Position numbers and translations under genes: made by a program
The notes under the pieces: model-generated
What the model was told of the DNA's origin: nothing
Database searches by the model: none
Seen by the model: only the letters and a program-made list of their open reading frames with translations
Assembly: GCA_946803715.1 (NCBI GenBank)
Contig: CAMPET010000004.1
Location: forward strand, 134,732-196,655
Direction: 5' to 3'
Origin: Beroe ovata
Taxonomy: Eukaryota > Ctenophora > Nuda > Beroida > Beroidae
Length of the DNA stretch: 61,924 nucleotides
Shown here: one piece after another, positions 1 to 61,924 of the stretch
Layout: the number at the start of each line of letters is the position of its first letter
Numbering within the stretch: the first letter of the stretch is position 1

Positions 1-19
1 CACACACACACACACACAC
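1..19. repeat. (CA)n microsatellite at window edge
   Basis: A run of CA dinucleotides opens the window. On the minus strand it is a (TG)n tract beginning about a dozen bases after a 5' splice site of the LOTUS-domain gene (exon ending near 31). Confidence 0.9.
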
Positions 20-1838
20 TCTCACGTCACCACAGGCACCCACTATGTTCTCCAAGCTCTGTAACGTCATGGTGAAGCTAGTGGTTCCCTCAAGAGCTGA
101 TAATATCTTCTTCTTGAGCGTGGCAAACTCGGGACTCTTGGATAGGTCAGTTACTGTCACCGGCTCTGAGAGAGAGGTGTGAAGAATTAGTGCAAATAAT
201 ATGACATGCAAATATGACATGTCTGTGTGTGTATGTGTGTGAGTGTGTCAAACGATGAGAAAAATTGTTACAATTCTTATCGACTTACCTGGTGTGTGTG
301 GATGAGGTTTTGCATTTTCACTAACCACAACCCATTTGTTGTTCACGAGCTTCAGAGTTGTAATTTGAGCGAGAATTTTCGAGAGATCTCGTTCCAGTGT
401 AAGTCGTGATAAGTGTTCCATCCTGTGATATGAGTCGATAAAACCCCATGGCCCATGCTGCATTTGTAGGGCATCTAATAGAGGCCGCTATTCTTACTCT
501 ATTCTTACACTATTTGAACATACTTGTCTTGGAATGACGATAACCAATCGTAACATGCTGTATTCTTAGCGACGAACACGCCACAACACTTGCCGTGTAA
601 GATCATTACTGTAAATGTTACAACTCACGGGAAAGGTTCCTCATACAATTTTGTATAAGATGCTTTAACCCCCTCTGTTGTCAGCCCGTCAGGTTGTTGC
701 CCGACAACAGCTATGATTCTCCGCCGATGCTTGTCAGGAATCTCCATTGCCTGGAGAGTTTATAAGATGTCAGCAGTTACTTCATGCAGATCTTCTTCAC
801 TCGCTTACTTGTACCTTTGCTTTTCTTACCCCTTGCATTTGCTGTTGTTGTTCTCTCACCCTATTCAATGGCTTGACAAAATTACCAAACTTATATTGGA
901 ATTTCATTGGTATAGGTCTGAGATTAGGCCTGTGTCTGCTTTTTGTAGCCTGGTTCATGACATAAATATGTGCTGATTTAGCATCAGGTATTCCATGGAA
1001 AACAACTGAAGATCCATTATTGTAGGCCTGAAATGTTGAGCTGACTTACTACTATTTCATCATATTGCATATCAATCAATACATCAAAATCTGTGTGGTA
1101 ACCCACCTCATAGTCTAGGCAATCTAAATTATCATTGCAGAATTCTGTGACAGTTCTATAGCCCACTTCTGTTATCACATCAAAAAATGATTCATTTGTA
1201 AGTTCTTGATAGTTATTGACTAATCTCATGGCATCCAAACCATTCTTTTCTGTTGCTAACAAAGACCTGAAATGTGAAAACAGTGGGCACTGATGACTCA
1301 ATTATTTCCGGCTTTTCCTGTATTTTGCTTTGTGTTACTCATCCCTACTTACCTGATATTTTTCTTTATCTCATCCAGTCGGTGGGAGTTCTTTCCCTTT
1401 GCATCCTTTGGAGGTTTAACAGAAGATACTCCATTTTTAGGTTGTGTGTTACTGGAGAAACCATTGGACCTGTTTTGAGAATCCCTATTGTTTGTGTCAT
1501 TGCTTGAGTGATCCTGCATCTGAAAGAATAAATATATCAATGTAATTTGCATTTGTTTAGGATTGTTAATGACCAATAATTATTATCACATTCTTAAATT
1601 GAATCAAAGAACTCACAATTTCCGTTTTGAGCTGAACAATCTGTCCTCTCACATGTTTTATGTTACACTCAATATGATCCACAACTGAATGAACATTCTG
1701 AGAGCTGTTCAATTTGACAATAGTGTCATATGGGGGTTTGCTATTAATTGAATAACTAACAAGTTTGAAATACTTCATCAACTGCACTACAAGGTCCTTT
1801 TCAAGTCCTCGAGGTATTTGAAGTATCTTTATTGACAT
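1..1838 (-). CDS. LOTUS (OST-HTH) domain protein, 5' part, runs off the window
   Basis: Minus-strand gene read through GT-AG exons at about 1838-1617, 1519-1353, 1266-1050, 1027-809, 750-629, about 463-289 and 165-31; the rest lies beyond base 1. Exon 1266-1050 resembles a LOTUS/OST-HTH winged helix, with an LRSLL helix, a Y-Q-E-L turn and a GYRTVTEF motif. Exons 750-289 look like a second LOTUS unit (Q-P-D-G-L then Y-x-K-L-Y) and 165-31 may begin a third. LOTUS domains occur in TDRD5, TDRD7, Oskar and MARF1, germline RNA-granule proteins that bind RNA or Vasa. The second exon encodes a polar S/N/K-rich linker. The ATG at 1838 follows a CAG 3' splice site by 3 nt. The phase between the exon ending at 629 and the one near 463 does not fit as read, so one boundary is wrong, a small exon is missing, or there is a sequence error. 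The family call rests on remembered motifs; the paralogue is not assignable. Confidence 0.55.
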
Positions 1839-3431
1839 GATCTGATGTTGTGTAGAAAAGTTAATTATGATGAAATAGTGGGTTGATTATCAACAATATA
1901 CGTAAGACAAGACTCACGACTTGAATATACCTTCACGAAAAGTGAAGATCGAATCTCTATTATATTCACCTGTGTTTATCACCTGCACACTCTTTATAGG
2001 ATTTTACCACATTTAAACCAATTGAAACAATTTGTGAAGTGAAATATAGAAATGTGCAAACAAAATATTGAGAATAACATTTCCACTGGAGCATATTGCA
2101 TAAACCCTGCCAGAGAATATGAGAAATTTCCATAGTCTACTACCTAGTTGCTAGAAGCTAGTTTCCTACTCTAAAGACTTCGATAACAATAATAACATAA
2201 TAACAGCACTGATGACAAATGCCTAGAATATAAATAAATAAATATTAGAGTTATGGTATCTAACCATCACAATTCACAATATATTAAAAACTAGACATTC
2301 ACTACCATTGACAAAACACCACCTTAACATAGGTGTCCAGTATAGAAAGGTAGCAGGTAGTTAACAACTATCTGTGCATTACAAAAGAAAGAACAAATTA
2401 GCATGACTGAGTGACTGAATAGAAATCCTGAACAGACTAAGAAATAAATTAATCAAGTTAATTGGCAGCAATGTTGATACCCTTCAGCTTCCTTCTTGCG
2501 ACGAAAGGATTCTCTAACAAGTATATATATAATTGGATTGCACGGCGCGCGCCGAAGCGAACTTAATCGTTAGTAAATTTGTTCATCTGTCGGATCGTAC
2601 AAAATCTGTTATATAGTTTTTAGAATTTTAGGCGCCACGCGCGCTCGATCATCAACGAATTGTTTTAGCTAGCTTTTGAATTTGATAATGATGCGCCGCG
2701 CGCGAGAAACAGAAAACAGATAATATGTAATATATCATGATCATTCGTGTGCACACGTTGCGCGCCCCAGTTTTGGCTGTCGATGATAGCCCCTGTCGAG
2801 AATTTCATTGCGCGCGCGCCGCAAATNGATTCAAACGAGGCAGAATAGCACGAGCCATATGTAATATATCATGATCATTCGTGTACTGCACACGTTGCGC
2901 GCCCCTGTTTTGGCTGTCCATGTCGATGATATAGCCCCTGTCGAGAATTTTATTGCGCGCGCGCCGCAAATCATTCTCAGAAAAATCATTCTCAGACCGC
3001 GACCGCAAATCATTCTCAGACCTCGCTGGCGCTCGCCGCTTCGCGGCTCGCGTCAGCTGGGCCTAGCATCGCCAGGCAACCCCTGTTCTAATCAGTGAAC
3101 TGAAAAGTCGTAGAAAAAAGACGCGCAGCGCGCGCAGAGTATTTGGGTCACGCAGCACGGGAACAATCATTCGGCGCGGTAAGCGGGCACCGAACCTGGG
3201 CCTATTGTGAACCCGCAACTGTCAACTATGCAAATAATAGTATATCCAAAATGCAAAAATGTAAATTTGCAGTCTAAAAGTTACAAAGATTTCGCATTTT
3301 TTATCTCATGAGTGACAAACAAAAATGCCATTCCAATTTTGATAATTTGATAACACAGTATATGTATGATGTAACGAATTCTGTTTTATTCCCAAGGTGA
3401 TGATCTGTTTTATTCCTAAGGTGATGTTATT
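1839..3431. other. Intergenic stretch with GCGCGC islands and an assembly join
   Basis: No convincing exon seen. Bases 1839-2540 are AT-rich. From about 2543 to 3190 there are dense GCGCGC clusters in CpG-rich DNA just upstream of the PDE12-like gene, compatible with a promoter island. An N at 2827 is flanked by two near copies of about 100 bp (2728-2826 and about 2857-2970). Confidence 0.6.
2728..2970. repeat. Duplicated flanks around assembly N (2827)
   Basis: The segment beginning ATGTAATATATCATGATCAT occurs at about 2728 and again at about 2859, each followed by the same GCGC-rich tail. The copies differ by small indels. With a single N between them this looks like two alleles placed in tandem. 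Confidence 0.7.
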
Positions 3432-5927
3432 ATGTCAATGCAGCAGTTTATCGTCAGGTCACTTCTCAATGATAAATTGTCAATCATCATAAGAGGTGGA
3501 AATAGGCATCACAATTTTGAGAGACCTATACATGAAGCAGTTGGGCAATTCATCACTCGGGTGAAGAGCAAATTAGGTGTATATGAAGACATCAGAGTTC
3601 TGGACAACAAAGGAAGACCAGTTGATAATGATATGCCACTTAGCAAGGCCCTTGTTAGTTGTCACACACTTGTTCTTGGAAAAGGATGTGTCTTGAATAT
3701 ACTTGTGAACCCACCCACTATTGATTCAGTCACTGTAAATTGTTCAATGCTATATTCAGGTTTATATCATACATCAATGGTATATTCAATATCTGCTATA
3801 ATGATAGTCAATGATTGTGGTGTCATATGAACTTCAGGATTGGTGCTTTATGCTCAAGTTGCCACAACTAATCTAGACAAAGATAACTTGAAATACCAAT
3901 GGGAAAGAGCAGATGCAAATGAATGGGTTTATTTTTCTTCACTGCCTCATTTCCTTATAACTGATGATCTGATAGGAACCTCTGTGAGATTAGGATGTTA
4001 TACTGAAGGCAAGTCTTGTTTGGACTGAAGTTTTTTCAATGAAAGGTCAGAGAAATATACATTAATATCTTTCACTTAGGGCATTCACTGGTTTATTCAA
4101 AATCGGTTGGCCCTGTGACTGAAGATGAAAACACCTCAATCCTTCTCAAAAGAGCTATACCAAGAGCAGCATCAGTAAATGTAGTTAGATGCATGAATTA
4201 CAACATCCTAGCAGGTTATGACGCTGTGAGAACAACATTTGGGACCCCTCCCCATTAGCCCTGGGTTCAGTAAGACCATTTACAATAGAAACTAGAATCT
4301 CTTGATTTTGAATATAATGGGTTATAAGCCCTTTTATGAACTTATCAACTATTCTCAGATTGCTATCTCGTCCAAAAAGTTACTCCAAATAAAAACAATT
4401 TTCCATGGTGCCCAATCAAATTCCAGAGAAGGGCATACAGAGAGCCTAGGATTGTAGCTGAAATTCTTGCTCATGACCCAGCAATACTTTGCTTGCAAGA
4501 GGTATGTACTAATCTTAATGCAGGATAAAAAGTGTATTAAGATTGGTGTTGAAGCTTGGATCCATTATTACTCAATGTTTAGGTCGAGGGCAAAACATTC
4601 AATATGATGCTTCAACCCTTATTAAGCAATTATATTGGACACATAGCTGTTATTAAAGGGAGGTTTAAATGTGGTTGCGCTCTCTTCTACAAGACATTGG
4701 ACTTTGAGGAGGTCTGTGAATTATAATAAGAATGTTCCCCACCAATATGGTGCTACTAGAAAGCCTGTTAAGAGTGCATGTACAGAATTTCAAAAATGGA
4801 TAGAGACCAAAATGCATTGCCAATCTGCACTCGATACCATGACGATGCATTCAAAAACATTTCGTGACACAGACATATGATACATTATGTAGACAAGCAG
4901 TTAAATCATTGCCATACCTCAGGTTAAATACCAGAGCTTTCCAATTCCAGATATGTATAAAGAAGACTCACCTTTAACTGATGTCTTTGAGTTGGGTAGG
5001 ACAATCATATCATGTGGTTACTTTTGCTGAGTAATATGGCTGTTGCCAATCAGCATCATATTTCAGGAAATGAAATGAAAATATTGTTTCCAAACATAAT
5101 GAAAGACATCAGAATCCGGCCTGTTACGACCCAGTTTATTGTGTTGAGGTGCAAGAAAACAAAAAAATTGCTCATTTTAGGTAACTCTTTAGACCCAGCG
5201 TCAAATGTTTACCCTAGTTGAAATCTCGGAAAATTTGACATAATGAGATTATGTGCAAGGATTTACCTACATGGTGATATCAATCATCTCAGGCAACACC
5301 CACTTATACTGGAATCCTAAATATCACGTGATTAACCTGTTGCACTTGCACGCCCTCTGTACGAAGATAGCCCATCTCTCAAACTCGTACAAAAGCAAGG
5401 GGGAGAAGAACATAAGTGTGATTCTCTGCGGAGATCTTAACTCTAAGAAAGACTCTCTCGTCCACCAGTATCTCACAGGGGGACAGTACGAATTGGTCAG
5501 TAATGAACTGAAAAATATTGAGGGTCGGAGATCCGAGCACTTAGTATAATATCTTCATTTGCCCAGGGAGATGAGCAACTGTGCAGTTTTTTATCTGAAA
5601 AAGTGCGCAATCCTCTTTCACTGCAACTAGCACGTGGTGATCCTCACTATACTAACTACACTCCTGATTTCAAGGAGGTCATCGACTACATTTTGTGTGA
5701 TGACCAATCAACGGTTTGTGACATTCAAAATGGTTACACAATTTGATTCTGAGTAATGATTGGTGGATCGCCAATAGTTTCTATTTCAGATTGCTCAAGT
5801 TACTCCAAGCCATTCCGTGGAGTATCTAGAGAGGAGTGAAGGGTGCCCGAGCCCAATTTTCCCATCAGATCATCTCCCCATAATATCGGATATAATTCTG
5901 GGGGGAAATGATGAACTGAAAGTTTGA
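3432..5927 (+). CDS. 2',5'-phosphodiesterase 12-like (EEP nuclease)
   Basis: Ten exons join in one frame to 542 aa: 3432-3759, 3838-4008, 4080-4214, 4359-4501, 4583-4711, 4923-4995, 5067-5180, 5293-5543, 5567-5713, 5790-5927. Human PDE12 is about 609 aa. It belongs to the exonuclease-endonuclease-phosphatase fold: a YNILAD strand split across 4214/4359, CLQEV with the metal-binding Glu, NTHLYWNP, CGDLNS, a TNYTPDF-x-D-YI segment and the terminal SDH motif with the catalytic His. PDE12 degrades 2-5A and trims mitochondrial poly(A); that role is inferred by homology. The N-terminal ~200 residues are poorly conserved, and a mitochondrial signal is possible but not clear. The second intron appears to use a GC donor (AG|GCAAGT). 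A pyrimidine-rich AAG acceptor lies about 11 nt before the ATG. Angel/CCR4 paralogues are an alternative but fit less well. Confidence 0.82.
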
Positions 5928-6076
5928 GAACTGGCGAATTTCTTTTGGAATAATTTTATGATTGATAATGCTGTACTTTAACAGTGCTCAACCTTGATAA
6001 TCCTCAATCATTCAATTCTTTGGTTTGATAAATCATCCCATACCTACTAACCAAATGGTCTTAAAATCACCCATTT

Positions 6077-7072
6077 ATGATCAAGGTCTCTATGTCAGCC
6101 CAGCATGTATCCTCTGACCGATCGAAATCACCACGCATGAAACTCGTGTCGCCTGAGCACGTGACACCTAATCACGTTTTTGAGGAAAACACGTGCTTTA
6201 GAACTGTTTGTGCGCGAGCTGGCGTTGTCACGAAGTATTTCAGACGAAACTCGGGCGAGGTTGTGTCGTCGCCCCTTCACAGTTCTTGGTTTAGGGAGGA
6301 TATCATAGCTGATCAGAGGTAACTTAGCGTATGTCAGGCGTCGGAGTTACTTATCACATTGAGCTATATGATTATATCAAAGGATATTATTGAACAATGA
6401 AAACTTCTTTTATGATGAGCAATTTTGTAGGTTTTTACGGAGACGGAGGCAAATTCCATCTCAGCGGAATATAAGCTCGGATTCTGGAATGGAAATCGAA
6501 TCTTCGTTCACATTCGAGAACCAAGGGCCACTCCGGGGCAAGCGACAGGTAACTCTTACCCCACCATCATCTTGTAGAACGTATTATAGTTTCATGATGG
6601 GAAACGAAGCTCTAGTTATCTATATTTCGATGATCCATCTATTGCTGTCGAATCAATTATTATGGTTCCACCACGCTACGGATAAGCAAATACTATATAG
6701 GTTGACTGTCGGATCTGTAACACTGAACTGACTGATTGGGTGGATGTTATCTGCCCCTCTTACACCATTGGTCCTGACACCACTCCCCCTGTTACCATCT
6801 CGTCACCCTGCTACCACCTTTACCACTCATCGTGTTACCAATATTGGGAATACTCCCGACCCCACGCGATGATCAAATGCCCTGTCTGTTTGAAGAACTA
6901 TGTTCGGGAGCATAAAGAAGACACCTCACAAGTGACAGTTGTTTCACATCCCATACCTTTGGTTCTAAGAAGTAAAACTGACTTTTGCGCGCAAGCCCGT
7001 TTCGAACGTTCACTCTCTGAAGTTAAAGAATTGTCGGTTGGCGAGGAAGAGAAAGAAAATAATGAGAAGTAA
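6077..7072 (+). CDS. RING-H2 finger protein, probable E3 ligase
   Basis: Three exons, 6077-6318, 6431-6548 and 6701-7072, give a 243-aa protein in one frame. A second in-frame ATG at 6092 is an equally possible start. Residues from about 122 form a RING-H2-like finger: C-R-I-C, an unusually long loop of roughly 24 residues, C-Y-H-L-Y-H-S-S-C followed by a Trp, then C-P-V-C. This is the C-x-H-x2-H-x2-C core typical of RING-H2 E3 ubiquitin ligases, so a role in ubiquitin transfer is inferred. The first 120 residues are basic and Ser-rich without a known domain; there is no membrane segment. The tail is acidic and carries a KEN tripeptide, possibly an APC/C degron. No orthologue recognised. Confidence 0.6.
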
Positions 7073-8249
7073 ACTTATTTTCCTCGGTTTGATCGCTTCC
7101 TGGTCCCTTCGCCAGTTACCAGTTAGTTCAGATGTTTGAGTTTCTGTCGTACGACTCAATTAGCGCTCAGTCTCTACTTTATAAGTATGTAGATTGTATT
7201 CTTACCCATGACCCAAATTAATAATAGCTTTTTCGACAATTTGACCGTTTTTGTGCTGTGCAGTGTGCGATATATATTTATTTCCACCCAGCCTGGCCGC
7301 GAAGCGGCCTAAAAAGGCATAAGGTGGTTAGGAATTTGGAGATTCTGGTGAAGATAGTGGGGTTGGTAAAATGGTCGTCTGCGGTGGCCCCTCCTTCATA
7401 AAACATGTGGATTGTGGGCCGGAGCTATTTACCAGTTAATTATAAATGGTATTGTGCGCGCGCGACCATTTCAAAGTGTTGTGATAGAAACCACTCCGCA
7501 CGCAATTGCATGCGCGCAATCGCAAAGTAAAATTTTTAGCTAAAAATGACCAATTTTATGAAATGCGCGGCGTCGTAGATTGGCCGTTATGAAATAAGGC
7601 AATAAGATCGCGCAATTGACAATGCGGCCAAATTACAATTTAGCCAGACCTTAGAATTTAGATTTTAACCTGATTGCTTTTAAAGGCTGGGTGGAAATAT
7701 AACGCCCGCCTGTCGGGAATAACGGGCGTAATTCTTGTTGAACTATTGAATTGTTACCTATGATATCATATAATAATGGGTTGTCCATAAAGAGCGTCCG
7801 GTCCGAGAGAGTAGACGTAGAATTTCGCGAGGAAAAGTAGGGAGTATTTCATCAATACATAAATCCTAATCAAGTTGAATTGGGTTGTGAACGGATTGGG
7901 GTCAGAATATTCGACCGACCGTGGAGCTAATTTATGGACAGCCATTTTGAAATTGTTTTTATGTATTTGTATCATTGACGATGAGAGATAGTTGGTTGAT
8001 TCACTTTTGACTGTCAACAGAGTCAGGGGAGAATTAACCACCTATCTCTCATCGTAACTCATGCGATTCTTATCCAATCGCGTCTTATTCAATCTGTCTC
8101 AGTTACTCAGTCAAGAATTAAAGCTTTAAAATTTAGAACCACGTTTTGATGATAAAATGTCAGTTTGAATCTCAATACAATCACATTTAGGTCGCTATCT
8201 TCAGTTTTGATCCTAATTTCTATTTCCCATGATGCAGCAAGCACCCATC
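7073..8249. other. Intergenic region containing a MITE
   Basis: Apart from the inverted-repeat element at 7279-7699 no gene is seen. Bases 7440-7660 are rich in GCGC motifs. Confidence 0.6.
7279..7699. mobile_element. MITE with 16-bp perfect terminal inverted repeats
   Basis: TATTTCCACCCAGCCT at 7279-7294 is exactly reverse-complemented at 7684-7699. If the outer TA on each side is the target duplication, the element proper starts TTTCCACCC, compatible with a Tc1/mariner-type non-autonomous element of about 420 bp. It has no coding capacity. It contains GCGCGC stretches and a GCCGCGAAGCGGC hairpin near the left end. Confidence 0.7.
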
Positions 8250-9419
8250 TTAGTTTGGAACCATAGTGTAGATGTGGTTGATGACCGTTGACCAATCGAT
8301 ATCCTTCAATTGATACTTCTTCTTGATAGAGTCTGTCAATGCAATAGCATCATGATAGTCCATGCCATCTGGTTCGAATGGGTTTGGGTCGATGTATGTT
8401 TGACGGGCGATGGCATTGAAGATCTTCATTGAAGCCGCCACAACTGTGTCAGTCATCCCCACGCCTTCTTCGTTTAGATCTGCTTTTGCCATTTGTGATG
8501 TGAGTGGCTTAACCGTCACGATTTCTATTAGCTCTTTCTTACAGCAAGCCTTCTGGGCAATTTCAACCTTGGCCTTTTCCACAAGTTCTGGCGATTTGCC
8601 AGCGTTCTCAGGTGCCACTTCTATGAGGAAAATAACAGAGTTGAAAATTTGAAGTGTGAGAAGTTTGACCAAAAGCTCTATCATACAGTTTCCCTCTGAT
8701 GTCAGCTTGCCGTTGTAATCTAGGATGATAAGAAAGGTGTTCATACCGAAACCCGACTTGAACTTCTTCTTGAAGCTCAGATAATTAGCCATTGTCTGGA
8801 TTTGTTGCTTTGTAACGCTCTGAGCTATCTTCTCACTCTTATCTATACTCGCTGCCACGTGGATACGAAGTCCCAAGCCATAAACCTTGATAACCTTTAT
8901 CTGACTGTACCGCAGAGCGTCTTCCTTTACAGCCAACATGTCCTCTATCGCCTTGGAGTCCATGGCTTCCTCCATGTTAAGGTTTAAGTTGGTGTCACCT
9001 CTCTTCCCTGCATATTCATCCCCGATGTAATCGTCCATTTTCTTACTCAGAGGGTTGAGAAAACATTTGAAGATCATATTCCCGAGTCGCTTATTCTTCT
9101 CATTTGCTTTCCCTAGAATTACCATGTCAAATCTGTTCTCACAGAATATCTTAATCTTTGCAATAAACTTGTGTTGGTCTGACATGGGCATGTCCATGTA
9201 CTCATTCCAGTCATAGTCTTTCTCAGTTTCCTTCTTACTACCAAAGTATGAAGGCACATAGTAGTGCTTGAACCCAAAACCTCCCGTCTCGGACTGATCA
9301 AAGGATTCCTCTGTTTGGAACTTACCGAACTTGTTTGTCTTGCCCCTCTGCTTCCCATCCTGAGATGAGTTGGAAGTCGCCACTGATGTCTTTGCCGAGA
9401 CTGTCTTTGATGCTGCCAT
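8250..9419 (-). CDS. Uncharacterised 389-aa protein, intronless
   Basis: An uninterrupted frame gives 389 aa from the first in-frame ATG at 9419. I do not recognise the family. The first ~45 residues are polar, rich in Ser, Thr, Lys and Gln. The rest is mixed alpha/beta in character, with hydrophobic strands such as MNTFLIILDYNG and FNSVIFLIEVAP at about residues 220-290, and Lys-rich helices. There is no signal peptide or clear membrane segment. Codon use and length argue that it is real. It is head to head with TTC27 (409 bp between start codons), so the two may share a divergent promoter. It lacks introns in a window where nearly all genes have them, so it may derive from a retrocopy. Confidence 0.7.
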   Translation of the reverse strand: MAASKTVSAKTSVATSNSSQDGKQRGKTNKFGKFQTEESFDQSETGGFGFKHYYVPSYFGSKKETEKDYDWNEYMDMPMSDQHKFIAKIKIFCENRFDMVILGKANEKNKRLGNMIFKCFLNPLSKKMDDYIGDEYAGKRGDTNLNLNMEEAMDSKAIEDMLAVKEDALRYSQIKVIKVYGLGLRIHVAASIDKSEKIAQSVTKQQIQTMANYLSFKKKFKSGFGMNTFLIILDYNGKLTSEGNCMIELLVKLLTLQIFNSVIFLIEVAPENAGKSPELVEKAKVEIAQKACCKKELIEIVTVKPLTSQMAKADLNEEGVGMTDTVVAASMKIFNAIARQTYIDPNPFEPDGMDYHDAIALTDSIKKKYQLKDIDWSTVINHIYTMVPN

Positions 9420-9827
9420 GTCAGTGATGAGCTTAACGCAAACTGATCTTCTCCGATTAACCGGTCTAGATATAGAGGGTCCCTCCAATGCTGTGCTTTT
9501 ACGAAAACACACTCGATTATCGACGGGCAGGTGGTGGAAGTCACAACTTGAGCGATTGTCATATAGCTTGACAAACTTCGTATCGGTATGAGTTGACAGG
9601 TGTTAAGTGTGTTGTGGTGCTATCAATTGGGAAATACCTAGCTATCGTGCTCTATTTACAAGGTTCATCAATCAAATACAGAGTGCTATTTACCACTTAA
9701 AGATGATTGCTATTGATGTCGTAGGGACAGATGACAATTGACATAATAAGATTCTACCTGACAATGCTGCGAAACTTCCCATTTATCTTTCAATCATATC
9801 AATTCTTCTCCAGAGTAGGAAGTTGTT

Positions 9828-12167
9828 ATGATCGGAGATGAATCCAACGTCATCACATCGCTGTCATTGTTCGAGATAAGCAACACTGAATATTCTGAAC
9901 TCATCAAACAGGGGGCCTACTGGGACATCATCAAGCTGATATCAGACATACCAGATGATATTGAGTGTTATGCCAAAGTGGAGAGCACGATCAGCAATTT
10001 AGAGTCAGAGGAAATTAAATTCATTTTTGCAGCAGCAGCACTCAATGTTTTTATTCAGAACAACTTCACTGGTCCTTTATTGGACTCAAAATTGAGAGAA
10101 TCAATAGCAACTGCCGATTCTGAATCCAGTAAAGCGTCAAGCACTCTTAACAATGCGGTGTATCCTCTTGTCAGATGTACTTCCTTGTTGAAGTTGAGTA
10201 CAGAATACTTCGAAAATCAGGATGATTCTTCGATCACAAACGTTCTTTTCAAAATGAGAACGCTACTCATGAAGCAAATGCTTTTAGAAGAGAATTGCAC
10301 ACAATTGTTCGAGAAAATTGAAGAAAACATGGATAAATTGAGAGAGCATCCTTTATTCAGTGCTTTGTCTAATGAAGTAAAATGCAAGTTGAACATCGAG
10401 TTTGGCTTTAACTACCTCTACTATGAACAGATAACACGGTCAAGGCAGTGTATGGAGACAGCAATGTCTCTCATAGGTTTCAAATTCCAACTTACAGGGG
10501 CCATGGGAAAGCGGACAAAGTACCAGCAGAAAGCTCTTCCCCAGCTTAAAGTTGAGACCATCATAGATCGAACTATTGCTGACAGTGCACCCTTAGAAAA
10601 TGAGCCACAAGCGATCGACCTTAATGACGATACCCTTCTGGAATCCATCTCCTTCAATGACAAGAATTCCACTAACTATGTCAGTAATTTGACTGCCCCG
10701 TTCCTACTGCATACTGCTGCCCTGAAACTGCGGGACAATTCTCTCGATGAGATGCTGAGGGAAGAGGTTATTGCTTTCATAGAGGCTATTGTGGAAGGGA
10801 AGACATTTTCCTACTGTATCTCAGCCCATGCATATTTTCTAAGAAGTCGTCTGGAGAGGACTTCAATTCGCAGAATATGTCGATCTATGGAGCAGTTAGA
10901 AGAGGTAGTCCAGGGCTTTGATTGCAAGAAGACATGTTCCAGAACCGGTAGTATTTTCCTCTCAGGATTGCCGCCCATGTGGCACCAACAAAAGCTCCTT
11001 GCTGAGCTGTACACAGCTGTTGGTTCTCACAAGAGTGCACTAGACATCTACGAGAGACTCGCGATGACGGAGGAGCAGATCACTTCTATGATAGCTGCAG
11101 GAAGATATGAAGCTGCTGAAAAACTGACACGGTCTCTGATAGCCCAAGGAGAAACTCCAAAGCTTTACTGTATCCTCGGTGATACTACTCAAGATTTCAC
11201 ACAATACGAGAAAGCGTGGGAATTATCAAACCATTCCTCTGCTCGTGCCATGAAGTCCTTAGGCTACCATTATTTCAACATCAAGGAGTATGCAAAAGCT
11301 TTGGAATGCATGTTGAAATCACTAGACTGCAATTATCTTCAAGCAGGTCTTTGGTTCACAGCTGGATGTTCTGCACTAGCGATACCTGACTATCGATCAG
11401 CTATCAAGTGCTTTAGAGAATCAGTGATGGTGGATGATGAAAGTGCGCAAGCGTGGAGCAATCTAGGAGCTGCCTACGAGAGAACTGATGAGGTTGTAAA
11501 AGCGTTCAACTGTTACAAGGAAGCAGTGAAACATGCGTACAATGACTGGAGAATTTGGGAAAACTATCTCTGTGCAGCAGCGAGAGTGAAGCATATTCCA
11601 ACAGTGCTGTTAGCCTACAGACGGATATTAGAAATGGGCCAGAAGTATTCGGATAGGAGGATACTAAGCTGCCTTGTAGCTGTGGTCAGGGATGATATAA
11701 CTTCAGCTTGTGGTAAACAAGGACGATTATTTTATAACGAAATCTTTGAATTGTTCAAGTTCGCCAGTTCTAAAGTTACAACAAGTTTTGATATGTGGAG
11801 GTCATATGCATCGTTGCATTTGGACATTGAGGGAAAGGAAGACGTAAGTAAAGGCATTGATTATCTCATCAAAGCCTACCACGCAGCCTCGCTTCAGATA
11901 GAAAAGTCTTTCGAGGAATTTCTTAAGTGTGCTGAATGTTCAGCCAGGCTTCACAGCTACATAATTGCAGAAGACAAGGACTCACCGACATACGCACAAC
12001 ATTTACAGTCTTTAAAGACAATTCTCCAAATCCTGATAACCAAAGGAAACAAGTTGGCGGGAACACTCACAGAAAGTGATGAGGAGGCAAGAATTGCACT
12101 AACAGAGTATATCAGTGATGCAAACAAGCATTTAGAGGGAGTTGAAGAAGCGCAACTTTATGTTTGA
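9828..12167 (+). CDS. TTC27: Tetratricopeptide repeat protein 27
   Basis: A single 779-aa frame without introns; human TTC27 is about 843 aa. The long helical N-terminal half includes the family-like D-D-T-L-L-x-S-I segment near residue 265. Tandem TPR helices lie at about residues 430-600, with repeats of the form A-x-x-S-L-G-x-x-Y-F, W-F-x-x-G-C-x-A and W-x-N-L-G-A-A-Y. TTC27 (yeast Emw1 relative) is a conserved, poorly characterised cytoplasmic TPR protein; a function here would be guesswork. A CTTCTCCAG acceptor lies 14 nt before the ATG. GINS2 starts 281 bp downstream on the same strand. Vertebrate TTC27 genes have many introns, so the intronless state points to retroposition or intron loss. 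Confidence 0.88.
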   Translation: MIGDESNVITSLSLFEISNTEYSELIKQGAYWDIIKLISDIPDDIECYAKVESTISNLESEEIKFIFAAAALNVFIQNNFTGPLLDSKLRESIATADSESSKASSTLNNAVYPLVRCTSLLKLSTEYFENQDDSSITNVLFKMRTLLMKQMLLEENCTQLFEKIEENMDKLREHPLFSALSNEVKCKLNIEFGFNYLYYEQITRSRQCMETAMSLIGFKFQLTGAMGKRTKYQQKALPQLKVETIIDRTIADSAPLENEPQAIDLNDDTLLESISFNDKNSTNYVSNLTAPFLLHTAALKLRDNSLDEMLREEVIAFIEAIVEGKTFSYCISAHAYFLRSRLERTSIRRICRSMEQLEEVVQGFDCKKTCSRTGSIFLSGLPPMWHQQKLLAELYTAVGSHKSALDIYERLAMTEEQITSMIAAGRYEAAEKLTRSLIAQGETPKLYCILGDTTQDFTQYEKAWELSNHSSARAMKSLGYHYFNIKEYAKALECMLKSLDCNYLQAGLWFTAGCSALAIPDYRSAIKCFRESVMVDDESAQAWSNLGAAYERTDEVVKAFNCYKEAVKHAYNDWRIWENYLCAAARVKHIPTVLLAYRRILEMGQKYSDRRILSCLVAVVRDDITSACGKQGRLFYNEIFELFKFASSKVTTSFDMWRSYASLHLDIEGKEDVSKGIDYLIKAYHAASLQIEKSFEEFLKCAECSARLHSYIIAEDKDSPTYAQHLQSLKTILQILITKGNKLAGTLTESDEEARIALTEYISDANKHLEGVEEAQLYV

Positions 12168-12426
12168 AGAGTTGCAAACTCACATTCTTTTAGGATGATT
12201 TTAACGATAAGTATCTCATTACGGATAAATATTACCGTTGGATTTTGAGACGTTTTCAGTTTTGATGAAGGCATAAATTCCGTTTTTTGACATGAATTGT
12301 GTGCTCATTAAGTCATCAATTGCTTAAACCGATTGGAACAGTTCTTTCCTACCGTAATGAATAATAGATGGAGTACAGTACCTAAGTAGACACAATATGA
12401 GACAGTTTCATTAACAGTTTTTTTCA

Positions 12427-12444
12427 GTTTCCCCTTCTACTTAG
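12427..12444 (+). promoter_or_regulatory. 3' splice site just upstream of the GINS2 ATG
   Basis: Two pyrimidine-tract acceptors (TTTTTTTCAG ending 12427 and CTTCTACTTAG ending 12444) precede the ATG at 12449. The second leaves only GTTG as leader. It is a candidate trans-splice acceptor or the end of a 5'-UTR intron. Confidence 0.6.
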
Positions 12445-12448
12445 GTTG

Positions 12449-13428
12449 ATGGATCCTGCGCAGATAGAATTCATAGCTGAGAAAGAAAACATACAAATTC
12501 TACCAAACTTTACTGAAGACAAACTTTTTCTGATAAGTGTAAGTACTGGCATGGAATTTGTATGATGTGGTTAAGCAGTAAACTTGCTAATCTCTTCATT
12601 CCTTCTTGGCAGGGTGAAGTTGGTCCATTTCAGCCCCAAGTTCCCGTTACTGTCCCGCTTTGGTTGGCTGTTAATCTCAAACAAAGGCAGAAATGTAGAA
12701 TCATAACTCCAGAATGGATGGATGTCGGTTAGTGGAAGTGAAATTTACCCTGGTAGAGCATTGATATATCGTGAATCTCTCTCAGTATTTAGATATTTAA
12801 TTCCGCTGTCAACAGCATGGTTTTTCTGTTTATACAGATGTACTGAAAGAGAAGAAAGCAGAGGAACTAGAGAGTCATCTCTTCTCCGCACCACTGCACC
12901 CTCACTTTCTAGAAGTCAGTACTGTACTTTTAGGGTGAGAAAACTTGCACAAACTATCAAGAGGTAGTCATCGTGTGATCTTGAAGTATCATCCAAATGA
13001 CCGGATCATGTTATAGCTCGTGTGTAATGTTTATCAAATTTTAGAATCTCGAAAGATATCAAAGACGCAGACGAAGTAAGGACGCTTATCAAGGACATTT
13101 GGGATATCCGTGATGCTAAGTTGAGGAAGAGTGTCAATAAGATGGTGAATCATGATAGTGGGGGAGGAAAACCTCTATCTCACGTTGAGGTTGGTCATGA
13201 TGGCAGATGGTTCATAGTAGCATTCCACACGTAGAAATGCTATTTTTTGTGAATTTCATGATTGAAGCAAACTCTGTCATCTGTAGAACCATCTACTTTT
13301 CCCAGATAAACAACATAACGGTCCTGGAACTGAACACGATACGAAACTTCTTCACAGCCTCACTCAATCATCTGCACAACTTGAGAAATCACGCCGAAAT
13401 ATGTCTGAGTGACCCAAGATACAACTGA
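12449..13428 (+). CDS. GINS2: GINS complex subunit 2 (PSF2)
   Basis: Five exons in frame, 12449-12538, 12613-12727, 12838-12934, 13045-13189 and 13306-13428, give 189 aa; human GINS2 is 185. It opens [13 protein letters not shown] and carries the family-defining [15 protein letters not shown] and the PEWMD motif, then [14 protein letters not shown] and a C-terminal [11 protein letters not shown] helix. GINS2 is part of the Sld5-Psf1-Psf2-Psf3 complex which, with Cdc45 and MCM2-7, forms the replicative CMG helicase. Boundaries were set by frame and conservation; the third exon ends at TTAGG|GTGAGA because only that phase restores the family sequence. HYPK begins 279 bp later on the same strand. 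Confidence 0.93.
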
Positions 13429-13689
13429 GGGAGGGATGGTTTATTAATCAGCCGCCAATTCTTTCTTGATTGTAACAGAAACAAATCGTGTTGGAATAAG
13501 CATTGCGAAAGAGAGATGCCAGATCTGTTGAAGAAAACGAGACTTTTATCTTTGGGTTGAAAGATGATAAATTGAATTTATTCTACTTTCTCGAGTTTTT
13601 TCTGTCCATCAAGTCAATAGTCTGTGGCTCTCAACTAAAATAGTCTTTGATTCACTCTTAACCCCTCCCCACACCCCCTGAACACCCTG

Positions 13690-13705
13690 TCCTCCTCATC
13701 TATAG
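13690..13705 (+). promoter_or_regulatory. 3' splice site just upstream of the HYPK ATG
   Basis: A pyrimidine-rich tract ending CATCTATAG at 13705 leaves only CC before the ATG at 13708. It is a candidate trans-splice acceptor. Confidence 0.55.
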
Positions 13706-13707
13706 CC

Positions 13708-14043
13708 ATGTCGGAGCAGCGCCCACGTGAGGATCACGTGAGTGACGAAGAGGACGACACATCCGTGAAGCAGGCAAAGCCGAAGCAGCACGACGCCGGT
13801 GCTTCTGACCTCGAGGGAATCCGGGATTTCCGGGACGAGGAAGTCGACGTGGGATCCATCGACACATCGGCCCTCATCACGAACAATGTCAAGAATGAGA
13901 CACAGGTTAAGATAAAGTTGAATAAGGAGGACATCGATCTGATATCCAGTGAGATGCTGGTTTCAGCTTCTGTCGCAGAACGGTGCCTTAGAGAGCATAA
14001 AGGAGATGTGAAGGCTGCACTCACTTACCTTGTCAATTGCTAG
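13708..14043 (+). CDS. HYPK: Huntingtin-interacting protein K homologue
   Basis: A 111-aa single-exon frame; human HYPK is 121-129 aa depending on the start. The acidic N terminus leads to the conserved KQHDAGASDLEGIRDF segment (human K-H-D-S-G-A-A-D-L-E), then a C-terminal UBA-like three-helix domain at about residues 70-111: KEDIDLISSEM, then AERCLREHKGDV and an ALTYL helix. HYPK binds and regulates the ribosome-associated NatA N-terminal acetyltransferase (NAA10/NAA15) and has chaperone activity; this is transferred by homology. The gene sits between GINS2 and PCLAF in the same orientation with about 280-290 bp on each side. Confidence 0.9.
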   Translation: MSEQRPREDHVSDEEDDTSVKQAKPKQHDAGASDLEGIRDFRDEEVDVGSIDTSALITNNVKNETQVKIKLNKEDIDLISSEMLVSASVAERCLREHKGDVKAALTYLVNC

Positions 14044-14289
14044 CAGTCCTATTATGATATTGCGAGGTGTAAAGCTGGATTGATTATTCAGATTCATTGC
14101 TATTTGTCATTTAATCTTAGAAATTATGTATTCATTTCTCGAAGGTTTCTACCTGCTTCGACATTTGGAATCAAACGTGCTGGCCGTGGATGATTTTCTT
14201 ACTTATTACTGACAAATGAGACCAAATATATTTCTGCGTCTAAGCATGATAATTATTTGGATTTAGTGAATGATTTTCGAAGTGCTTTG

Positions 14290-14295
14290 AATAAA
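14290..14295 (+). terminator. AATAAA polyadenylation signal of HYPK
   Basis: Canonical AATAAA 247 bp after the HYPK stop. It ends only about 30 nt before the TTCTAG acceptor (14321-14326) that precedes the PCLAF ATG. This close pairing is typical of intercistronic regions in trans-spliced operons. Confidence 0.6.
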
Positions 14296-14320
14296 CTGTG
14301 ACCATACACTCTCATTAGCC

Positions 14321-14326
14321 TTCTAG
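14321..14326 (+). promoter_or_regulatory. 3' splice site upstream of the PCLAF ATG
   Basis: A TTCTAG acceptor preceded by CTCTCATTAGCC leaves a 7-nt leader before the ATG at 14334. Confidence 0.55.
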
Positions 14327-14333
14327 GAACGAT

Positions 14334-15219
14334 ATGGCACGAACAGTGGCCAGTAGTCAGCGGAAAGGTAACAAAATTCTGGAAAGATATTCCCCATGAA
14401 TAATCACACTTCATTTCGTACCAGAATAAACGCGGGCTATTTTGTAAATCTGTTTATAACCCCCTCCCTCCCCCCTCTATAACAGCGGTCGTCTCCAAAG
14501 CGTCTCACAAAGTCTCCTCCTCTTCCTGCTCATCATCATCCTCCAGCAGTTCTTCTTCCTCCTCACTATACTCACCAGGGAGGGCGGGAAAATCCAAGAG
14601 TAGGGCTTCTGGGGGCGGGAATTCCTTCACTCATTGGGATACGCCCAAGTGGCAGAAAGGGATAGCTTGCTTCTTCGTGAGTTAAGAGGGTTTATCTTGA
14701 GTAGAATTCGGTTTTTGAGAAGAAAAATATTTTTTTTCGGAATCGGGGCATAAAAAATGCCTCGTAGTTTCGTAGATTATTCTATGAACAATGTTCAGTT
14801 CATCGTATCCCGAAACATCACAGAAAAAGGTAGACACAAGTATCGTGACACACGTGACCTCATACGACGAAGGGATCTCCTCTCAAGACAGCACTCAAAC
14901 TCTGGATCTAAACGACGTTCCCAAAGTCGACATCCAGCAGATATTCGGTTAGTAGTTTCGAGCTCATGGCTATGTAAATCTATTCTGACTACTAGATTTC
15001 AGGAGATTCTTTTTCTTAACTCGAATTTGCATCCGAATCCTTCTCCTATAAAGTCGGTTTTTGATTGGAGCAACTTCAAAATCGGAAAGAACTGCCAAGT
15101 TTCAAATCACCAGTGATCCCGGAAATTCATCGTATTATTTACAGAGGATCCGAACAGTCAGCAGAGCAGTGGAACAAGTTGTGACGACGGGGAACATCCC
15201 GGTACGCGTTCCGATTAAC
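14334..15219 (+). CDS. PCLAF: PCNA-associated factor (PCLAF/PAF15) homologue
   Basis: Four exons, 14334-14367, 14486-14676, 14824-14947 and 15145-15219, give about 140 aa; human PCLAF is 111. It begins MART like the human MVRT, followed by a basic Ser-rich disordered region with a run of about 15 serines. The diagnostic stretch at residues ~67-75 is TPKWQKGIACFF, a PIP box (Q-x-x-I-x-x-F-F) nearly identical to human TPKWQKGIGEFF. The family binds PCNA, is monoubiquitinated in S phase and helps DNA-damage bypass. The acidic tail is divergent, and the KEN box of vertebrate PCLAF is not seen. Its place two genes from GINS2 puts two replication-fork proteins in one cluster. Confidence 0.85.
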
Positions 15220-15514
15220 AAGGGAGAAGAGGAAATGGAGTTTGAAACAGTTTTCCCCGAATTTGTAATATTTTGTTTTCTGTTTTGTATCTCTGGAGCT
15301 GACTACGATTTTTGTGAGTGTTACTTACATTCATTCACTCTATTTACACATTTACACTTCATTATTAAGCAAGCACTATGACGAAAGTTGTTTAAATCTT
15401 AATTTATTAACTACAGAATGCTTTAAGTTTCTTTTTTATAATCAGTTACTCTCGTGTCTCAAGACACAAATGTTTATTTTGTATGCATTCGTAAGTTTTT
15501 TTCATCATCAAATC

Positions 15515-15679
15515 AATAAACGAACACGTATCTCAAGTATGACGATTTGTTTTTAGCAATGACAGTATTAATTTTTAACTTTTTAACACATTATTAAATT
15601 ACCTTATTTCTAATGACAATATTAGATTTTTGAGTTCTGACTGCATGGAAAGTATATTTCGATATTGTTCAAAAATAAA
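15515..15679 (+). terminator. Two AATAAA signals after PCLAF
   Basis: AATAAA occurs at 15515-15520 and 15674-15679, after the PCLAF stop at 15219 and before the RanGAP acceptor at 15817. Confidence 0.45.
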
Positions 15680-15810
15680 CGAACCTGTTACCGTATGTTA
15701 TAAAATCCTGTTTTTATTGATTGGCTACAGATAATTTGAAGGAAAATTAGGTTGCAAAGTTATTTTATCCTGTAATTTCCCACTAAGCTCTTAACTGAGT
15801 AACTGATTCA

Positions 15811-15817
15811 CTTTTAG
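15811..15817 (+). promoter_or_regulatory. 3' splice site upstream of the RanGAP ATG
   Basis: CTTTTAG ends at 15817 and leaves an 8-nt leader before the ATG at 15826. Confidence 0.55.
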
Positions 15818-15825
15818 GGTGTATC

Positions 15826-18800
15826 ATGGCTGAGAACTTAGCTGCTAACCTAGCAAAGGTGAATGTGAATGATGATAGAATTGTCTCCTTCGAGAACATG
15901 GGATTGAAGCTGGATGATGCTAAATCAGGTACCGCGAAATGCGAATTGTGTCATATGAAGAAACAAATTGTATGAGTTCTATCGATAATTCATACAATGA
16001 AGTTACCACCAGTGAAGTGTTAATAAGTTAAAACAGTTACCCAATATAGCTATATAACCCACTTTAGCCCAGAATCATAATTTCAGCGGAGGAAATTGTT
16101 CGCGCCATAGAAACATGCCCAAATATGGAGATACTCAACCTAGCTGGTAACACCCTGGGAGTTGATGCTGCGCAGGAGATAGCTAATGCGCTTCAGAGCC
16201 GACCCACACTCAAGGTAACAATGTGCCCGCTTCCTCAAATTTAGGAATTATTGAAAACGCAAAAGTTATTCGTCCTTGACGGTCTAAGTTATCGATTTCT
16301 CCTCACCACACACACTTCTTGTTCCAGTTTGCTTTATGGAAAGACATGTATACGGGTAGACTCCGATCTGAGATTCCACCCTCGCTTCGCGCTCTATCGA
16401 GCGCCATGATAACAGCACAGACACAGCTAGTGGAGCTAGACTTGTCTGACAACGCATTTGGTCCAGATGGTGCAGAGGCTATCAAGTCTCTTCTTACCAG
16501 CCCTGTAGCATACACCATACAGACACTCAAGTTTCAGAATAATGGACTAGGGGGTGGGGGAGTGGTGAGTGTTTTTCTGGCAATTGTTTACATCCCGAGG
16601 GGCGGATGGTGTTATTGAAACAGGTACACTTCGTGTTAACGCAAGGGCTAGGGGTTTGAAATGGACGAAATACATGTAGGGTGTATATATCTTACGATTG
16701 AACGTTTGTTTTCCAATAATCATCCCAAAAGCAAATAATTAGCAGCTAATCACACCTCAGATTATAGCAGATTGTTTGAAAAGTAACCACGAACGAGCTA
16801 AAAAGGCAGGAAAATCTCTAGATCTCAGAACATTCATAGCGGGCCGTAACAGATTGGAAAATCCTGGAGCCAAGGCATTGGGGGAAGCATTTTCTGTGAG
16901 TGAATTGTTTCAGTGGTACTATGGTAGTCATGTGCTTAGCTTGGGCTTTGGCGAGCACGGTTGGGATCCCTACTGTACGGCTTGTTAAACAAGGAATCGA
17001 AACCGTGGGATTCTGTGTTATGTGAGAAGTCGATTCTAAAACCCAGATTGTGACTTGCTAACTATTTTCAGTTACTGGGTACATTAGAGCAGATCGAGAT
17101 TATTCAGAACGGTATACAGTTTGAAGGTATCAAAGCGATTGCAGAATGTATTAAACACAGCCCCAATTTGAAGATACTCAATCTCAATGACAACATAATG
17201 ACACCAAGAGGAGCGATAGCTATAGCCGAGGTTTGTCGTGTTTGAGTTGAGTAAAGCTAGAACACTCCACAAGGCTTAAATATCAATCGCCAACACTCTC
17301 CAATTGACAACTGCGATTCATGTCGTTTATTTCAGGCATTACCATCTGCACAAAAATTAGAGATTCTTAATCTCGGAGATTGCTTGGTTAAGTCTGAAGG
17401 AGCACAAGCCTTGGCCAAGAGTTTGAAAAGTCTTACAAATTTGAAGGTTTGTGGCTTCTTGTGTCACATTTTGGCAAAATTCTCTTAATATTGATGGTTT
17501 GCGTAACGCGCGTAGATAATTTTTCGTCATAAGAGTGAATTTTCTTCGAATTTCGCGCTTCACGCGAGTTTTCTTTATCCATTATTTGGATTATTGTGGT
17601 ATTGAAGTTGTAGGTTGGAATCAGAGCTCAAATCTTCACCATTTTCAGGAGCTTATCTTAAGCTACAATGAAATACAGTCTGGTGGCGGAATAGCAATAG
17701 CAAGTACATGTTCCACACTGTCGTCACTCCAAAAACTAGATCTAGACGGGAACCACTTCGGCGAGGACGGAAAGGCCTCTGTTGGTTACGCGCTAGGAGC
17801 TAGTATCTCCGTACTTGATCCAGGTTTGATATGAATATTGCAAAACGCTTTTTGCCGCCCTACCATTTGTAGGGATGCTATTCACCGAATATCACAGGAT
17901 TGAACAACGATGAGGGCATTCCCTCTGATGATGAGGACGGAAATGAAGAAGAGGGTGACGGGGAGGAGGGCGGTAGGAAAGAGGAGGAAGAGAAGAAGGA
18001 TTCACCCGAGAAGTCGAAATCAGAGGCCCAACCTTTTGTTTTCGGCGGTGCTACATCGAGCCATACTCCGAGTTTCGGTGGCAACGGGGATTCGAACAAG
18101 GCGTTTGGATTCGGATCAACATCGACCGGCTTTTCATTCTCATCCATTTCTTCTGGAGAGAATATATTCGCTAAGAATACCGGTTAGTGTTTATTTTGAC
18201 AGTTCCCGACTCTATTTGTTGATTTTCTGACCCAATAACCTCTTAAATGCGTTCCGTATATTTATAGAAACATCTGAGTTCGCGTTCAAGGGTGCTGGTA
18301 CGACACTATTTGGATCATCTGATTCCAAAGCAACGGATGAGAATCCAGAAAAAGAGGCCGATGTTCATTTTGAGAGACTTGTTACACTGGAAAAAGTTAC
18401 TGTCGTTACTGGTGACGAAAATTCTGAAGAGTTGTACAAACACAGAGCCAAGCTGTTCAGGTTTCAATCTTCGGTACTTTCTACATTCCCGGGTAGTGAT
18501 AAAGTGACTTAGTTTTTATCCAATTACCCCCCCTCCCTTTTCATCAGGTTTGACAAAGAGGCTGGTGCTTGGAAGGAACGTGGGGTTGGTGATATTAGGA
18601 TCCTTCAAGACAAGAGGACGAAAATGTCCCGTCTGCTCATGAGAAGAGACATCATATTGAAGATTTGCTGCAATCATCACATCTCAAAACAAATGGAGAT
18701 GGAACCAAACGCTGGCAGTCTCAAATCGCTCGTTTGGTTTACGCCATCTGATTACTCTGACGGAGAACCAAAACCAGAAAATCTTGCTATACGGTTCAAA

Positions 18801-21128
18801 ACACCGGAAATCTGTGCCGAGTTTTTGGAAGCGTTTAAGAAAGCCAGGGCAGAACTCCCAGAGCCAGGGTCGATCCCACCAGCGGCGGAGGAGAATGTTG
18901 AGAAACCAGTGGACAACGCCTCGGAACCTCAGACTAACGCCAACGAACCGTTTTCATTTGCCTCACTCGCAGCTAATAGCAGCAGCAAAGCCCCCTTTGC
19001 TTCACAGACGTCTCCGGCAAAGGGGAGTCCGGTGAAAGATGGCAGTCTTTACCGAGAGGAAGAACCAGACATCCACTTTGAGAGACTGGTCAAGCTGGAG
19101 CAGGTTGAGACGGTATCGGGAACAGAGAATGAGGAAACGAAATATACTCACAGATGTAAACTCTATCGGTAAGCGCTAACATTCGTTCATTCCTTCTGAA
19201 AGTAATTTATGATTCGAGTGATTTCCCGGAACATAGAATTTCGGTCTTACCCACTTTACATCTTGCCTACTTATCGGGGTTATCGTTATTTGATGTAAGC
19301 CATGTGTTCTCTGCCAGGTTCGACAAGGAGGCAGCTCAATGGAAGGAGCGAGGTCTGGGTGACATATCAGTGCTATGGGACCGGAGTACTGGAAAAGGGC
19401 GGATCATCATGCGCCGTGAAACAATCCTCAAGTTGTGTTGTAACCACCTCATCACCAAAGAGATGGAGTTCTCCTTCCACCAGGGTGAGTTTACCGTGAG
19501 AAACTGCATTCACTCGACTATAGCAACAAATTATCTTGCCGTGGCCACAAGTGAAGTTACCATGTCAACAAGTGATGTCACCATAGCAAGAAATGGTGAT
19601 GCCATAAAAACAAGTCATGTTACCTTAGCAACAATTGATGTTACCATAGCAACATTGCAACAAATGATGTAGCCATAGCAACAGGTAATGTTATCATACC
19701 AACAAGTGATGTTACCATGGCAACTACTCAAGTGTTTCTCAGGTAACGACAAGTTCCTCACATGGCATACTTTCGCTGATATCTCGGACGATGAACCAGT
19801 GTTTCAACAGCTGGCAGCCCGATTCAAAACAGCTGAAGTTGCAGCAGAATTCAAGCAGGCGGTGATTGACTGTCAGGAAATGCTCGGACAGGTACTTCGA
19901 CGTTGCACATTTATTTCATCCCTAAAATATCACCAAATTGCACTCGTGTTGCCCTATCTCTCGCCACTTCTCATGCCCAATTCCCCAGGTGGACTCCTCT
20001 GTGGACCCAGCTGCAGCTACCGCCAGTGCTGCTATTGACAGTGTCAAGCTGTCAGAGACTCCTTCCTCTGCTGCTAGCAGTAGTGGTGGGGCTGGTGGAT
20101 TTGCAAACCTGATAGCACAGCAAAAGTCCATGTGGACATGTGACACGTGCGCACTGAGGAACAAACAGGAAGCCCCCAAGTGTATTGCTTGCGAAACGCC
20201 CAACCCTGCTGCCCCTCCTCCAGCCCCTGTCAATAAGACAGATGATAAGCCCAGTGCAGGCCCGACCTTCTCATTCGGTATGCCAAGTGCTGCTGCAGGT
20301 TCGGCCCCAACATTCGGCTCATCTGGAGGTTTCACATTCGGCAGCAAACCTCAGAGTCCCACTGCTTCATCCGCCGCTCCTACATTCTCATTTGGGGTTC
20401 CGGCTCCGGAAACCTCCCAGTTCTCATTTGGGACTCCCCAGCCCGCAGCCAGTGCCACTCCAGCATTCACATTTGGCCAGCCCGCAGCTCCTGCCCCCAC
20501 ATTCCAGTTTGGGGCGGGTAGAACACCCGCTGCCCCAGTCGACAAAACCCCTGAGAAGGAAGAACCCAAACCGTCACTCTTCGCGGGCTTTTCATTTGGA
20601 ACCATGCCAAAACAAGATACCGCTCTCATTACAGGTGTGCAGACGGTGGGCAGCCCAACACCCGCGCAAACATCTGTAGATTACAATAAATTCGTGTCTG
20701 AGCCGTCAGAGTCACTGCTTGAGAAGATAACGGCTCCTGATAGAGTGGCAGAAGCTATGGACTGTTCCAGTGCCACCTCTGTGGCAGCATTCCTGGCTAA
20801 ACTTTCCCAAGTGATGAGCAACAAGACGATCAACACGACTCAGATGATAGTGGATTCGGTCCTATCATCCTCCTTTGACCTGGAAAACCCAAGTGTTGTT
20901 ACCAACGAATTGCTAGTTTCTATGGGACTCATTAAGAGCGAGGATAAGAATTTCAAACCCAGTTCCGATGTGGAGAATATGCTGCGACTCATGGCTCACG
21001 CCATAGCACAACCTTACTTCCCTCCAGCCAGTGCTAAGATTGTGTCCGCTTTTGTTAAGAAGGATAAGGAGGTGCTGAGCAACAAAATAACTGATTGCAC
21101 TGAACTGTTTTCGTCTTTCCAAATCTAG
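15826..21128 (+). CDS. RanGAP1-RanBP2 (Nup358) fusion protein
   Basis: Thirteen exons keep one frame to 1200 aa: 15826-15928, 16087-16214, 16328-16564, 16761-16895, 17072-17230, 17336-17446, 17649-17823, 17898-18182, 18268-18460, 18548-19168, 19318-19484, 19743-19891, 19989-21128. Residues 1-350 are the RanGAP leucine-rich-repeat domain, with [13 protein letters not shown] (putative catalytic Arg88) and [19 protein letters not shown]. Then come an acidic stretch (~355-390) and FG-type repeats. Two RanBP2-type Ran-binding domains follow at ~475-605 and ~675-818, each with FDKEA-x-x-WKERG and LMRR or IMRR. A RanBP2-type zinc finger lies at ~868-895 (WTCDTC...NK...CIAC), FG repeats at ~915-1030, and the RanGAP1 C-terminal domain at ~1050-1200 with GLIKSEDK, matching the human SUMO acceptor motif at Lys524 (here Lys1137). 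Known roles: GTP hydrolysis on Ran, nuclear-pore docking and SUMO attachment. The fusion is read directly from the exons; no Nup358 IR repeat, TPR or cyclophilin domain is seen. Confidence 0.9.
16935..17025 (+). repeat. SINE-like dispersed repeat, copy 1 (in RanGAP intron 4)
   Basis: Shares the pattern TGGCGA-CACGG ... AAACAAGGAATCGAAACCGTGG with copies at 30819-30925 and, inverted, 38500-38605. The two blocks resemble the A and B boxes of a tRNA-derived pol III promoter. Confidence 0.55.
19520..19740 (+). repeat. Intronic minisatellite (~20-bp unit)
   Basis: Imperfect tandem copies of a unit like GTTACCATAGCAACAAGTGAT fill the intron between the two exons of the second Ran-binding domain. 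Confidence 0.75.
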
Positions 21129-22113
21129 TCTACCATTTAAGCAATGATGTTATTTTATTTTTCGCAGGAATTGCTTAACGATACCGAGTATGAATGCTTA
21201 CATTTTTCCCATTTATAAGAACTGGACAACAACTGTGCTGATTAATAAAGTTATTCTGATCACGATGATTGATTCATCCTTATGAAGAAGACTTCATTCT
21301 CGATAACAGCTGTTTTATGTCTCCCAACGATGGAACTTCAACTTGAGATGTAGATTCCAAAGACATTTTCCCGCCAAAATTGCACGCGTCATGAAGCGCG
21401 CAGCGCACTTATAATTGAACACGACGCGCGCTAAGCCAATTTTAAAATACTCCGGAGATCGCGCGCAAGGTGAATTATGCGCGCATCTACGCGTCCCAAA
21501 TTTTGCCCCACAGAATTACCCTACAGTATTACGAACCCGAAACCGATGGTCAGCGTTTTCAGGGTCAATCTCAGGGTATGAACTGCTGTGTGGGACAGAC
21601 AAAGTTCAGGATGCATAGACAGCAGCAGGACGCTAAAATCTAGTTGAGGTCAGAAAAAGTGTCCCGTTTTAACCGAATAATGACGGATATCCCCACATTT
21701 GTCGTTATAACGATAAATCAGAACCTGTATTACACTTCTTCTCAGTTTACTACTATTATATGATGAAGATATTGAAAACTATCAAATACTGTAACACCAC
21801 AAAGATAAATCGGAATTTGAGACACTGGGCACGATTGTTTTGTCGTCATACTAAGGCAAAAGGCAAAAGTCCCATTTTCGTGATACTTTTTCATGAATAT
21901 TGGACGTGTTAAACCAGACACAAGACCGAATAATCAGTGTCTTATCAATCAAAATGTGGACTGAACAATGATAACAAATTCCCGACTCATTGATAACATA
22001 CTTCTCTCATTACATGAAATTAAACACCCCAAACTTTAGCATCTTGTGACACTTAGGAATCAGAACAAGTATTCGTTTCGCTTACTCCCCAATTCCGTTT
22101 ATAATTGCACGAA
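21129..22113. other. Intergenic: RanGAP 3' end and cathepsin B 5' flank
   Basis: AATAAA at 21244-21249 is the likely polyadenylation signal of the fusion gene. A GCGC-rich patch lies at 21385-21500. No other feature is seen up to the cathepsin B start. Confidence 0.6.
21244..21249 (+). terminator. Polyadenylation signal of the RanGAP fusion gene
   Basis: AATAAA 115 bp after the stop codon. Confidence 0.6.
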
Positions 22114-24351
22114 ATGTTCGGTTTGATACTAGCGGTATGTGCGCTGGTAAGTCCAGCTTCTACAATGGACTTGCTAGGCGACGGGATGATTCAGCATCTC
22201 AACAGAAGACCTAACATGACATGGGTTGCGGGAAGAAACTTCGCTGTAAGTTCATTTCCGTTTTACTTGAATCATCTCAGCCGCAGTTATTATCAACATT
22301 CGATTCCCACGAACACAAACTGATAATACCTACTTTCAAATGCAGGGTCAGTCGATGAGTGATGTGGTGAAGCTACTAGGCGCTAAGAAGAGTGAGTTCT
22401 GGAAAGGCAAACTCCCTACTATGAAACACAGCATTGATCTGGACGCCATCCCTGATAGCTTCGACTCCCGAACAGCATGGCCCGACTGCCCCTCCATTGG
22501 TACCATTAGGGACCAAGGGGAATGTGGGAGCTGCTGGGCATTTGGCGCAGCTGAGGCAATGAGCGATAGAACTTGTATTCATAGCCAGGGAAATATTCAG
22601 GTGCGTGTGCGTATAAAACTATAAAAGGTGTTAAACAGTCTTGTTCCATCTTTTAATGGCTTCACGAGTTAAGCAATCAATACTAGTGCCAAAATATGGT
22701 TCATGAGACCCGCCGACTCAACATAAGAACGATTTGTCTCGAATATGTAAATCATATAGTGGGAGTGTGTTTCAGAAATGTTATAAAATGTCGGGCCACA
22801 CTCATTAAAACTTGTCGTCATTGTTTTCATACAGCTCCTTCTTGTTCTAAGAAGTTGAGCACTGTTTTGGCGAGATTTTTCTACTAATCCAGTCAAGAAT
22901 GTTATAAAACTGAAGGTTGATACCGGACTGGTATTTTGAAAAGTTGGCAATGGGACAGACAGTAGGTAAATTCTTTACTCAGGTCAACATATCAGCGGAA
23001 AATCTGCTATCCTGTTGCTATAGCTGTGGATTTGGATGTAATGGTGGTTTTCCTCCTGCAGCTTGGTACTACTGGACAGGTGAAATTCACTCACTCACTC
23101 ATCCAGTCACTCACATTCTTACCTCACACACACTGCACACATTCTCACCTCACNGTATTTTGAAAAGTTGGCAATGGGACAGACAGTAAATTCTTTACTC
23201 AGGTCAACATATCAGCGGAAAATCTGCTGTCCTGTTGTTATAGCTGTGGATTTGGATGTAATGGTGGTTTTCCTCCTGCGGCTTGGTACTACTGGACAGG
23301 TGAAATTCACTCACTCACTCACTCACGCACTCACCTACTCTTTTACTCTCTCGATCACTCATCCAGTCACTCACGCGCTCGCTCGCTCAGACACACACAC
23401 ACACACTCACACACACACACACACACACAGACACACAAACATACACACACACACACACTCACTTATTCCCCAGAGAATGGCTTGGTAACCGGAGGGCAGT
23501 ACGAATCGGAATCAGGATGTCAGCCGTACTCCTTCAGAAAGTGCGAACACCACACAACGGGACCGTATGCTCCTTGCACAGGCGATAATCCTACACCCAA
23601 GTGTTCACACAAGTGTAGGGAGGGTGAGTTTTGGCAAATTTCCAGCACATTCGGCATCATTGATCTTGACTCTTGAGAAACAACAGCAGCTGCGTATCTA
23701 TCTCATGCCACAATCCTGTGGCTGAGTGAAGCCACCAAACTATCAGCCTTAGTCAGTCCATGCCACATTCCCTGAATCCCACCCTCTCTCTGTGCCCCAG
23801 GTTACAGTGTGAAGTACAGACATGATCTCCATTTTGGCAAGACGGCGTATAACGTGGACTCGGACATTGCCACTATTCAGACAGAGATCATGAAGAACGG
23901 GCCAGTGGAGGGGGCGTTCAGTGTGTACTCTGATTTCCCGCTCTATAAGAGTGGTGTATATCAGCATGTTTCGGGTAGGGAAACTGTAATCTGGATGTAA
24001 TAACAACGAAAAAATCATGGAATTTTGATATGAAATTGTTCAGATATGGCATATTTCAGTGACACGTGTTTAGTTTTTCCAATAAGGACACGCACTAGAA
24101 TAATAACTGAAACTTCTCTCACACTCCAACGTCTCCCTCCAGGTTCGGAGTTGGGTGGGCACGCAATCCGTATTCTCGGGTGGGGAGTGGAGGACTCTGT
24201 ACCGTACTGGCTCGTTGCCAACTCTTGGAACCCCACCTGGGGAGACGAGGGGTATTTCAAGATACTCCGGGGCTCGAACGAGTGTGGGATTGAGGAGGAG
24301 ATTGTAGCTGGAATACCTCGTGAGAATAACGCAGTCGAGATGGAGATATGA
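22114..24351 (+). CDS. CTSB: Cathepsin B (papain-family cysteine protease)
   Basis: Exons 22114-22245, 22346-22600, 22983-23079 (or its twin 23203-23299), 23474-23623, 23801-23974 and 24143-24351 give 338 aa; human CTSB is 339. A hydrophobic signal peptide ([16 protein letters not shown]) is followed by a short propeptide with the N-x-T-W-x-A-G-x-N-F motif. The mature enzyme starts near [14 protein letters not shown]. The catalytic Cys is in [12 protein letters not shown], the His in [12 protein letters not shown] and the Asn in [10 protein letters not shown]. The occluding loop specific to cathepsin B, which gives dipeptidyl-carboxypeptidase activity, is present as C-E-H-H-T-T-G...[10 protein letters not shown] with both loop histidines. 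It is a lysosomal protease by homology. Exon 3 occurs twice around an N (23154); only one copy fits a functional protein, so the second is most likely an assembly duplication. Confidence 0.93.
22917..23300. repeat. Cathepsin B exon 3 duplicated around an assembly N (23154)
   Basis: The segment from TTTTGAAAAGTTGGCAATGG through exon 3 and its GT donor occurs at about 22934-23090 and again at 23158-23310, with a few synonymous differences and a small indel. The junction carries a single N. Confidence 0.8.
23385..23460 (+). repeat. (CA)n / CACT microsatellite
   Basis: CA-rich simple repeat filling the end of the cathepsin B intron before the exon at 23474. Confidence 0.85.
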
Positions 24352-25928
24352 GATGAGAATCGGGTTGACCCTCAATAATTAGATGAATTCATGTGAGAAG
24401 TAATTTTTGTGAGATGTCGGGATTTTGAGTTGGAAAATGCGACTTATCTCTGAGTGGCGTATGCTTCTCGATTCGAGTCAAGAGTTGACTGATTTTCCTT
24501 TGGATATTCCCTTGTGTTAAATGTACTCTTTTCGCGGCAAATATTCAACATTCATACCTACGGCTCCTCACTTACTACTACCTCAATTATAGGTTTTTGA
24601 ATTTTTCCGGTCTCAGATTACTTGGCTGCTCTTCTTACTGCAATGCGTTATTGGGGAACTAACAACGTGAATTCGATTTGCCTGGTTCGGGAGCGTAAGG
24701 AGAGCCTAGAAACGGTCATAGCAACGAACCACTATCCCTGGATCACCAGAATATAGAATTCCCCTAATTCTATAAACATCTACCATGTAATCCGCTGGGA
24801 AAACTTGAGCGGTCACGTGCGAGAACACGTGTCATGGTCACGTGACTTAGCAACACGTGATTCGCACGTTTTGGTGGTATCCGTGGATTTCAAATCAAGA
24901 TAGCTTGAATAACTTGATGAACTATGTCAAAATTGAGGCTTAACCCACTTATCAAAGTATCGAATTTGTCATCTTCCTTCCTAACAAGAGATAAGTTGTT
25001 CATTAACGTTCACCAGCTGAGAAATTTCTCTTGTCAAAAATAGGACTGAAGAAATGGTATCATTCAGCTAAATTTAGCCATTACACTTTTCCCTGCAATG
25101 AAGTGATAGATGCGCGAATCATCAGCAACATAGTATCCTGGCGATATATCTGCTGAGCACCAGCCATGCAGGTCAATTACAGGCCAATTCTGTAGCGTTT
25201 TTGTAAGTAATATTGCAGGATAAAGTTTAATTTCCTTGTTATTAAAGTGCTGAGTATATTTATGACTGTTAAGTATGAGCCTCTTTCTCTCAGTTGTGTT
25301 ATGATGGCTGACACAGGTGGCAGAAAAGCATTCTAAATATTGACTGGCCAGGGATGAGAAAGAGATTTATTTTAAAATATGCGTTCAAATCAGTGAACCA
25401 GGTCTGAATAGAACACAATGGTTTATTGATTAGATGTCTTTGCTCTGTGTAGGAGTGCATGCCCAGAGCGCATACTACATGCTGCGCAATTGGTATGCTC
25501 CTCTAGCAATACAATTGAGATGCAATTGTCGGACTATAGCTCAACAAGTACTATATGCTTGATACACAAATAAAGCAAAGTCCGATGAATACTCTCTCTC
25601 AGTGGTGTGTGTCACGTGACTATTCCTCACATGACAGTCATCTGACAGTGTTCCCAATGTGCATCTCCATCTGTCAGCCGCTCTTTTTTCGTCATCCACT
25701 ACCGTTAAGATTAATGTCGTTAATGCGATTACTTTGAAATCTAGTCCCCTCTTGGATTACTAGGCGCGCAGCTCATTACAGAGTCACGTGACTTTGGGCT
25801 GGCCAATCAGAGACGAGCTCTGGCGTTACGAGAATCTCCACTGCTAAGTCTCCTCCTTCTCCTCCTCCACCACTATCTCCGAACTCGAGTAGTTTACACT
25901 TGACCTATTAACTTTGTGATCATCGCAC
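24352..25928. other. Intergenic region with a CACGTG cluster
   Basis: No exon is recognised between cathepsin B and the basonuclin-like gene. The stretch carries palindromic E-boxes, listed separately. Confidence 0.55.
24814..24859. promoter_or_regulatory. Four CACGTG E-boxes in 46 bp
   Basis: CACGTG occurs at 24814, 24826, 24839 and 24854. The third lies in a full GTCACGTGAC palindrome (24837-24846), the CLEAR/TFEB-type core. Further perfect GTCACGTGAC copies lie at 25611-25620 and 25783-25792, upstream of the next gene. Confidence 0.5.
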
Positions 25929-28900
25929 ATGATGGCTATCCCCCCGGATCACTATGAAGTGGCGCCCCCTGTGGACCATGGCTGGGCTGCCCTCCACAAC
26001 ATGCTTTCCAAGGACACCACATCGGAGGAACTGAAGTCTGTGTGGACCACGGCTGCTCTTGTTCTCAAGGGTTACGATGCTGTTCCCGTAGAGTTGAAGA
26101 TCCTCCTCGATCGATTGTTTGCAACGTATCATGAGAGTGTAAGGATGGAACGCCGGCACAGACTCGCCTACTTGGGATGGAGCGAAGAGGAATACGAACG
26201 CGGCTATAAGATTGTGGTAAGTGGGACAGGGGGCCGGACACTCTGAGTGGGCCAGGGGGTGGCCCACCGCCTTCTCTCCACGGAGATCAGGGGGCAGCCA
26301 CCCCTCCCTGAGATACTAGGTGGGGGAGCAGGTAGCGGACTCGAAGTAGTGAAAAACAAAGTAGTGCAGTCGATAGTAAGCTTTATGAAGGAGCACAATG
26401 TGGCCGTGCATCACACCAACAGCTGGCACTGACAACGAACCAACTAGGTAGCTGAGACAACACTGATAGGCACACGCACACAGGGAGCCCCACAGGCTTG
26501 TCCATGGCTCAGGGAGCTGGGCAGGGCAGCAGCAGAGAGCCTGCCGCACACCCGCGGTGTCCGGGGAGGTGGCAATGTGTTGTAAAAATGTACAGGGAGC
26601 TACTCCTGCCACCATCAATGCCACAATGCCACCTCCCCTGCTTGATATCAGTCCCACCCATCGTGTCTCATCGACATTATTATCAACTAGTTTATAATTC
26701 TATCCGCCGATGCTTGATGCTCGATGTATCTAAACTTTGCAACTTGGTCTCAGTTTTTTCTATTCATCTAACTTCAATTCAAACTAATGCGATCAGCATA
26801 GCAATCTCAGTTGTCATGTGCTTCAGTAGGTTGATTTATTTTCCTCTCGAGTAATATCGCAGTCTAAGGACACTAAAATAAATTGTTTTGTTTCTTGGCC
26901 TTGCTTTGACCAGTCATCGATCCAATGTCGACTATTTGCTTTGTGTAGGTAATCTTCACGATTGCCCCATCCCAATAGGTACTCGGGATTCTTCATGATC
27001 ATGAACTTTCATAATAGTTCTGAGATCCTATCCCAACTCATGTTAGATAACACCAGCACACTCCAGCTAACTCGGAATTAACAATGGGCACACCTCAAGC
27101 TAACAAAAGGCACACCCTGAGCTAACAATAGGCACAACTGGAGTCACGCCTGTGCAGTGAGGTGTATTGGCATGGCACCCTTATTGAAACATTACTCCAT
27201 GACTATTGCCTTTCAAGTGTCTTGCATGACATCTGAAGAAGTGGAATACCTATCACAGTTACAATGGAAAGCCACCAATGCTTGGTATAGAAGGAACAGG
27301 ATTCTTCGTTGACGTTTTAATAAGATGCTGGATCAATCAGCTGGAAAACGCTCACGATATCGCCTTTTTACTGCCTTGGTAAATCTCACCCTGGCGGGGC
27401 CATACCTCCTAAAAGCATCGTCCTCTACGACATCTATTTTCCACGGCAGTGTTATTTTCACAGCATATTCTCATATATCACGAGTTCTCAAAGTGGACCC
27501 TAACGATCACACATTCTCTTTCCCCCCAGGACAACACTGGACGAGAACTGTCCAGATGGAGTAGATGGCGGGAACCGATCGAGACTATCCGGACATTTGT
27601 CAAGTATCCGTGTACCCAGGAGATAGCTCTCAACATGCTGGAGGAGCTGGAGAGAAGAGAAGATGAGCATGATCCACACATGGATTACAGTGAGTTGCTA
27701 TGGAAACTATAAGAATAAACTGCATGTTGTCATGGTAACTTCATCATGCACACAATATGGGATATTGAACACTGTTTGATACGATGAAGTTCTGATCATG
27801 TCAATTTACAGATTGGTTTAAGTTTCAAATATGGATACATTCTCCATATCACTAGGTATCGAGTTCCTGGTAACCCATTCCCAATGCCCGTGAGTTATTG
27901 ATCTAATCATCTGCAGGCAACGACCTGGCAGGCTCCAGTCGGAAAAGAGCCCGCAAGAAGCAAACTCGCACAGTTCCCTGCCCAGAGCCCGGCTGTAGTA
28001 GGATGTGCAGGAGTCAAGCTGAACTTGCAATCCATCGTAACTCCCACACCAAGGTAAGTTGGACTTCGCTGTCAATAAATCTACTTACGAAATTCAATGA
28101 ATTGGATATTATTTGAATGTCATTCAAATTTTATACGATCAAAGCTCGTGTGATTCTCTCTCTTTTTTTGCTAAATTCCTGTGTACAACAACAATTCAAA
28201 TTGTCCGTGACACGCCTATACTTTTTACTGCATTTCTCTTCATGACGTGTAAACATGACTCTGTAATATTGCGATGCGTGACATGTATCATTTGCGTAGG
28301 AGCGCCCATTTAAATGCCCATGGAACACTTGCATAAGTGCATTTGGGGATAAGTCTACGATGAAAAGCCACTACTCTGCCATTCATCTAAAGGTAGAATA
28401 TTGTCATAAACTTCACGAAAAAGTATAGGTGTGTGTACGTGTCAGAAAAATATCGAATTTCGTCGGAACGCTTCTTTTTGTCGCTGTTAATCAGTACCAC
28501 GCCTATACTTTTTGCATGAAACATCTCAATCAATTTGAAACCAATAAGTATGGTCATTCTTTCATCACTTTCTTCGATTTCAAACACTGCAACCTACATA
28601 TTTCTCCAAATAGGATTTGAAGTTTAAGTGCAAAGTTCCTGGGTGTACTAAAGCATTTGGGACCGCCAGGAGTCGAAACAGACACAGTGAAAACATCAAG
28701 TTACATCAGCAGCTGTTTGCTCAGAACTACCCTAACACACAGATACCCATACACTTCAACACCCCTCCTCCCCCTACATTCAGGTAACCCTAGCAACTTC
28801 AATCATAGCAACATGCTCGCATAGCAACACGTAGTTGTTTCCCTGACAACAGAAGCTTACAATAGAATGTCAGCATCTAACTGAACAACTCCTCTCCAGC

Positions 28901-29110
28901 TGCTACGAAAGTACTTTCCTGCCCCCTAACTACGTGGGGTTCAGCCCCTATTCCTCCTCCCTGCCCGGGACCATGGGGCCAGCTGCCGTGGACTGCAAGC
29001 CCCCACTCGGGACCATCCAGCCCAACTCCACCACCGCCCTACTCTACTCGGATTGTAAACCGCCCGGCTCCTACAGTCCGGGCATCAACATGCCCCCGCA
29101 TTGTGTATGA
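25929..29110 (+). CDS. Basonuclin-like C2H2 zinc-finger protein
   Basis: Five exons in frame, 25929-26216, 27530-27689, 27917-28053, 28614-28783 and 28900-29110, encode 321 aa. Two adjacent C2H2 fingers lie at about residues 165-222: C-P-E-P-G-C-x8-ELAIHRNSH, then C-K-V-P-G-C-x6[14 protein letters not shown]. The second has the S-R-x-R-H-S-x-N-x-x-L-H signature of basonuclin/Disconnected-type paired fingers. Between them the linker is short. The N-terminal ~96 residues form a helical region ([15 protein letters not shown]) of unknown fold, and exon 2 encodes a charged helix with EELERREDE. The C terminus is Pro/Ser/Tyr-rich and could be an activation region. A nuclear DNA-binding regulator is inferred. 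Basonuclins carry several finger pairs; this has one. AATAAA lies at 29297-29302. Confidence 0.65.
28207..28515. repeat. Short inverted repeats in an intron of the zinc-finger gene
   Basis: ACGCCTATACTTTTT occurs near 28213 and again near 28500, with a reverse-complement copy (AAAAAGTATAGGTGTG) near 28420. It may be the ends of a small MITE. Confidence 0.4.
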
Positions 29111-31931
29111 CGTCACTGTATGCACGCGTGAGTGTGGCGTAACACAGAGAGAGAGAGTGACGTGTTGAGGTGCTGAATGATAGGTGAACAGAATATGGTG
29201 ATATCACGATAAAGTTGACAACAAGTGTTTTATACCCGAGAGTTTTTTATCACGGTTGAACTTGACGAGCTACAAAATGTGATAATTTTGTACCTCAATA
29301 AATTATATGAAAGTGAAGTCACAGATAGACTGTTTAATCTATAATATAATCTAGATCTGGATAACCTAGATCATCATAGATAGGTCTTTATAGGATACCA
29401 GTTTATATTGACCAATGAGATTTGTTTGATTGATTGATTGGAAAGGAATGGGCTTTGGACCTGTTTTGTTTTTAATAAAGTAATTGTCAAATTCATAGGC
29501 GATGCAGTTGTTTTCTTCTCGAAGCAGCAACACCACCGAAATATATCTAAAGTTGGTTGATTCCTTAGTAAACAGTTAACACCATCTCACCAACTACAGC
29601 TTGAATCTATTATAGTTGATGAGTTGAAATCAAAACCCCTGTCTGTGGTAATAGGTTCAGTGGCAAGTGCTGGGAAAGCTAAACAAAACGTCATGGTTAT
29701 CGCTGAAATTGCAATATCAATCTTCTGTTTCTTTATGGTGCTTTTGATGCGCAAAATCCTGATAATTTATAGTGCAATTGACATATTGATAGGCAAGAGG
29801 CCAAATTCCGATCCAATTTTATGAATCAATTTTCCATCGACAGATGATGCTCCTCCTAATAGGTACTATTATAGGGGAGATGGTGAAAATGCACAAAGCA
29901 CTACACTGTTCAACCTGACAAACAGGGGAAAAGTAGGTACTTGGAATCTGAAATGAAATGACGCAAGGACAAAACAAAATCTATTTTCATCACATTGTTC
30001 ACAGATCTTATTTTGTTGAATGCAGACATACAGGTACTATTCCAATTTCATCACAGTTGCTATCAAAGTGGCACCTATGACCAAGGTACAGGCTAGGTAC
30101 ATGATGAACTGTGTCAACGCACGAGTGTCAGGATCGACAATACCCATTTATGTATCACTATCAGCAAACAATCTAACGTAATATGCCTTCGCTCATAAGG
30201 CTCATTTTGAGGATCATTTTGAATTTGTTTGCAAGCTTAACATATTCTTCTCATGATCTCTTGTACACCAGTGTGCATGGATCTTTGATATAGTTGTTGC
30301 TGCTGGGACCTCACTTAATCTCGCCAAAGTGCTAAAGTGAGAGCTAGAAACATACAACTATTATTAATATGCTATTTGTATGCTTTATGTTTGTTCGTGT
30401 GCTCCAACCAACGTTGGTGATAGCACACCAGCTACCAGGTTTTATTGTAATTGATACAATAGTATTAAAAGAGGGGTTGTGCGCGTGCTTGCGTTGTATC
30501 GCGCTAAATAGGCACACGTGACAAGGAGATATACAACCCGTGACTTTTAATGCTATTTTTACACAGCTTTCAATAATGGTACGACATACCACTGTTTGAC
30601 GTAGACCACTGTAATTACTAATGGATCAGGTTGGATTTTGTTCAGTTGCAACTTGCAAGATGGTTCTTGCGCGATCATATTCTTCCTAGACTAGCTTATA
30701 CAACTTCTACTCGTTGTAATCGAGCACTGTGTAGGCACCCAGTTTCAAACATAAGGAAACATTTCATAATAACGGGACATTAAAAATCGACATTGGTCAA
30801 GACATAGTAGTCATGTGACCAGCCTGGCGAACACGGTGGAGATCCTTGCTGAACTGTATGCTAAACTTAAACAAGGAATCGAAACCGTGGGGTTCCGAAC
30901 AGACCACTCTGTCATAGAAGTGATAGCCTGATCAGTGATCACACATTACAAATATATTTCCAAAGCAAACTGGTGACGCAATGCCAGGGTATGAGTATTG
31001 TTGCCTATTCCATTCGCTCATCAAACGATCGGATCTCTGAAACTGAAATCACTTTGCAAAACCTTTTCCTCCTATTAAAAGAAAAAGTGTTAATTACCAC
31101 TTTTCATTTGCGAAATTGCTCGAGAATTGACGTAGATCGAACTCTTTTCTTTGAAGGTGAACCGGTTTCCTAACGTCTCCCATGAAATTGCATTATATTT
31201 GCGTGACAATACAGTTGTAATTTCTCGCAGAAGTTTCAAAGCAGTTTTGCTGGAAGTCCCTCCCGAGGAAATCTAGCAGATTTATTGAAATGCAGCAGTT
31301 CAAAATCATTCGAGATTTGAACCACCAAACCATGATGGAGTTAGGTACCATCGAATATAACGTGCGTGTCACTGGAGGGAGTTTATATCCATCACCTTCA
31401 CCAAACGGAGCCGTCAATTTCTAGGAGCGCCGTCTTTCAGTTTAATACTCGGAGCAGTGGTCACCTGGTTTGCTGGTTCATATAACGCAGATTGCGGCTC
31501 TGACTTACTGCCCAGTGTAACTCGTGATTTACTCTCAACCACTCTCTCTCTGACTCACCACCTTTCTCTCTCCAGTCTCCAGCTTTGATAAGATGTACCT
31601 AGTAAACCAGCTTACTTTGGTATATAATTCCGATATTTCTTTTTTTGCTATCGCACGTCCTAGATCTTATGATATCCATGAGACATATTTTCCGTTGATT
31701 TTTCATTTTTGTTTGTCAACTGGCGGTCCATTTCCCCCGTTGAGTCGGCCCTGTATTATACTTAGGTAATAAGCATAGCCTAACTAGAGGCTTTACAACA
31801 GTCTAAATTCTCGGAGAAATTCTCAATCTCCTCTCGTATACATGTACAGTTGCTGAAACGTGATTCTATTGTAACCTCCCTTCCTTCATAAAGCTGTAGT
31901 GTACACCCTGCTGAGGTCAGAGACACAAGCC
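29111..31931. other. Gene-poor stretch
   Basis: Apart from the polyadenylation signal at 29297 and a SINE-like copy at 30819-30925 nothing codes convincingly. Frames of up to 82 codons are present but lack splice signals or recognisable sequence. Confidence 0.5.
30819..30925 (+). repeat. SINE-like dispersed repeat, copy 2
   Basis: Best-preserved copy. It has TGGCGAACACGG (a match to the pol III A-box pattern TRGYNNANNNG) and, about 40 bp on, GGAATCGAAACC (near B box), followed by a conserved tail GGGGTTCCG...GACCACTCTGTCA. Confidence 0.55.
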
Positions 31932-34900
31932 ATGTGGCCGCAGCACTCTGATTTCGTGGCTGTTGGTGTTGCTCTTCAGCTCTCAGCAGTCATTCCCAAC
32001 TTCTATGTCTGGCTGCTAGGACGCTCCATTCCCAAACTCAACAAAGCAAGTAGGTCACAGCAGCGCTGAGAGATTCTTGCTATGATCGATGAATTATCAT
32101 TCATTTGACACACGGACATCTGATCATATCCTTTCTATCGTCGCCCCATTGATATTATGAGTATCATTTTATCACTGATTTTAGGTGATCATTGACGTAA
32201 AATAGAAAAATGTATTTATTTTTACCGATCATAATGTTTACCCAGGACAGCTCTTCATTTGGTCAGTTATCCGGGAATCGATCATCCTGACGTCCCTCTG
32301 CCTACCCATCAGCCTCTTCCAACTCAACAGCTCCAAGAGTAATAGCTCCTCCCACACTGAAATACCCGGGGAAGAGGGTTTTCTGACAGGTAAATGCAGA
32401 GCTATGTGATCAGTCACTCTCAATTTGTGCGAGTACTGTGACAGGGTTTTAGCACAGTATTTTGTGTTATTACCTTATGAAATCTGTTTTAGTCTAATAT
32501 CCCCTTATAAGTTCCCTAAGAAAATTTTTCGGATGTGATCAACGCTCACTTTAACTGCTGAATAGTATAACCATCATGATAATATTGAAGAAACGTTCAT
32601 CAAACTCAATATTACAATGTCCGAATCGTCTAATATGCGGGTGGTTATGTTGTTTTTCTCTGAAATCTCCCATGATCAAACTCTTTACTGCTCCGTTTAA
32701 GCAGTCTAAAGTGTGGAGAATGTTCATATCCGCATGTGTCATAGTATTCGCAATGATGCCCGCAGTAGCAATTAATTACAAATCGGAGAAAATCTCGGTT
32801 CACACAATCCCGAATTGCGTAATGTGGGATTTTCCAGTGATCGATTTCTATGGAAAAGAAAAGTTGATTAATTTGAAACGCCTTCCAAAAATCTCCCATA
32901 ACTAAGCTAACTATATTGCTATGCTGTTTAGGTACGGTCTACAATAGCATTGACCCACTGAATAACGCAATTCCTTCAGATGCTGTTGATTCGGATGAGT
33001 TCTTCATCATCAAAGTAGTCGATGCTCTGAGGCACATTGTAAGTTGAACACTCATAGGTATTGTTATTTGTTATGATATGAGTCGGGGAAAGTACAGGTT
33101 TTGTTATAATGGGTCCTGGGTCATAAGATTAACGTTTATTCCATTTCCGTAGCAGAACAACTCTTTTGAGAAGAATCATTCTCCAACTTTACTGTTTAAT
33201 TCTCTTAAACCCCCTCTCTCTTCCCTACCTCTTCACCCACTCACCTCTCATGTCAGATATTTGGCACAATGCCATGGATGATTTGCTTTTCCACACTGAA
33301 TTTCAACGGGAGGAGATGCAACTACAAGTTAGTCCTGCTAGAGATGCTTCTACCATTCCTCATGTCACTGTTCCTATCCATCGCTTCAGTCAGCACAAAG
33401 TCAGGGTAAGTGAGGGCCAGGAATTCAGACATTGATCTATCATCCATACAATTATCATAGGCATCATAATTTACTAAAAAGGATTCTTTCGAAAGACATG
33501 AATTTTTTCGATAATATTTTGATCATATCATTGCAAAACATACGTAGCCTCTATCAACTACCAAACTACAATGACGTTGATCATGATAACCGGAAGTCAC
33601 GGAGGATTAGGAAAATTCATTTCTCGAACAGTTATTAGGGGAAGCATGTCTTTGGGGGGGAGCGAGTGTGTTTCACGCACTGTTCAGTACTCTAACCGTT
33701 CAGCACTCTCACTGATATGCGTCACATCAAGAGCTGTGTGTGGGGAACCAGGGTGGTTGCCTAGTTATACAGCCGTAGCCATGAACTACTGAGTACTGAC
33801 GCATTACAAACTTCACATAAAATCGTTGATCATATTTCGACGAATCGTATTTCTTGAGTCCGACAATTTGAAATAGCATAATTTGGCATAGCATTGCCCG
33901 TTATCTGGTCATAAGAATTATCATGGGATAAAAACCAATATTGATCACTTATACCACAATTTTGTTATCTTACTTACCATTACCTCATTACTGAGATATT
34001 CTCTGTTGTTGTTAATTACAACCCCACTAACCTCCTAGAGGGAAACTGGAGTTGGGAGTTGGGATAAGTTACGCTGCCCTCTGTACCATCCTTCCACTGA
34101 CCATCATACTCTTTAACTTCCTCCTGAGATGGAGCGAGCAAGTTACATCATCCAACAACAGGTCATCATTACTACTATTGTTTTTCCTACAACCTATTAG
34201 GTACTATAGATGTAGCCTGTTATAGAGGTGTTCTTCATAACAGCAAATCATCCAAATACAAAACACGCAAGCGATTGACGATTGTGGTTTTATGTTTGTG
34301 ACTTGTGTGATCTTATCAATAGATCTATCTCTCTGATCCCTTCACTTTCCCATCAGTGGACGTAGACCAGTGTACAGTGCATCCTGCCTAGCTGGTCTCT
34401 GGATACTCTTAGCTGGCACCTTCGTACCCTCAGATTTTATCAAGATTATCCTCATGTTGTGTGATCGGGGCATAGTACTTCCGGCCGACCTGGGAACTGG
34501 GTAAGACTCTAAGCTCCTAGATATACAAATTTGAGTAGGTACTACAGTACTTCGATTGACGGATTAGTATTAGTCATTAGCGGTTAAGTGAAAAGCTTTT
34601 CGCAACTTTTACTGCTGTGGTAACTGATAAAATTCGTCAAACACTACAGTGGTACAGCTCTTGATTATTGCGAAATATTTCCCAGCTTGCTACAGTAGAG
34701 TACACGATTTGTAGCATTGCGCTCAAACGCTCGCATTAACGTCACAGGTTCCAACCCTCCCATAATATTGCATTAAGACAGTGGTTTATTTATGCTGCAT
34801 GAACTGAGAAACTTAAGACTTAGGTACTGGTCTAGAACGTATTTGACGAGGTGAATTTCAATTGAGTGAAACAGAGCATTGCGTTCAATACAGTGTTCAG

Positions 34901-35529
34901 TACAGTTTAACGGAAGATTTTAGATTACAAATCCAACTGACTTCAGGAAAGTTGGGGACATCCTACTTTCGAGAAATGCAGAGTACCTACCAATTTTCAT
35001 GAAGTACATCTTTGTTGGTAAGGAACAGTTTTAACTGATGAATTTCAAGGCGGCTCCGCAAAAATAAACTCTAGTAGGTAGTATCACTGTAACATCCCAA
35101 GCATGTTCCGAACTACGCATATTGACAACACTCCCCATATCAGTTCTGTTTCCTCTCATTCTGCTAACTTCACGAGAATATCGCACAATGCTTCTTCTGG
35201 AGCTTCAAAGACGGAAATCTGAAGTCTTCCGGAACATCTTGATTTTCTGGTGAGAAGAAGCTTATGAATTGGGATGGTACTACCCAAAAATCTCGCATTT
35301 CAGTAACTCACATGTAAAAAACTTTATCCGCAACAGGAGTAACAAGCAAACACGAGGGGGGAATTATCGAGTATCTGATGTGTCATCCCGTCAGGGGCAG
35401 GGAGTACCCCAATCCTTTTCAGTTGTCATCAACGAGCATCATGACTGTATCGATGGGGCCTGTTACCAGAGTACAACACCAGCTGATGAGCAGGTATATA
35501 GTGAGATGAAGAGAGGCCATGTTTCATAA
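31932..35529 (+). CDS. Divergent seven-helix membrane receptor
   Basis: Nine exons in one frame encode 384 aa: 31932-32049, 32246-32389, 32932-33038, 33257-33405, 34039-34161, 34357-34500, 34947-35017, 35144-35249, 35337-35529. About seven hydrophobic segments are visible, beginning FVAVGVALQLSAVI, LFIWSVIRESIILTSL, MPWMICF, LLEMLLPFLMSLFL, YAALCTILPLTIILF, LAGLWILLAGTFV and YIFVVLFPLILL. The arrangement suits a G-protein-coupled receptor. The last helix ends FPLILLTSREYR, reminiscent of class A NPxxY-x-R with the Asn lost, and no DRY motif is seen. The N-S-S-K-S-N-S-S-S stretch in the loop after helix 2 has N-glycosylation sequons. The tail is hydrophilic. Ligand and family cannot be assigned. 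The multi-exon frame consistency is the main evidence that it is real. Confidence 0.6.
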
Positions 35530-36468
35530 GGATGTAGATCATAACTTGTGTTAAAAATCATCAATGTTTACCCAACTAATCAAATAGCATTGAAGCATAA
35601 AAATGTTTTCTAATGTTTCATCACCAAAGAATGATCTAGAAGATAAGTGTGAAAAGCTATACTCTATAAATTGATGTTTGATGTAAAGGAGAGGGAGCTT
35701 GACATAACAATCAAATGTGAAAATCTATTATATGATGGACTTTAAAGTGACTCGTAGACTCCAGCATAGAGCTGGATGTTCCTGGGGATCACCAATGAAA
35801 CTGCATTTCATAATATGCATTAATGTGGCATAACTTTCTATTAGAAACTCTGTTATCATCCCTATTATAATTTGGCATTCTCTCTTTTATTATTATGTTT
35901 TCTGTGCGTAGCATCGTACTGCGTGTTGCTATGGTAGCGTATGAGTTGCACGTGCAAAAAGAAGTAGCCTGTAGGCTCATTTCTTATGGTGCTGTTTCGA
36001 TTACGTTGCTCTTTCTCTGTTGATAGGTAAGGGAGTAGTTGCACGTGCAGTTTTATGCGCGCGCAATGACAGTCAGATCTCGCGAATATTGTTTTTGTTC
36101 TGCACTGAATCATCGACCACGCGGCACATACACTTATCACTTATATTTATATGTTTAAGTGACCTGTTGCTGTGATCACTCTTGATCTGGAATCTGGATT
36201 TAAGCTACTACGTTCAACATCTTTCACAATACGTTGGTCAGAAATGTATCTGCAGTGTTTATGTTTTTCGTGATTACTTGAGTACTTGACGGGCTCCCTA
36301 GTCCCTATNTGATCACAGGTCATGTTATTGTTAAGCTGTCGTGGTGTCTTTCAATGGGTAGTGTATCACGTCCACTTGGCGGGTTTTCTAGTTGTTTAAT
36401 ATTTTCAGAGTAAGTGCAACCAACAAATGCAATTGTCATCAATCTCCTTCCCTTCCTATGGCCAGATA
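35530..36468. other. Intergenic with inverted copy of the 0.4-kb repeat
   Basis: Bases about 35870-36300 hold one reverse-oriented copy of the unit forming the tandem array at 56-59.6 kb, with its TGCACGTGCAA motifs, GCGCGC core and terminal GGGAGCCCGTCAAG on the minus strand. An N lies at 36309. Confidence 0.7.
35870..36300 (-). repeat. Solo copy of the 0.4-kb repeat (reverse)
   Basis: Read on the minus strand it runs GGGAGCCCGTCAAGTACTCA ... GATTCAGTGCA ... TTTTTGCACGTGCAA ... GAGAATGCCAAATTATAAT, the same order as the array units at 56686-59570. Confidence 0.75.
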
Positions 36469-37102
36469 ATGTCTACTGAACAGACTCAAGTTGTAGACAT
36501 TCCCTCTCTAAGGATTGATCTACACAGGCTCCACTCTCAGTGAGTTCAAGTAATAGAGGGTATGTCTTGTTGATCAGAATAACTCATGATTAATTATTAA
36601 TTCCATCACAGCTTTGATGAGAGCTGCCAAGATTGTGTTAAAGAGAAATTAATGCGTGGTTCAGTGAATAAAGTTGTAAAATCCAAGACAAACAAACTCA
36701 TCACTGATAATGGTGTTATCAAAGCAAAGAAGAAGAGAAAAATGGAGATTTGTAGACACAAAGGTATAATTCAAAAGATTGGCAATAGAGATATTGAACC
36801 AATTCTAGGTTTTACCAGATGTGGAGCATATTTACTACAATCAGTACCTACTTCAGATCCACAGTCTGAATTAAGCCAGAATTCAGAACATCAAATACTC
36901 TGCACACCTGCGACTAAAGAGCGTAGAATAACAACAGTATCAATTGGAGTTGTCTGTGAAGAGGACATTGAAGCATTGGTGAGATACTTACTTCTTAGTG
37001 CAAAGTTGCTGGAACCACTGTCCTAATGATAAATATTCTATCACCACTTTTTTGTTTCAGAATTACAGAATTACATCAATCCCTGCAGTTCCTACAGAGT
37101 GA
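36469..37102 (+). CDS. Uncharacterised 159-aa protein, three exons
   Basis: Exons 36469-36539, 36612-36978 and 37061-37102 join in frame with GT-AG borders to a 159-aa protein. I do not recognise it. It has a short N-terminal segment, a C-Q-D-C pair near residue 30, a strongly basic middle (AKKKRKMEICRHK, a possible nuclear localisation signal) and a short hydrophobic motif ILGFTRCGAYLL. The third exon adds only 13 codons. There is no signal peptide. It lies between two repeat relics, so it could be a lineage-specific gene or a remnant of a larger one. Consistent phase across two introns is the main support. Confidence 0.4.
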
Positions 37103-37138
37103 ATAACAGCTGAAAAACACTTCCTGATATCAAAGATT

Positions 37139-37235
37139 TTGTAGGATTTCACCCTACCCTTGCTGGCGGGATTTTATCCCTGGCAAGGGGCGGATTGAAA
37201 ATCCCGCGCACGGACGGTAGGGTAAAATCCTACAA
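37139..37235. mobile_element. Tiny hairpin element with ~18-bp inverted ends
   Basis: GTAGGATTTCACCCTACC at 37141-37158 is matched by GGTAGGGTAAAATCCTAC at 37216-37233, with one mismatch. The 97-bp interior is also partly self-complementary. It resembles a very short MITE. Confidence 0.6.
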
Positions 37236-38324
37236 GAAAGATTATTTTGAGGCATCAATCTGCAACATCATATCTGCAACATCATATTATTCTATGAACA
37301 ATGATTTCTGAATAGAGAGTGACTTTAATACAACCCATTAACTGGATTGCATGGACTGAGTTAGGAAAAAGGAAAAACGAGTGATACAGCTATATGCAAG
37401 CTACTATGCAAGATCAATAGTCAATTGTTTAGTTGTTAATCATTTGATCAATGATCCTCTCACATATTTGAGAATATGGTTACACGTCTATTAATTTAAT
37501 TCTATTTACTTAATTCTATGACTGATTCTGGACTGATGATGCCTGCACACCACTCATCTTGGTGTGATTCATTTAGATCTTGCTGCTCACCACAATGTTT
37601 ACTTAAAGTGATCTTGTTGGGGTTCAAGTACAGAGTTGAAGAAAAGTCTTGCAGATCGATGTCTCAAAAGAATCTTTCTTTTCTGAAATATATCTTTTCA
37701 TGAAGTATGCTTAATTCTATTTACTTAATATATAGACTCAACATGAATGCAATGTGTAAATGATTTCAGAAAAATTTTATTCAATATAAATTCTGAGATG
37801 TGCGTACGCTGATTCGGCTATTGGTGATGCGGCTTGAATTTTGCGTGCGCAACCGTGTTTGCAAACCATGCTGCGCGTCCACGTCTCCGTAATCCTTATA
37901 CGACTTTTCAAATCACAGAGTTGAATAGGGCGCGCAACGTGCGAACGCCGGTCAGGCGTGCGCGCGCACGTCGCGCGATTTTCGTTTTGCGCGCGGAAAT
38001 GTGGCCACGCCCGCGCCGCGCTACGCGTACGGGATATTTACAATATTTCATTGGGATAAGAATAATTTTTATGAGTTATTTATTGATTCTAATTAGAAGT
38101 ATTCACAAGTGATGATGTCAGATGTTTTTCATAAATTTATGTTATGAATTATGAGCATCTACAAATCTTATGACCCTTTTACTAATGTTTTCAATGGACG
38201 TATTTTGTTCAAATTGTGTAATGGATCAAGCAGGAAATGAAGTGCTTGCTTGACGTTAGCGAAATTCTTGTTCACAGCAGATGGTGACAGCAGATTGTGA
38301 CAGCAGATTGACAGATCATTTAAG

Positions 38325-38400
38325 TGCTAAATCAAGTGATTTAGCACACAAGTGATTTAGCACTCAAGTGATTTAGCACTCAAGTGATTTAGCACTCAAT
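38325..38400 (+). repeat. 17-bp tandem repeat
   Basis: Four head-to-tail copies of about CAAGTGATTTAGCACT, preceded by three copies of a GACAGCAGATTG-like unit at 38275-38312. Confidence 0.85.
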
Positions 38401-38499
38401 ACCCATGTGTGCCAGCAGACTATAATATCTTTGTGCACTGGAATTATCTTAGTTAGTGGTTTATTGGGTTGAATGATTAAGTGTGATACGGCTATGAAC

Positions 38500-38605
38500 T
38501 TCTGTGACAGAGTGGTCTATACGGAACCCCATGGTTTTGATTCCTTGTTTATCTTGCTGTTCTGCAAGGATCTCCATTCTGTTTGCCAGGCTAGGCACAA
38601 ATATT
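38500..38605 (-). repeat. SINE-like dispersed repeat, copy 3 (inverted)
   Basis: Reverse complement matches copy 2 closely: GCCTGGCAAACAG...TGGAGATCCTTGC...AAACAAGGAATC...TGGGGTTCCG...GACCACTCTGTCA. Confidence 0.6.
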
Positions 38606-39442
38606 GCATATTGGATTTGACAGGATTCAACAATAGAGCCTACTGGGACATGATGGATGACAATGTTTTATTGCTTAACTTATTGACATGTTTTATTTTC
38701 ATCATTACATTGTTAACATTTCTCTGATAATGGCAACTGAAAAATTAACATTAATTCAATAAATTTTTTGATAAAATATTTCACTCACAAGTCAATAAAT
38801 TTTTGTTTTCATGATGGATATGTCCTATGACGTATTCCCCTGTTTTCATATCTCAATGTATACTTGTAGTTGACTATTAGTGATAATGCCTTCTCACTCC
38901 ATAATCCTGATAGGGGACATTGATTAATTACCATGACTGAGGAGCAAAGATTTCAAGGATACAGCCTGGGAAGAAACAGTTCTAAGTGAGTCAATTATTT
39001 TTCAGGCTTATTCCTTCATTTATTTAACCCTACTTGAGAATCGATAATGTTGAAGCATCCTACCCAAGGATGGCAATAAAATTAATCAACTAACCTGAAT
39101 CGTTATCATGCAAATTTCATTTGATAAACTAATCAATGAACCCCTGATCTATGTTGGCTGTTTTAATTCAATAAGCTATGTTTGCAATTAGGAAGATGAC
39201 TGCTGAAGAATACTGAATGACAGCAAATGGGTGAAAAGTTAACCCTGTTGATTGTGGGTCAGACTATTGTTTTATGGTATTCAATATTGCTTACCTGCTG
39301 TCTGTTTAGTGGATAATATTCTCACCTAATAGTAAGATGTTGGATCTAAGAAAGAACATGGTGAAATGAATAGAAGGAGTGATGAATTGCTCTTCAGTAA
39401 ATGATATCAATACTATACAGTATACCTGTCTGAGAAAATTAC

Positions 39443-39851
39443 CTAAATGCTTCTTTCTGTCACGTGACATCATCCCAGAACTACCTATCATCGGAAACTC
39501 AATTTGGCATAGAGCAGAACAGCTAGTCACTGTATTTGATAATAAGGAACAATAAACATCCGAATGCAGGAAGTAAACTACAGTGTGTAAATTGGTAGTA
39601 CATTGGTCTGGTTCATGGTTACTAACTCTTCCTTCCAACTCTTCCTTGGCCAATGTCCATATCTCATGCTGATAATGAGGTCCTGTAACTGAATACAAAT
39701 TACTATTGTGCTGTGCCAGCCCCCCCCAAATTCTCCATTGCTCCCTTAAACCGTTTCTGAATGGCGCTGTTTTAGTGTTGTTCCCTATATCTGGAGCTCG
39801 TTGTTTACTTCGACTCATTGGTTTACTATCAACACGTTGATCTTGTGTCAA
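39443..39851 (-). CDS. Possible isolated exon, unknown protein
   Basis: A minus-strand frame of at least 136 codons starts with ATG at 39851 and reaches a plausible GT donor (AG|GTAATT) at 39442. I recognise no domain. It includes a Trp-rich segment (QWRIWGGLAQ) and several cysteines. No following exon was found. The length slightly exceeds what chance frames in this window reach, so it is kept at low confidence; it could equally be a chance frame or a transposon scrap. Confidence 0.2.
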
Positions 39852-42062
39852 CGAGGGTCGATCTTGTATTTTTCATCTAACTGATTTGCTGTTCTCTCCC
39901 CCACATTGACCACTCACAATACCTTCGCTTTCAAATTTTATACATAGCAAGCGAGTGTGTGACTCCAATAAAATAGTGAGCTGTATTTCATTCGCTACAG
40001 AATGGAAGGCTATATCCAGGGATTATTTCACGCAACTAATTATACCTTATATGGAAGAGTCTCAGCCCATCACTCCCTCAGCTCATGTAAGGTGTTGCTT
40101 ATAACCCACCCTTCTCATGCTCATTGTTTTCGGAATTCGTCTTGTCAGGAAACGTCCTATATTTTACATCTTTCACTCAAGTACAAGTGGTATCATGTCC
40201 AGTATATGATATCCTAGATGCTCTTCCCAACCTTTCAATCCTTATCTTCAATCTTGGGCAGATCTGCATCCAGTGATAAATCCACCACTAGTAGAACCAC
40301 TACACTCCCTATTATACAGAGAGAGAGAGAGCTAATAACTCATCTCCACTACAGCTGCTGTTCAATGTGGCCAACACGCCAGTATATGAGCTGTATATTG
40401 TGATGTTCATTGTCCTAGACCGTCTTAGTGTCACGTGTACCGTGTCTCTCTCTCTCTGTGATAACAATTACCACATGATACTGTCCATTGTCTACTCATT
40501 TAGCTACTATACTGGAGTATAATCGCGGTTAATTTAATAAACCTCGTCGAATATTACTCTAGGGTAACTATCTGGGATCTATTGTAAAGAAGTGTAGCTA
40601 CACGCTCGTCGCTCAGCTATATAAACACACAGTGCTAAATACCCTGTACCTGCACTGGACCTTTTTATTTGAGTACCTAGATATTACAGCCACTTATTAA
40701 GTAATTAAATGTAATGCTTTTCAGAGGTTACTCTAATTAGGTCACCCCTCAATTTTCGGTACATTATATTACAGCCTGGATCTTGATTTGTGGTTTACCT
40801 CCCCCCTCCATCTATCCTTCTTCTTTAAACTCCTGTTTAAGAAACGCTGAATTTCTTGTGCGACGCAGTAATCCGTTTTGTAGTGAGTTATGCAAATAGT
40901 AAATATTCAGCATATTCACATAAATCCAGAGTAAATACGCTGTGAGAACTATAACACAATTAAATCAGAATGCTGATCCACACGCTCCTAGCATAGACTC
41001 TAGGAGTGTTAAGAGTGAGTGTGTGTGTGTGTGTGTCTGTGTTATTTGTGCCATGCTCTGGACAAAGAATTCTGTGAGTACTTCTTCATGTTACATCTCA
41101 CAGAGTAAAACTACGTAAGTCGTATTAAAACGCTACCCAGTGTATGGCAAAGTATATCCATCTTCTCAAATCAAACAGACCTATCCAGTCCTGTTTCGTG
41201 CTATCAAGTTATGCTATTATATAATTCAAGTTCGTCGGCCGCACCTTAGCTCTGAGCTCTGTTCAGTGGCGTGTTATAAAGTTTGCAAATGCACCAGAAT
41301 TCCTCCAATCCCCATGGTAGTATTTAATGACAGCAACTANTGTGTGTGTGTGTGTGTTATTTGTGCCATGCTCTGAACAAAGAGTTCTGTGAGTACTTCT
41401 TCATGTTACATCTCACAGAGTAAAACTACGTAAGTCGTATTAAAACGCTACCCAGTGTATGGCAAAGTATATCTATCTTCTCAAATCAAACAGAGTACAG
41501 ACCTATCCAGTCCTGTTTCGTGCTTCCAAGTTATGCTGTTATATAATTCAAGTTTGTCGGCCGCACCTTAGCTCTGTTTAGTGGCGTGTTGTAAAGTTTG
41601 CAAATGCTGTGAACCAGAATTCCTCCAATCCCCATGGTAGTATTTAATGACAGCAACTATCTCAACACTCTACGCTGAAGCAGGAAACTTTCAGCCTGAC
41701 AGTTGCCTGATGAAGCCTTTTATTATCACTTTTGCATGAGAATTACGAGAATGGAATATTTTCCTCACTACGGGAACTACCTTTGTTGACAACTTGACAC
41801 CAAATCTGACAGCATATGACACAGCCGATCTTGGTAATGGTCTGTGTTTGGAAAACTTAGAAGTATTGGCTGGTTCTCCAGTAAACATAAGATATAAGTT
41901 ATAAAGTCAGTGAGCCGGAATGAAATACTGTGCATCTCAGCAAATATGAGTTATTAAAGTTATATCTTAGCTCCAACTGAGCTTTCAACAGTTCGTTAAT
42001 CACTGTAACAATAACGAGAAACAGTCGAAATCACTCATGTGACTCACGTGACATGTGTGTGT

Positions 42063-42096
<34 letters not shown>

Positions 42097-45080
42097 TGAA
42101 TGGGAATGTAGTTTGTTGAGAAGTTGTTGAACGGTTTACTCAAGTATCTACTCAAGTATCTACTGTACTGTTTACTCAATGGAGCATCGAACATTTGATC
42201 AGTCTATAGTCATCAAAGCATTCACCACACCATGTCCAATTACTCCCAAATACTGACGTTGTTGTCAGGACGTCAGAACATGGCTCTAGAGAGCTTGCTG
42301 CGCGACCAATATATGATACCTCTAAATAATACACCTCTCTGAGACCACTCCAATACACCTCTAGCTATACACGGGGAATTAGAGAGTGAGAGCACATCTC
42401 TGTCATGAGCCGCACTCACTCAATGCCGGATGCTCTCAGTGAGAGGGGAGAGGGATGTGTGTATTTACCAGATTTACAGGAGACGTTTGAATGATGGGTT
42501 AGAGCTTTTCTCGGGCCAGTTATTGCAGTCGTTTTCCCTTGAATTCTATTTGCGACGCGGAAGTTTATTTAAACTACGGTTAAATTCGCTTATCATACTC
42601 AACTATCATAGCATAGAACTCGATGTTCAGTGTGTCAGATCATTGTCACTCAGTTTATAACGTTCACACTCGCGTTATCTCACACACACGCACACACACA
42701 AACAAAGACACACACACACATAAACTCAGTACACACGGTCTCATTTTGTGTCACATTCCCTCGACCCTCTATCTCACACACATGTGACACGTTACTAAGT
42801 TACACGTATGGTGCACGTGACATTTTGATACACGAGGTGACATATTTCCATACATCAAATCCTTTCAACACTTCATCGTAATATTTAAAATGAGACACGT
42901 CGTTTTGAACTGAGACTCACAGCCCCCNACACACACACACACACACACACAAGAGAGGAGGGGGGCAGCTCACAGCTCTCGCCTCTCTAGCATACACACC
43001 ACTGTATAACAATCATTTCCTGCCCCTGGACTGAACAAGACCCATTAGCATTACAAATCCCGCCCCCAATTCCACCACTCCAATCCGTACTGCTGTGATA
43101 GTCTCTATGCACTATGTACATTGTAATGGAACTCTCTATGAGAGCACATTGTACAGAATTATCCCCCCCCCTTGTTCTGAATTAGCTCCCACTCTCCCAC
43201 CTTCAACTCCCACCTTAATATTATTGTGACAATTTCTCCTGGGTATTTCCCTCTCTCACACACTTGGAATGACAAATTCCTCATACTTAGCTCTCCTCAT
43301 AGCTCTCCTCATACATAGCTCTCAGCTATTATGATAGGCAGACCATCGCTCGTAACCAGTTAAACATCTTATAGCTTCTCCGACATGTTATGATCAATGG
43401 CATCTATAGAACCTAATAATATGAGAAACGTGTCTCATATGTACTGTATTTTAAAACCCCCAGTTATGCCTCTCTTTGCGACACTTCTCAATATTATACC
43501 TTTCCATGTGAATTGATCCACTTTGTAAGTGTGTAACGTAGTAGTACTTTGCCAGGATATGTTTCTGCCCTTATACCTAATGACTCATTTTCAGACGACA
43601 CACCTGTTTCATTCCTTTCTTTTCTCCGAAACAATTTGTTATTTGGGATCATGCTCTTTGAGCCCATTTGTCGAGTGACACTCCGTTTTCCGACATACCG
43701 TTGGCCGCCAAATGACATGGCATTTGAATTCGTCAGATTCAATTCAATATGTGTGTGTGTGGGTATATGTCTTTCCCTGCGCACTATGACTGAGTTTGTG
43801 TCGTGTGTGTGAGAGAGGGGGTTATTGGTCAGATAGATAGTTAATCAATGTGATGACACGATATCTCTCCTTATGCTATGTGATTTTGTCGGGATATATA
43901 ATAACTTGTTCTTTTTTGTGAATGTACGATGACTGCTACTAGCCTCAGAGCATACGAATTATAAACTTGTTTAAAATCAATTATCATAACCCTCTAGGAG
44001 AGAGAGAAGGAAATAGTTCAAAATGAGGTAAGTTTACACACGAAAAACGTGGTATTTTTCGTTCCCATCGTAAGCAGCTGATATTTAGTACACTTTTACA
44101 TTCACTTTTCTTTGACTTCTCGAGATATTGAAGTATTTCTCAAAAATTTGAAAGCACTGCTGTTGTTGCGTGTGTAATATATAAAACACTGAAACTGAAA
44201 TTGGAGTAGCGGAATATTATGTGTTTATCATGTGATCCCGCTTCAATTGGAATACATTGTAAGCAGCAGACATCACAAAGCTTGGCCTAAGTTTGTAGCC
44301 AGAGTTCGTGGACAGAATGGGTAATGGTGTGGGATCATTTAATGATGGTCATTAATTAACCTTGTTAATTAAATTCCGCAGACAATGTGGTTCCATATAG
44401 CTGAAACTTCTGATCAAAAAGGTAGTAAACAACAGTTAATTCAATCTGTTGCTTGGTCTCTACTATAATAATGAATACTGGATGGTAGCTCTATACACTG
44501 TCTGTGTTTGTGTATGTATGTGCGTGTGTGTTAGTGTTTGTATAATGTATGTGCGTGTGTTTGTGTATGATAACCTTACACACGCAATATAACCCCCACT
44601 TAGAGTAGATTAATGTGCTACATTCTCTGACTGCTTGTTATTATAACGTCACGTAAGGTGTTTTGTCTGTTCGTTGGACTATGATCGCTGTACATTGTTC
44701 ATGTACTGTTCATTGGGGACCCAATAGATACCTCGATTCACAATATGCTGCTAAGCTGAGGAAAATTGGTACTACTGCGTTTTCATCTGTTCACTGTAAT
44801 TTATTTTCCAAGAAAGCGTAATGGATGTATGTGAGATTATTCCAGTTATTCATTTCAAATAAAAGAAGTTATGTGCGCTTCTTTATGGAACGCGCGAATG
44901 TTCATAAAACTCTTCCTGCGCGCCGAATTCAAAGTTAGTGCGCGCGCGCGGTTTGAAATTTGCGAGGGAAACTGTATTTCATTCGAAGTGAAGCCCGCGC
45001 CATTTCCACTTTTTAGTCCCACTTGCCACTGTTCCCCACAAATTTATGCCACAAATTAATGCCAAGATTATTTCAGAGTG
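39852..45080. other. Long stretch without a recognisable gene
   Basis: It contains (CA/TG)n tracts at about 41015-41035, 41341-41358, 42060-42093, 42683-42720 and 42929-42951, a duplicated 320-bp block around the N at 41340, another N at 42928, a GA run near 40319 and a GCGCGC patch at 44915-44955 just before the Jupiter-like gene. No frame shows recognisable protein sequence. Confidence 0.5.
41018..41660. repeat. 320-bp block present twice around N (41340)
   Basis: 41018-41339 and 41341-41660 are near-identical (TG tract, then GTTATTTGTGCCATGCTCTG through TTAATGACAGCAACTA), with scattered substitutions and 5-9 bp indels. Probably two alleles. Confidence 0.8.
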
Positions 45081-45980
45081 ATGGCGCCACCCGGGGGAAA
45101 GTCTAGCATAAGTTTTGGCGGGCCTCCTGAGCCACAAAAACCCGCACCTCAACCAGTGGTTTCCGAGCCCGCGGCCGCAGCCCCCGAACCTGCTCCACCT
45201 GCCAACAACGTTAACACTACCGACACTTCCCAGGCTGCGGGAGGCAGGGTACAGCAGGTTTGAAACCTCGGCTAATTGATGTCATCTCTCCCTTAAATTG
45301 CTGTGTTTCAAGTATCTGAATTCTTGCCTGGCGATGCCAATCTTAGCGAAGACGGGACAACTAAATTCTTTCGATAGGCAACTAAATTCTTTCAACTCAA
45401 TCCTGTATTTCAGGTTGACANTTGCGGCGCGGCTTGTCACAAGTCCCGAAAAACATCTCCTGGTGCGCGTTTTTCTGGAACGCGCGGTCGTTCGTAACAC
45501 TCTTACTGCGCGCTGAATTCGTAGTTAGTGCGCGCGATTTAAAATTTGCGAGGGAAACTGTATTTCATTCGAAGTGAAGCCCGCGCCATTTTCCCACTTG
45601 CCACTGTTCCGCACAACTTTTAATGCCAAGTTTATTTCAGAGTGATGGCGCCACCCGGGGGAAAGTCTAGCATTAGTTTTGGCGGGCCTCCTGAGCCACA
45701 AAAACCCGCACCTCAACCAGTGGTCTCCGAGCCCGCGGCTGCAGCCCCCGAACCTGCTCCACCTGCCAACAACGTCAACACTGCTGACACTTCCCAGGCT
45801 GCGGGAGGCAGGGTACAGCAGGTTTGAAACCTCGGCTAATTGATATCATCTCTCCCTTAAATTGCTGTGTTTCAAGTATCTGAAATCTTGCCTGACGATG
45901 CTAAGCCAGCCTTAGCGAAGACGGGACTAACATCGATAGGCAACGTAATTCTTTCAACTCAATCCTGTATTTCAGGTTGA
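44868..45980. repeat. ~0.5-kb block present twice around N (45421)
   Basis: The promoter-like GCGC region, first coding exon and following intron of the Jupiter-like gene appear at about 44868-45420 and again at about 45460-45980, about 95% alike by eye. The left copy stops inside the next exon (GTTGACA then N). Confidence 0.8.
45081..45257 (+). pseudogene. Second (allelic) copy of Jupiter-like exon 1
   Basis: Encodes the same 59 residues as 45645-45821 with one Thr/Ala difference near residue 47. Its downstream exon is cut by the N at 45421 after GTTGACA. It is probably the other haplotype, not a true pseudogene. Confidence 0.6.
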
Positions 45981-46125
45981 CAGATTTGAGAAAGAACATC
46001 ACATTTCAACCTGTCAGATGGAACGGAACAAGTCAAATGTGTTTGCATCCGATACTGAAACACGTCGACAAGCCGTCAAAATCCACAAGCCACCCGGTGG
46101 TGCTTCATCCATTTCATTTGGATAA
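45645..46125 (+). CDS. Jupiter/JPT (HN1)-like microtubule-associated protein
   Basis: Exons 45645-45821 and 45976-46125 give 108 aa. The protein begins MAPPGGKSSISFGGP and ends HKPPGGASSISFG-stop. The P-P-G-G-x-S-S-I/L motif is the hallmark of Jupiter microtubule-associated homologues (JPT1/HN1, JPT2/HN1L, Drosophila Jupiter), where copies occur at both ends of a short disordered chain. A K-S-N-V-F segment resembles their N-I-F-G motif. Between them lies a Pro/Ala-rich linker (residues 15-45). Microtubule binding is known for fly Jupiter; JPT2 also acts in NAADP signalling. A TTTCAG acceptor lies 4 nt before the ATG, and AATAAA is at 46379-46384. It is shorter than vertebrate JPT1 (154 aa). 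Confidence 0.75.
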
Positions 46126-48771
46126 ATTCCAAGTGGGAAGTGAGAGAGTGCGTGATTGCACCGTCAGTTTGGTGCAGAGACACTCTGGGTATGTGTGTGT
46201 TTGACACATTCCCTTTCTATAACAGGGGCCATTCATATGGACTCCATTCATAAAGAAACCCGGTATGAGTAGACAATAGATCTGAGGTAAATAGTCTTCT
46301 CTGTTATTTGCAACCACCAAACCCCCTCCTAACATCTCATAGGATCGTTCACTATGTGTGAAGTATTTGTGGGTCATGAATAAAAAACGATATAAGCACA
46401 GTGAAGTTTTTGTTCATACCATTATGGATTTAGTTCATGTATGGCCCCTGTCATTGTGTGCTGAACTGTTTTTAATCACAATTATAGCTAGTTAACATGA
46501 ATAGCATGGCTTCATTGTCGAGGGGGTTGACATGACCATTTATTACCAATATTCTTGCTGTTGAAAATTTCTCTATTTTTCGTCCAGATCTGCGAGCTGA
46601 CTATAATATTTCAGTGTGACGAACTTTAATTGAATTACATTTTTCAAGCTGACCAAATGAAACACCAATGTCAAATGTTCTTGATTGTAATTATCAATCG
46701 GATATATTACAACTTCCCGTGTTTAAAAAACGTTACATTATATTCCAGTTTTAAATTTAGTACTAAATAGTTCAACATCTTGTTTCACTTTGNGTGCATA
46801 TGAAGAGGTCCACCCTAAATTGAGTCCAGTGCCCTAGAGTCCCGCGCCGCAAAGTCCGGACCCAGCAGCAGCTCACCAGGGGCCAGAGAGTTAGATGTGG
46901 TCAGTGGGTAACATAGTTTCAAATGATCGAGTAGCAGTTTCTAAGAGGCAGGACACTGTGAAACATGACTAACCTAACACTGGTTTGGAAATATAATTAT
47001 AGTTAGATATACCCAAAATATCTTGAGCCTCCCCAGCCTATAGCCAACAACAAGGGTAGCTAGGCTATTATCAGTCCATGATATGCGCATTGCTCACTTT
47101 CTTGGCTACAGAAATCACTATCACAGCACACCTCACAAGAAATAAGTTGATAGGAGAATGAAATAGCCAATTTCATGACATCCCTAACATGACATCACTA
47201 CCTACGACATACCCCTCACTAAAAGTACTAGAAAATGTTCCTTGTATGAATTGCTACAACTTTCTCTCTTACTATCATCAACCTTGATGCTTGTGGGCGA
47301 TTCTGGAAGGCAAAAGAGAAAAAATGGCCATCCGGCCATCGGCCATCTGGCCGAAATCGGGATTTTTTTAGGCAAATGGCCGCTGGTAGTTGGACCCCCC
47401 CTGCTTACAATTGCTAACAATTGCGCGTCTATTTTTCCTTCCATCCGCCTTTTTTTCCATGTGTACACATAAGCGTTACACGCACGTCCCACGCATTCGC
47501 AATCACACACTGACAGTGACACACGACATACGCAATTATATTTCGATGGGTGCCACTACCAATGAAAGCATCTTTACCAATAACATGAAAGCATTTGTGT
47601 GTTAAAATTAGTTTTACATAATTTAATTATACATAACAGGACGTGTAAAAAAAGTGGACAAAAGTAAACGTCCATATCTCATTCTCAGCTTCTGTTCGAA
47701 GTTTTCGGATGAAATTTACTAGAAAACCCGCAAAGTGCAAATTGACCCAATTGAAACGATTTACGAAAGTCAGACAACCGGGCAAGCACCATTTTCTGTG
47801 CTAATTCGATTTCGAAGAAATGGGCGAATTGTGAGTAAGTGTTCCTTCATAAAATCATTGTTTCAAATAATTGCGTTGGATTGTGATCACAGGTCATGTT
47901 TAGCTTCCGTTCTAAAGTAACGTCTTGTTGTCGTTTCCAATGGGTAGTGCATCAGTGTATCACGTCCACTCGGCGGGTTTTCTATGGTACATAAATGCGT
48001 ATATCTCAGCCGTTCTTTGAGCAATCTCGTTAAGGCTCAGAATCAGAAAAACTACATTTTTTGAGCTAGAGACTTCAATTATTTTTTGCAAAAACTTATC
48101 ACCTCCAAATTTCATCCAGAAACTTCGAACTGAAGCAGAGATGTGGACCCTAACAGTTTACTTTCGTCCACTATTTATAGTTGAACTAGTTCTCATTATT
48201 ACTAACGTCTAACATATCTTTCATACTTATAGTTATTCGGATCTAAATTCGGATCTAAATTCTTCCACCTTTTCTCGTGCCACAGTGGGCGGGAACGTGA
48301 GCGCAATTCTTGTTAAAATTCTATTGATGGAAATCGACAAATCATCAAATATTCACTTTCACATTTCAGACACTGAGTCTTTCTCATTTCTCACTGAGTC
48401 ATTGAACATTGCGCCTAAACGTGAATTCGTCATGACCCTTCGAAAGTTCGAATAATTGTTAGAAATTAAAACGTCACAAAAGTACCTCCATGATTGATTA
48501 CCCGCAGTGCACTCCCACTCCCATATTACTATTACTATTTGATTCACCTAAATTCCGTGTGTGTGTGCGTGTGTGTGTGTGTGTGTGCTCCACAACTCTG
48601 ATTATCAATACCATTATCAAGATCATGATTATGCATTTCAAATTTTGCTGTATGGAGTTCATTGCATTTTTTCCTATTCTAGTTTAAGTTCAACAGTTTA
48701 GCCACATCCGTTTGTGACAACCTAATAGCTAAAGTAGCAGATAAAACGTTCCCTCTCCCATCTTAACACAG
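46126..48771. other. Intergenic with a long-TIR element
   Basis: No gene seen. It holds an N at 46793, a GGCCATCCGGCC-type palindromic patch at 47325-47385, and the inverted-repeat element at 47650-48176. A (TG)n tract lies at 48558-48588. Confidence 0.5.
47650..48176. mobile_element. Non-autonomous DNA element with ~70-bp inverted ends
   Basis: 47650-47717 (AAAGTGGACAAAAGTAAAC...TTCGAAGTTTTCGGATGAAATTT) and 48107-48176 are reverse complements with scattered mismatches. The interior includes segments shared with other repeats: about 47735-47850 matches 56330-56450, and about 47885-47985 matches 36310-36400. It has no coding capacity. Confidence 0.65.
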
Positions 48772-50472
48772 ATGGACATCAGCTCAGTGGAGATACCAAA
48801 CCTTGACATCAATGACATTGCCGACTATTTGGGATGGAGCAACGCTGTATTCATCACGATTGCAGCTATTGACGCTTTTTTCATCGCAATAGGTGAGTAG
48901 AAAATCCTGCACATGCAACATTCCCATAGGGGCATAGGAATCAGCTCCCAGACAACACCTAACAGCAAACCTACAGGTCTCCATGGGAACATGTCAATTC
49001 TCGCGAGAAAGTACATCCTAACCAAGACTGACGATCCGCTCATCAAGAGTCTGGGAGCAGCAGAACTCCTCGTAGTTGTCGTTAGAATAACACCTGTCTT
49101 CATCACAGCACTCAGCAGGTTACCCTCCCACAGTCACTATTACTACCATTCACATTCAGTCACTAATGAATTTTGATCCCTTAATTGGTACAACAGGTAA
49201 CCCAGCGCAGTTTGCTCACACAGTATAACTGTGAGACACAGTATAACTCCCACTCATACTTCTACTTACAATGGGACTAATTACAATGTCTCATGTGACT
49301 AATTACAATGTCTCATTCTCTGCCTGATTTGAATGAGGTACTACCCAGTACCCAATTGGTAGTAGCATTGAGCAGACCTGTTCCAAACCACTACCAGTTC
49401 GAGTACAGTGTGTTACACCGTATAATATATTCCACCTCAGGAAGTGGGTTTTGGGCAAAGTGGCCTGTGTCATTCTGGCAAGTGCCTCGCTCATTCCACA
49501 CATGATTGAATTGGCGGTCATCACAGTGATGCCCATGCAACGACTGTACGTCCTTCGCTTCCCCCTGAGAAGCATAGTCGATGCCTCTAAAAGGAGGAAA
49601 ATGGGCATAACATACTCTGTGGTGTTGTGGATCACTATGATTCTTCTAGGGATAGGTAATGATTAATGAAATATTGTCGGGAAGCAGTCACATGGTTATG
49701 GGAGTTGACAGCCATCAACTTCAAGAGAGAGGGATAATCAAATCTTGATTACATAATACATGTGACCAGTCACATTTCAAATATGACAGAAATAGGAGGA
49801 CATGAACTATCAACACAATTCTTGACATTCCTCCATAAATATCTCGCTATCTCAGGCAGTGGTTACCGACAGGGATCCAACGTAGCGTTTTCACCAGTCA
49901 GATTATCCTGTCAACCGCGATGGTTCAGGGGAAACCAACATCACACCGGGTCTATTGTAACCAAGGCACTGATCCTGGTTCTATTCCAAGTGGCTCCTCT
50001 CCTCCTTACAGTGGCTGCCAACATCAGTGTTCTCATCATTTGTTCTCGGACAGCAAACCCAGTTACCGGCAAATCTCATCTCCGCAAGAAATCGGTCATC
50101 ACGATACTAGCGGTGACTACTGCGTTCGTGTTGTCGAGTTTACCTGGTGCCGTTCTCATGGTGTTAACCCTGATGTTACCACCCCAGCAACTTATCACCA
50201 AGAGTATCAGTAGGACAGGAGCAACTGTTTCCATTCATCTCTCCTTCATCAATGTTGTCAGTCATTTCTTTATCTATCAGACAGTGAATAAGAACAGAGA
50301 AAAGGACAGGAGGAGGGATATTCCACTATCGCAGAGCCACACTAAACAAGGTCTCCACGTGGAGGGTGGTTGTACCAGGGCTACCACCCCCTGTGATGAG
50401 GTTGCTAGGGAAACGGCACATCTAGACGTGGTTTTTTCAAACCTGGCAGTTAACGAGCACATTAATGGATAA
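48772..50472 (+). CDS. Rhodopsin-like (class A) G-protein-coupled receptor
   Basis: Exons 48772-48892, 48977-49118, 49441-49655 and 49856-50472 give 364 aa in one frame. Class A features, by helix: helix 1 has HGNMSILAR (the G-N motif); helix 2 SLGAAELLVVVVRI (the L-A-x-x-D position is Glu); helix 3 begins WVLGKVAC with the conserved Cys and ends MQRLYVLRFPL, a degenerate DRY-x(5)-PL with Arg kept; helix 4 has WITMILLGIG. A Cys lies in the second extracellular loop. Helix 5 is ALILVLFQVAPLLLTV, helix 6 follows KKSVITILAVTTAFVLSSLPG with the Pro kept, and helix 7 is LSFINVVSHFFIYQTVNK, with S-H-F-F-I-Y in place of NPxxY. Ligand unknown. A peptide-type receptor is a guess. CACAG acceptor directly abuts the ATG. 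Confidence 0.8.
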
Positions 50473-50703
50473 TAGCTGAAATCCTGCACGAACAATCATC
50501 GCATGATCACTGTTTTAGTTGTGTATTGATGTGAATGTTTGTTGCTGATAAAGTTGTGTCATACTGCTACAAATATCAAAAAATTACAGTGTTCACTGAT
50601 CATGTTATTGTACAACTAAAAACAGGCTATGATGAGTGCAAAACAGAATATCCTGACATACCTCTGACTTCGAATTGACCATATCAAATGTACAAAGATG
50701 ATC

Positions 50704-51537
50704 TCACTTTTTCAGGAAGTTATTCAAATCTGCCTTAGTCCTTTGTTTACTGAAAATCCCACTTTTGATCCTATCCTCAACGCTTGTATTACTAGCAGAA
50801 TAACTGTCTATTTTGAACTTCTGCAAGAACTCCGCCTTACCCTCGCGATTCTGTGACGTATCGTTCACCTCAGCAGCTCTCCTCCTCTTGTACTTGTCCC
50901 TTCGCTCGGTGTCCCTACTGGAGGCGTTCTCCAACATCTCCGCTCTCTTCTTCTCCAATTCCTCCGCAGTCATCTTCTTGCTGACACCACTGCCACCTCT
51001 GGAGTGAGGGTGGGAAGGAGCTACTCTGGAAGTCGGTCTCGGCCCACCGGAACTGCATGTCTTCGGAGGTGACCGAGAAGTCCGATCATGCCGCCTCTCC
51101 GAAGTTGAGTGTCGTCGATCTCTAGTCTCCTTCCCACGCGGTGATTTTCTGCATTCCTCCTTCACATCCCCTGAACTACGACTCCTCTTACGCTTCTTTT
51201 TCTTTTTCTTCATGTCTTTCTTCAGCTCCTTTGCCAATAAATCCTTGATTTTCTGAACTTTCAAGGGATTGTTTTTTAAATCAACATGCGCGCTGCGTTT
51301 TTGTTTCTCGATGATGAACATTGGGTCTTCGCGAGCCTTGGCGAATGCGTCCTTTGTTCTCCACATCTCTGCCCTCGCTCCAATATCACCGTCACTTGGC
51401 ATCTCGCCGGACAACCAGTCTACCGTGGTCTCTTGGGTGGGGTCGATAGCGTCATCAATCCGCCTACCGAGGAGGTAGGACTCGGGGTCTGGCTTGCTGT
51501 CTCCCTTGTACATCCATTCTGTATGTTTCTCAGACAT
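50704..51537 (-). CDS. CWC25: Spliceosome-associated protein CWC25 homologue, N terminus missing
   Basis: A 277-aa single frame; human CWC25 is about 425 aa. Conserved pieces in order: a WMYKG-x(9)-YLLGR-x-IDDAI block, AREDPMFIIEKQKR, the NNPLKVQKIKDLL helix, a Lys-rich then Arg/Ser-rich region, MTAEELEKKRAEMLENA, and a C-terminal TSVEDRIKSGIFSKQR. CWC25 joins the spliceosome for the first transesterification step, next to the branch site. The N-terminal CIR domain (K-S-W-H-P-x-T) expected before WMYKG was not found in frame or in the next kilobase upstream. A TAACAG acceptor lies 17 nt before the ATG, so an upstream exon may exist elsewhere, or the protein is shortened. Confidence 0.8.
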   Translation of the reverse strand: MSEKHTEWMYKGDSKPDPESYLLGRRIDDAIDPTQETTVDWLSGEMPSDGDIGARAEMWRTKDAFAKAREDPMFIIEKQKRSAHVDLKNNPLKVQKIKDLLAKELKKDMKKKKKKRKRSRSSGDVKEECRKSPRGKETRDRRHSTSERRHDRTSRSPPKTCSSGGPRPTSRVAPSHPHSRGGSGVSKKMTAEELEKKRAEMLENASSRDTERRDKYKRRRAAEVNDTSQNREGKAEFLQKFKIDSYSASNTSVEDRIKSGIFSKQRTKADLNNFLKK

Positions 51538-52278
51538 GACTATTGTGTGAACAGCTGTTAGATGGGCATGATAGATCTAAGACATATCTCATGAATCTAT
51601 GAAGCGCTAGATATCGAGGAATTTAATGAGTTAAGAGGGGTTTCAAATGAAACACATGTCTGATTAAAATATAGTATCAATAAAAGAGGGTTCAACAAAA
51701 TATACTACAGCAAAATATAATAATTTATTTTCCGTTTGACCCTCAGATTTGCATATATTCGTTGACCGGATGTTATATAACGGTTACTGATGTTCAAAAT
51801 GACACTTCATCAATAGGAAAAGCGAGTCAATCATAAGTGCTTGTAAAAATTCTTCGCCATTAACACCCTTGTGAAAAACAGGACCCTTCTTTGGGAAGCA
51901 TAATCGGGAGAGTGGGTAACAGAAGAGACATGTCTTGTGAAAATAATTAATATTTTTCACAATACAACCACATTAATAGCCGTATCCAAGACATACTTAT
52001 CCGTCGCCAGATGAGTGAAATTTATGTCAAATGCTCCTTAAGTGAGAAAATTGATAAAAAATGGAGAGGCTCAATGTCCATAAATCAAATTTAAAAACAT
52101 CTACTCCTCCCAATGGAATGCAAGTGACTGTGAAAAGTTGACAGTAGAACAAGCAAATGGTCCTATGCCTAAAAATGGTAATTACAGCGAGTCAAAATTT
52201 TTACTGAACAAATACGGAAATTGGAAGTCAGATATTATAAACGAAATTGTTCTCTGAGACGGAATTTTTCGGCAAGTT
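51538..52278. other. Intergenic between CWC25 and SET (same strand)
   Basis: AT-rich. No exon encoding the missing CWC25 N terminus was recognised. Confidence 0.45.
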
Positions 52279-55200
52279 TTACTCTTCTTCGGCTTCTTGC
52301 CCATCATCTTCCTCCGGTATATCTTCCTGAAGAAAGGTAAATTGGTAAATCGCCAATACAACCTTAAACCGATAAAAATTGTTCGTGATATCAAGAAAAG
52401 CTGAAAGTTGACATACGTCTTGCTCAGTTTGATCAATTTCCTCATATCCTTCATCTCCCTCGTCCTCATCTTCATCAAGATCCTGCGGAGAGAATGAAAT
52501 TTCAAATTGAACAAGAGGCAATCAGTCATGGCGTGTACACGAACTTTCTAGAACCTCGTGATTGACGAGAAAGGATAGCTGGGTATTTGGTGGCTTTACG
52601 CAAGCTGAATGGAGATAATTCCCGAAGAATAATCAAGTACATTCAGATGTACTGTGTAATCAGAGGGAGAGGGAGAGAGTACATCAATTTCTTATCCAAT
52701 GTACAACGTTCAAAATATGTCGGAGAGGAATGCGCGCGGGTTGTGCGCGCGCCCGTCCGTATTTGGCGTCTCTTAAATATTGAATACTGCACTCTCTTCA
52801 AGAATTATAGCCCTAAATTTTCGTCAAATTCTACAAAGAGAACGAATTTTACCGCGTGTTTTGTAGATTTTGATTACATCATGCGTATGAAAAAGCAAGC
52901 AAATACTGCTCCTGAGATCATTCCAAATGCATCATATGCGAGGGTCTAGTTCTCAAAAAGATCAAAGCCTAAGAACCAACTGCCGAAAATGCCAAAATAT
53001 CTTCACATCAAAAAAGCGATTTTCCCGCCATTTTCTACTCACGAGATAGTACTGCATGGGATTTGCCCAGATGTCATCCTTGATGACCTCGCCGACCTCG
53101 TCACCGCCGATAGTGTTATCCTCGAACCAGGAGAAGAAGGAGGGCGGGTCGTCACCGGGTCTGTCCCTCTTTCCGCCCACCTTGCTCTTCCCCTTATCGG
53201 TACTCTTCTCAGTCAGGGCCTGCGTACGAGTGCAGATATAAAGTCTGACCATGGCATTTTCACGTTTACAATTTTAGTTCAGTGTTAGGTACATAGGACA
53301 ATTAAGGAACAAAAAGAACAATATTATAGCCGGATTATCATAGCCAGAATCTGTTTCTTTGACTCAGTACATCGTTCACGTACACAGTTTATCAATCACT
53401 GACACCGCTTCACTGTTCGCTGATACCAATTCATCATACACTAAGACCACATACACTAAGGCCACATCGATACCAATATAAATTCACAGTCCATAATCTG
53501 TCATTCACCTTTTTGTCCCTCACTGATACCATTAAGTCATTCGCTGACACTAGTATGTCATTCACTGTCATCCGTTTGTCACATACAGACACCAGTTTCT
53601 TCCATACTGACACCAGTTCGTCATACATTGACACCAGATTGTCATAAACCAACACCGGTTTGACCTACACTGACACCAATTTCCATTTGCTGACACCAGT
53701 TTGAAACAGCCTGGCCCCAGTTTGTCATACTTCACACTGATCATCAGGCATTGACATTCGCATTTGCCCACTCCCAAGGCAAAGAAACTAACTTAGCCAC
53801 TATGCCAGAAATGAGAATTGATGCACTACCCACTATCCCCCCTCAAAAGAAACGCATTGCCCCAGGTTTCCTTTTTCCTAAGTTCCTTCTCAACACGCCC
53901 AGCTAACACGTGTTGCAACTAATCCCATTCCAGCAACAGATCCCACGGTACGATACGACGTGTGAACCATAGAACCAGTGATTTTAACAAATACACAACC
54001 CACGAAGACACATGCACGTAGATGCAGAAAAAAATTGTTTGACAGATACAATATACATGCATTCAAATATAGATCGAAGTCAAACAACGAATGTTATTGC
54101 ACAACCATAATGTTTCATGGTGTCATGAACATAATGTTCGCCCAATATCATTCGTTGTTTGACTTCGATCTACTCACGCTCCTGTGATTCCGCAATTGAG
54201 CACTCTTGTATTGGAATGACTTAACAATAATACATACAAACATACATACATACATACATACATACATACATACATACATACATACATACATACGTCATAC
54301 ATACATACATACATACATACATACATACATACATACCATGCCTTGCTTCCAGTTTATTTTTGTTTCAGTCGTTCCCATTTCACCAGATTCTGACATTGTG
54401 AACTCTTTTTTCAACTGAGGAATAAGAATATGTAAGTGTGTTACATGAATATTTTTCAGTTTAATGACATGTTGGATTAACAAATCACATAAGGAAACTG
54501 CACTTAGTGATTATGTACATGATAAAAACAGGACAATGACATTAGATAGCTTACTACAGGGGATGCACAATTTCGGGACATCAGTCGGCCAAATGGGAAC
54601 CATATTTGGGGATATTGGAATAAATATGGACATGTGTTCAAACTTTAACGGCAAGTGACGTATGTTTGCTTAAATTATAAACAGTATGTTGAGCAACTGA
54701 ATACAGATAGCATAATAATCTATTTTTCAGATATTCACTATCCAGTTGGCATTCATTTAGCATCTTGTAGCAGAGAGTACAATACCTCTGTATTTTCGAA
54801 GAAGGGATTCGTTTTGAACTGAAAGATGATCGTGTACCCTGATCTGATGTCTTCTGTTTCTTCCACAATAAGCTGCTCCATATACCTCAACACCTGTGAA
54901 GATACATCATGATTCTAGAACTATGATTATGAAATGTCTCAAAATTAGTTCTTCTGTACAACCAACACATCCTCACGAACCTCTTCATCTGTTTCATCAA
55001 GAAGTGCAGCAATCTGTGGATGATTTATGAAAGTGTTTAACCAAAAATCTGGAATCTTCCCTATTAATTCGCCTCTCTTCTTATAATGTGGCTTCCTCAT
55101 TTGATTAAACTTCTGCTCTACCTGAGGTATTTTAGAATACATCATTTGTCAGGGATGATTTTTGTTTGCTATCAACATTATGTTAACTATTGACATGTTT

Positions 55201-55428
55201 ACCATTTTCATGTTCCATAACAATTGACAAGAAACCTCAAAACCTCACCTTTAATATTTCATCACTTGCACTATCATTTAGGGTATCAAGTTGTGACTGA
55301 ATTGCATCAATTTGTTCCAAAATATCCTGACCATCTTGTGATTTGTTCCCATTGGTGTCTGCTGTAGGATCTAGTTTGGGCATTTTTCTGGGACTTGCTT
55401 GAGCATTGGCCATTTTTACTGCTGTCAT
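52279..55428 (-). CDS. SET: SET / TAF-I (I2PP2A) histone chaperone
   Basis: Seven minus-strand exons, 55428-55249, 55121-54981, 54893-54786, 54414-54337, 53219-53043, 52482-52417 and 52326-52279, give 265 aa; human SET is 277-290. The N-terminal helix ends [10 protein letters not shown] and leads to [11 protein letters not shown], then [22 protein letters not shown] and NPFFENTE, typical of the NAP/SET fold. FFSWFED...[12 protein letters not shown]-type sequence (here [20 protein letters not shown]) and an acidic tail complete it. SET binds histones, blocks histone acetylation and inhibits PP2A; this is by homology. A second in-frame Met at 55413 has a better Kozak context. The second exon's donor (GAG|GTTCGT) is inferred from conservation. 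The fourth exon's donor lies at the edge of a tetranucleotide repeat. The acidic tail is shorter than in vertebrates. Confidence 0.9.
53380..53745. repeat. Intronic minisatellite (~25-bp unit)
   Basis: Degenerate tandem copies of a unit like CACTGACACCAGTTTGTCATA fill part of the large SET intron. Confidence 0.75.
54231..54336. repeat. (CATA)n microsatellite abutting a SET 5' splice site
   Basis: About 25 CATA units with one interruption near 54292. On the gene's strand it reads GTATGTATG..., so the intron starts inside the repeat. Confidence 0.9.
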
Positions 55429-55669
55429 AGTCAATGGATTAACAAACCTTGATATATTGGAATTGAATCAGATCAAAATCAAGTGTACATGAACAGCTAC
55501 AACTGAGTTGAAACTCACTAGAAGATCCATCAAATGAACATGATATAATACCCATGGGATATGGCAACAGAGCATTTGTTTAAAATGACAGCCTAAAAAC
55601 ACATGTGTATAAATCACCTTTAACCATGTTATAATTCAATCTATATTATAATTTGGTTGTTTGTTTGTT
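55429..55669. other. 5' flank of SET
   Basis: AT-rich, without recognisable elements. Confidence 0.4.
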
Positions 55670-58600
55670 TGCTTGTTCGTCACCAAATGGAGCATGCTGC
55701 AGTGATGCGTGTGTGATGTGCTGATTCAAAATTTGAGTGCACGTTGTCATGGACATATGCTTCTACTGTTATAATGAACTTGGGACTCATTTCGATGATG
55801 AGTGCTTTGATAACGTTGCTCTTTCAGTTATTTTACTTTTCAGGAACAATGCATGTATCCTGATTGGAGCAAGGATTACACCTATATTGTAAACTTGCAA
55901 ATTCTGTTTGTATTATGTATCATGTATCATTTATCTTAGTCACCGCGTGCAATTTTGCTGTGTTGCTATATGGTCGTTAGGCAGGGATGTGAGAAGGTTG
56001 CATGTGTAAAAAGTAGGCCTGTAGGCTGAGAAGAGGTCATTTCTCATTGTGCTGTTTAGACTATGTTTTTCTGTCTGTTGAAGAGTTGCACATGCAGTTT
56101 GATGCACGTGCAATGACATGCAGTCCTTGGGTGCTCAGTTTTGCATTGAATCATCGCACACACTGGAAGATGTGTTGCTGTGATTGTTTTTGATATGGAA
56201 TGTAGATTTCAATTTCAGCCGCATTCATCACCTTTCACAATAACTTGGCCAGGTATGTATCCAATTCAACAGGCTACTTTTCAATGGGCTTCCTAGTATA
56301 ATATAATGTTGTAAAATATGCTGTGTACTTTAAGTGTGGTCAAATGTGTCAAATGGAACCAAAGTCAAACAATGGGGCAAGCATTTTGTTTGAGTGCAAA
56401 TCAGGAGAAATGGCCAATTTCTTTCATAGTGCTCCTTCATGAAATCAACGTTTCAAGAGCGTGGTTGAGACTTGACGTCCAGTCACTATCAATACCACAA
56501 CCAATAGGAAAACACATCTTTGTACTGTTTTCAATTTGTGTTGTGTTGTTGTATCCCATTTGGCTCTTCTTCTTTTGTGGTCATCGGTTTCTGGTCTCAG
56601 TAGGATGTGAAACCTTTTTGCTGGGTGGCCAGAGGCCAAGGGGTCTAGTTAAATTATAAGAATTTACCAAATTATAATAGAACTAGGGAGCCCGTCAATT
56701 ACTCAGGTAATCACGACAAACATCAATGCATGAGATAGTGAAACGGATAACTAAACATATAGTGAAAGACATTGGACATAGTAGCTTAAATCCAGATTGC
56801 AGATCAAGAACAATCACTGCAACGCGTCATCAAGTGTGTGGCAGTGTGGTCAATGATTCAGTGCAAAACAGAAACAATATTCATGAGATCTGACTGTTAT
56901 TGCTGGCGCATAAAACTGCATGTGCAACCCCTTCTTTCCCTATCAACTGACAGAGAGCAACATAATCTAAACTGCACCATAAGAAATGAGCCTACAGGCT
57001 GATTATTTTGACACGTGCAACTTATACACTACCATAGCAAATCGCTGTACCCCGTGAACACGCAGAGTCCATGAAAGAGAGAATGCCAAATTATGATAAA
57101 GACTAGGGAGCCCGTCAAGAAGTCCTGATAAACATCAATGCCTAAGCATAATCATGAAAAATGTTGATTGTAGCTTGAATCCAGATTCCTTACCATAAAC
57201 AATCACAGCATCATGTCATCCAGTGTGTGTGCGATGATTCAGTGCAAAACAGAACATATCAATCAAGATCTGACCGTTATAGCGCGCGCATTAAATATGC
57301 ATGTGCAACTCTTGTCTTTCCTAACAACAGAGAAAGAGAGAGCAACGTAATCAAAACAGCATCATAAGTAATGAGCTCTTCCCACACTACTACTTTTTGC
57401 ACGTGCAACCTTCCCACACCTCTCCCTAACAACCATATGGCAACATGGCAAAAATGCACACCGTAAAGCATGGAAAAATAGAGAGAATGCCAAATTATAA
57501 TAGAGACTAGGGAGCCCGTCAACTCGTCAAGTACTCAAGTAGTCACGATAAACATCAATGCATTGGCGATAATGAAACGACTAACGTATTGTGAAAGATG
57601 TTGAACGTACCCAACGTAGTACCTTAAATCCAGAATCCAAATCGAAAACGATCAAAGCAACACGTCATCCAGTGTGGTCGATGATTCAGTGCAAAACAGA
57701 AACATATCATCTATATCAGACTGTCATTGCGCGCGCATTAAACTGCACGTGCAACTCTTGTCTTCCCTATCAACAGAGAGCAACGTAATCGAAACAGCAT
57801 CGCAGGAAATGAGCATACAGGCTGCTACTTTTTGCACGTGCATCCTTCCAACTACATCTTATTCCCATAGAAACACGCACGCCGTAACTCACAGAAATTA
57901 TAGAGAGAACTAGGGAGCCCGTCAAGTACTCAAGTAGTCACGATAAACATCAATGCATTGGCGATAATGAAACGACTATTGTGAAAGATATGGAACGTAG
58001 TAGCTTTTATCCAGATTCCAAATCGAAAACGATCAAAGGAACACTTCATCCAGTGTGTGCGCCGTGTGGTCGGTGATTCAGTGCAAAACAGAAACATATC
58101 ATCAATATCAGACTGTCATTGCGCGCGCATCAATCTGCACGTGCAACTCTTGTCTCTCCTATCAACAGAGAGAGCAACGTAATCAAAAGAGCACCATAAG
58201 AAATGAACCTGCAGGCTTCTACTTTTTGCACGTGCATCCTTCCAACTACACCTTATTCCCATAGCAACACGCACGCCGTGACTCACAGAGTCCATAATAA
58301 TGATAAAAGAGAGAATGCCAAATTATAATAGGGACTAGGGAGCCCGTCAAGTACTCAAGAAGTCACGATAGAGTGACGTATTGTGAAAGATGTTGAACGT
58401 AGTAGCTTAAATCCATATTCCAGATAAAGAGCGATCACTGCAACACGCCATCTACTTTGTGCGATGATTCAGTGCAAAATGTTAACAATATTCGAGAGAT
58501 CCGACTGTCATTGCGCGCTTATAAATCTGCACGTGCAACTCTTGTCTCTCCTATCAGCAGGCGGAGAGCAACGTAATCGAAACAGCACCATAAGAAATGA

Positions 58601-59575
58601 GCCTACAGGCTGCTACTTTTTGCACGTGCAATCTCCCCATTTCCATAGCAACACACAGCACGATGCTACGCACAGAGTCCATAATTATAGAGAGAATGCC
58701 AAATTATAATAGAGACTAGGGAGCCCGTCAAGTACTCAAGTAGTCACATTAAACATCAATGCATTAGATAATATCAATAGAGCGACCAACTTATTGTGAA
58801 GAATGTCGATTGCAGCTTAAATCCATATTCCAGATCAAGAACAATCACTGCAACACGTCATCCAGTGTGTGTGCCGTGTGGTTTATGATTCAGTGCAAAA
58901 CAGAAACAATAATCGCAATATCTGACTACTATTGCGCGCGCATCAAATTGCACGTGCAACTCCTCTCTTACCTATCAACAGATAGAGCAACGTAATCGAA
59001 ACAGCACCATGAGAAATGAGCCTGCGGACTACTACTTTTTGCACGTGCAACCTTCCGATTACCATAGCAACACGCACGCCGTGACTCACAGAGTCCATAA
59101 TAATAATAAAAGAGAGAATGCCAAATTATAATAGAGACTAGGGAGCCCGTCAAGTACTCAAGTAGTCACATTAAACATCAATGCATTAGATAATATTAAT
59201 AGAGCGACCAACTTTGAACTAATTGTGAAAAATGTCGATTGCAGCTTAAATTCAGATTCCAGATCGAGAACAATCAAAGCGACACGTCATCCAGTGTGTG
59301 TGCCGTTTGGTCGATGGATCAGTACAAAACAGAAACAATAATCGCGATATCTGACTGTCATTGCGCGCGCATTAAACTGCACGTGCAACTCTTGTCTTCC
59401 CTATCAACAGGCAGAGAGCAACGTAATCGAAACAGCACCATAAGAAATGAGCCTACAGGCTTCTACTTTTTGCACGTGCAACTCATACGCTACCATAGCA
59501 ACAGGCAGTACACTGCTACGCACAGATAACATAATAAAAGAGAGAATGCCAAATTATAATAGAGATAGAGTAGAA
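55670..59575. repeat. Tandem array of a ~0.4-kb repeat
   Basis: Seven forward units start with GGGAGCCCGTCAA at 56686, 57106, 57510, 57913, 58338, 58719 and 59141 (spacings 381-425 bp); a reverse copy lies at about 55780-56280. Each unit holds a GATTCAGTGCAAAAC block, a GCGCGC core, two CACGTG-centred palindromes (TGCACGTGCAACTC and TTTTTGCACGTGCAA) and an AGAGAATGCCAAATTATAAT end. Short open frames inside are by-products of the repeats. Confidence 0.9.
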
Positions 59576-60729
59576 AAAATAATGGCATTGAACCATCACA
59601 ATTATCAAGTGTTGTAATAAAAACATTTTTCCTAATAAAAACGCCTATACATATACTTTTATAGTTAGGGGCACAATCACCCCGACTTGGAAAAAATTTG
59701 GAACAAGCTAATTCCTTCACCAGTGTATCCCTATTGGTCCACTCTATCACCACTGANCAAAATTCCCCAAAATTCTCCAAAACAAAATTTCCGATTTTTC
59801 TGATAACTATAGCTATTATTTTCGTTCCTTGAATATTCATTTACCTATCATCCATACATATAGTACAGCATTCTCACTTGCTTAGTAGAGACAATTGCTT
59901 AGTAGAGACAATTGCTTAGTAGAGACAATTATATTTATTCAGAACATGATGAGCATGAGTAATTTCAATGCCGAAGATAATACAGGAATTGAACTAAGTT
60001 TGGGGGAGGGGGGCAACGCCATTTTAGGCCATATAGGGCCACACGTTTTTAGGGCCATTTTGCCTTATTGGATGTGTTGCATGGCCCTAAAAGGCCCTAA
60101 ATGGCCCTAGATTTAACATCGACTTTTCCAACAGAAACCATCTCTATTCGACTGTAAATGATACATATAGTTAAAATTGAGACTTTTCTAAGGTCTGACA
60201 TTCATGATGATCATTATGGGGTGCTTTAGGAGTGATTTAAAGTGACCAAAAGCCACAAAACGGATTGCTTATCAAAATTATTAGTTCTAAACTTAACAAC
60301 ACTACCTTATACAATCAAATTTGAATGCTATGTCAACTGGCACCAATATTGAAATAGACTAAGAGACTAAGAGCTCTGTTACACTTATAGTCGCCCCGCA
60401 TAGTATGTTATTGTTCTATTGAGATTTGAGTGAACTGGAGACGTTAAAACTTAGAACGGCATGTGCTAGGAAGATGCGGTTATTAGCATTAGCAGGACGC
60501 TCAAGAGGAACTCAAGATGTGGCTTCATTGAGTTGAGACACTTAGGACTTAGGTATCTTCACCCCAAGCTCAGTGGGCATGGCAGGGAACCCCAAATCTG
60601 CTAACCGAAGTATCACTAATCACTATAACAAACTTTGTGCCCCCTTTATGCCCGGTGCGTGCCCTAAGGGCGCTACGATTTTGCCCATTTTTGCCCCCAT
60701 TGTGCCCTTCTGCGGAAAGTGCTCCCAAA
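59576..60729. other. Non-coding stretch between the two arrays
   Basis: It contains an N at 59757, three copies of a TTGCTTAGTAGAGACAA repeat at 59878-59930, and a palindromic GGCCCTAAA/TTTAGGGCC cluster at 60025-60112. No gene seen. Confidence 0.5.
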
Positions 60730-60744
60730 ATGCCCCCTACGTCA

Positions 60745-61924
60745 CACTTATGAAGTGGTGTCAGCGAGTTGTGACGATTGAGTACCCCAATCGTCACAGA
60801 GGACTGTTCTGACGTGCTGGACGCTGGTGTCAGCACATTCCATCGCAAGCATTCCTACTTCACACTTATGCAGTTGTGTCAGCAAGTTGTGACGAATGAG
60901 TACCCATTCGTCACACAAATCTGTTCTGAAGAACTGGTGTCAGGCGTCAGCGCATTCCATCGCAAGCATTCCTTCGTCACAGCTATGCAGTGATGTCAGC
61001 GAGTTGTGACGAATGAGTGTCCCAATCGTCACAGAGTACTGTTCTGACGAACTAGTGTCAGCGCATTCCATTGGAATCTTCCGTCACAGTTAGTGAGTGG
61101 TGTCAGCAAGTTGTGACGAATGAGTGCCCCAATCGTCACAGAGTACTCATTCGTCACACCTCGCTGACACCACTCCATAACTGTGACGTAAGATTGCGAT
61201 GGAATGTGCTGACACCAGCACGTCAGAACAGTCCTCTTTGACGATTGGGGCACTCATTCATCACAACTTGCTGACACCACTCCAATCGTCAAAGAGGACT
61301 GTTCTGACGTGCTTGTGTCAGCACATTCCATCGCAAGCATTCCTACGTCACAGTTGTTGAGTGGTGGCAGCAAGTTGTGACGAATGAGTACCTAATCGTC
61401 ACAGAGTACTGTTCCTACCTCACAGTTATGCAGTGGTGTCAGCGAGTTGTGACCAATAGGTATTCATTCGTCACACAAATCTGTTCTGACGTGGTGGTGT
61501 CAGCGCATTCCATCGTAAGCATTCCTACGCCACAGTTGTGTAGTGGTGTCAGCGAGTTGTGACGAATAGATACCCCAATCGTCACAGAGGACTGGAGTGG
61601 TGTCAGCAAGTTGTGACGAATGAGTGCCCCAATCTTCAAAGAGGACTGTGGCAAATGAGTGCCCCAATCGTCACTGAGTATTGTTCTTACGAACTAGTGT
61701 CAGCGCATTCCATCGCAATCTTACGTCACAGTTATCGAGTGGTGTCAGCGAGTTGTGACGAATAGGTACCCCAATCCTCACAGAGGACTGGAGTGGTGTC
61801 AGCAAGTTGTGACGAATGAGTGCCCCAATCGTCAAAGAGGACTGTGACGAATTTGGCCCCAATCGTCACTGAGTATTGTTCTGACGAACGAGTGTCAGCG
61901 CATTCCATTGCAAGCATTCCTACG
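60745..61924. repeat. Satellite with ~110-125-bp unit, partly inverted
   Basis: Recurrent blocks: GTGTCAGCGAGTTGTGACGAATGAG, CCCCAATCGTCACAGAG, GCGCATTCCATCGCAAGCATTCCTACGTCACAG. They start near 60757, 60868, 60990, 61101, 61366, 61436, 61544, 61600, 61743 and 61797; a segment at about 61141-61285 is in reverse orientation. The array continues beyond the window. Confidence 0.9.

Follow-up and report, generated by a model that had tools for sequence, protein, structure and literature searches.

A ctenophore gene predicted to combine RanGAP1 with Nup358-like Ran-binding modules in one protein

A gene of the ctenophore Beroe ovata (positions 15826-21128, plus strand, of the window, the whole 61,924-nt stretch of contig DNA that was analysed) joins the domains of RanGAP1 to Ran-binding domains (RBDs), a RanBP-type zinc finger and FG repeats in a single reading frame. 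On the sequence evidence, we give a probability of about 0.7 to the reading that it encodes one bifunctional protein, a RanGAP1 into whose chain the part of Nup358 that handles Ran on the cytoplasmic side (FG repeats, two RBDs and one zinc finger) is built. In vertebrates, RanGAP1 and Nup358 (RanBP2) are two proteins held in a stable SUMO-dependent complex. The partners of this complex would here be one chain in a ctenophore, a group that branches very early among animals.

Architecture of the fused gene

Rebuilding of the exons yielded the structure proposed in the initial annotation: 13 exons, canonical GT-AG borders at 12/12 introns (74-258 nt in size) and a joined coding sequence of 3603 nt with stop, which translates in a single frame into 1200 amino acids. 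An in-frame TGA at 15796 lies 30 nt upstream of the ATG. The domain order is RanGAP LRR, acidic and FG linker, two RBDs, RanBP-type zinc finger, FxFG repeats and RanGAP1 C-terminal domain, with the Nup358-like part placed after the acidic region and before the C-terminal domain, as originally described. The features are as follows.

15826-17823, plus strand: exons 1-7 (15826-15928, 16087-16214, 16328-16564, 16761-16895, 17072-17230, 17336-17446, 17649-17823), RanGAP N-terminal region and LRR GAP domain, residues 1-349, by PDB matches
16358-16360, plus strand: codon of R88, aligned with rna1p R74
17898-18182, plus strand: exon 8, acidic RanGAP tail running without an intron into FG sequence (seam 1)
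18268-18863, plus strand: exon 9 and the beginning of exon 10 (intron 18461-18547), with FG sequence and RBD1 (residues ~478-614, from about 18366), by Pfam and PDB
18461-19317, plus strand: intron 9 (18461-18547), exon 10 and intron 10 (19169-19317)
19077-19891, plus strand: end of exon 10 and exons 11 and 12 (19318-19484, 19743-19891), RBD2 (residues ~686-821), by Pfam and PDB
19989-21128, plus strand: exon 13, zinc finger, FxFG repeats and RanGAP1 C-terminal domain in an uninterrupted frame (seam 2), ending with TAG
20130-20207, plus strand: RanBP-type zinc finger, residues 869-894, by Pfam
20274-20600, plus strand: FG repeats, residues 917-1025, 8 FG including 7 FxFG
20640-21086, plus strand: RanGAP1 C-terminal domain, residues 1039-1187, by Pfam
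20934-20936, plus strand: codon of K1137 in IKSE, aligned with human RanGAP1 K524
21051-21062, plus strand: codons of F1176 to K1179, F1176 aligned with human F562 and K1179 with human K565
21244-21249, plus strand: AATAAA, the likely poly(A) signal, 116 nt past the stop

A Pfam search of the 1200-residue translation, one of the checks suggested at the outset, returned LRR families, Ran_BP1 in two stretches (7.6e-82), Zn_ribbon_RanBP (4.9e-8, residues 869-894) and RanGAP1_C (PF07834; 6.7e-16, residues 1039-1186), the domains of the protein exceeding the Pfam cut-offs. When the same sequence was searched against the PDB, human RanGAP1 (9b62_G) matched at both ends, over residues 4-408 (333.8 bits) and 1041-1184 (36.3 bits), and the middle was matched by RanBP2/Nup358; entry 9b62 holds both RanGAP1 and RanBP2 chains. 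Residues 897-1038 contain 8 FG, 7 of them FxFG, versus at most 7 FG and 3 FxFG in 10,000 shuffles. The FG linker at residues 386-476 (5 FG, including 2 FxFG) is less striking, the shuffle maximum being 6 FG.

Each of the two seams between RanGAP1-like and Nup358-like sequence lies inside a single open exon, seam 1 within exon 8 and seam 2 within exon 13. Since exon 8 alone and exon 13 alone each cross a seam, the fusion is visible without any splice prediction, and the intra-exonic position of both seams makes a splicing or assembly error an unlikely cause. An artefact of the assembly or of the gene model, joining two loci, was therefore rejected and is in our view hardly credible: the contig is 897 kb long, the gene contains no N, and close copies of the modules were not found elsewhere in the assembly. 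The covalent RanGAP1/Nup358-like fusion proposed initially thus holds, with one frame and both seams within exons. Its suggested origin by exon shuffling is not supported, because neither seam coincides with an exon border and the introns on either side of the exon 9-12 block differ in phase (1 and 0).

Alternative starts, ends or splicing might instead produce a conventional RanGAP and a small Nup358-like protein, with the long chain as a minor product. Exon 8 (1-1) and exon 10 (2-2) are symmetric, so that skipping either would preserve the frame. However, the interval 17150-20685 contains no AATAAA or ATTAAA, so an early-ending RanGAP transcript would be without a standard signal near exons 7-9. 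Moreover, whole-exon skipping cannot separate the C-terminal domain from the zinc finger and FG repeats, since exon 13 carries all three; a RanGAP1 with its C-terminal domain but without these elements would need a further acceptor inside exon 13. We consider such a set of products unlikely and prefer a single bifunctional chain.

Conservation of the RanGAP1 parts

The LRR region shares 48.5% identity (160/330) with human RanGAP1 (9b62_G) and scores 151.7 bits against S. pombe rna1p (1yrg). Exon 3 alone retrieves human RanGAP1 as the first match in the PDB. In the alignment, R88, N148 and R187 correspond to rna1p R74, N131 and R170, which we take to matter for catalysis, R74 being presumably essential; the identity and these residues bear out the claim of an intact RanGAP LRR domain. 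The acidic stretch that follows the LRRs aligns with the human RanGAP1 acidic tail in the PDB match.

In the C-terminal domain, the SUMO-acceptor context IKSE noted earlier is indeed kept, its K1137 aligning with human K524, presumably the SUMO acceptor; F562 and K565, the human counterparts of F1176 and K1179, are assumed to be Ubc9 contacts. Because the SUMO lysine and the Ubc9-contact positions are retained, the domain is probably still SUMO-modified. A Ubc9-like gene is present in the same genome, on contig C20. An AlphaFold2 model of the C-terminal domain (166 residues, single sequence) had a mean pLDDT of 40.7 and was left unused. The predicted protein thus begins and ends with the domains of vertebrate RanGAP1, in an unchanged order, and shares these conserved positions with it, but differs from it by about 650 additional residues (FG repeats, two RBDs and zinc finger) between the acidic tail and the C-terminal domain.

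Probable duplication and origin of the Ran-binding domains

Introns 9 and 10 interrupt the two RBDs at a matching site (KLF/R and KLY/R), both in phase 2, and exon 10 (621 nt) forms a symmetric 2-2 unit, as expected from tandem RBD duplication. In a 12-sequence tree, RBD1 and RBD2 were mutual closest relatives (UFBoot 95). This pairing and the common intron site and phase suggest that one RBD is probably a duplicate of the other. The tree did not settle whether their ancestry lies with Nup358 or RanBP1. Of the two RanBP2-type RBDs originally claimed, the two domains stand, and the RanBP2 type is less well supported.

RanBP1/Yrb1 proteins are RanGAP helpers, RanBP1 being a separate small protein with one RBD; they share the RBD fold with the predicted protein, which differs in its 1200 residues and two RBDs. 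The RBDs might derive from an ancestral RanBP1 fused into RanGAP, with a Nup153-like gene as the later source of the zinc finger and FG repeats. Our genome searches revealed no separate RanBP1, and contig C262 carries a gene, Nup153-like by eye, whose zinc finger and FG repeats are of the same kinds. A FastTree tree grouped the fused RBD pair with Yrb1, RanBP1 and vertebrate RBD1, apart from RBD2-4 (support 0.83), and the scores of RBD1 against Yrb1 chains (132.2 bits at best) and RanBP1 1k5d_B (126.1 bits) fall inside the range for isolated RanBP2 RBD chains (114.0 for 1xke to 143.8 for 7mnw). In contrast, RBD2 scored higher against isolated RanBP2 RBD chains (113.8-130.6 bits, 7mny to 4l6e) than against Yrb1 (107.5 bits at best) or RanBP1 1k5d_B (97.1 bits). 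The stretch preceding RBD1 also aligned in register with those preceding Xenopus Nup358 RBD2 and RBD4 (14.0 and 15.5 bits), but with a whole-sequence E of only 0.23-0.25; its scores against the stretches preceding Xenopus RBD1 and RBD3 were 3.7 and -0.6 bits. Among its matches to E 1, human RanBP2 was absent and a Yrb1 chain appeared with E 0.29, matched only at the beginning of the RBD. The RBD2 scores and, weakly, the stretch before RBD1 lead us to lean toward Nup358, and we regard a RanBP1 origin as doubtful.

The predicted protein is like Nup358/RanBP2 in its RBDs, with their weakly similar preceding stretch, its RanBP zinc finger and its FG repeats. It is unlike Nup358/RanBP2 in having two RBDs instead of the four of human and Xenopus (PDB matches), one zinc finger instead of many, and another domain order. 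Pfam detected in the 1200 residues no N-terminal helical (TPR) domain, no IR1-M, the SUMO/Ubc9-binding part of RanBP2, and no cyclophilin (Pro_isomerase) domain, which vertebrate Nup358 has at its C terminus. The earlier statement that the tethering partner modules are present in cis thus applies to the RBDs, zinc finger and FG repeats and not to IR1-M.

Other RanGAP and Nup358 genes in the genome

The initial annotation had called for a genome search for a separate RanGAP1 or Nup358; neither a close RanGAP, nor an RBD of RanBP1/Nup358 type, nor the Nup358 N-terminus was found elsewhere. The LRR search recovered all of the LRR exons of the fused gene (7/7, at 86-97% identity over matched stretches, which extend into introns), and no second close RanGAP LRR was found in the assembly, the four other LRR matches being only 29-34% identical. 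Searching for RBDs revealed one other match in the genome, RanBP3-like by eye, and no second gene of the RanBP1/Nup358 type. Residues 1-866 of human RanBP2 gave no match in the genome, whereas human Nup93, another helical nucleoporin, used as a control, found a 37%-identical match (E 7.5e-156); this control is lenient, given the better conservation of Nup93 and the position of its match within a single open frame. The apparent absence of Nup358 refers to searches with single sequences and exon by exon, in which only the best candidates are scored, of one assembly that may be incomplete. IR1-M was not matched in the genome in a search without a positive control, and of the 35 genomic Pro_isomerase matches listed, none lies on C4. 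RanBP zinc fingers that cluster on C89, C317 and C324 were considered as a hidden Nup358 and rejected: by eye, the stretches inspected look like glycine/arginine-rich or multi-zinc-finger proteins, and these contigs have no RBD match.

A second gene with a RanGAP1-like C-terminal domain lies on C151, so at least one related gene is present. This gene and a possibly incomplete assembly would suit a fused gene that is an extra chimera, with a conventional RanGAP1 and Nup358 missed or unassembled. Against it, the search that found all seven LRR exons of the fused gene found no further RanGAP-like LRR, and tblastn with the LRR part, at E up to 1, found nothing in the 40 kb examined around the C151 domain (60001-100000). 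We judge an extra chimera very unlikely. Since no further close RanGAP or RanBP1/Nup358-type RBD was found, the fused gene is likely the only copy, and the animal probably relies on it as its sole RanGAP, for the job that RanGAP1 and Nup358/RanBP1 share elsewhere.

Proposed function of the fused protein

We read the fused protein as a putative single-chain machine for Ran-GTP disassembly, in which a peptide bond joins the GAP and the Ran-presenting domains. The FG repeats would recruit importin/exportin-Ran-GTP complexes that reach the cytoplasmic side of the pore. An RBD would then grip Ran-GTP and loosen it from the receptor, as is established for the RBDs of RanBP1 and Nup358, and the LRR domain, with its GAP residues kept and in the same chain via a linker of ~130 residues, would stimulate GTP hydrolysis. 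The zinc finger may hold the Ran-GDP product. The predicted chain brings together the same set of activities as the SUMO1-RanGAP1/Ubc9/RanBP2 complex (GAP, RBD and FG), but with a peptide bond in the place of SUMO and Ubc9, and SUMO would no longer be required for holding the GAP to the RBDs.

Such a natural "Rosetta stone" fusion suggests that selection keeps GAP and RBD close, via SUMO or via a peptide bond, and it offers a single-chain means of testing the role of this closeness in export-complex disassembly. It also raises the questions of what purpose the RanGAP1 SUMO site serves when the tether is not needed and whether Nup358 is as widespread among animals as has been supposed. A speculative extension, which we rate as quite unlikely, is that ctenophores have neither a separate Nup358 nor a SUMO-dependent RanGAP tether, one fused RanGAP-Nup358 protein doing both jobs. 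In its boldest form, the fusion would be the old animal state, from which other animals later separated RanGAP1 and Nup358, SUMO and Ubc9 taking the place of the lost peptide bond.

Neighbouring genes and other observations

The neighbours of the fused gene are separate genes, and an NCBIfam search with three neighbouring frames gave one weak match, below the cut-off.

13651-14043: HYPK-like UBA gene
from 22271 or slightly before: papain-family protease, with a propeptide match at 22105-22320 below the Pfam cut-off

The gene content of the genome is very probably that of a ctenophore. A sponge or placozoan source was rejected on the innexin matches, since innexins are not known from those groups; a bilaterian or cnidarian one is unlikely given the lack of a Hox-like homeodomain among the matches and, more so, given the photoprotein genes. 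Elsewhere in the genome, no clear Hox match was found among 20 Antp matches, the best-scoring of which was 46% identical and the top identity, 56%, spanned 34 residues. Innexin matches are present, as are photoprotein genes that are 89-95% identical to berovin, which we take to be a ctenophore protein.

Structure of the fused gene and its two junctions

The gene at window 15826-21128 (plus strand), which joins RanGAP1 modules to Nup358/RanBP2-like modules, was rebuilt from the sequence. The 13 exons proposed in the initial annotation could be joined into a CDS of 3603 nt including the stop codon, encoding 1,200 amino acids. All 12 introns (74 to 258 nt each) have GT-AG borders, an in-frame TGA lies 30 nt upstream of the ATG, an AATAAA is found 116 nt downstream of the stop, and the gene contains no N.

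We then located the two junctions, which lead from the RanGAP part into the Nup358-like part and from there into the RanGAP1 C-terminal domain. Exon 8 (17898-18182, 95 codons) encodes first the acidic tail and then FG sequence. Exon 13 (19989-21128, 380 codons including the stop) starts past the second Ran-binding domain (RBD2) and encodes the zinc finger, eight FG repeats and the entire RanGAP1_C domain. The stretch from the zinc finger to the C-terminal domain holds 8 FG and 7 FxFG, compared to maxima of 7 and 3 over 10,000 shuffles. Since each junction sits within one exon, a stronger argument than the splice borders invoked initially, the gene fusion at the DNA level is real, and it is unusual.

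Conservation of the RanGAP and Nup358-like parts

Pfam placed the domains along the protein in the predicted order: LRRs first, then two Ran_BP1 stretches, a RanBP zinc finger and, last, RanGAP1_C. In a comparison with the PDB, human RanGAP1 (9b62_G) aligned with both ends of the fused protein (residues 4-408 and 1041-1184), and the middle aligned with RanBP2/Nup358. The LRR region is identical to human RanGAP1 at 160 of 330 aligned residues (48.5%). The equivalents of R74, N131 and R170 of the S. pombe RanGAP rna1p, residues important for GAP function, are Arg, Asn and Arg. The SUMO-acceptor context is indeed kept, with human K524 corresponding to K1137 and the acid at +2 also conserved; human F562 and K565, which contact Ubc9, are conserved as F1176 and K1179.

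Related loci in the genome

Genome searches with the whole fused protein and with the RBD family were performed exon by exon, and the best candidates alone were scored. The former hit 20 places, 13 of them the gene's own exons and the others four LRRs (29-34%), two Nup153-like zinc fingers (contig C262) and one RanGAP1_C-like domain (C151). The latter hit four places, three in the fused gene and one on C6.

C6:233648-236010, gene resembling RanBP3 (by eye) whose RBD has diverged (Pfam Ran_BP1 3.2e-13), the sole other RBD match found
C151:88636-89190, second RanGAP1_C-like domain (Pfam 2.6e-6; E 2.5e-7 in the genome search)
C262:85430-91941, gene resembling Nup153 (by eye); it encodes numerous FG repeats and several zinc fingers of the RanBP type
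C89:162311-174952, cluster of frames with numerous RanBP-type zinc fingers
C317:57164-74709, cluster of the same type
C324:5173-8389, cluster of the same type

Some copies in the three clusters are nearly identical. This finger type may have expanded locally, or part of the copies may be duplicates introduced by the assembly. The C151 domain aligned over 112 columns at 35.7% identity (E 1e-12, tblastn against a few fetched stretches); it has MKCE where the SUMO site falls, plus a cysteine-rich insert, and no RanGAP LRR was found near it in the 40 kb examined. This animal probably relies on the fused gene as its main RanGAP.

The N-terminus of human RanBP2 had no match in the genome. As a control, human Nup93 gave one genomic match (37% identical); this control is lenient, because Nup93 is better conserved and its match occupies a single unbroken frame. 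IR1-M, the SUMO/Ubc9-binding part of RanBP2, likewise had no match in a genome search run without a positive control. The proposal that the tethering partner modules are present in cis holds for the RBDs, zinc finger and FG repeats, but not for the IR region, to which SUMO and Ubc9 bind. A Ubc9-like gene on C20 was recovered as four exon matches (83, 77, 59 and 60% identity), along with a second one:

C25:238062-238520, Ubc9-like gene in a single frame, 51% identical to human Ubc9

Probable duplication and ancestry of the Ran-binding domains

RBD1 and RBD2 are 54.0% identical, and each tree pairs them (UFBoot 95 in one; FastTree support 0.97 in the other); the trees were built from a thin sampling of 12 sequences (the fused pair, eight human and Xenopus Nup358 RBDs, human RanBP1 and yeast Yrb1). 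Both RBDs carry a phase-2 intron at the equivalent site, after KLF or KLY, and exon 10, between these introns, is a symmetric 2-2 unit of 621 nt. The shared intron site and phase and the symmetric exon are the pattern expected from intragenic tandem RBD duplication.

Against isolated RanBP2 RBD chains, RBD1 scored 114.0-143.8 bits (best Yrb1, 132.2; RanBP1 1k5d_B, 126.1) and RBD2 113.8-130.6 bits (107.5 and 97.1, respectively). FastTree grouped the fused pair with Yrb1, RanBP1 and vertebrate RBD1, not with RBD2-4 (support 0.83), and IQ-TREE gave it no firm position. The stretches preceding RBD2 and RBD4 of Xenopus Nup358 aligned weakly but in register with the 75 residues that run to the beginning of the fused protein's RBD1, scoring 14.0 and 15.5 bits at a whole-sequence E of 0.23-0.25; those preceding Xenopus RBD1 and RBD3 scored 3.7 and -0.6. 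Human RanBP2 was absent among the matches listed for this query, and a Yrb1 chain appeared at E 0.29 solely via the start of the RBD. The ancestry of the RBDs is thus less clear than their duplication, and we lean tentatively toward a Nup358 origin. We consider a late fusion far more likely than an old fused state that was later split. The intron phases lend no support to the suggestion that the RanBP2-like part arrived by exon shuffling.

Proposed working of the fused protein

RanGAP by itself cannot act on Ran-GTP held by an import or export receptor. An RBD from RanBP1 or Nup358 loosens such Ran-GTP, and in vertebrates Ubc9 and the IR region hold SUMO-RanGAP1 at Nup358. In the fused protein, one chain would carry the GAP, two RBDs, the zinc finger, which may bind Ran-GDP, and the FG repeats, which may bind receptors. 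By a rough estimate, the linker of about 130 residues between the LRRs and RBD1 would span several nanometres as a random coil, so that one chain should be able to hold one Ran from two sides. Judging from its sequence context, K1137 can probably still be SUMO-modified, for positioning or another use.

Assembly content and gene neighbourhood

The window (C4:134732-196655) belongs to an assembly of 77.8 Mb in 534 contigs. No Hox-like homeodomain was seen among 20 genomic matches, where identity was 46% for the top scorer and peaked at 56% in a match of 34 residues, and 14 innexin matches were found, both in agreement with a ctenophore. The berovin sequence (all 208 residues as in 4mn0) gave 22 genomic matches, seven of them nearly full-length (205 or more of its 208 residues).

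C432, C484 and C192, photoprotein genes as neighbouring copies, 89-95% identical to berovin, one of the seven interrupted by a stop
C138:130836-139191, separate, diverged photoprotein-like array (12 matches, 31-39%)

These photoprotein genes lie on contigs other than that of the window, which makes contamination a conceivable but remote explanation; C4, the contig of the window, is 897 kb long. The fused gene is flanked by:

Window 13651-14043, HYPK-like gene, next upstream
Window 22271 or slightly earlier (start), papain-family protease, next downstream

Intron 11 of the fused gene contains a minisatellite with a period of about 21 (window 19520-19724).
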